NCBI GenBank assembly: GCA_030649165.1
Contig: JAUSGG010000242.1
Coordinates: forward strand, 1-34,619
From: Armatimonadota bacterium
Lineage (GTDB): Bacteria; Armatimonadota; UBA5829; JAUSEB01
Length of the DNA stretch: 34,619 nucleotides
Direction: 5' to 3'
The translations under genes were made by a program, and so were the position numbers. Positions 1-34,619 of this stretch are shown in pieces. Position 1 is the first letter of the stretch. Each line of letters begins with the position of its first letter. The notes under the pieces were generated by a model, which saw only the letters and a program-made list of their open reading frames with translations, was not told the DNA's origin and did not search any database.

Positions 1-2
1 AA

Positions 3-86
3 GAAGGGCGACCTAGAAGGGATGCAATTGCACAAATAACGGAAATCGGCGCGCTATTGGATGAGGGCGAGAAGGAACTCGGATGA
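3..86 (+). CDS. C-terminal tail of an unidentified protein (runs in from the left edge)
   Basis: The frame is open from the left edge and closes at a TGA at 84-86. It gives a helical, acidic tail of about 27 residues ending in EGEKELG. I do not recognise the family. It could be the last part of a real gene entering from outside the window or a chance frame. Confidence 0.2.
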   Translation, partial: EGRPRRDAIAQITEIGALLDEGEKELG

Positions 87-184
87 GTCTGCACGGATTT
101 CGCGTTCATAGAAGTCGCCCAAATTTACGCGGGTCCGTACCCGCGGGAATGGTTTGTGATCGAACAGACGCCGCGCTAAGGGTC

Positions 185-385
185 TCACGCGATCCACAAC
201 GCGAACGCAACCGCGGTGAAGAAGGCGAACGCGAACATCGACCCGCCCGCGTCCAGAGTCCCTTTGAAGAAGTCTACTCGTCCGGTGCTCTGGCGGAACA
301 CGTCACGCGCTGTCACGCCGAAACAGCCGAACGCAAGTAAGGTAGCGAACCACTTGAACATCCAGAATGCGATCACGCTGATCAT
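185..385 (-). CDS. small hypothetical membrane protein (66 aa)
   Basis: The 66-residue product has two hydrophobic stretches, about residues 3-24 and 47-66, joined by a short polar segment with several charged residues (around RDVFRQSTGR). That is the shape of a two-pass inner-membrane peptide. I do not recognise a family. There is no clear Shine-Dalgarno before the ATG at 385, so the call rests on composition alone. It runs on the same strand as the two small genes that follow at 417-758 and 915-1241. Confidence 0.35.
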   Translation of the reverse strand: MISVIAFWMFKWFATLLAFGCFGVTARDVFRQSTGRVDFFKGTLDAGGSMFAFAFFTAVAFALWIA

Positions 386-416
386 CGATCAGTCTGCCGC
401 AGTGTCTCAAGCACCT

Positions 417-758
417 TCAGCTGGCTTTTGCGCCGGCACTCTTCTTTTCAGCCCAGCGTTTCTTCATCGCCACCGCAATAAGCTTGCGAGCGGCCGGGCT
501 CATGCGACGTCTTTTGGCTCCGGCACTAGCCGGCGCAGGTACCGCCGATTTAAACTTGCCCGCTGCCCAGCGCGCCTTCATCGCTTCGGATAGACGTCTC
601 CTGCCCGCAGCGCTGATACCTTTGCCGCGGTTGGCCACTCCGGCGACGGTGCCGCGTGTCAGGCCGATCGCGCCCGCTCCATCAGCCAGGGCGCTGATCG
701 CCCTATCGATCCGATCCCGTTCGCTCTTCAACTCGGAAACTATTTTGTCCAGGTCCAA
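417..758 (-). CDS. Ala/Lys/Arg-rich hypothetical protein (113 aa), Acidobacteria-type
   Basis: The protein opens with a predicted coiled helix (LDKIVSELKSERDRIDRAI). It then carries two copies of a basic motif of the type RRRLSEAMKARWA and ARKLIAVAMKKRWAE (about residues 53-66 and 88-102), separated by an Ala/Pro-rich linker. I recall proteins of this shape as abundant small hypotheticals in Acidobacteria. The repeated basic helices look suited to nucleic-acid binding, but that is inference. The start is a TTG at 756-758 preceded by AAGGAG about 8 bases upstream, which supports translation. No operon partner is evident. Confidence 0.65.
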   Translation of the reverse strand: MDLDKIVSELKSERDRIDRAISALADGAGAIGLTRGTVAGVANRGKGISAAGRRRLSEAMKARWAAGKFKSAVPAPASAGAKRRRMSPAARKLIAVAMKKRWAEKKSAGAKAS

Positions 759-914
759 CCGGCTTCTCCTTCAGGTCTTCTTCATACCCTTAGCACAGAA
801 AACATTCCTTTCCACTACAAGCTTATTGACCTGCATCAAAGTTACCGTGCTTCAATACAGGACGCTCAGAGCCGGGCTGGCGAAGCCCGGCCCTGATTTC
901 GACTGAAGTTAGTT

Positions 915-1241
915 CTACTTGTTGGCTTTCTTCTTCCCGGTCCGCGCCGCCGAACCATAGCGTTTGCTGAAGCATTCGCGGCATCGGCGATCGCGGCGCC
1001 TGATAAAACTCGGGGCCAGGTCTTTGCTCCCGCAGTAGCGGCAGACGAGATCCTCTGATTTCGAATTTCCGGTTGCCTTCCTCGCCAAAGGTTTTGCTTT
1101 GGCGTTTTTGGCAGTTGCTCGCTTACCGGCCTTTTTGTTTTCAGCGCTTACCGCTTTCGGCTTAGCACTCTTGGCGGGAGGCGTAGAGCGTTCGGGCAAG
1201 ACCTCGTTGTTGCTTTCACTGGCCAATTTAGGCGTTTCCAT
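915..1241 (-). CDS. Lys/Ala-rich protein with C-terminal four-cysteine zinc ribbon (108 aa)
   Basis: The first 60 residues are low-complexity Lys/Ala/Pro, histone-H1-like in composition. The C-terminal third has two CxxC knuckles, C67/C70 and C87/C90, set among basic residues (RRRDRRCREC), so it probably binds one zinc ion and possibly nucleic acid. The ATG at 1241 is preceded by an AGGAGA-type ribosome-binding site about 9 bases upstream. I do not recognise a named family. A regulatory or nucleoid-associated role is inference from composition only. Confidence 0.6.
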   Translation of the reverse strand: METPKLASESNNEVLPERSTPPAKSAKPKAVSAENKKAGKRATAKNAKAKPLARKATGNSKSEDLVCRYCGSKDLAPSFIRRRDRRCRECFSKRYGSAARTGKKKANK

Positions 1242-1513
1242 CAGTCGTGTTCTCCTGAGCCATATCGGCTCGCAGCGAATGTTTGCTCTGTCGGGCGGGT
1301 GAAGCGAGTCATGTTGAGGCCTTAAGTTCGTATTTCTCCATGAAAGAGTGACCTGGAACGGTCATTTGGACGGCCTGGAAAGCGCTTTTGACTAGCTACC
1401 GATCCGCGTCGTCTGGTCGTCCAGTTAGATCAAGTGTTCTCGGTTCTTCATGACTGGATGCCTTCCGCGACAAGAGCCAAGGTGTGACCGCCCGGAGAGA
1501 AGGCGGGCACACC

Positions 1514-1976
1514 ATGAAACCACCTAGTGTTGGAACTGAACGACTTTCAACCGAAATCGGAGGCCTCAGCGGCCTAAGCCGCGAGCAACTACAAGCGCGC
1601 TGGCGGGAACTGTATCGAACCGAACCACCGAAAAAGATCAGCCGCGACCTTCTGATTCGCGCGATCGCATACCGCCTGCAAGAGAACGCCTACGGCGGCC
1701 TCAAGACTGCGACTCGCCGCGTGCTGGCCAAAGTGGCCGAGGATGCAGCGGCACGACGACCCATTCGGATCGCACCAGAGCGCACCCTGAAGCCTGGAAC
1801 CGTGCTGCTGCGTGATTGGCACGGCGTCCAGCATCAGGTGATGGTGCTGGAATCGGCCATCATGTTTCAGAAGAAGCAGTACAAGTCACTCTCCGAGGTC
1901 GCGCGCAAGATAACCGGTACCCGCTGGTCCGGACCACTGTTCTTTGGCTTGAAGAGCACCCACGAGGAGGCGACCA

Positions 1977-1990
<14 letters not shown>
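1514..1990 (+). CDS. DUF2924 domain protein, partner of the recombinase
   Basis: The product, about 158 residues from the ATG at 1514, matches the DUF2924 pattern as I know it: an N-terminal segment with LSREQLQARWRELYRTEPPK, then RDLLIRAIAYRLQE, and a C-terminal half with LRDWHGVQHQVMVLE and a tail containing YKSLSEVARKITGTRWSGP. These small proteins commonly precede a large serine recombinase. Here the 3' end overlaps the recombinase start by 14 bases, so the two are translationally coupled. The upstream GTG at 1484 would add ten residues, but the purine-rich GGAGAGAAGG sits correctly for 1514. The biochemical role is unknown; it is probably an accessory of the integration module. Confidence 0.85.
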
Positions 1991-3668
<1,678 letters not shown>

Positions 3669-3795
3669 TGACCATCCCAGCGCGTACCACTTGATCCCGT
3701 CCGATCTCGCTCGTTCCTAGTCAGGATGAAGTCGAGAATCAGTTCGGGCGTAAGCCGATCGCGTCGAATCGATGCTGCGTACGGCCGATAGGCCG

Positions 3796-3963
3796 CAGCC
3801 TACTGTGGAGATTCAACACTTCGAATTCATCTTGAGATCGCCGAGCGGCTACCCGACACAGTCGCCGCGCCTCGCGATTCTCAACACCACGCTGGAGCAG
3901 ATGAAAGTGTTCTCGACCGAGTTCCGCTTGACCCCGATCTCGCGCCCGCGTCAAGACCGCGAA
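3796..3963 (+). pseudogene. remnant of a P27-type phage terminase small subunit
   Basis: One frame reads a segment resembling the C-terminal part of P27-family terminase small subunits: SPSGYPTQSPRLAILN, then LEQMKVFSTEFRLTPISR. The family has a conserved stretch in which a glycine/proline turn is followed by SP-LAIA and ends at EFG-TP-SR. The start and upstream half of the gene are missing, and the reading after the SR motif degenerates. In a phage this protein recognises DNA for packaging. It lies directly after the recombinase, so this patch is probably the scar of a prophage or phage satellite. The match was made by eye. Confidence 0.5.
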
Positions 3964-4268
3964 TCCAAAGCAGCGCAGTTTTGTTCGGCGATTTCCCTAG
4001 ATGGCCCGAAGAAACCGGTTGATGATGGAGTTCTGCCTCGCATGCGGTAGCGAATGGCAAGATATTACGATTACACTCAGGGCGCTCGCGGCGTCGCGAC
4101 TCGCGGGCCGACCGTGTCGCTTGTCATGCCAAGCGCGGGATTGGTCTTTTGGCGGAGTGAATGAAGGCGGCGGCCGGGACTCAAAATAGATCGATGATCG
4201 ACGGAGACCGTCCATCTGGCCTCCAGCAGCAGAAAAGGCCGGAAGATAGAGCCCGTATCGATGGGGGG

Positions 4269-5474
4269 ATGGTGAGAAAGAACGGCAGAGCCATCAGCAT
4301 TGTGGCACGTGAGGCGACACTCAAGAGGCGCCTGCGGCGCCATCTAACGTCCTTAGGCTTTCAGAAAACTAAAGACGGAATGCTTGCGCTCCCGGGTGCC
4401 GGAAAGGATGTCGTTCGAACGCTACATAACGGGCAGAGGAACGACCGGTTGGCCGCAAACCGGAAATTCATCACCGAGTGCTATCCAAAGCTCATAAAAC
4501 ACTTTGCGTCAGGAGATGAGATCGACGCAGTCCGGATATCGCCGGTTCTCCAGCGGATATCCAGCGGGACCTGGGAGGGAGGCTTATTCCGCCTCGCATC
4601 ATTGACATGGTCGGTACCGGTTTCGAACGGCTTCGGCCGGCGGCTCAGATATCTGGTCTGGGACAAACACAACGGAAAGCTGATAGGCATCATCGCGATC
4701 GGCGACCCCGTCTTCAACTTGTCGGTCCGCGACAATCTGATCGAATGGAATGTGCAGGCGCGCGGTGACCGGCTGGTCAACATTATGGATGCCTATGTCC
4801 TCGGTGCCTTGCCACCCTACAATGCGCTGTTGGGAGGCAAGTTGGTCGCCTGCCTGATTCGAAGCAGAGACATCTATGACGATTTTGCCAAGGCGTACGG
4901 GAAGACCACCGGCATTATCTCGCAACAGGAGAAGAAGGCGCGCCTTCTGGCGGTGACGACATCGTCTTCAATGGGGCGGTCTTCCGTCTACAACAGGTTA
5001 AAGCTGGGTGGCATCGAATACTTCCGGAGGATCGGTTATACCGGCGGTTGGGGGCATTTCCATATCCCCGATAATCTGTTTGCAGATCTTCGCAACTACC
5101 TCCGAGCCATCGGCCATTCTTACGCCGACCAACACCGTTTTGGTCAGGGGCCGAATTGGCGCCTGCGCACAACACGGGTCGCTCTCACTGCTCTGGGCTT
5201 CAAAAGTGATATGCTCCGGCACGGCATCCAGCGCGAAGTCTTCATTTGCCAGCTGGCCGATAACTCCCTGAAGATGCTGCACAGCGGCCGGGGCAAACCC
5301 GATTTGTCGTCATTGCTGAGTGCCAGAGAGGTGGCGTATCTCGCTGTGGCGCGGTGGATGGTGCCACGGTCCCAACGGAGGCCGGAGTTCAAGACATGGA
5401 AGCGCGAAAACATCGCGGCGCTTCTCGGCGACCAGCGCAGCGAGCTTGTCTCCAAACTGTCGCGCGCGGGTTGA
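4269..5474 (+). CDS. druA: Druantia protein DruA (DUF4338)
   Basis: About 401 residues from the ATG at 4269, close to the usual DruA size. The core matches DUF4338: LIGIIAIGDPVFNLSVRD, then RLVNIMDAYVLGALPPYN and LLGGKLVACLIRS. The N-terminus has an LKRRLRRHLTSLGF-type helix. An in-frame ATG at 4161 would add 36 residues of low-complexity, shadow-like sequence, so I prefer 4269. DruA marks Druantia anti-phage systems, but its biochemical activity is not settled. It opens a + strand operon whose next gene starts 40 bases downstream. It sits just after the recombinase and terminase remnant, which fits a mobile defence island. Confidence 0.87.
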   Translation: MVRKNGRAISIVAREATLKRRLRRHLTSLGFQKTKDGMLALPGAGKDVVRTLHNGQRNDRLAANRKFITECYPKLIKHFASGDEIDAVRISPVLQRISSGTWEGGLFRLASLTWSVPVSNGFGRRLRYLVWDKHNGKLIGIIAIGDPVFNLSVRDNLIEWNVQARGDRLVNIMDAYVLGALPPYNALLGGKLVACLIRSRDIYDDFAKAYGKTTGIISQQEKKARLLAVTTSSSMGRSSVYNRLKLGGIEYFRRIGYTGGWGHFHIPDNLFADLRNYLRAIGHSYADQHRFGQGPNWRLRTTRVALTALGFKSDMLRHGIQREVFICQLADNSLKMLHSGRGKPDLSSLLSAREVAYLAVARWMVPRSQRRPEFKTWKRENIAALLGDQRSELVSKLSRAG

Positions 5475-5514
5475 GCGCATGCGCAATCCGGTGACAGGAT
5501 AGCTGCCATACCAA

Positions 5515-8382
5515 ATGTCTCTCGAAGAATGGCAGGAGCGCTTGGAGAGGCATTTTACGCAACTCGCCGCTGCGAGGTCCAAGTCGGGCTTCCCGTTGTT
5601 TGCGCTTGAGCACGGCCTGACCGAGGACGAGTTCGAAGAGATCGGTAAGCTGTTACGTTCGCGGCTGGCGGACGGCTTGCGATTGGGGCCGCATTGGCTC
5701 GTCTGGGTTGTGTATGCGACCGAGCTTGGTTATGACTACGACGGCGATGAATACTGGGACTCATTTGAAGAACGCACACCGCAGTGGCGGGAAAGGGGCA
5801 GCCGCAAGGTACTCCGGGACTGGTTCTCGAAATTCCAGGCAACCTATCACGGCGTAAAGCCGTCCGGGCGGTGGGCCGGCTGGTTCTCTATCATCGCCTG
5901 GCCAATCACGCATGCCATCCTACCTAAGTATCTTCAACGGCAGTTCGCAAAGTCCCTATTTGATCTCCGATACCACCTTTCCCCCCTCGAAACCCTGAGT
6001 CCAGGTGCGGTCGGGCAACTGCTAGCCGCAAACGCAGGGGAAGCTTCGTCACGATTCCGCGAGTTCCTCCAACAGGCGGAACTCGCAGGCCGTATCGTTC
6101 TAGCACTTCTCAGCGATAGGAAAGTTGAAGGCCAGAGCCCTATCTACCCACCGACACTCCAAAGATTGGTCGCCAATCTTGAGCAAGTGCAGAGTAGCCG
6201 CGAGTGGTTGAAGGAAACGCGGCGGTTTGTCGCTGACCGACTGAAGGGAGCAGAACGCGATCCGGGAGGAGCATCGACGGGCCGAGACGTCCAGAACCCT
6301 GACGGGACAAACGATGCCGGTGTTCCTTGGGACGTGCGGCCGACTCTGATGCTTCGCCGCTCCGGAACGTCAACTTGGTCGGTGGTCATCAATATTCCCA
6401 CGTTCCTCGGCGTCGCCAGACTTCATCCCGAACTCCGCACGTTCCTCACTAGCACGAGATGTAAGGTCGCCGGAGCGGGCGAAACCTGGCTGCCAACCGG
6501 CTGGCTCCTTCTCCCACAAAGGCGAGTGCTCAAATCGTGGCCAGGAGCGCACACGCCGCTAGTGAAATTCGAGCGGTCCAATGGAATGTTAGATCAACTG
6601 ATCGACAGTGAAACGCGCCTGTCGGGGGGACCGAACTGGCTGTGCCGCATCGGAGCCGACGGTCTCGCTCACGAGATTGTAGGGCGCATTGTCCGGCCCG
6701 GCCGTAAGTACATTCTACTCAGCGAAGCGGCGCTTCCCTCTCGCCATTCCCTCCTTGATGCCTGCGGGGTGGATTGTGATGGCCTGAACGCCGGTGTTCT
6801 TTCCATTCCGGACACGCTCTCTTCCGACGACATAGCTTGGTTGCAGCAGTTGGGATTGCAGGTGGCCCGAACGGTACGGATCTGGCCAGCCGGACTGTCT
6901 GGGCGGAGCTGGGACGGCGAAGGTCACAGCGAGTGGCTTACGACCGAAACGCCCTGTTTTGGCATTAGCCATGACCATCCGCTGGACGCCTACAGCGTCC
7001 GTCTCAACGGCGGAGCTCAGACTCTTATCGAAGCGGGCCGCGTTGGCGCTCCCGTGTTCTTTAAGATTTCCCCGCTTCCTGTGGGCAGGCACACTCTCGC
7101 GGTAAAGGCCCGGCGAGGCGACCACTCGGTCGCGACACCATCTTCGCCTGCAGCAGAAGGCGTGGTCACTCTGGAGGTGCGCGAGCCAGAGCCATGGATT
7201 CCGGGCACGACATCGCATGCCGGCTTGGTCATTTCCCTGGACCATCATGACCCCAACCTAGATACGTTCTGGGAGGGGAATGTCGGAGTCAGCATTCTCG
7301 GTCCGGAAGGACGCCACGTAACATGCGCAATCAGCCTAGCCAGTGCGAGCGGTACGGAACTGCTGTCCGAGCAGATCGGCACCTTCGACCTACCCGTCGC
7401 CGCCGGAGAGTGGCTGAGGAAGTTCTCGCGGTTCGTGAAGGATGAAGGTCGCGCCTGGACCTATCTCGAAGCGGCGTCCGGGCGTTTCTCAATCAGAGGC
7501 GACGAACTCGGGGAATACTCTCTTCGGTTGGAGAGAGAAGTAAAGCCAGTCCGATGGGTATGCCGCAGCATTCATCGCGTCACCACAGTCCGGTTGATCG
7601 ACGACACCGGCAGGGATGACGCAGCAACAGCAACCTACCGGTTTTTCGGGTTTCGCCGCCCTGCCCTGCCGACTCGTCTCCCTGCCGAAACCGTCCTGGC
7701 AGGATTTCAAATGCAGCCACCGGGCGGTCTTATCGAAGCCAGTCATGGAGACTTTCTGGACACGATCATCGTCAGCACGCCTCAAATAGAAGGTGGATTG
7801 CAAAGTCTTGACATCGAACCAGATCTGCACGAGCTCGACAGCGGCAACATCCAGGTAAGGCATGTTCTCGACCTGCTGCGGCTCTGGAGCGAAGCGCGCC
7901 TTGTGGGCCCGCTCGTCGGTATACGGCGAAACCGTGTCCTCGGACGACTGATCAACCTGCTCTATTCTCGGCTCTGCGGTAGGAAATGGGCCGAGGCGGA
8001 GGCCGCGTATCTCTCCGACCCTCAATCCCTGTCCGCGTTGCAGCAGCTTGAGCGATCAGTCGGAGGGTCGCAGGCATTCCCCGTCATCCTCCTGCGCGGT
8101 CACGACAGAATGGAAGCCGGTACGGGTCCGGGAACGGAATGGTATGCGGAGGTTGCAGCCGAGTATAAGATATGTTCGGAAAAAGATCTTTGTGAGTTTG
8201 CCTTACGGCTGGCTAGCCAGCCTCACAAATCGCTCTTGCTCCCCGAAGCGAAGTTCGACGGGTTGCTACATCAGATCGGACAGAAGCCTGCGTTGTTGCG
8301 CGGAGCGAGGCTTCTGGCACTGCTGGCAGCTAGCCAGAACCACGCCTTTGACGGCGGTGCATTTCCGAGGTGGAAATGGTGA
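5515..8382 (+). CDS. large Druantia-operon protein, DruH / YjiT (STY4851/ECs_5259) family-like
   Basis: A 955-residue cytoplasmic protein without signal peptide or obvious membrane segments. The N-terminal part has a pattern I associate with the STY4851/ECs_5259 (YjiT) family: GLTEDEFEEIGKLLRSRL, LGPHWLVWVVYATELGYDYD, WFSIIAWPITHAILPKYLQ and GRIVLALLSDR. The middle and C-terminal parts (about 270-955) look like beta-rich modules with no motif I can name. Proteins of this type sit next to DruE-like helicases, where the name DruH is used in type III Druantia. Its position between DruA and a second unknown protein is therefore unusual. The gene ends in a 7-base overlap with the next reading frame. 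The family assignment is from memory and moderate. Confidence 0.6.
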   Translation: MSLEEWQERLERHFTQLAAARSKSGFPLFALEHGLTEDEFEEIGKLLRSRLADGLRLGPHWLVWVVYATELGYDYDGDEYWDSFEERTPQWRERGSRKVLRDWFSKFQATYHGVKPSGRWAGWFSIIAWPITHAILPKYLQRQFAKSLFDLRYHLSPLETLSPGAVGQLLAANAGEASSRFREFLQQAELAGRIVLALLSDRKVEGQSPIYPPTLQRLVANLEQVQSSREWLKETRRFVADRLKGAERDPGGASTGRDVQNPDGTNDAGVPWDVRPTLMLRRSGTSTWSVVINIPTFLGVARLHPELRTFLTSTRCKVAGAGETWLPTGWLLLPQRRVLKSWPGAHTPLVKFERSNGMLDQLIDSETRLSGGPNWLCRIGADGLAHEIVGRIVRPGRKYILLSEAALPSRHSLLDACGVDCDGLNAGVLSIPDTLSSDDIAWLQQLGLQVARTVRIWPAGLSGRSWDGEGHSEWLTTETPCFGISHDHPLDAYSVRLNGGAQTLIEAGRVGAPVFFKISPLPVGRHTLAVKARRGDHSVATPSSPAAEGVVTLEVREPEPWIPGTTSHAGLVISLDHHDPNLDTFWEGNVGVSILGPEGRHVTCAISLASASGTELLSEQIGTFDLPVAAGEWLRKFSRFVKDEGRAWTYLEAASGRFSIRGDELGEYSLRLEREVKPVRWVCRSIHRVTTVRLIDDTGRDDAATATYRFFGFRRPALPTRLPAETVLAGFQMQPPGGLIEASHGDFLDTIIVSTPQIEGGLQSLDIEPDLHELDSGNIQVRHVLDLLRLWSEARLVGPLVGIRRNRVLGRLINLLYSRLCGRKWAEAEAAYLSDPQSLSALQQLERSVGGSQAFPVILLRGHDRMEAGTGPGTEWYAEVAAEYKICSEKDLCEFALRLASQPHKSLLLPEAKFDGLLHQIGQKPALLRGARLLALLAASQNHAFDGGAFPRWKW

Positions 8383-9476
8383 TCGCGAAGAGTTCAGCGG
8401 ACGAAGTTCTGAAGATCAGTCGCGAGACTTTAGGGCTTTCGGCGCCTTCCAACGGCATGTTCGACGATGCCATGCTGGCGGCCTCGCTACGACGCGGCGC
8501 GGGGATCCTTTGCCCCTGCTCCGCATCGACGCTCGTCGCGTCAGTCTTGGAAAGCCTCCAGTATCTCATCGAAGACACTGCCGATGTTGCAGAGCGCGTC
8601 GCTGCCGCCGTGGAAAGCCTCGTCATTGGCGGCGACCTGCTTGAACTGAACCAGGTAACGACCGATGATCCGGCAGTAAAGGGCACCTGGCTCTTCGCCG
8701 CACCGCCGGGTTTCATCGTAAGGCCTGCAGGAAGCATATTCCTCGTCGGCATCTTGCCGGACGAACTAACGCCCTTGCCGGCGTCACTGAACGCGCGCGT
8801 AGCTCGAGAAGGGTTCGCGCGAGTGCTGACCCCCCAACCTTCGGAGGACCTTCCGTCCGTTCTGCGCGATCTTGGATTGCTTGAACGCTCCGAATCGTCA
8901 TGGCTCAAAGCCCCTAAGCCAGAATCGGCAATCGACATGCGCAACGGCATGCTCCGCCTGTTGAGTGAGCAACCACCCAGCGGGGCCGTCGCGGATATTT
9001 CGCTCCTCGATCCCTCCCGCAATGTTGACTACTACGCCGGCCGTTGGATCAGTCCGAAGAGTGAATCAGGAGACTACGTAGGGCGACGGCCGCAGGCGTA
9101 TGGAGCCCCTATCTGGGGGATTGTCAGACTCATCGACGGACACGTCACCGGGTTTCTTGATTTTCCGCTGAGAGGGACCCTATGGAGAGGGTGCGACGTC
9201 GCCTGGCACCTGCAGATGGCAATCGACCAATGCCACGGAAAACCACAGCGATACCGGCGCCGGCCAACATCCGGCGGTGTGTGCCTGGATTTCTTTTCTC
9301 CCCTGCCGCTGTGGGCTGAGCGGCGTCTGGCCGTTCTGGGCCGCCCGGCTTCGCGCGAGAAGTGCCTGTTCTCATACTGGATACCGGATCGCGAACTTGC
9401 GTCCGAAGAGGCGTTTCTTCAGGAGCGTCTCTGGCTATCGCCCCGCGATAAGTCTGAACAAGGGGGAGGGGAATGA
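8376..9476 (+). CDS. unknown Druantia-operon protein (366 aa)
   Basis: I do not recognise the family. The protein is soluble-looking and mixed alpha/beta. Notable stretches are FDDAMLAASLRRGAGILCPCS near the N-terminus, AAPPGFIVRPAGSIFLVGILPDEL in the middle, and YGAPIWGIVRLIDG plus WHLQMAIDQCHG near the C-terminus. The ATG at 8376 overlaps the previous stop (ATGGTGA) and has GAGGTGG just upstream, so it is preferred over the GTG at 8370. Its own stop overlaps the helicase start (ATGA at 9473-9476). This tight coupling places it in the Druantia complex or pathway, probably made in proportion to the flanking proteins. Confidence 0.7.
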   Translation: MVIAKSSADEVLKISRETLGLSAPSNGMFDDAMLAASLRRGAGILCPCSASTLVASVLESLQYLIEDTADVAERVAAAVESLVIGGDLLELNQVTTDDPAVKGTWLFAAPPGFIVRPAGSIFLVGILPDELTPLPASLNARVAREGFARVLTPQPSEDLPSVLRDLGLLERSESSWLKAPKPESAIDMRNGMLRLLSEQPPSGAVADISLLDPSRNVDYYAGRWISPKSESGDYVGRRPQAYGAPIWGIVRLIDGHVTGFLDFPLRGTLWRGCDVAWHLQMAIDQCHGKPQRYRRRPTSGGVCLDFFSPLPLWAERRLAVLGRPASREKCLFSYWIPDRELASEEAFLQERLWLSPRDKSEQGGGE

Positions 9477-12400
9477 CCCAGAACATACAGGAGACGATAA
9501 AACAGCTTCATAGTTCGCTGCGGGATTATATAGAGGCCACGTATCACATCAGTGCGCCGGCTCTCATCGAGCAACGTCGGCAATTGCTGGAGCGGCCCGG
9601 CGTCATCTATCAGGTCCCCTACTTGGAATCGACACCCCGATACCAATCAGGAGAGCACTTTGGTGGTATGAAAGGGCTCCCGGACGCTGCGCTCGAGGTT
9701 TACACGACGCTGTCAAAATCGGATGAAGGCTTGCCGGCGGTGATCTATGATCCGCCATACAAACATCAGTCCAAGGCCATCCGTCATAGTCTGATCGATG
9801 GGGAAAACCTTCTCATTATGACAGGAACCGGCTCGGGAAAGACTGAGGCCTTCCTTCTCCCGATCCTCGGCAAGTTGGCGCGTGAAGCAAAGGCCAACCC
9901 ATCTTCATTCGAGCAGAACTTGGCGGTCCGTGCACTCATCCTCTATCCGATGAACGCTCTGGTGAACGACCAACTCGGCCGCCTGCGTTCACTCCTGGGT
10001 GATATTCGCCTCGTGAGGCTCTTCAAGCTATGGGCGGGTCGTCCCCCGCGGTTCGCGCGCTACACTAGCCGGACCCCTTATGCGGGCGTACGAACCTCGG
10101 AAAAGGACTCCCCAAAGCTACGGGCCTTTGACGCGTTCTACGTCGAAACCCAACGCCGCGCCCTTGGGCCGAAATCGGAAGAGCAACAACAGGCGTGCCG
10201 CCTGCTGGAGCAATTGAAAACGCGCGGAAAGTGGCCGGGGAAGCCGGACCTGGCCGCGTGGTTCGGTGAAAAAGGAAGCAGCTGGCAGGATCGGAAGACC
10301 GGCGCCTTTCGCCGAGCGGTAACACTCCCGGACGACTCCGAACTCATCACCCGCCACGAAGTTCAAACTGCGCCGCCGGACCTTCTGCTCACGAACTATT
10401 CCATGCTCGAATACATGCTCATGCGACCGATCGAGCGCCCTATCTTCGACCGGACGCGTGACTGGCTCGCGAAGAATCCGCACGAGAAGTTCTTGGTCGT
10501 CCTGGACGAAGCACACTTATATAGGGGCGCGGCCGGGGCGGAAGTTGGATTACTGCTGCGGCGGCTCCGCGACCGGCTGGGTATCCCGGCGAGCCGCTTT
10601 CAGGTCATTTGCGCGACTGCCAGCTTCAGGAACAAGCACTATGCGCCCCAGTTCGGCGCACAGCTTGCTGGCGTTCCCGCTGAGACTTTCCATGCTGTGA
10701 CAGGAACCCTGGATCTGCGGGCGCCAGCGGCTCAAGGGTCTCTGCACGACGCAAAAGCCTTGGCGGTCATCGACTTAGCAAGTTTCTATGCGGCCTCGGA
10801 CGATGCCGCGCGCACCAAGGTGGTCCTCCCCTTCCTCGAGTATCGCGGTGTGAAGCCCAGTCAGAATCTAGAGCCTGACCTCTATCGGGCCCTGGCCGAT
10901 TTCCCGCCGATGGGGCTCCTAGTGAATACAACTATGAAGGAGGCACGCCCGGTGGGTGAATTGGGGCGTGAACTCTTTCCCGCGGCACCCGCGGCTCAGG
11001 CGGATACCGCCCTGACGGTGTTACTGGCGCTCGGAAGCATCGCGCGGACCGACCCGAAAGGACCGGGACTTCTTCCTTGCCGCATTCATAATTTTTTCCG
11101 AGGATTGCCGGGGCTCTGGATATGTATGGACCCCAAATGCACCGAAATTCCCGCCTATCAGCGAAGCGGTATATGCGGGAAAATGTACTGCCAACCCCAT
11201 GAGCGCTGCGATTGCGGGTCAAGGGTGCTTGAGTTGTACACGTGCCGCTATTGCGGGACCGCCTATGCGCGCGCCTACACGGACGACGTTGACAATCCGG
11301 CCACTCTCTGGCCGGAACCGGGACGGCCCATCCGCATGGAAGGCGGCAAGACAAGCCCACTCCTGCCGCTTGACCTGCTATTGGAAGAGCCGCGCCAAGG
11401 CGATGTTGCGGAGCCCGCCGACTACGATCTTGAAACCGGACGCCTGAACCCGAACGCTCTCGGCCCGCGAACCCGACCGGTCTATTTGCGGCATGATCGC
11501 GTCACACCGCCGCCTGATGATGAGGGCGACATTGACAGTAATATGGAAGTGCGAGGCCAGTTCGTACCCTGCGCCGTCTGCGGTGAACAGGCTCGCTTCG
11601 GGCGCTCAAACGTCCAGGACCACCAGACGAAAGGCGATCAACCATTCCAAGCCCTCGTGGCGCGGCAAATCCAGATACAGCCGCCGGGACCCGTTGAGGC
11701 GAGTCATTTTGCACCTCTGCGAGGCCGGAAGGTTCTCGTGTTTTCGGATTCGCGACAGGTCGCTGCTCGCTTGGCACCCAATCTTCAAATGTATTCTGTG
11801 CGGGATTCTCTGCGACCTCTCATTGCATGGGGTTTCAGGAGACTTCAGGAAGTCGCGCCTCTCAAGGTGCTATTGAGTCTGGATGACCTCTATGTGGCAG
11901 TTCTGCTTGGGTCTAAGACCCTTGAGGTTCGACTCAGACCGGAGCTGAAGCCCGGCGAGGGTTTCAGCGGGGAGGATATCGTTGAGGAGGCGGCGAAGAA
12001 CGGTACCCTACTGTCAGACGCCGCTCTGTATGCGCTTTGCATGGAAATGCGCAGCGAAACGGCACCAGAGGCGCTGCTCGATAACATCATCAGCACGGTC
12101 CAAGATAGTTTCCTCGGTCTTGAAGCGCTCGCGCTGGCCGCAATCGTTGAGCGCACAAAGCGTACCGTTGAACTAGAAAAATTGCCTCCGATTCCGCGAG
12201 TTGCTGAGACGCCCGAGGCGAAGGTAGCTCTTGCACGGGCCTGGCTGCGATGCTGGCGGCGCAACGGGTTTTGGTTGAGCACGATGCCTAACGGCTGGTG
12301 GAAGCGCCCCCGGGCCCAAGGCGTGAGTATCCGCGGCCAGAAAGGCAAGTTCCAAGCTATGGACGTGGTCCTAAAGGACAAAGGCGCCCGCAAACTCTTC

Positions 12401-12892
12401 ACGGACAAATGGTCGCCCGAGTTACTTCGGATTTTCACAGAGCCTATGGAGAGCGGTCTTCGTCGGCTTCTGGGGCGCGAACTGTCTTTGTCGTTCGACG
12501 GGAAATGGGTCCGTTGCGCCGCCTGTAAATCCGTTCACCGTCCCGTTCCAGGAATCTCTCACTGTCTTGATTGCGGCAACGATAGTGCAGCGCCGCTCGA
12601 TCCGGCGTCCGACGCTGTCTTCCTTGCCCGTAAGGGCTACTACCGCAATCCAGTCATGGCAGCGCTCGGGGTCCCTCCTCAGCAGCCGATGGCACTTATT
12701 GCCGCCGAGCACACGGCACAACTCAACGCGCCGCAGAATGACGATGTATTCTCGAAGGCCGAAGAGAATGAGTTGCTGTTCCAGGATGTTGATCTGACCG
12801 TCGGCGGAGCGGCCAGCCGCGCCACGGCGATCGATGTTCTCTCACCCCAGTCTGAACTGGCGTGTCAGACGAATTGTTTCGGAGCCCGATAG
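9473..12892 (+). pseudogene. druE: DruE-like DEAD/DEAH helicase, truncated before motifs V and VI
   Basis: A superfamily 2 helicase of the DruE type. It shows Walker A GTGSGKT at about 118-124, LILYPMNALVNDQLGRLR, the DEAH box in VVLDEAHLYRG near 345, ICATASF near 380, and zinc-ribbon cysteines around 545-600 (CRYCG) and about 690. VFSDSRQVAARLAP opens the second RecA domain. Near 1010-1035 is a further four-Cys knuckle (CAACK, CLDCG). The homology stops at AIDVLS around residue 1123, exactly where I expect the motif V segment (of the STTTMEVGIDIG type) and the QRAGRAGR motif. About 15 unrelated residues follow to the stop. DruE proteins are normally around 2000 residues, so roughly the C-terminal half, including the DUF1998-like part, is missing. 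ATP hydrolysis coupled to unwinding is unlikely. Confidence 0.85.
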
Positions 12893-13806
12893 CTGTTCAA
12901 AGCCGCGATCTCCTCTTCGGTAAGCATCCGAAACGGGCAGTGAGGAGGCACCCAGTCGAGAATCTCTTTCGGCAGCGCAAAGATCTCTTCTTTGGTAATT
13001 AACGGCTGTCGCTGACCGCGGGAGAAGAAGGAGGTCGCGAACGTCTCGACCCACTTGGCGACCGAGCAGAAGACTAAGAACGGTAGGCCCTTGTAGAAGA
13101 CCGGCGGTTCCTTCCAACACTCCCGGAACTCTCCCCCGAGTTGCAGTTCAGCGTAACGTGTCTGCGTGATCACATACGCCGCACACAAATGAGCGACCGG
13201 TTTGAACTTCCTCCACGCTTTCTTGAGGCTCGACTCATACACTCCAGGGAAGCCCCGTTGCCGGAGCATAACCGTCGGATGTTTGCCATTGCCCTCGGTC
13301 TTACGGAGGATGTGGATTGCCTTGTTTAGGCTAGCGGCTTGCGGATCGTGCTGATGAATTGACCCCACGAGCTCTATCAGTTTCCCCGTGTAGACGATCG
13401 ACCACCAGCGGTTGGCCCACTCGCGGTCAAGCTCCTCAGCCGACGGTGACGTTGTCAGCTGCACAGCGACGTCATAAATTCCACCGACCGAACTTAGCAT
13501 GTAGTCGAAGATTTCTCGTTTCATCCACGCCGCCGGGTCCGCAAGCGCTCGCGCCAAATCCGTCCCCACCCTTGAGTACATCCGGCGTATGACTCGGCTT
13601 TGCTCCGTTCTATCTTCCTTGGCAAATCTACTGGAACACCAGTCGGCAGTGACGGTCCGCATGGCAGTCTCGTCGGCCAGGCGCATCTTCGCGTCATCCG
13701 GGAAAACCATGTAAGACATCAGCCTAATCGCTCCCAGATGCCGGGCGGCACGATCTGACATGTCTATCTCGATGTTCGGCATTTTGGGCTCGCACTCGGT
13801 TCTCAC
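12865..13806 (-). CDS. unknown protein (313 aa, or about 304 from the internal ATG)
   Basis: I do not recognise this protein. It is a helical, soluble-looking product with conserved-looking stretches RAARHLGAIRLMSYMVFPDDA, WANRWWSIVYTGKLIELVGSIH and FLVFCSVAKWVETFATSFF. The GTG at 13806 lacks a Shine-Dalgarno and the ATG at about 13779 (MPNIEIDMSD) is an alternative. Its stop codon lies inside the broken end of the helicase gene and it converges on it, so the breakpoint that removed the druE 3' half falls within about 20 bases of this gene's end. A palindromic repeat cluster lies 180-240 bases upstream. It may be part of an inserted cargo unit or a separate defence gene. Confidence 0.6.
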   Translation of the reverse strand: MRTECEPKMPNIEIDMSDRAARHLGAIRLMSYMVFPDDAKMRLADETAMRTVTADWCSSRFAKEDRTEQSRVIRRMYSRVGTDLARALADPAAWMKREIFDYMLSSVGGIYDVAVQLTTSPSAEELDREWANRWWSIVYTGKLIELVGSIHQHDPQAASLNKAIHILRKTEGNGKHPTVMLRQRGFPGVYESSLKKAWRKFKPVAHLCAAYVITQTRYAELQLGGEFRECWKEPPVFYKGLPFLVFCSVAKWVETFATSFFSRGQRQPLITKEEIFALPKEILDWVPPHCPFRMLTEEEIAALNSYRAPKQFV

Positions 13807-13984
13807 TCAAAATAACGGAACTTGCTGTCGCGAGGAACCGACGGCCTGTCGATGAATCCACATTTTCTTCACAGTAGTGTGGATTCCCGCACACGTAAGC
13901 GAAGAGTGCAGCGTCGGCTATTCGATGCGCGACTGGGGAACCAGAACGACGAGAGTAGAACGACGTTATATATCATAGCCGACG

Positions 13985-14041
13985 CGTCAACCACCGCGTG
14001 TCAACCGCCGCTCAAGTGTCAACCGGTTGACAAGGTTGACA
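13985..14041. promoter_or_regulatory. cluster of five TGTCAACC half-sites including a perfect 16-bp palindrome
   Basis: TGTCAACC occurs at 13999-14006 and 14017-14024, with a one-mismatch copy (CGTCAACC) at 13985-13992. Its reverse complement GGTTGACA occurs at 14025-14032 and 14034-14041. The central pair forms the perfect palindrome TGTCAACCGGTTGACA. This is the layout of an operator or iteron for a dimeric DNA-binding protein. It lies upstream of the - strand gene starting at 13806. No candidate binding protein is adjacent. Confidence 0.55.
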
Positions 14042-14109
14042 GAGAGGGGTTCGCATTAGCCTGCGTCATCCGCCACCCAGTCCTCGACGTCTCAAATTAT
14101 CCGCAGATG

Positions 14110-14352
14110 TGCGCGAAATCCGCGCGTGTGCGCGCCTTCACCGCATTCAAAGGGGACGGGAGAATCGCGAATTGCCGGTATCGCCGCGGATTCCGCTGAG
14201 TTCCTCTCCGCCCGCCGTCCACACGGTGCGCTTTGCGCCCATCTGAAACCGCTTCGGCTTCCCAGCACGCGCGGGCGAAATACCAGCGTTTTACCCCGCG
14301 ACGGTCCGTCGCTACGGCGGACTGCGCGAAATCCGCGCGTGCGCGCGGCTTC
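14110..14352. repeat. direct repeat pair in the spacer
   Basis: The 18-mer GCGCGAAATCCGCGCGTG occurs at about 14111-14128 and again at about 14324-14341. Similar sequence continues on the right (CGCG then CTTCAC). The copies are about 213 bases apart. This could be a dispersed intergenic repeat of the host genome or a duplicated stem-loop, since each copy can pair CGCG with CGCG. Confidence 0.45.
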
Positions 14353-14653
14353 ACGCCGATTGCGATGAAACCTTTTTACTGTACTGCCGGATCCCGAGGC
14401 AGAAAGATAAGCTTAGCGCAAACTCGAGCGAATCCTCTCCTTAAATTATGTCCACAGTCCATCGAGTTCTGGCTCGACTGCATTTTTGGTAGTAGCGAGT
14501 ACTCTCTGGCGTGATCGTTGCACGCTCTACCAATGCGTGAGCCCGCGAGTTTTCCGTCCGAACTGCTTGTCTCACCCTGCACCAGTTCCCTAGAGGTTCA
14601 AAGCGAGCTGATCAGTTTCATCGAGGGCGCTCGACGAGCAGGTAGTAATAATA

Positions 14654-14681
14654 TTTCTCGCGCGCCTAGGCGCGATAGAAA
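14654..14681. promoter_or_regulatory. palindrome ahead of the hemerythrin remnant
   Basis: CGCGCCTAGGCGCG at 14661-14674 is a perfect 14-base palindrome. It is flanked by TTTCT on the left and AGAAA on the right, which extend the symmetry. It lies about 18 bases before the remnant's first possible start codon, so it could be an operator or a hairpin in the leader. No T-tract follows, so a terminator is less likely. Confidence 0.35.
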
Positions 14682-14692
14682 TCCGACATAGG

Positions 14693-14981
14693 GTGAAAAT
14701 GCCGAAACAAGACGCGATTGCTTTGTTGAAAGAAGATCATGCAGCCGTCAAAAAAATGTTCGCGCAAGACGGAAAGCTAACCAAGCAGGCCGGGGGAGAA
14801 AAAGGTCGTCATTTTCGATCAAATACGAGCCGCCTTGGAAGTACACGCCAAGAAGATTCTGGGAGAGGGTCGACTAATGGAACTGGGCGCGGAACTGGAA
14901 GCACGCAAGCAGCAACTCGAAAGAATCCTGCTTCCAAGCCGGCATCAGTCAATCACCCGGCCGCTCAACTCCGCGAAGTAA
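14693..14981 (+). pseudogene. decayed hemerythrin-domain gene
   Basis: The start reads DAIALLKEDHAAVKKMF, the typical opening of hemerythrin-like metal-binding proteins in which the first His binds the di-iron centre. The reading shifts frame at a G-run near 14790-14800. From 14808 another frame continues the family: VIFDQIRAALEVHAKK, then an abrupt jump to LMELGAELEARKQQLE, which belongs to the C-terminus of the family. The four-helix region carrying the remaining His and Glu ligands is therefore largely deleted as well as frameshifted. The product cannot bind the normal metal site. Intact relatives are small cytoplasmic oxygen or iron sensors. Confidence 0.7.
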
Positions 14982-15006
14982 TTATTAGAACTGGAGGTAA
15001 AAACAA

Positions 15007-15086
15007 ATGCGTTATGGAATAGCCTGGCTTTTGGGAGTTCCCGTGTCGGTCTCGTGGTTTGGTACGTGATTAGTCATGTACTTTGA
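15007..15086 (+). pseudogene. tiny one-pass membrane peptide with a frameshift
   Basis: An ATG at 15007 is preceded by GGAGG and reads MRYGIAWLLGVPVSV, then shifts. The adjacent frame gives WYVISHVL and a stop at 15084-15086. Joined, these make a hydrophobic peptide of about 26 residues, like the very small membrane proteins seen among stress genes. A missing base around 15045-15060 would explain the break. Confidence 0.4.
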
Positions 15087-15110
15087 AATGATCCTAAGGA
15101 GGTAATTTAG

Positions 15111-15494
15111 TTGAAACGAATTGCATTAACGTTAGTACTGTCTTCGTCACTGTTGAGCCTGAGTTCCCTCGCTATGGCGCAGAATCCGACGCCTGTTCCG
15201 CCGGATAACTCCGCGGTCAATGTTAGAGATCGCGCTCCCGAAGCAATGACCGCGGACCAACAGTCGAACTCCAAAAACGATCTAGAACTTACCAGCGAGA
15301 TACGCAGAGCCGTGGTCAAAGATGATTCACTTTCGATGCTGGCGCACAACGTGAAGATTATCAGCACGAACGGCAGCGTCACGTTGCGCGGACCAGTGAA
15401 AACCGAAGCGGAAAAGACCGCAATCGCGGGCAAAGCTCAAGCCATCGCGGGCGCAGACAAAGTCGACAATCAACTCGAAGTTAAAGGTCAGTAG
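15111..15494 (+). CDS. exported BON-domain protein (127 aa)
   Basis: The start is a TTG at 15111 with a strong AAGGAGG about 8 bases upstream. Residues 1-23 are a signal peptide ending in AMA, so the protein is probably periplasmic. A short Pro/Asn-rich linker follows. A single BON domain spans about 57-125 (DLELTSEIRRAVVKDDSLS, NGSVTLRGPVKTEAEK, and a final VDNQLEV). BON domains are thought to bind membranes or phospholipids, as in OsmY-type stress proteins. The gene is 12 bases upstream of the YflT-like gene and probably cotranscribed with it. Confidence 0.85.
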   Translation: MKRIALTLVLSSSLLSLSSLAMAQNPTPVPPDNSAVNVRDRAPEAMTADQQSNSKNDLELTSEIRRAVVKDDSLSMLAHNVKIISTNGSVTLRGPVKTEAEKTAIAGKAQAIAGADKVDNQLEVKGQ

Positions 15495-15506
15495 TAAGGA
15501 GATAAT

Positions 15507-16034
15507 ATGGCAAAGAAGGCAGTATTTGGTATCGCAAAGAGTGAATCTGAGGCGATCACGATAGCCGATAATTTGAAAGCGGCCGGCTTCACCGAGAACG
15601 ATATATCAGTTCTGTTTCCCGACAAGCAGGGCAGTAAGGATTTCGCCCACGAGCAACACACCAAGGCTCCCGAGGGCGCTGCGACTGGCGCAGGCAGCGG
15701 CGCAATCCTGGGCGGAGCGCTTGGCTGGATGGTCGGCATCGGAGCGTTGGCAATTCCCGGCCTCGGACCCTTTATTGCTGCGGGTCCTATCATGGCAGCT
15801 TTGGCAGGCGCGGCTGGCGGCGCAGCTGCCGGAGGACTTACCGGAGCACTCATCGGCATGGGCATTCCCGAGTATGAGGCGAAACGCTACGAGGGAAAGG
15901 TCAAAGGCGGGAACATCCTGCTGTCTGTCCATACCGAAGATAGCCAAGAGCGCGATCGGGCAAAGAAACTTTTGGAAGCTGGCGGCGCGGAGGATATTTC
16001 TTACACTGGTGAGGCCTCAGTCCCTAAGGATTAG
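15507..16034 (+). CDS. YflT-like general stress protein with glycine-rich membrane segment (175 aa)
   Basis: The first 40 residues (KKAVFGIAKSESEAITIADN, then LKAAGFTENDISVLFPD) match the heat-induced stress protein YflT / general stress protein 17M fold. The middle, about 55-115, is an Ala/Gly-rich hydrophobic stretch (GAATGAGSGAILGGALGW, LAIPGLGPFIAAGP). The C-terminus returns to the ferredoxin-like pattern (GGNILLSVHTED, AKKLLEAGGAEDISYTGEA). The start ATG has AAGGAGAT just upstream. The cellular role is not established. It pairs with the BON gene, and a degraded relative lies at 26210-26345. Confidence 0.8.
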   Translation: MAKKAVFGIAKSESEAITIADNLKAAGFTENDISVLFPDKQGSKDFAHEQHTKAPEGAATGAGSGAILGGALGWMVGIGALAIPGLGPFIAAGPIMAALAGAAGGAAAGGLTGALIGMGIPEYEAKRYEGKVKGGNILLSVHTEDSQERDRAKKLLEAGGAEDISYTGEASVPKD

Positions 16035-16081
16035 AAGACAGCCGATTCACGTTAGTAAGTAACCAGGAGGAGGTGGGATCT

Positions 16082-16163
16082 GTGACCCCACTCCCTTTCA
16101 GGTTCAAACAGCAAGGTCGGCGTCAAAAGCCTCAAGTAGAACCCGATGTGCTGGTGCGCGTGT
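16082..16163 (+). pseudogene. 5' end of a gene interrupted by the IS21 element
   Basis: A GTG at 16082 is preceded by AGGAGGAGG with good spacing. It opens a frame (VTPLPFRFKQQGRRQ, then VEPDVLVRV) that runs straight into the IS end at 16161. The frame stops inside the IS. I do not recognise the family. Its missing remainder is not visible on the far side of the element, which suggests a deletion after insertion. Confidence 0.4.
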
Positions 16164-16331
16164 CAAGGCCGGACTAAAACTGCAGCAGTTGGCCAGAGCA
16201 AAAATACATCAGTTATGCACAGCTGCAGGGATAGTTGGGGTTCCAGCAGGGGGAGTGCGAGGGGGATCTCCCCCTCGCTATTGCAGCGAACATCTAACGT
16301 CGTCGAGCAGCGATCCGAGCAGCGAGCAGTC

Positions 16332-17111
16332 TTATCCGGGTTGTCGCGGCGGTTGATCGTCACTGATGCGGCGCTTGCTATGTTTGAGCCTGAAGCTGTC
16401 GCCGTTCATCTCGAGGATGTGAACGTGGTGAGTAAGGCGATCAAGCAGCGCGCCGGTGAGCCGCTCGGAAGCGAAGACGGTGGTCCACTCGTCGAAGGGC
16501 AGGTTGCTGGTCACGATCGTCGAGCCGCGTTCGTAGCGCTGGCTGAAGACCTCGAACAGCAACTCGGCGCCAGTCGGTGACAGCGGAACGTAGCCGAGTT
16601 CGTCGACGATCAAAAGCTTGTAACCGGCGAGCTGGTGTTGCAGGCGCAGCAGCCGCTTTTCATCGCGCGCTTCGTGCAGTTCGTGGACGAGGGCCGCGGC
16701 GGTGGTGAAGCCGACCGCGAGGCCCTTCTGGCAAGCGGCCAGTCCGAGCCCCAGCGCGATGTGAGTCTTGCCAGTGCCGCTGTTGCCGACCGCGATAATG
16801 TTCTCGCGGCGGGCGACGTACTCCGAGCGGGCCAGCTCCAGCACCAGGGTCTTGTTGAGCGATGGAATGGCGGTGAAGTCGAAGCTGTCGAGGCTCTTGA
16901 CCGCGGGGAACCTGGCCTCTTTTATCCGGCGCTCTACGGTGCGCCGTTCCCGGTCGATCATCTCCAACTCGGCCAGGCGTAGCAGGTAGCGCGGATGGTC
17001 GACTCCTTCGGCGGCGCACTGGCGGGCGAGCTTGTCGTACTCACGCAGGAAAGTCGGCAGCCTAAGCGCCTTCAAGTGATGGGCGAGCAGCACCTGCGGG
17101 GTGTCACTCAT
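16332..17111 (-). CDS. istB: IS21 transposition helper ATPase IstB
   Basis: A 259-residue AAA+ ATPase of full length. It shows an N-terminal LLAHHLKALRLPTFLREYD segment, Walker A GNSGTGKT at about 109-116, a Walker B stretch LLIVDELGYVPLS, and the sensor region TSNLPFDEW / RLTGALLDRLTHH. IstB loads the IstA transposase on target DNA and regulates strand transfer. Its start overlaps the istA stop by four bases (ATGA), the normal coupling in this family. With istA truncated, it has no transposase partner in this copy. Confidence 0.93.
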   Translation of the reverse strand: MSDTPQVLLAHHLKALRLPTFLREYDKLARQCAAEGVDHPRYLLRLAELEMIDRERRTVERRIKEARFPAVKSLDSFDFTAIPSLNKTLVLELARSEYVARRENIIAVGNSGTGKTHIALGLGLAACQKGLAVGFTTAAALVHELHEARDEKRLLRLQHQLAGYKLLIVDELGYVPLSPTGAELLFEVFSQRYERGSTIVTSNLPFDEWTTVFASERLTGALLDRLTHHVHILEMNGDSFRLKHSKRRISDDQPPRQPG

Positions 17112-17310
17112 GACGATGCTCCTCCCGCCAGCAGGCTCAGGTAGGCCGAGGGCGAAGTGGTCGTTACCGTGGCCTGCGGCAGGTAGGGATAGATCTTAAG
17201 GTCCAGCCGCGGCGGGCGGCGCTCGATCCGGCACAGCACCAGATGCTTGACCGCATCGAAGCCGATCACGCCACGATCGAGTGCCGCTCTGACCCCGGCC
17301 AGTATTTCGA
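17108..17310 (-). pseudogene. istA: C-terminal remnant of IS21 transposase IstA
   Basis: The last about 65 residues of IstA are present: LAGVRAALDRGVIGFDAVKH, LCRIERRPPRLDLKIYPYLP and the terminal SPSAYLSLLAGG. The DDE catalytic domain is missing. Upstream of about 17310 the frame continues into unrelated sequence of the gene at 17266-17454. The remnant at 22262-22612 shares the same IstA/IstB motifs, so the two are copies of related elements. Confidence 0.8.
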
Positions 17311-17454
17311 GGCTAAAGCACCCCTCGGCTTGACGGTGATGACATCTTTCATCGCGGGCGCTGACTTTTCTTCGAGCGGGAATGGGCTTGGAGGAACGGT
17401 GATCTTCCCATCGCTCTTTTTGACGAACATTCCCTCCGCGTGTTTGGTATCCAT
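17266..17454 (-). CDS. 5' fragment of an unidentified gene joined to the IS21 remnant
   Basis: An ATG at 17454 with AAGGAG about 9 bases upstream begins MDTKHAEGMFVKKSDGKIT, then a Pro-rich segment and KDVITVKPRGA. It then enters IS21 sequence out of frame with istA. The good ribosome-binding site says this was a real gene start. About the first 45 residues are genuine. I do not recognise the family. Confidence 0.4.
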   Translation of the reverse strand: MDTKHAEGMFVKKSDGKITVPPSPFPLEEKSAPAMKDVITVKPRGALASKYWPGSERHSIVA

Positions 17455-18048
17455 GTCCAACTGCTCCTTTTCGGGCCGGGGCTTCGGCGCCCTTGGCCGT
17501 CCCCAACACTCATTGCTCTGTCGCGGCGGTGAGGGAAGTGAAAGGAACTGGCCTATCAACGAGAACTGAATGCGAACCATACTTAACCCGCACCGAAACT
17601 TCATTTGTCCGCTTCGATGCCGCCTTGGCAGCCGTCGGGCTGCTACTATTGCCGCGCCAATCTTCTCTGAATAGACCGCGGCGTGCTACGCCCGCGCGGC
17701 TGCGTCGATCAGGAACTTGCGATGAACAAATTGCATCGGAGTGACGAAGTTTGATGCCTTGCAGAACGCTGACGGAGTCGTCTCAGAGTTCGAACACTGC
17801 ATTCCGCAACCCGGTCCCTTGATTCATAGACTTTCGACGATCCGGCTTCCGTCTTGCGAAAATTTGCGAAACACGGCAAAGATGCCTTCAGTTGTCAAAG
17901 CTTTAGGCGGGGTGACGCGGTGGGAGAATCAAATCGGCATCATCGCCAAAACAAAATTATTCTTCGGCGAAAAGCTGCTGAATCGCGCGAAGCAGCTCCA
18001 GCATACTTGAATGCGGTCAGGGAAATCGTCGTTACTCCAGGACGCGCC
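17455..18048. other. spacer between the IS21 scar and the hypermodification-type gene
   Basis: About 590 bases hold no convincing gene. Two overlapping frames run through 17741-18048, one of them in phase with the gene starting at 18049, but neither has a recognisable pattern or ribosome-binding site. The base composition becomes less GC-rich towards the right. The promoter of the next gene probably lies here; I could not fix it. Confidence 0.4.
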
Positions 18049-19068
18049 ATGCAGGCCACTGAGGTCTTCGAGACGTACTGGCGATTCGCGGCTCTACGGC
18101 AGGACCTTTTTATACGTCGAGTTGCGGGCAGCCTTCCTCCGTGGACAGGCGATCCCGTCTTAGCGTGTTATCGGTTTACCAACGTCTACCGTGCCACCGA
18201 CCGCGTCAGCCAGTATCTGATTCGAAATGTCCTCTATCGAGGCGAGCAATCCGGAGAGGAGATTTTTTTCCGAGCTCTCCTCTTTAAGTTCTTCAACCGG
18301 ATCGACACGTGGGAGCGGCTCGAGGCGAAAACGGGCCCAATAACTTGGAAGGCATTTGACTTCGACCGGTACGCGAGGGCTCTCGACGCAGTTGCCGAAC
18401 ATCAACGCCCGATCTACTCCGCTGCGTACATCATGCCCTCGCCCGCGTTCGGTTACCGCCGCAAACACCTCAACCATTTGCGGCTACTCCAACACATGAT
18501 GCTCGACGGTGCACCCTTCCGTGTAGAGAGCGCCCGCTCCCTCCGGGAGGTCTTTGAGATTCTTCGCTCCTATCCGTCGCTAGGAAACTTTCTCGCTTTT
18601 CAATTCGCAATAGATCTGAACTACAGCGGTATGCTCGATTTCTCTGAAATGGAGTTTGTGGTAGCAGGTCCAGGCGCGCGCAGCGGAATCCGTAAGTGTT
18701 TCGCTGATACTGGGGGCTTCGATGACGCTGACGTGATTCGGGCCGTCACCGAAATGGCTGATCGCGAATTTGACCGTCTCGGTTTGTCCTTTCATAGGTT
18801 GTGGGGACGACCACTTCAACTTGTCGACTGCCAAAGTCTTTTCTGCGAAGTCGATAAATACGCACGCGTTGTTCATCCCGCGTCCAGTGGCACGGCGGGA
18901 CGAACTAGGATAAAGCAACGCTTCACACCCAAGCCAAAGCCCGTACCGCAGTGGTATCCCCCGAAGTGGGGCCTGAAGGTCCCGGAAAACAATACAAGTC
19001 AGCAAACCGATGACGCAGACGCCACACAAGAGCAAGGAGCGCTTGCGTTCAGTGACTCGGAGGAATGA
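18049..19068 (+). CDS. putative DNA base hypermodification protein (5-hmdU DNA kinase helical domain / aG-PT-PPlase-like)
   Basis: About 339 residues from the ATG at 18049. The domain opens VFETYWRFAALRQDLFIRR, then PPWTGDPVLACYRFTNVYRA, TDRVSQYLIRNVLYRG, FRALLFKFFNRIDTWERLE and, late, LGNFLAFQFAIDLNY with GPGARSGI, a helix-hairpin-helix-like glycosylase-fold motif. I recognise this as the helical domain family of phage 5-hydroxymethyl-dU DNA kinases and alpha-glutamyl/putrescinyl-thymine pyrophosphorylases. In phages, these act on hydroxymethyl-uracil in DNA to build hypermodified thymines. A low-complexity C-terminal tail (about 295-339) is Lys/Pro- then acid-rich. The frame is open further upstream to 17854, but that part looks random. 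It converges on and overlaps the mazG-like gene by 20 bases. The exact reaction is unknown. Confidence 0.75.
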   Translation: MQATEVFETYWRFAALRQDLFIRRVAGSLPPWTGDPVLACYRFTNVYRATDRVSQYLIRNVLYRGEQSGEEIFFRALLFKFFNRIDTWERLEAKTGPITWKAFDFDRYARALDAVAEHQRPIYSAAYIMPSPAFGYRRKHLNHLRLLQHMMLDGAPFRVESARSLREVFEILRSYPSLGNFLAFQFAIDLNYSGMLDFSEMEFVVAGPGARSGIRKCFADTGGFDDADVIRAVTEMADREFDRLGLSFHRLWGRPLQLVDCQSLFCEVDKYARVVHPASSGTAGRTRIKQRFTPKPKPVPQWYPPKWGLKVPENNTSQQTDDADATQEQGALAFSDSEE

Positions 19069-19978
19069 ACTCTATAGTACCTGCTATTAGATCTCCTCGC
19101 ACCCTTCCGCCATCGCGGTCTCGAAGTTGTCTCCAAACTGCAAAACCCCGCAGGATCGCGTCATTCCATTCCTTGGTGGTCCGATCCTTTACCTCGAGCC
19201 GTGAAGTCATTTGCTTGATATGCCGCAATAGCCGCGAATCTACGGCGCCAACCCCTGCGAGATCAGCGTGATCTGCCGCGTACATATAGGCAGCGAACGC
19301 GATCCCCTCCTCAACCACACGAGCACGTCCGCCGTCTTCAACTTCAGCTAGCTCCTTAGGATCGCGGTTAACCAGGATCTTCTTGTTCCGCAGGAGCTTC
19401 CTCAACACCGGAGACCAGCCAAGGCAGGCTGCGAACGCAAGATGTACAGCGTCGTGAAATCGATATCCGTCATCATCATATGCGTTGTCTGTGAGCGGGT
19501 CGCCGGTAGTCTCAATCGAGTCGCCGTTTAGACGATCCACCATCACCACTTTTCGGGCACCGTCAATTGAGCGATACTCGAAAGAGTATTCAAAACGCTT
19601 CGGCAACCGTTGGTTCTCGAGTTGTTGCTCGTCGTAAAGATGCCGCGCACCCTCGGGAGGGGACCATCTGTCCTTGACCTTACTAAGGTTCTGCTCTGCG
19701 ATATCGTCAAGACTTAGTTTGAACTTGGTTGCAACGTTGGCCACATACCACAGAATGTCACCGAGCTCTTCCTTCACTTCATCGCCGAATTTTCGGTGCG
19801 TGGCACCGTCTCGGAGCAGCTTTTTGTATTCGCCCAGCAACGCGCCTACTTCGCCGACAAGGCCGAGAAGCGGAATCACGTCGCTGTTCTGAGCAATTTG
19901 TGAAACCTGAGTCGAATCGTGGGCCTTTGCATTCTGATCAGTCTCGCCCGCACGTCGCTGATATTCTTCAAGATTCAT
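19049..19978 (-). CDS. MazG-type nucleotide pyrophosphohydrolase with C-terminal extension (309 aa)
   Basis: The N-terminal domain, about residues 33-105, carries the MazG metal-binding pattern: GLVGEVGALLGEYKK, then KEELGDILWYVANVATKF and LSLDDIAEQNLSKVKDRW. These glutamates and aspartate would bind Mg for hydrolysis of an NTP to the NMP and pyrophosphate. The C-terminal domain, about 150-300 (GYRFHDAVHLAFAACLGWSP, EEGIAFAAYMYAADHADL), is a helical extension seen in a subset of MazG proteins and may be a second nucleotide-binding fold. It is the last gene of the operon; its AGGAG overlaps the TS-like stop codon, so the two are coupled. A job in removing a competing or modified dNTP is inference from the neighbours. 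Confidence 0.83.
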   Translation of the reverse strand: MNLEEYQRRAGETDQNAKAHDSTQVSQIAQNSDVIPLLGLVGEVGALLGEYKKLLRDGATHRKFGDEVKEELGDILWYVANVATKFKLSLDDIAEQNLSKVKDRWSPPEGARHLYDEQQLENQRLPKRFEYSFEYRSIDGARKVVMVDRLNGDSIETTGDPLTDNAYDDDGYRFHDAVHLAFAACLGWSPVLRKLLRNKKILVNRDPKELAEVEDGGRARVVEEGIAFAAYMYAADHADLAGVGAVDSRLLRHIKQMTSRLEVKDRTTKEWNDAILRGFAVWRQLRDRDGGRVRGDLIAGTIEFIPPSH

Positions 19979-19990
19979 TGGTCATTGCTC

Positions 19991-20746
19991 CTATTCGGCA
20001 AGTGCGCGGTCGATCGCACTAGAGGCCGGCGCCAGTTTTGTCTTCGAGATCTCGCACACGGCTATCCCGGTCAAGCATGTCAAGCGTACCAGCCGCAGGC
20101 TCATTTCATGGGCAATAAACTGTCCAAGTCGGCAAAGGCCCAAATAGTTTCCGTATGCGCGTTCAACCATGTACTGAGACGCATAGAATGCATTCACCGA
20201 AAGGCCTTCATCGGAAGGTGCAAACGTAACGTGCTGCAAACAAGGAAAGCCAAGCTGTGCTGCCGCGGAATGATCTCGGTTTGGATCAAACACAGCGACT
20301 TGAAGAACACTTCGACGCACGCCCTCGCGTCCGAGATAAGTTCCGATACCAAAGTCTAATTGATTCTCAGCGCCCTTCGGGCCACCGGAGATCATCCTTT
20401 CAAAGTACAATCCATGGGAGTTCTTGCGCGTCGCCTTCTGTATCCTTGGCAGGATATTCAGGTAACGCTTGTACAGAAGCTCACGTGGAGCCGCGGGATT
20501 CCAGAGAGATCGTGGAAAAATCGTGTTTGCGACCGTTTCGACACTCTGCTTACCCTCTTTTACGAGGAGATCTTCGAGAGCAGTACGAATTCCATTTTCC
20601 TCCTCAACGTTGCCGTATTCATCGAAGCCTGTAATAGCCACTATCAACGGCACCGTCTCTGAGTGGCCTCGCGCACTCGCCAAGCGCAACCCCCTGCCCC
20701 AGGCAATCGAGAGATTGCGCTCCTCCACGTAATGTTCACTCGGCAT
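19991..20746 (-). CDS. thymidylate-synthase-like protein with altered active site (251 aa)
   Basis: The C-terminal half aligns without gaps to the E. coli thymidylate synthase core. FPCLQHVTF holds the likely nucleophile Cys169 (TS Cys146). LSVNAFYASQYMVERAYGNYL parallels the TS segment with RSxD and N. By position, Asn200 equals the pyrimidine-recognising Asn177, and Ser190 equals Ser167. Ala189 replaces the phosphate-binding Arg166 and Tyr192 replaces Asp169. The TS His207/Tyr209 sugar contacts are not evident. RR at 144-145 may equal Arg126/127. The Cys and Asn suggest C5 chemistry on a uracil-type base, but on an unusual substrate. The start overlaps the metallopeptidase stop by 11 bases and has GGAGG upstream. 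The alignment was made by eye. Confidence 0.72.
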   Translation of the reverse strand: MPSEHYVEERNLSIAWGRGLRLASARGHSETVPLIVAITGFDEYGNVEEENGIRTALEDLLVKEGKQSVETVANTIFPRSLWNPAAPRELLYKRYLNILPRIQKATRKNSHGLYFERMISGGPKGAENQLDFGIGTYLGREGVRRSVLQVAVFDPNRDHSAAAQLGFPCLQHVTFAPSDEGLSVNAFYASQYMVERAYGNYLGLCRLGQFIAHEMSLRLVRLTCLTGIAVCEISKTKLAPASSAIDRALAE

Positions 20747-21587
20747 CTGCCGGTTCCTCCAGGTAGCGATATCGTGCCAGGCCGGTGAACCTCGGTCGGC
20801 TAACGCGTATCTCGATCGAGCGCGAGTTGTTCAAGGCCACACTTCCACTGCCAGAAATCGTCGCAGCTATGTGAACCCTAGGTTTTGTCTTGCGAATCGC
20901 GCACGCGCCCGTGAATCCTGCGCTCGGCGGAATCACCGCGACGTCCCCGATCTCAAGCTCAATAGGTCGTTCACCCCAGTGATCATCAACAACAAGAAGG
21001 TCTTGGTCGATCTGAAAACCGGCTAGGTCAGATCTGAGTTGCGTCAATTTCTGTTTTAGAAGTCCGGTTGCGACACTGGACAGCACGCATCTCAGGGTAC
21101 ACTCCATATGCCCGATCAACGTTGTGTATCCCACGCCAAAATTCTGAGCCACTACGTACACTTCATTCGGTCGCGGTGATTTCAGCGACCATCCACGACG
21201 GTCGAACGCCGCTTCCACGGCTATCTTTGGCATGAGAAGGCCGGCGGCGAACCGATGCGCCAAGAATTCGTCTGAACTCCATGCCCCAGGATCGTCATCG
21301 AACAGCTGATCTAGGCATGTTCCGTGGCCAAAGACGTGATGCCCAATCTCGTGGGCGCAGCTATATCTACGGCGTCCTGCCGGACGTTCCGTACTCAAGA
21401 GAATTACCGGCGAAGGTTCTCGAGCGTAAATTGCCTCTAAACTTGACAATGCGATCAGACGAACCGAGAGCCCGATTCGGTCGGCCAATTCAAACGGACA
21501 TACGGCATCGGATGGGCCGATGCCGTATTTAGCGCGCAGCCGCGATGCTTCTGCCGCAGCGCGCGTGGCAAGTTCTCGGACGTTCAC
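20736..21587 (-). CDS. ImmA/IrrE-family zinc metallopeptidase (283 aa)
   Basis: The zinc motif HEIGH lies at 79-83 within SCAHEIGHHVFGHG. The third ligand is likely Glu107 in DEFLAHRFAAGLLMP, the family signature. An N-terminal helical segment (residues 1-40) precedes it, and a C-terminal half of about 130 residues, beta-rich, has no motif I recognise and may be a sensor or ligand-binding domain. ImmA-type proteases inactivate an XRE repressor encoded beside them, as in ICEBs1, and IrrE-type ones respond to DNA damage. The GTG start overlaps the XRE stop (GTGA at 21584-21587), so protease and repressor are made together. Confidence 0.9.
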   Translation of the reverse strand: MNVRELATRAAAEASRLRAKYGIGPSDAVCPFELADRIGLSVRLIALSSLEAIYAREPSPVILLSTERPAGRRRYSCAHEIGHHVFGHGTCLDQLFDDDPGAWSSDEFLAHRFAAGLLMPKIAVEAAFDRRGWSLKSPRPNEVYVVAQNFGVGYTTLIGHMECTLRCVLSSVATGLLKQKLTQLRSDLAGFQIDQDLLVVDDHWGERPIELEIGDVAVIPPSAGFTGACAIRKTKPRVHIAATISGSGSVALNNSRSIEIRVSRPRFTGLARYRYLEEPADAE

Positions 21588-21913
21588 CGCTTCGGCGCCT
21601 TCGACTTCCGCATCGTCGTCAGTAAACGCACGATCCTGTCGAGGTCCGCAGGCTTGAGTTTGGCTAGCTCGCGCGCGGCGAGCCGCACCCGATCGTCGCC
21701 GATTCCGTCATTCTGATCCAAACCTGAAAGCCAAGATATGGACACATCGTAAATCCGGGCGAACTCAGGCATTTCCTCGGCAGTCACGCGCCTTCGCCCG
21801 GCCTCAATTTCTGAGATCGTCGGCCGATGCACATCAATCATCTTCGCGACTTGAGCCTGAGACAAGCCAGCCTGTTCACGTGCGAATCGGAGTCGGTCGC
21901 TCAGCCCACTCAT
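21584..21913 (-). CDS. XRE-family transcriptional regulator (109 aa)
   Basis: A helix-turn-helix of the Cro/cI type spans about residues 6-60: RLRFAREQAGLSQAQVAKMI, then HRPTISEIEAGRRRVTAEEM. A short helical tail (ARELAKLKPADLDRIVRLL) probably dimerises. Its start overlaps the carrier-protein stop (ATGA, 21910-21913), so it is the second gene of the operon. The inverted repeat over the promoter upstream (22219-22235) is a good candidate operator, giving autorepression. The metallopeptidase next door is the expected de-repressor. Confidence 0.92.
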   Translation of the reverse strand: MSGLSDRLRFAREQAGLSQAQVAKMIDVHRPTISEIEAGRRRVTAEEMPEFARIYDVSISWLSGLDQNDGIGDDRVRLAARELAKLKPADLDRIVRLLTTMRKSKAPKR

Positions 21914-22200
21914 TTCGACGAACCCTTCGATCCAAGCATCTTGCAGATCCGTTCGCCGATCTGTTTCAGATTGAGCGCGTGCTTTCCGTCCTCTGACGTA
22001 AAAATCGAATCAGTATCGAATTTGCATCCCAGCTTCTGCTCAATGGCGACCGTAACCTCCACGCCGCTAAGTGAATCGAAGCCGTCGAGGTCGCCCAATG
22101 GTCTCGACTCTTGATTGAGTTCTGTCCACTGGCGACCACTCGTGGTCTGAATGTCGCGCAGCACTGCGACAATCACAGATTCGATTTCCCTTGGTTGCAT
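21910..22200 (-). CDS. acyl carrier protein (96 aa)
   Basis: A short acidic carrier protein. The phosphopantetheine attachment motif is DGFDSLSGVEVT with the modified serine at position 43, followed by the helix VEVTVAIEQKLGCKF. It differs from a housekeeping AcpP in its longer loop and basic C-terminus (KMLGSKGSSK). The ATG at 22200 has GGAGG seven bases upstream. It is the first gene of the operon. No ketosynthase or fatty-acid genes are nearby, so it probably carries an acyl or aminoacyl group for a dedicated step, perhaps onto a nucleotide or base; that is inference. It would need a host phosphopantetheinyl transferase. Confidence 0.85.
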   Translation of the reverse strand: MQPREIESVIVAVLRDIQTTSGRQWTELNQESRPLGDLDGFDSLSGVEVTVAIEQKLGCKFDTDSIFTSEDGKHALNLKQIGERICKMLGSKGSSK

Positions 22201-22218
22201 AGCCTCGCCTCCCGCGTT

Positions 22219-22250
22219 GGTAAGATATTCTTACCACACGTAAGAAACAA
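22219..22250 (-). promoter_or_regulatory. operon promoter with inverted-repeat operator
   Basis: GGTAAGATATTCTTACC at 22219-22235 has perfect 7-base arms around TAT. A further GTAAGA half-site is at 22240-22245. On -, TTGTTT (22245-22250) and TATCTT (22222-22227) are 17 bases apart and can serve as -35 and -10 for the gene starting at 22200. The operator would cover the -10 box, which fits repression by the operon's own XRE protein. Confidence 0.55.
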
Positions 22251-22261
22251 TGTCTATGGTG

Positions 22262-22612
22262 CGGAGATTACTGCGTCGTCTGCGCTTCAGATCAGCCCAC
22301 CGACCGGGAACTGCCTGCAGAGTTCGCGACGCTGCGCAGGCTGCTCGAAGCGCGCATGGGCAAGTCAGGCAACGGGAGTTCGTCCAAGTCTTGCGCTTGC
22401 TGGAGGTGTTCCGCCCCGGCGATGTACTGGCCAGGATCATAGCGGCACTGTATTGAGGCGCGATCGGCTTCGACGCGTCGGTGAAGAGTCTCGATAGCTT
22501 CGAGTTCGCCGCCATTCCCTCGCTCAACACGACTCTGGCGCGGGGGCTGGCCCGCGCCGAGTACATTGCTCGGCGGGAAAACATTATCGCGGTCGGCAAC
22601 AGCGCCCCGGGA
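22262..22612 (+). mobile_element. degenerate IS21 remnant: end of istA joined to an inner piece of istB
   Basis: The first part reads an IstA C-terminal region in two frames (PTDRELPAEFATLRRLLEAR, then after a shift REFVQVLRLLEVFRPGDVLA and IGFDA). It jumps directly to an internal IstB stretch (VKSLDSFEFAAIPSLN, then EYIARRENIIAVGNS), which closely matches the intact IstB of this window. The sequence ends at the position of Walker A. A deletion has thus removed the istA end and istB start. Orientation is opposite to the copy at 16161-17310. Confidence 0.75.
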
Positions 22613-22614
22613 AG

Positions 22615-22686
22615 ATGGCGAAAAAGGGACATTCAGAGGAGCAGATCCTGCGCACGCTACTCACGAATTTATCGGTCATGTTTTAG
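22615..22686 (+). pseudogene. N-terminal scrap of an IS3-family OrfA
   Basis: Directly after the IS21 scrap, an ATG at 22615 begins MAKKGHSEEQILR, which resembles the start of IS3-type OrfA transposase helpers. It then loses similarity and stops after 23 codons. This suggests one insertion sequence joined to another by deletion. The stretch is short, so the identification is tentative. Confidence 0.4.
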
Positions 22687-22925
22687 CGCACTCTTCGAGA
22701 GATCCGGAAGATGAGGCGCGGCCGTATCGCGTCGTGCGTGAAATTATCGAGTCACTCGGTTTTGATTCTGCGGAGTTAGGCATCAGAGTAGAGCGCTTTT
22801 CAACATGCGCGGAGGGCACTCCAGAGGGCTGTTCGAAGGTGGAGCTTAGGAGCGCGCCCTTGCTAACGGGACCCACAGTTGGGCGAAATAACCGATCGAC
22901 CCTACATATGATTGGCGGCAAATAG
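22655..22925 (+). pseudogene. fragment of an unidentified gene behind the IS scraps
   Basis: The frame ending at 22925 has a protein-like segment (HEFIGHVLAHSSRDPEDEAR, then YRVVREIIESLGFDSAELG and IRVERFSTCAEGTPEG). The start is missing because the frame is continuous with insertion-sequence debris. I do not recognise the family. The composition is convincing for a real coding fragment of about 60-85 residues. Confidence 0.35.
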
Positions 22926-23173
22926 GGGAGCACACCAGGAGCAGCTTCGCACCGCGCAGGCCGGCGTGTTTTTCGCGTTTTGGGTCACCCGTACTCAGTT
23001 CCAACAGTCCGACATCTCCCACAACGTTGGTAGCAGTGTGGACTTCTTCCGACGGATACAAAATTCACTATCCTGCCTTGACTTTTGCCTTCCATTGCTT
23101 CTGACGGAAGTAGAGAGTATTCGTCGATGACTTTCTATGAGACAACGCGGCGAACGGGCGCAGGCTTGACTCC

Positions 23174-24769
23174 TTGACTTTGAACGAAGCCCAAACCCGT
23201 GCCTTCCAAATCGACCCACAGTTGCGTGCTGCTGACTGGAAACTCAAGGACCGCACCCAGGTCGGACTGGAAGTTCCGGTTGATGGCTATGACGCGGAGC
23301 CATGGAACGGCGTCACCGACTATTGCCTGTACGACCCAAGCGGCAACGTGCTTGCCATCGTGGAAGCCAAGCGATGCTCCCGCCACGCGCGCGACGCTGA
23401 CGAACAACTCCGGCACTACGTCACCGAGATCGCCAAGAAGCAGCCGTTTGCTCCCTTTGGGTTCATGGCCAATGGCCATGATATTTGGTTCTGGGAAGTC
23501 GGCCTCGCTAATCCGCGCCTCGTCGCCGGATTTTTCGCGCCCGCCGACCTAGAGCGGCTGAAGTTCCTACTTCGGAACCGACGCCCGCTTGAAGCGACCC
23601 CCATCAACAGCTCCATAGTCGACCGCGCCTACCAGCACGAGGCCATTCGCCGCCTCGCCGAGGCCTTCGCCGCCAACAAGCGCCGCGCGCTGCTCGTTAT
23701 GGCCACGGGGACGGGCAAAACGCGGGTGGCCATGGCCTTGATCGACGTCTTTCTCCGATCCAATCAGGCGCAAAACGTTCTCTTCCTCGCGGACCGTGAC
23801 GCCCTTGTCGATCAGACCCTGACCGATGGCTTCAAAGCCCACTTGCCTCACGAGCCTCGCGACCGGATCTACACGCATCAGATCGACAAAACGAAACGCC
23901 TCTTTGTTGCCACCGAGCAAACGCTGGCGCTCTGCTACGCCAAGTTCAGCCCAGGTTTCTTCGACCTCATCATCTTCGACGAAGCCCACCGCTCGCTCTT
24001 CAAACGGTTCACCGAAGTCATCGAGTACTTCGATGCCCGCATGATCGGTTTGACTGCTACTCCTGCCAACTTCATCGACCGCGACACCTTCAGGGTCTTC
24101 GGGTGCGATGCCAATGTGCCGACCTTCCTCTACGATTATCCGCAGGCTGTGAAAGAAGGCTTCCTCGTCGATTTCAGCCTGTACCAGGCGCACACCAGTT
24201 TCCAGCGCAAAGGCATCAAGGGCGTGGATCTCAGCGAGGAGGACCGCAACGCTCTCGCCGAGCAGGGCATCGACCCCGACAGCCTCGACTACGCCGGCAC
24301 GGCGATCGAAGTCGACGTCAGCAACAGAGACACCCTCCGCAAGCAATGGGAGGAAGTCATGGAGACCTGCCTCAAGGATCAGTCTGGCCAGTTGCCAGGC
24401 AAAACGATCGTCTTCGCGATGACCAAGAAGCACGCTCACCGGATAGCCGAGGTCTTCGAGGAGATGTACCCGCAGCATGTAGGCGTCGCCCAGGTCATCA
24501 TGTCCACGACCGAGAGGGTGCGAGACGGCAGCTACGGCGACGGTCTCATAACCAAGTTTAAAAAGAACAACCTACCACGCATCGCCATCTCCGTGGACAT
24601 GCTCGACACCGGCATCGACCTACCCGAGACCGTAAATCTTGTGTTCATGAAGCGAGTTGTCAGTAGGCACACCATGGCAGGGCTTACCGAACCGAAGTGC
24701 AACAATTTTGGGGACGCTTTGAGAACTGAGCGCGCCGATCTGGCGAGCGGAACAGATTCGTCTGCTTGA
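23174..24769 (+). pseudogene. hsdR: type I restriction endonuclease subunit HsdR, C-terminally truncated
   Basis: The N-terminal nuclease domain has the PD-(D/E)xK pattern: Asp49 in GVTDYCLYD and VEAKR with Glu64/Lys66. The motor follows with Walker A ATGTGKT at 177-183, DEAH at 269-272, GLTATP at about 293-298, and motif V-like VDMLDTGIDLPE. Similarity ends at NLVFMKRV near 24655, where motif VI (QMIGRGTR) should come. About 35 unrelated residues follow. Full-length HsdR would run several hundred residues longer. No hsdM or hsdS is in the window, so no working restriction enzyme is possible here. The likely start is a TTG at 23174. An ATG at 23127 in another frame looks like the original start, separated by a one-base shift. 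Confidence 0.85.
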
Positions 24770-24807
24770 ACAACGCCGATTAACCCAAGCATCAGAATCG
24801 AACCCAA

Positions 24808-25302
24808 GTCGGAAAGATCGAACTAAGGCGTACGCTTATCGATCTGAGAGAGTGCGTGCAGCATGCCGCAGAGACCAATCAGTCGGAGGTGGACCTAAAA
24901 TCTCTCGATGTGCGGCTTGAATTACCTGCGGAGCCGATCTACGCGTTCGTGGACCGGGAGCGCATTTGCCAGGTAGCGAATAACCTGATGTCGAATGCGG
25001 TCAAGTTCACGCCCAAGGGGGGCACCATTGTCTGGCGGCTATTTCAGGAACCGGGATGGCAAGTCATGAGCATTCGCGATAGCGGCGCCGGAATAAAAGC
25101 CGCTGACCTCTCGCAAATCTTCGAGATCTTCTTCCAAGGCGAGGTGTCTGGAGGCGTTCGCCAGGGAGGGCTCGGCATAGGATTGCCAGTAGCCAAAAAC
25201 CTGGTCGAACTGCACGGCGCAACGATCGAAGCTCGAAGCGATGGCGAGGACGCGGGAGCGGAGTTCATAGTGCGAATCCCCGCTCCGTCTCACAAGCCCT
25301 AG
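24808..25302 (+). pseudogene. C-terminal HATPase fragment of a sensor histidine kinase
   Basis: The fragment begins inside the linker after the dimerisation helix (GKIELRRTLIDLRECVQHAA). It covers the whole ATP-binding domain: N box RICQVANNLMSNAVKFTP, G1 RDSGAGIK, F box IFEIFFQGE and G2 GGLGIGLPVAKNLVELHGA. The sensor and phospho-accepting His are missing. It follows the broken HsdR with only about 40-150 bases of junk. A GTG at 24856 could start translation, but the product would lack any input domain. Confidence 0.75.
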
Positions 25303-25678
25303 CGTGTGCCAGCGATCTCTTCTGCCTGCTCCCGCCACACAGTCTACGTTGTTGAGCGTTCTCCGATCGCTGCCGGAGTTGAAAGATCGCGGTCTTTGGT
25401 CTGCAAAGTCGCCCGAGAGTTCGAATTGACTGCGCTCCGCCACCGACACCGTGCCTGGTGGCGCCCTCGCCGATCGCTGCGGCGCCCGCCTCGCGGGCGG
25501 GGGTCTGGAACATACCGATGAGCTGAGTCAAGAAGAGCGGAATCCCGTCCTCCAACTCCTCGGCCGTCGCGCGCAGAGCCGGCCTGTTGGCGACCTTCTC
25601 TCTGGTGCGAGCAATGATCTCTTCGCGGTTCGCGCTGAGGAACTCGTGCAGCATAGGATCCAAGATCCAATGCTCCAT
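25265..25678 (-). pseudogene. N-terminal fragment of an RsbRD-type sensor histidine kinase
   Basis: From the internal ATG at about 25654 the protein reads LHEFLSANREEIIARTREKV and ELEDGIPLFLTQLIGMFQTP, then GEGATRHG. These match the N-terminal sensor domain found in front of some histidine kinases. After that the sequence turns into Arg-rich noise. It ends inside the tail of the HATPase fragment on the opposite strand. The two pieces could be head and tail of one kinase rearranged by an inversion, or of two different kinases. Confidence 0.55.
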
Positions 25679-25917
25679 CCGCGCGCACGCTAGGTCAATA
25701 GGGGTCGGCAGGCGTGCGGTTTCCTTAAATCAGTGCTCCAAAGATCAAAAACAAAAGTGGCGTTTCTGCAACAAGAAAAGGAGCAGGCTCAATGCAAGCT
25801 GCGCAACGCTTCAGGTCCGTGTTAGGGATCGCCATTCTGCCGGATTACTGCGACCAATAGAAAGTACTTAAAACGCGGAATGATATTTCACGTTACCAAT
25901 CAAATTCTGTACCCGCC

Positions 25918-26010
25918 ATGCCTGAAAACCTGAAGCGAATTATGTTGGTCGACGACAATCATGATTCGGTCGAAGCACTGTCCGAAGCGCTCGAGATGAT
26001 GGGGTATCAG
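25918..26010 (+). pseudogene. response-regulator receiver stub
   Basis: An ATG at 25918 opens MPENLKRIMLVDDNHDS, the classic start of a CheY-like receiver with the paired acidic residues DD at 12-13. It continues VEALSEALEMMGYQ and stops matching there. The phospho-accepting Asp and the rest are lost. The following DNA is a BON-gene tail in another frame. It probably belonged with the nearby kinase pieces as a two-component pair. Confidence 0.6.
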
Positions 26011-26020
26011 GGCGCGGAGC

Positions 26021-26104
26021 CTGGAGGCCGCAGTCGTAGCGCGCTCGGTCCGGGGCGTGCGCGCGGTCGAGGACGATCTGCGCCTCCCGGCAGTCGAGCA
26101 CTAA
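26021..26104 (+). pseudogene. C-terminal scrap of a BON-domain gene
   Basis: In the frame from 26021 to the TAA at 26102-26104 the DNA reads LEAAVVARSVRGVRAVEDDL. This is nearly the same as the last 20-odd residues of the BON protein ending at 30833 (LQAAVLARSVPGVRAVENDL). The nucleotide similarity continues a little into the 3' flank (AACACTAA versus GAGCACTAA, then CCGCAGCGCC-like sequence). It is therefore a partial duplicate or a relic of a paralogue. Confidence 0.65.
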
Positions 26105-26209
26105 CCCGACACCGCAGCGCCCCACAGTAGCTCGACCATGGTGGGAAACGCCATTTGATTGGGGTCAAAAGGTTTGTTCGCGTGAAGATGAGTCTCGGTC
26201 CGAGTTGAA

Positions 26210-26345
26210 GCTAAGAGCCTTGCCGAGTCGGTTTTGCCTGAAGCACGGCGCCGAACCCACCCGAACAGCACACGACGGCGCCCGAAGGTGCGGCGGCTGG
26301 GGCGGGAATGGGCGGTTTGCTGGGCGGTGGGTTGAGGTGGGTGCC
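26210..26345 (+). pseudogene. remnant of a second YflT-like stress gene
   Basis: From 26263 one frame reads EQHTTAPEGAAAGAGMGGLL, then GGGLRWV. This mirrors EQHTKAPEGAATGAGSGAIL and GGALGWMV of the intact gene at 15507-16034. Upstream (SVLPE at about 26227) is the likely counterpart of SVLFPD in a shifted frame. The rest is lost about 40 bases before the ATPase start. Confidence 0.55.
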
Positions 26346-26387
26346 GGGTCCGTCACCGGTCCGGGGATTAAGCAACAAAAGGTGTGA

Positions 26388-29021
26388 ATGGATTTGCCTA
26401 CGACAACCACGAGTCCAGCTCATGTCCCAGCTAATCCCACGGGAGAAAAAGGGGCGGTTGTTTCCGATCAAGTATTGGAAAAGTCGCGCGCCGATATCGA
26501 GACCGTCCTGCAGGAGCTTGAATCGCGATTAGATGGCTTGAGCCAGGGGGAAGCCGATTCGCGCTTAAAACAGTACGGGCTCAACGCGATTGCCCGCGAG
26601 AAGTGTCAATCGGCCCTGATGCGCCTCTTGAGTAACGTCAAGAATCCCTTGGTGCTTCTGCTCACGGCGCTCGGCGTGCTTTCTTTTCTGACCGGTGACC
26701 TGCGGGCAACCACGGTCATTTTCGTGATGGTGGTTCTGGGCGTGGTGTTGCGTTTCTACCAGGAGATGCGGGCCGATAACGCTGCTGAAAAGCTCAAAGC
26801 GATGGTCAGCAACACGGCTACCTTGGTGCGTGATGGCAAGGAAGCTGAAGTGCCGCTCAAGATGTTGGTGCCGGGCGATGTCATCCGGCTGGTGGCCGGT
26901 GACATGGTCCCAGCCGACGTACGAGTGCTTTCCGCCAAAGACTTGTTCCTGAATCAGTCGGCTCTTACCGGAGAATCCTTGCCTGTGGAGAGAAAAGCCG
27001 ACGCCACGTCCGCCGACCTTCGGAACCCGCTGGAGCTGCCCAACATTTGTTTCCTGGGCTCCAACGTGGAGAGCGGCACCGCAACGGCCGTAGTCATCCA
27101 CACCGGAGACAAGACCTACTTTGGATCTCTGGCTGCCAGTATCGTCGGGCAGCGGCAGCTGACCAGCTTCGATAAAGGCGTCAACAAGTTCACCTGGCTA
27201 ATGATCGGTTTCATTGCTCTGATGGTTCCGGCGGTCTTCCTGATCAACGGACTGAGCAAGCACGACTGGTTGGAAGCTTTCCTGTTTGCAATGGCAGTGG
27301 CCGTCGGACTGACCCCCGAGATGCTGCCCATGATCGTGACGGTCAACCTTTCCAACGGTGCCCTGGCGATGGCGCGCAAGAAAGTGATCGTCAAACGTCT
27401 GAACGCCATCCAGAATTTCGGGGCGATGGACGTGCTGTGCACCGACAAGACCGGCACGCTTACGCAGGGCAAGATTGTACTCGAAAAGCACCTGGACGCG
27501 CACGGCGATCCTAGCGAAAAGGTGCTCCAATATGGCTACCTGAATAGCTACCACCATACCGGGCTGAAGAACTTGCTCGACGAGGCGATCCTCGCCCATG
27601 AGGATCTGGAGGAACGCCTAAAAGCCAAAGAGCAGTACCGCAAGATAGACGAGATTCCTTTCGATTTCGTGCGGCGTCGGATGTCGGTGGTCGTGGAAGA
27701 TACGACCGGATTGAACACGTTGATCTGCAAGGGCGCCGTCGAAGAAGTGCTGGGCCTGTGCACCCGGGTGGAAGTCAAGGGAGAGATCATCGAGGTCCTG
27801 TCCGAGCACGACGCCAAACGCCGGCAGATAGCGGACGACCTGAACGGTCAGGGCTTCCGTGTGATCGCCCTGGCCTACAAGCAAATGCCGGGGGCGACGG
27901 ATGAGCCTACATACGCGGTCAAGGATGAATCTGACCTGATCCTGCTGGGCTTCCTGGCCTTCCTCGACCCGCCCAAGGACACCGCTGCAGAGGCCTTGAA
28001 GCGGCTCCACAACCTGAACGTGGACGTCAAGATCCTGACCGGCGATAACGAGATCATCACCGCCTACATCTGCAAAGAAGTCGGCATGCCGGTCGAGCAT
28101 CTCTTGCTCGGCACTCAAATTGAGGCGATGAGCGAAGCTGAACTGCCCGAAGCTGCAAGCCTGACCAGCGTATTTGCCCGGCTGGCTCCGGCCCACAAGG
28201 AACGTATCATCCACGCTCTCCAGAGCAGGGGCCACGTGTTGGGATTCATGGGTGACGGTATCAACGACGCCCCGGCCCTGAAGGCCGCAGATGTAGGCAT
28301 CTCGGTGGACAGCGCGGTGGACATCGCCAAGGAGTCATCCGACATCATCCTGTTGGAAAATAGCCTGCTGATATTGGAGCAGGGCGTGCTGGAAGGCCGT
28401 CGAGTGTTCGGCAATATCGTCAAGTACATCAAGATGGCAGCCAGCTCCAACTTCGGCAACATGTTCAGTGTCGTAGGGGCCAGCGCGTTCCTGCCTTTCC
28501 TCCCCATGCGGCCGATCCAGGTGCTGACCAACAACCTGCTCTACGACTTCTCGCAGACCACTATCCCCACGGACAAGGTGGATGCCGACTGGTTGACCAA
28601 GCCGCGCAAGTGGGAGATTGGCCGGATCCTGCGTTTCATTCTCTTCATCGGGCCGATCAGCTCGTTATTTGATTACGTGACGTTCTTCATGATGTTGTAT
28701 GTGTTCAATTGCTGGCACAATCCGGCCCTGTTCCAAACCGGCTGGTTCGTCGAGTCGCTCTTCACCCAGACACTGATCATTCACGTCATCCGCACCAACA
28801 AAATCCCGTTTCTCCAGAGCTCGGCCAGTTGGCCACTCATCCTCACTTCGGTCATCATCGTCGCGGTGGGCGCCGGGCTGACAGTTTCGCCTCTGGCTGT
28901 CGCGCTCGGCTTTGTCCCACTGCCACCCCTGTACTGGTTGTTACTGGCGATCATATTGGTGTGTTATGTGGTCCTGACCCAGCTGGTGAAGACCTGGTTT
29001 TATCGCAGATTTGGCGAATGA
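26388..29021 (+). CDS. mgtA: MgtA-like magnesium-transporting P-type ATPase
   Basis: An inner-membrane P-type ATPase of 877 residues, full length for the P-IIIB (MgtA/MgtB) group. The actuator loop has LTGES at 193-197. The phosphorylation site is DKTGT with Asp353. The nucleotide domain follows (KGAVEEVL), and the hinge is GDGINDAP at 622-629. M1-M2 lie at about 75-120, M3-M4 (with AVAVGLTPEMLPMIV) at about 260-325, and six C-terminal segments from about 680. ATP hydrolysis would import Mg or a related divalent cation. The start is the ATG at 26388. No leader with obvious Mg-sensing structure stands out. The stop overlaps the acetate kinase remnant's ATG (ATGA), so ackA was cotranscribed. 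Confidence 0.88.
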   Translation: MDLPTTTTSPAHVPANPTGEKGAVVSDQVLEKSRADIETVLQELESRLDGLSQGEADSRLKQYGLNAIAREKCQSALMRLLSNVKNPLVLLLTALGVLSFLTGDLRATTVIFVMVVLGVVLRFYQEMRADNAAEKLKAMVSNTATLVRDGKEAEVPLKMLVPGDVIRLVAGDMVPADVRVLSAKDLFLNQSALTGESLPVERKADATSADLRNPLELPNICFLGSNVESGTATAVVIHTGDKTYFGSLAASIVGQRQLTSFDKGVNKFTWLMIGFIALMVPAVFLINGLSKHDWLEAFLFAMAVAVGLTPEMLPMIVTVNLSNGALAMARKKVIVKRLNAIQNFGAMDVLCTDKTGTLTQGKIVLEKHLDAHGDPSEKVLQYGYLNSYHHTGLKNLLDEAILAHEDLEERLKAKEQYRKIDEIPFDFVRRRMSVVVEDTTGLNTLICKGAVEEVLGLCTRVEVKGEIIEVLSEHDAKRRQIADDLNGQGFRVIALAYKQMPGATDEPTYAVKDESDLILLGFLAFLDPPKDTAAEALKRLHNLNVDVKILTGDNEIITAYICKEVGMPVEHLLLGTQIEAMSEAELPEAASLTSVFARLAPAHKERIIHALQSRGHVLGFMGDGINDAPALKAADVGISVDSAVDIAKESSDIILLENSLLILEQGVLEGRRVFGNIVKYIKMAASSNFGNMFSVVGASAFLPFLPMRPIQVLTNNLLYDFSQTTIPTDKVDADWLTKPRKWEIGRILRFILFIGPISSLFDYVTFFMMLYVFNCWHNPALFQTGWFVESLFTQTLIIHVIRTNKIPFLQSSASWPLILTSVIIVAVGAGLTVSPLAVALGFVPLPPLYWLLLAIILVCYVVLTQLVKTWFYRRFGE

Positions 29022-29274
29022 CAGATGCTATGAGCATGCTAACGATCAACGGTGGCTCGTCAAGCATCAAGTTCGCTCTGTATCAGGCGAGCCACCACTG
29101 GCGCGAAGGCTCCGTGGGAAGATTGACCGTATCGGCGAGCCCAATGCGAATCTGACTTTCAACGACCCGATTGGCCTCAGCAGGGCGCTCTCGGTCTCAC
29201 AGCCTCCGATCACATTAAAGCCTGAACATGGTCGAAGAGCGCGTGGTGAACTGCAGTACGTAAACCGATCCTGA
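29018..29274 (+). pseudogene. ackA: frameshifted start of an acetate kinase gene
   Basis: The ATG at 29018 overlaps the ATPase stop. The frame reads MLTINGGSSSIKFALYQ, the N-terminal phosphate-binding motif of acetate kinase (with the Asn at the ATP/acetate site). A one-base deletion near 29090 moves the reading to the next frame, which continues EPPLARRLRGKIDRIGEPNA and LTFNDP. The last part breaks again, and the remaining about 300 residues with the catalytic Arg and Asp are absent. Confidence 0.75.
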
Positions 29275-29317
29275 ACCCAAAATATCGGCCGGTCGTCAGC
29301 TGACTCGAAAGTACAGT

Positions 29318-29382
29318 GGCCCTTTGGGCCCCCAAGCATATCTGTCTCCAATGGAACCAACAAACTGGTTCCTTTGGGGGCC
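29318..29382. other. nested stem-loop element
   Basis: Three perfect inverted pairs lie within 65 bases: GGCCC/GGGCC (29318-29322, 29326-29330), GGCCCCCAA/TTGGGGGCC (29327-29335, 29374-29382) and GGAACCA/TGGTTCC (29353-29359, 29366-29372). The last lies inside the long pair, almost adjacent to its right arm. The region between the acetate kinase remnant and 29596 holds no gene. It may be a terminator-like RNA, a recombination site or a small structured RNA. There is no clear T-tract. Confidence 0.45.
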
Positions 29383-29595
29383 TCTATGAGACGTCGAGCC
29401 GTTAACGCCGCAATTCGGACGCCCAAACCTCGCTAACAGGTCATTTCTCAGTCGGAGACGATGGCATGGTCTGTGCTCCGCTCTCGATAAGAAACTCAGC
29501 GTCCAACAAGTAACTCCGGCGCCGCCGCCTGAGCGCGGAGTTCCTGGAAACAGAACGCAACTATCGATGAAAATACTTAGTGAAAGAGGTGTTCT

Positions 29596-29772
29596 ATGTT
29601 GATTTTGATCATTCTGCTGATCCTGCTTTTCGGTGGAGGCGGTGGCTACTACGGATATCGCAGCGGCTACTACGGCGGCGGTGGAATGAGTGTACTGACC
29701 ATTGTCCTGATCGTTGTGGTGATCTGGCTGGCAATGGGTGGCGGGTTCGGACACGGAGGGATGATGCGATGA
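29596..29772 (+). CDS. DUF3309-like small Gly-rich membrane peptide (58 aa)
   Basis: A 58-residue protein with two hydrophobic stretches, LILIILLILLF at 2-12 and VLTIVLIVVVIWLAMG at about 34-49. Gly/Tyr-rich loops separate and follow them (GGGGGYYGYRSGYYGGGG, GGGFGHGGMMR). This is the pattern of the small DUF3309-like stress membrane proteins. AAGAGGT lies just upstream. Its TGA overlaps the ATG of the BON gene (ATGA at 29769-29772), so the two are translationally coupled. Confidence 0.8.
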   Translation: MLILIILLILLFGGGGGYYGYRSGYYGGGGMSVLTIVLIVVVIWLAMGGGFGHGGMMR

Positions 29773-30833
29773 GCGCCGTTCAATCAAGCAGAGGGATCAT
29801 GCGCAAGCCATCGTGGTGGATCGGTTATAGTTTGCTCGCCGTTGTGCTGAGCGTTGCCGCGCCGGCCCGGGCGGCGACCCCGGATGCCTGGATCACCGCG
29901 AAAATTAAGCTCGCCCTGTTGACGACGGACGGCGTCAGCGGGACCGCGATTAAGGTGGACACCATCGCCGGCCAGGTAACCCTCTACGGAAAGGTGCACT
30001 CCGCCGAGGAAAAGGCGAAGGCCGAGAACGTCGCTCGGAAAATAGATGGCGTTCAAGGCGTTCGCAACTTGTTGCAGGTGGTCGCCCCCGCGCACGAAGC
30101 AGCGATGCAGGTGTCCGATGACGCCCTCAAGCAACGGGTCGAACAGGCATTAGAGGCCGATCCTTCACTCAAGAGCAGCAGTATCGCTGTGCAGTCGGTT
30201 AACCAGGGTGTGGTCTTGCTGAGCGGTACCGCCAAGACCTTGAGCGCTCATCTGCGCGCCGTCGAGGTGGCAGCCGCGGTGCCCGGTGTCCACCGCGTCG
30301 CCAGTGAGATTCAGAGTCCCGATACCCTCGCCGACGCGGAGATCTGGCGCGAGTCCGCGCAGCACCATCATCAGGAGAGGTCTGGGGTTTGGAACGCAGC
30401 CACTGACATCTGGATAACGTCTGCCGTAAGAATGCGCCTGCTGGCCGATACCCAGGTCCCAGGGCTCGAAATCGACCTCGACTCGTATGACGGAGTGGTG
30501 ACGCTCTTCGGGATGGTGCCCTCGCACGAGGCCAAGGCTGCCGCCGAGGCCGATGCCCTCAAGGTGAGCGATGTAAAGCGCGTGGTGAATGAACTCCAAG
30601 TGGTCGCCAGCTCCCGGCAGGAAGCGGTGAGTGCGCGCGACGACGATCTCCAGCGCGAGGTCAGGACGGCTCTCGACGAACATGCGTTCAGAGACGTCCG
30701 CCTCGAGGTCCGCAACGGTGTCGTGCGTCTGACCGGGCACGTTCCGACCGGGGCGCAAAGTCTGCAAGCCGCAGTGTTAGCGCGCTCTGTCCCAGGTGTG
30801 CGCGCCGTAGAGAACGATCTGCGCCTCCGGTAG
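29769..30833 (+). CDS. exported protein with four BON domains (354 aa)
   Basis: The real start is the ATG at 29769, which overlaps the preceding stop; longer upstream frames are read through the small peptide gene. Residues 12-37 are a signal peptide (SWWIGYSLLAVVLSVAAPARA), so it is periplasmic. Four BON repeats follow, at about 40-110, 115-185, 205-275 and 283-352. Each has an ALxxD-type helix, a GxVxLxG turn and a closing V-NxLxV. BON arrays bind phospholipid surfaces and guard the envelope, as in OsmY and Kbp-type proteins. The third and first domains share the start pattern ATD-WIT / TPDAWIT, so the array probably grew by duplication of a two-domain unit. Confidence 0.85.
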   Translation: MSAVQSSRGIMRKPSWWIGYSLLAVVLSVAAPARAATPDAWITAKIKLALLTTDGVSGTAIKVDTIAGQVTLYGKVHSAEEKAKAENVARKIDGVQGVRNLLQVVAPAHEAAMQVSDDALKQRVEQALEADPSLKSSSIAVQSVNQGVVLLSGTAKTLSAHLRAVEVAAAVPGVHRVASEIQSPDTLADAEIWRESAQHHHQERSGVWNAATDIWITSAVRMRLLADTQVPGLEIDLDSYDGVVTLFGMVPSHEAKAAAEADALKVSDVKRVVNELQVVASSRQEAVSARDDDLQREVRTALDEHAFRDVRLEVRNGVVRLTGHVPTGAQSLQAAVLARSVPGVRAVENDLRLR

Positions 30834-31153
30834 CCGAACACTAAACTTATGCGGCAGCGCCGCGACACCACACGCATCTCCCCAAGGCGGAGGCAGTCCT
30901 CGGCAACCTTACAATCAGTTCTCCGAGGAACTAATTCTCACTCGGGACTCGGCCGCGCTCGCTCCGAAGCGAGTAATATCGAAGGTGTGGATCCAGCCGC
31001 AGTTTGAACAGGAACGAGAATGCCGAGGCGGAATTTACGTGAAGTGAGCTGAGTAGTCGTATTTGTCGTGACTGAACGAGCAGCGCAGATGATTTGGTTG
31101 GTAAACCTGATCGCTGGCCGACCAATGACTTTAACCAAGTGGAGGACAGTGCA
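30834..31153. other. intergenic region before csbD
   Basis: About 320 bases without a gene. Short hairpins are seen at CTCGCTccgAAGCGAG (about 30957-30972) and AGTTCtccgagGAACT (about 30917-30932), neither followed by T's. The csbD promoter probably lies in the right part. No other element is recognised. Confidence 0.35.
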
Positions 31154-31324
31154 ATGAGCGGAACGAGCGACAAGATCAAAGGCCGTGTGAAAGAAGCAGT
31201 TGGCGTTTTGACAGATGACCAACGTTTAAAGGACGAAGGGAAGCTGGACCAAACTACCGGCAAAATTAAGAAGGCCGTGGAGAGCGTGATCGACAAGGCA
31301 AAGAAATCTGTAAAGGACGCCTAA
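31154..31324 (+). CDS. CsbD-family stress protein (56 aa)
   Basis: A small, highly charged helical protein: [20 protein letters not shown], then [20 protein letters not shown]. This is the CsbD pattern (KGK-KEA-GKLTDD, then G-LDQ-KGK). CsbD proteins accumulate under general stress, but their molecular role is unknown. The start is the ATG at 31154 with GGAGG nine bases upstream. An upstream in-frame start at 31094 would add 20 unlikely residues. The stop overlaps the 3' end of the convergent phosphoesterase frame. Confidence 0.9.
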
Positions 31325-33087
31325 TAAATGGTGCCGTAGACGCCAGAGACATCGACGGTGTGATGGCCGCCTACGTGCCCAACGAAAACCTCTTCGTATT
31401 CGACATCATCCCGCCGCGCCAGTACGTCGGGGCCAAGGCTTTCCGGGAGAACTGGAAAGGGTTCTTCGCGGAAAAGCTGATGTTCAAGGTGACGAGTAGC
31501 CGTCATCGGGGAAATGGAAACCGTATTGTCGCTCGAGTTGGAAAGCGTCACGTTCATAGCGGCAGTAGTTACGCCGACCCTTTGCGAGCCAAAGCGCAAC
31601 ACTTGTGGCGAGAGCTTCAACGGATCGGGCGGCGGGCACTCTCGCGTAACTAGCACGAGCCCTGAGCCTCCGGATCCCGGGTCGATGCTGAGCGGCGGTT
31701 GCGGATTCCGGCTGAAATCGAAGCTATCGGTCATATCGTTGGCGATCGAATCGCGCGGTCCCAGCGCGGGCAGGCCGAAGATTGTTTCAATAAACCTCAA
31801 CACCGATGAGAACTCGTATTGGGAGTGCGAAACAAAGCCGGGCTTCGCGTAGGGCGAGATGACCAGCAGCGGAACGCGAGGTCCAAGCCCGAACTGATCC
31901 AGTACGGGAGGGGGAACGTGGTCGTAGAAACCGCCGTAATCGTCCCAGGTCAGGAAGATTGCGCTTGAACGCCAGTTGGGCCCTTTCATCACCGCGTTGA
32001 TCTGTTGGACGGTCCAGTTCTCACCTTCGCAAACGCTGAAATCTACGTCCGGATGCTCACTCATCGGACCGGGAGGGACAAGCCACGATACGGCGGGCAA
32101 AGTACCCTGATTCGCGTCGGTGACGAACTGCTTCCACGACACGACGTTCGAGCTCCATAGAGGGCCTTGGCGGATGTGCCCGATCGCATCGAGCGCCGAC
32201 CAGACGTAGCCACCTTCTCCTTTAACAGGAGCGTAGTATTTCCACGAAATACCGTGGTCCTGCAGCAAATCGGCCAAAGTCTCGAATTCAAAGCACGGAA
32301 ATGCCGGGAAAGTCTGGCCGAGCGCGTTCATTACATAAACCGTGGTTCCAGGCGCCGCATCGCAGCCCCAATTGGCTGGGTCGCTCGGATTGGTGATAGC
32401 CCCTCCGGCCTGCGCTGCCACGGTATACAGATGGTTCGGAAAGCTCCCTTCGTGTATCGATGAAAACATATTGTCAGCCAAGGTGAAAACTTTCGCCAAA
32501 AGGAAATAATTCGGGATGTCCGCTTCGGTCAGCTGCGTGTAGGGCAGCAAGTAGCCCAGCACATTTCCGTTGTAAGACAGATCGAAGCCATCCATCTTCC
32601 CGTTGTCAATGGCATTCAGCGCGTTGCCCCAAGTGTGTCCGATGTCGTACACGGTGCGATCGGGAGAATGCGTGAGCGGGACCACTTGACCAGTCGATGT
32701 GACACCCGTGGTAGCACCGTCGGCCCCGACAAAAGTGCCGAAGTAGTTATCGAATGTCCGGTTTTCCTTGATGATGAAGATTATGTGCTGAATCGGATTG
32801 GGCGTTGGAGTCGGTGTCGGCGTTGCCGTAGCAGTTTCGGTCGCAGTAGCGGTTGCTGTAGCAGTTTCCGTCGGTGTCGCGGTCGGTGTCTCGGTTAATG
32901 TCGGCGTAGCAGTAGCGGTCGGAGTCGGCGTCGGCGTCATAGTCTGGGTGATGGTCGGCGTCGGAGGAGGCTTCGGGTGAGGCTTTGTTTTTGGCGTCGC
33001 TCTTGCCACTCCTCCGGTCATCGTGATTGCAAAGGCCAGCAGCAGACACAGAGCAAAAAGCGCAACCCGCGCCTTGTTCAATTTCAT
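31321..33087 (-). CDS. secreted phosphoesterase (phospholipase C / acid phosphatase family), C-terminus replaced
   Basis: Residues 1-30 are a signal peptide ending in ARA. Residues 31-97 are a Pro/Thr/Ala linker. The catalytic domain, about 98-465, is of the phosphoesterase (PF04185-type) family: [19 protein letters not shown] with metal-binding Glu and Asn, [30 protein letters not shown] and [13 protein letters not shown], then [13 protein letters not shown]. It probably hydrolyses phosphate esters or phospholipids outside the cytoplasm. After about residue 500 an immunoglobulin-like repeat starts ([18 protein letters not shown]) but stops after some 35 residues. The remaining about 55 are antisense to the SnoaL-like fragment, so the natural C-terminus was lost. 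The catalytic part may still fold. Confidence 0.85.
31333..31475 (+). pseudogene. SnoaL / nuclear-transport-factor-2-like fragment
   Basis: One + frame reads [20 protein letters not shown], then [20 protein letters not shown]. This matches the early core of SnoaL-like ketosteroid-isomerase-fold proteins. No start codon and no C-terminal half are present. It begins directly after csbD and ends at the junction with the truncated phosphoesterase. Confidence 0.65.
32799..32945. repeat. low-complexity region coding the Pro/Thr/Ala linker
   Basis: GTCGGTGT, GTAGCAGT and GTCGGCGT units repeat irregularly for about 150 bases. On - they encode alternating TPT, TAT and ETA units of the phosphoesterase linker. 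Such tracts change length easily by slippage. The + strand reading is an artefact. Confidence 0.75.
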
Positions 33088-33117
33088 TGAACACCCTCAT
33101 TATCAGAAGGCACTAGT

Positions 33118-33309
33118 TCAAGTAAACACTTGACTGGCAAGCCTTTGAACGTCAAATTTGCCCGGCGTGTTCTGATAGAGCGTAGTCAACGCCAGTGTCG
33201 CATTCCGATTGATCTCGCTCGCGCTCGCTGCCAACGCCGAACCCTTGCTCAAGAAATTTGTGAAGACTGTCGCAACGATCGCCGACAACAATAACCCTCG
33301 CATATTCAT
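33118..33309 (-). pseudogene. N-terminal stub of a SYLF-domain lipid-binding protein
   Basis: A signal-peptide-like start (LLLSAIVATVFTNFLSKGSA) is followed by SASEINRNATLALTTLYQNT, the opening helix of SYLF (Ysc84-type) lipid-binding proteins. After PGKF the family pattern stops and the frame ends at 33118. About three quarters of a normal protein is missing. It lies just upstream of the phosphoesterase on the same strand. Confidence 0.55.
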
Positions 33310-33554
33310 TGCCGTGTTAGTGCGCAGTTCATTCTCCTGTCAAGGCTGTCGCTACTAAAAATTCCATCTGAACCGGAATTTGAGCGGCTGCTAGAATTGC
33401 TATCGAATTGATGCACTCAAATGAGACGGGCTGCGATCCGAACCACAAGCGGCTGTGTCCCTGATCGGGATCGAAAAACCCTCCGAGCATGAATCCTTAG
33501 ACGACGGCGAACTGGCCACCGGCAAACGATTGACGAGCAGGAAACCGGGACAGC

Positions 33555-34576
33555 TCAGGCGGCGAGACGTTCGTAGCGGTGATGCAAGCCACCGACTCTT
33601 GGGATGGCGACGACTCTTCCGACGCTGCGATGCTGAGTCGGGCGGGAGTCGGGGCAATCCTTATCGAGCGAAAGATGAGTGCGGGTTCTGTGGTAGTAGT
33701 CGACATAAGAGGATAGGACGCGGCGCAGATGACGCTCGTTGAAAATCACGATGTGATCCAAACATTCGCGACGTATTGAACCGATCACGCGCTCGACATA
33801 TGCGTTCTGCCAAGGTGAGCGTGGCGCCGTGATGACCTCCGTGATGCTCATAGCTTCGACCCGGCTGCGAAACTCAGCGCCATACGATGCGTCGCGATCG
33901 CGCAGCAGATAACCGGGCGCCGTGTCCCACGGGAAGGCTTCGGTCACCTGGCGCGAGAGCCAAACGGCGGTCGGATGCTCGGTCACTGCTGTGCGTAAGA
34001 TCTTTCTGCGATCGTGGCCGAGGATGATCATCACATAGAGCAGTCGAAACGACGCGGACGCCACAACGAACATATCGATCGCAGCGATGCCTTCGGCCTG
34101 ATTGCGCAGCAAGGTCCGCCAGTTCTGAGAAGGTGTTCCCCGCCTTCGCACCATGTACTTCGCGACGGTCGCTTGGCTGGCCTCGATGCCGAGCTTGAGA
34201 AGCTCGCCGTGAATCCGGGGCGCACCCCACAGCGGGTTGGCGCTGCTCATCTGCCGAATCAGATCGCGAATCTCGCGATCCACTTACGCCTCCCGGATCT
34301 CGAGCGCCAACTCCAAAACAAGCGGAATCCCTGACGGTGCCATTGGATTACCGTTGCTGGCTTGACCAACACCATCGCATCCAGACAGCGCGGCCACAAT
34401 CGGTAGAGCAAGACCCAGAGCAAGCGGTCGAAAGTAAACAGCTGGAGCCGACCCCGCCGCTGGCGGCGAAGAACATGCAGCTGGTGACGGAGCGCGAGGT
34501 TCTCTAGCTCCACAACCGCCCGACTACGGAATCGGCATACAAGCCGAGAAACGATAGATCGCACGACCATAAGCAT
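33555..34576 (-). mobile_element. integrase-core (DDE) transposase gene split by a frameshift
   Basis: The N-terminal part (34576 to about 34270) reads LENLALRHQLHVLRRQRRGR, then DRLLWVLLYRLWPRC and VKPATVIQWHRQGFRLFW. Around 34265-34283 the frame shifts, and 33555-34283 continues with DREIRDLIRQMSSANPLWG and APRIHGELLKLG. The catalytic core shows AAIDMFVV, LRDRDASYG and SPWQNAYVERVIGSIRRECLDH, giving a DDE triad. Together they make one transposase of about 340 residues. I do not assign it to a named IS family, and I did not find both terminal inverted repeats within the window. The shift probably inactivates it unless it is a programmed frameshift. Confidence 0.8.
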
Positions 34577-34619
34577 GCCGGCGATATTGCGTCGGTGAAT
34601 CCAGAAACTCCAGACTTTT

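What the first reader, a model, noticed from the sequence alone, without database searches (positions are those of the whole stretch)
18049..22250. Repressor/protease-controlled nucleotide-modification cassette: ACP, XRE, ImmA/IrrE, TS-like, MazG, plus a convergent base-hypermodification protein
Seen: five - strand genes with overlaps of 4, 4 and 11 bases and one 12-base gap, and a convergent + gene overlapping the last by 20 bases. Known: TS-family enzymes modify C5 of pyrimidines; MazG enzymes hydrolyse (d)NTPs; the 5-hmdU kinase helical / aG-PT-PPlase families build hypermodified thymines in phage DNA; carrier proteins present acyl or aminoacyl groups; ImmA proteases inactivate XRE repressors. 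Inferred: an inducible system that makes a modified deoxynucleotide (TS-like), clears a competitor (MazG) and decorates it, perhaps with a carrier-bound group, as defence or self-marking. I have a vague memory of these families recurring together but know of no experimental description.
Basis: partly seen in the sequence, partly recalled or inferred. Interest (0 to 1): 0.88.

Follow-up and report, generated by a model that had tools for sequence, protein, structure and literature searches.

The report
Mobile pyrimidine-chemistry cassette with carrier protein
A recurring, mobile set of six bacterial genes, switched by its own repressor and protease, probably builds or processes an unusual DNA building block as defence against viruses or rival plasmids, and it includes a dedicated carrier protein not known from such systems.

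Summary
The unit is real. The set carrier protein-XRE-ImmA-TS-like-MazG plus HMUDK_hel recurs in unrelated phyla, often on plasmids, with shuffled gene order, correlated divergence of the genes, and a conserved operator (GTAAGA-N3-TCTTAC) just upstream of the carrier gene. The TS-like protein has a thymidylate-synthase fold. Its nearest solved structures are phage flavin dCMP hydroxylase, TS and CMP hydroxymethylase. It keeps the catalytic Cys and Asn but has lost the folate-binding Asp. The carrier keeps its phosphopantetheine Ser in all copies inspected, and eight loci carry a phosphopantetheinyl transferase next door.

In a second subtype a uracil-DNA glycosylase sits in the exact convergent slot of HMUDK_hel, with ImmA fused to a chagasin-type cysteine-protease inhibitor next to a papain-like protease. 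HMUDK_hel itself has no kinase domain; its model leans towards DNA glycosylases.

Best reading: an inducible nucleotide/DNA-base conflict system that makes a C5-altered pyrimidine nucleotide and acts on that base in DNA. Self-marking is possible but not shown. Chemistry and anti-phage activity are inferred. Close experimental precedent: DefensePredictor-validated E. coli systems with TS and 5-hmdU-kinase domains.

The parts
21910..22200 (-). Acyl-carrier-like protein (96 aa), GFDSL motif; first gene of the operon
   Evidence: PF00550 9e-5; Ser invariant in 23 of 23 carriers inspected across both subtypes; PPTase/AcpS next to L002, L013, L020, L029, L039, L042, L047, L051
21584..21913 (-). XRE-family repressor (109 aa)
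   Evidence: HTH_3 2e-16; best PADLOC match CapH 8e-13
20736..21587 (-). ImmA/IrrE (CapP-like) metalloprotease, HEXXH; C-terminal beta region that in subtype II is a chagasin (I42) domain
   Evidence: PF06114 1e-10; PADLOC CapP 1e-13; family profile matches CapP/IrrE and chagasin structures; I42 hits in subtype II only
19991..20746 (-). Divergent thymidylate-synthase-fold protein (251 aa); Cys169 and Asn200 invariant
   Evidence: TIGR03283 4e-8; alignments; AF2 model pLDDT 74.6; Foldseek: all 32 PDB hits at E<=0.001 are TS-fold
19049..19978 (-). MazG pyrophosphohydrolase domain plus MazG_C domain
   Evidence: PF18722 2e-57, PF03819 9e-6; GExG...E.KK / EELGD acids kept
18049..19068 (+). HMUDK_hel (formerly aGPT-Pplase1) protein, convergent; no P-loop kinase domain
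   Evidence: PF18723 1e-107; AF2 pLDDT 82.6; top Foldseek hits are HhH DNA glycosylases and phage glycinyltransferase PUGT, weak
22220..22234 (.). Candidate XRE operator GTAAGATATTCTTAC, about 20-34 bases upstream of the carrier gene start
   Evidence: perfect 6-3-6 palindrome; only match in the window within 1 mismatch, 0.04 expected in shuffles; also just upstream of the carrier start in the other subtype I loci examined
16332..17509 (-). IS21-family IstB and partial IstA, left flank
   Evidence: ORFs (assignment from sequence)
22425..22604 (+). IS21-family remnant on the right flank, inverted relative to the left copy
   Evidence: 83-85% identical to the reverse strand of 16778-16903 and 17252-17304

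Best explanation
A mobile, inducible nucleotide/DNA-base conflict system, most likely anti-phage or anti-plasmid. SHOWN by sequence: one co-inherited unit; a conserved palindrome upstream of the carrier gene; a TS fold; an intact carrier Ser; MazG-MazG_C; and a DNA-base-directed enzyme slot filled by either HMUDK_hel or a uracil-DNA glycosylase. INFERRED, step by step: XRE keeps the ACP-XRE-ImmA-TS-MazG operon silent. A trigger (DNA damage or infection, by analogy with CapH/CapP) makes ImmA inactivate XRE. The TS-fold enzyme, through its Cys, activates C5/C6 of a pyrimidine deoxynucleotide and alters C5, with the holo-carrier's phosphopantetheine arm supplying or taking the group. MazG removes competing or unused dNTPs. 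The HMUDK_hel or UDG protein then acts on the altered base in DNA (excision, or attachment/transfer), which harms replicating foreign DNA.
For: Recurrence with shuffled order. Loci found with TS-like alone: 11 of 11 examined carry HMUDK_hel or UDG nearby, none both. Correlated distances of five genes across nine loci (r 0.68-0.94; five gene pairs tested by Mantel, p<=0.0002). Operator. UDG swap, convergent to TS-like as HMUDK_hel is convergent to the operon here. Carrier Ser and PPTase. TS fold. dCTP deaminase neighbours. Defence-type neighbours: ABC-3C, SIR2, Shedu, caspase-like, type I RM. Experimental precedent for TS and 5hmdUk domains in defence (PMC13092281).
Against: No defence or enzymatic activity has been shown for this module. 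No loading enzyme for the carrier is in the cassette. The position of the phosphate-binding Arg of TS is Ala here and the folate Asp is lost, so the substrate is uncertain. The glycosylase-like fold of HMUDK_hel rests on weak Foldseek hits (best E 0.25). The operator was not found upstream of the convergent HMUDK gene in this window, so that gene may be controlled separately.
Confidence: 0.45

Rival explanations
1. Self-marking: the cassette installs a hypermodified pyrimidine in the host's or element's own DNA.
For: M6-like phage hypermodification islands combine TS, HMUDK_hel, kinase and ADDT; a MazG-like gene lies beside HMUDK_hel in Kuttervirus.
Against: The kinase and ADDT are absent from the cassette and not found in the genome (no positive control); HMUDK_hel is replaced by UDG in subtype II; no cleaving partner is conserved in the cassette.
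Confidence: 0.2
2. Anti-hypermodification defence: HMUDK_hel/UDG recognises and attacks phage DNA containing 5-hydroxymethyluracil-like bases, while TS-like and MazG keep the host pool free of that nucleotide.
For: HMUDK_hel is shared with 488 phage records, many in known hypermodifying phage groups, while TS-like is absent from phages; UDG in the same slot.
Against: Does not explain the carrier protein and PPTase; no direct evidence that the TS-like protein degrades anything.
Confidence: 0.15
3. A small nucleoside natural-product or signalling-nucleotide pathway: TS-fold C5 chemistry (as in MilA) with a carrier protein, not aimed at DNA.
For: MilA (mildiomycin) is among the closest folds; radical SAM/SPASM partners in L025 and L062.
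Against: Constant presence of a DNA-acting protein (HMUDK_hel or UDG), usually with MazG; no transporter or tailoring enzymes conserved.
Confidence: 0.1
4. Chance neighbours of ordinary metabolic genes.
For: Carrier, TS, MazG and XRE families are each common.
Against: Same set in unrelated phyla with correlated divergence and a shared operator; the genome has a separate TS-family gene.
Confidence: 0.01

Closest known systems
Thymidine hypermodification islands of phages (M6/Yuavirus, ViI/Kuttervirus)
   Same: TS-family enzyme, HMUDK_hel, MazG-like gene nearby
   Different: Bacterial and plasmid-borne; has XRE/ImmA and a carrier; lacks the P-loop 5-hmdU kinase (PF18748) and ADDT (PF18724); its TS-like subfamily is not found in phages
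DefensePredictor-validated E. coli systems with thymidylate synthase and 5-hmdU kinase domains (PMC13092281)
   Same: TS and 5hmdUk domains occur in systems active in anti-phage defence
   Different: Operon composition could only be guessed from figure abbreviations; no carrier protein, ImmA or UDG swap described in the text read
CapH/CapP regulatory pair of CBASS
   Same: XRE repressor plus ImmA-type protease; best PADLOC matches for both; CapP is the best PDB match of the ImmA profile
   Different: Controls a nucleotide/base cassette, not a cGAS-like enzyme; ImmA carries a chagasin domain in subtype II
TIR-SLOG / ThsB-TIR / Nmad2 / MazG_C / HMUDK_hel loci (Thoeris-like, architecture A)
   Same: Share MazG_C and HMUDK_hel (about 60-69% identical to the window protein)
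   Different: Sensing by TIR/SLOG, with Nmad2; no carrier, XRE or ImmA; often inside type I RM operons
TS-fold pyrimidine C5 enzymes: phage HY126 dCMP hydroxylase AfhB, MilA CMP hydroxymethylase
   Same: Closest solved folds; Cys and Asn kept
   Different: Under 15% identity; folate Asp lost; partner carrier protein

Membership tests
Thymidylate synthase superfamily (19991-20746) | TS fold | tested here: met
   AF2 model, Foldseek: all 32 hits with E<=0.001 are TS-fold
Thymidylate synthase superfamily (19991-20746) | catalytic Cys and pyrimidine-binding Asn | tested here: met
   C169 and N200 invariant in 19 sequences
Canonical folate-dependent TS | phosphate Arg (E. coli R166) and folate Asp (D169) | tested here: not met
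   Arg position is Ala in the window subgroup, Arg kept in the other subgroup; Asp lost in all (equivalence assigned by eye)
5-hmdU DNA kinase | P-loop kinase domain | tested here: not met
   18049-19068 matches only HMUDK_hel above cut-off; the kinase is PF18748, a separate gene in Yuavirus
HMUDK_hel / aGPT-Pplase1 | full-length profile match | tested here: met
   positions 1-280 of 281, E=1e-107
DNA glycosylase (HhH-GPD) fold for HMUDK_hel | structural similarity | tested here: inconclusive
   top five Foldseek hits are AlkA/OGG-type glycosylases and PUGT, but E 0.25-1.9; no hhalign link to ADDT
Carrier protein (PP-binding) | phosphopantetheine Ser and a PPTase | tested here: met
   Ser kept in 23 of 23 inspected; AcpS/PPTase adjacent in eight loci, not in this window
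MazG NTP-PPase | acidic metal-binding motifs | tested here: met
   GExG...E.KK and EELGD conserved in most copies
CapH/CapP-type XRE-ImmA switch | HEXXH protease plus repressor with a candidate operator at its own promoter | tested here: met
   HEIGH/HELGH conserved; palindrome upstream of the carrier gene; binding itself not tested
CapH/CapP-type XRE-ImmA switch | ImmA cleaves XRE on DNA damage | not testable with these tools
   needs biochemistry
Known PADLOC defence system | profile set of a listed system | tested here: not met
   only regulator-type hits (CapP, CapH, RmrA and similar) plus one chance-level hit; no effector hits
Phage thymidine hypermodification pathway | hydroxymethylase + 5-hmdU kinase + ADDT | tested here: not met
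   kinase and ADDT not in cassette; none found in the genome (no positive control)

The most novel reading that the evidence does not exclude
Carrier-protein-dependent DNA base chemistry: the TS-fold enzyme uses its Cys-activated C5 to react with a group tethered to the phosphopantetheine arm of the holo-carrier (not folate), making a new C5-substituted pyrimidine deoxynucleotide that a dedicated HMUDK_hel or UDG protein then acts on in DNA as a weapon.
Probability: 0.2. Interest if true: 0.92.

Novelty: new variant of a known kind. Interest (0 to 1): 0.72.

Why it matters
Nucleotide-centred defence is a fast-growing field. To my knowledge no such system is known to use a phosphopantetheine carrier, and the swap of HMUDK_hel for uracil-DNA glycosylase gives a direct clue to what the widespread but poorly understood HMUDK_hel family does. 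The cassette is compact, has a recognisable operator, and occurs on plasmids (some conjugative) of tractable rhizobia and streptomycetes, so the questions (what base, what carrier load, which phages) can be tested directly.

Tried and rejected
Kinase reading of HMUDK_hel: rejected, no P-loop. Phage origin of the whole set: rejected, since TS-like has no tblastn match in 50,697 phage records. Chance clustering: rejected by recurrence. TS-like as the host's own TS: rejected, because a separate PF00303 gene exists on contig C102. Chagasin domain in the window ImmA: no Pfam match; only the family profile suggests the fold. HMUDK_hel to ADDT homology by hhalign: no signal. Solved-structure phmmer searches with the single TS-like, HMUDK_hel and UDG proteins: none. 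Operator at the HMUDK promoter in the window: not found. Literature: Iyer 2013 and Burroughs 2015, the likely in-silico precedents, are not held in the library, so prior prediction of this exact module cannot be excluded.
Full report
Observation. Pfam, NCBIfam and PADLOC assign five of the six genes clearly: PP-binding, HTH_3, Peptidase_M78, MazG+MazG_C and HMUDK_hel. The sixth is a weak thymidylate synthase. The ORF at 18049-19068 is preceded in frame by an open stretch to 17854, but the family alignment starts at 18049.

Recurrence. A scan of 84,980 species genomes with the convergent protein gave 23 loci, 22 of them about 60-71% identical to it over most of its length. Mapping the six proteins onto them and adding plasmid records shows three groups. 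Subtype I has the window's set: carrier, XRE, ImmA, TS-like, MazG-MazG_C, HMUDK_hel. It is complete in the window, L018 and L019 (Gammaproteobacteria MAGs), L029 and L039 (Rhizobium, Sinorhizobium conjugative plasmids), L032 and L043 (cyanobacterial conjugative plasmids), L030, L038 and L040 (Streptomyces plasmids), and L072 (a genome of the phylum group of L018). It is partial, mostly at contig ends, in L014, L025, L027 and L074. HMUDK_hel is convergent in some and in line in others, and MazG is divergent in Streptomyces: the set is kept, the order is not. L002, L013, L020 and L042 are intermediates with a papain-like C1 peptidase and/or a phosphopantetheinyl transferase. Subtype II (L045-L051, L073) is carrier-XRE-ImmA/chagasin-C1 peptidase-TS-like, convergent with uracil-DNA glycosylase and MazG; MazG was not found in L047. 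A third group (architecture A, about 15 of the HMUDK loci) joins HMUDK_hel and usually MazG_C to TIR-SLOG, ThsB-like TIR proteins and Nmad2, often inside type I RM operons with HsdM, HsdS, a Schlafen-like protein and HsdR.

Tests of linkage. Loci found with the TS-like protein alone (plasmid search; genome searches) are independent of HMUDK_hel. All 11 such loci examined (L045-L051, L062, L072-L074) carry either HMUDK_hel (2) or a UDG (9) nearby, and none carries both. L062 has TS-like, a radical SAM/SPASM protein and a UDG, but no XRE, ImmA or carrier was detected. Pairwise distances of five genes across nine subtype I loci correlate (r 0.68-0.94; five pairs tested by Mantel, p<=0.0002), as expected of a unit that moves together, although shared ancestry of close pairs contributes. 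Prevalence is sparse: HMUDK_hel in 4 of 291 genomes of the window's phylum, strong TS-like matches in 4 of those 291, and in 4 of 398 genomes of the phylum of L018 including the centre. Mobile contexts are frequent: plasmids, integrases (L025, L074), TrbI (L072) and IS21 remnants inverted around the window's copy.

Regulation. A palindrome GTAAGA-N3-TCTTAC (or with one central base) lies within about 50 bases upstream of the carrier start in nine of nine subtype I loci of the non-Streptomyces group, with 0-2 mismatches, spanning several phyla. The later L072 has it perfectly. In the window it is the only match within one mismatch, with 0.04 expected. Streptomyces copies L030 and L038 carry TGTCGTA-N3-TACGACA and subtype II copies L045, L046 and L049 carry TGTCGGA-N3-TCCGACA, with the same geometry. 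I infer that this is the XRE operator and that carrier, XRE, ImmA, TS-like and MazG are co-repressed in the window. The regulators resemble CapH and CapP most. By the published behaviour of CapH/CapP (own knowledge), derepression would follow DNA damage or infection. In subtype II, ImmA carries a chagasin-type (I42) cysteine-protease inhibitor domain and is followed by a papain-like protease, an inhibitor-protease pair that the window's version lacks or has reduced.

Enzymes. TS-like: invariant Cys and Asn, with several other invariant positions. The phosphate-binding Arg position is kept as 'RS' or 'RN/RH' in the Streptomyces and subtype II branches but is Ala in the window branch; the folate Asp is missing in all (residue equivalence by eye). 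The model (pLDDT 74.6) matches only TS-fold proteins among its 32 PDB hits at E<=0.001. The best are the phage HY126 flavin/dCMP hydroxylase entries, then TS and MilA; a profile search also returns MilA first, weakly. So C5 chemistry on a pyrimidine nucleotide is likely, and the cofactor is open. The carrier keeps its Ser in all 23 copies inspected. AcpS/Sfp-type PPTases lie next to eight of the loci, so a holo-carrier is very likely needed, but no loading enzyme is conserved. MazG keeps its acidic motifs. HMUDK_hel is the former aGPT-Pplase1. In M6-like phages it sits next to a separate P-loop 5-hmdU kinase and Nmad5, with TS and ADDT nearby, and in Kuttervirus next to a MazG-like protein. 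It has no kinase domain. Its model (pLDDT 82.6) finds HhH glycosylases and the phage glycinyltransferase PUGT as top hits, but only weakly. The UDG in the same slot in subtype II is therefore the best clue that this slot acts on a base in DNA.

Interpretation. The module is best read as an inducible, mobile conflict system that makes or processes a non-canonical pyrimidine nucleotide and acts on it in DNA. Defence is favoured by neighbours (ABC-3C and AAA/SIR2 genes, Shedu, caspase-like protein, type I RM) and by the report that TS and 5-hmdU-kinase domains occur in experimentally validated E. coli defence systems (PMC13092281). Whether that TS and 5hmdUk are in one operon could not be read from the text. 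Self-marking, attack on hypermodified phages, and a nucleoside product pathway remain rivals. What would be new is the carrier protein in such a system and the HMUDK_hel/UDG exchange. I found no paper describing the module in the library searched, but two likely in-silico precedents are not held.

Noticed in passing
L003-L009, L011, L015, L021, L022 and others: HMUDK_hel and MazG_C in a Thoeris-like operon: TIR-SLOG (LD_cluster2) protein, one or two ThsB-like TIR proteins and Nmad2, often embedded in a type I RM operon with a Schlafen-like protein.
   Followed up: partly
L012:6233-7414, L023:6353-7360: In two TIR/Nmad2 type loci a thymidylate synthase family protein takes the place of MazG-MazG_C next to HMUDK_hel (PF00303 matched in L012; L023 by BLAST clustering).
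   Followed up: no
L028 and L033 (sphingomonad plasmids): HMUDK_hel directly follows a DnaQ-like exonuclease and precedes a DnaE polymerase, a different and unexplained context.
   Followed up: no
L073:7971-10568: The UDG gene of a subtype II cassette is split by an insertion of about 1.3 kb.
   Followed up: no
L042:3663-4524: The TS-like gene in Rhizobium ruizarguesonis pRlX4 lies in two frames (broken), yet carrier, XRE, ImmA, C1 peptidase, dCTP deaminase and HMUDK_hel remain.
   Followed up: no
window 23174-24769 (+): N-terminal part of a type I restriction HsdR-like protein (531 aa), shorter than the roughly 1000 aa relatives, apparently truncated; next to the cassette.
   Followed up: partly
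L035 (Acinetobacter plasmid): HMUDK_hel annotated as two adjacent ORFs, suggesting a frameshift or split gene.
   Followed up: no
G230-G244 (same order as the window genome), e.g. L064:874-2286: Proteins of about 450-800 aa match the TS-like profile weakly (E 1e-8 to 1e-13), in G238 and G239 with two matches in one frame: possibly an unusual large TS-family protein.
   Followed up: no
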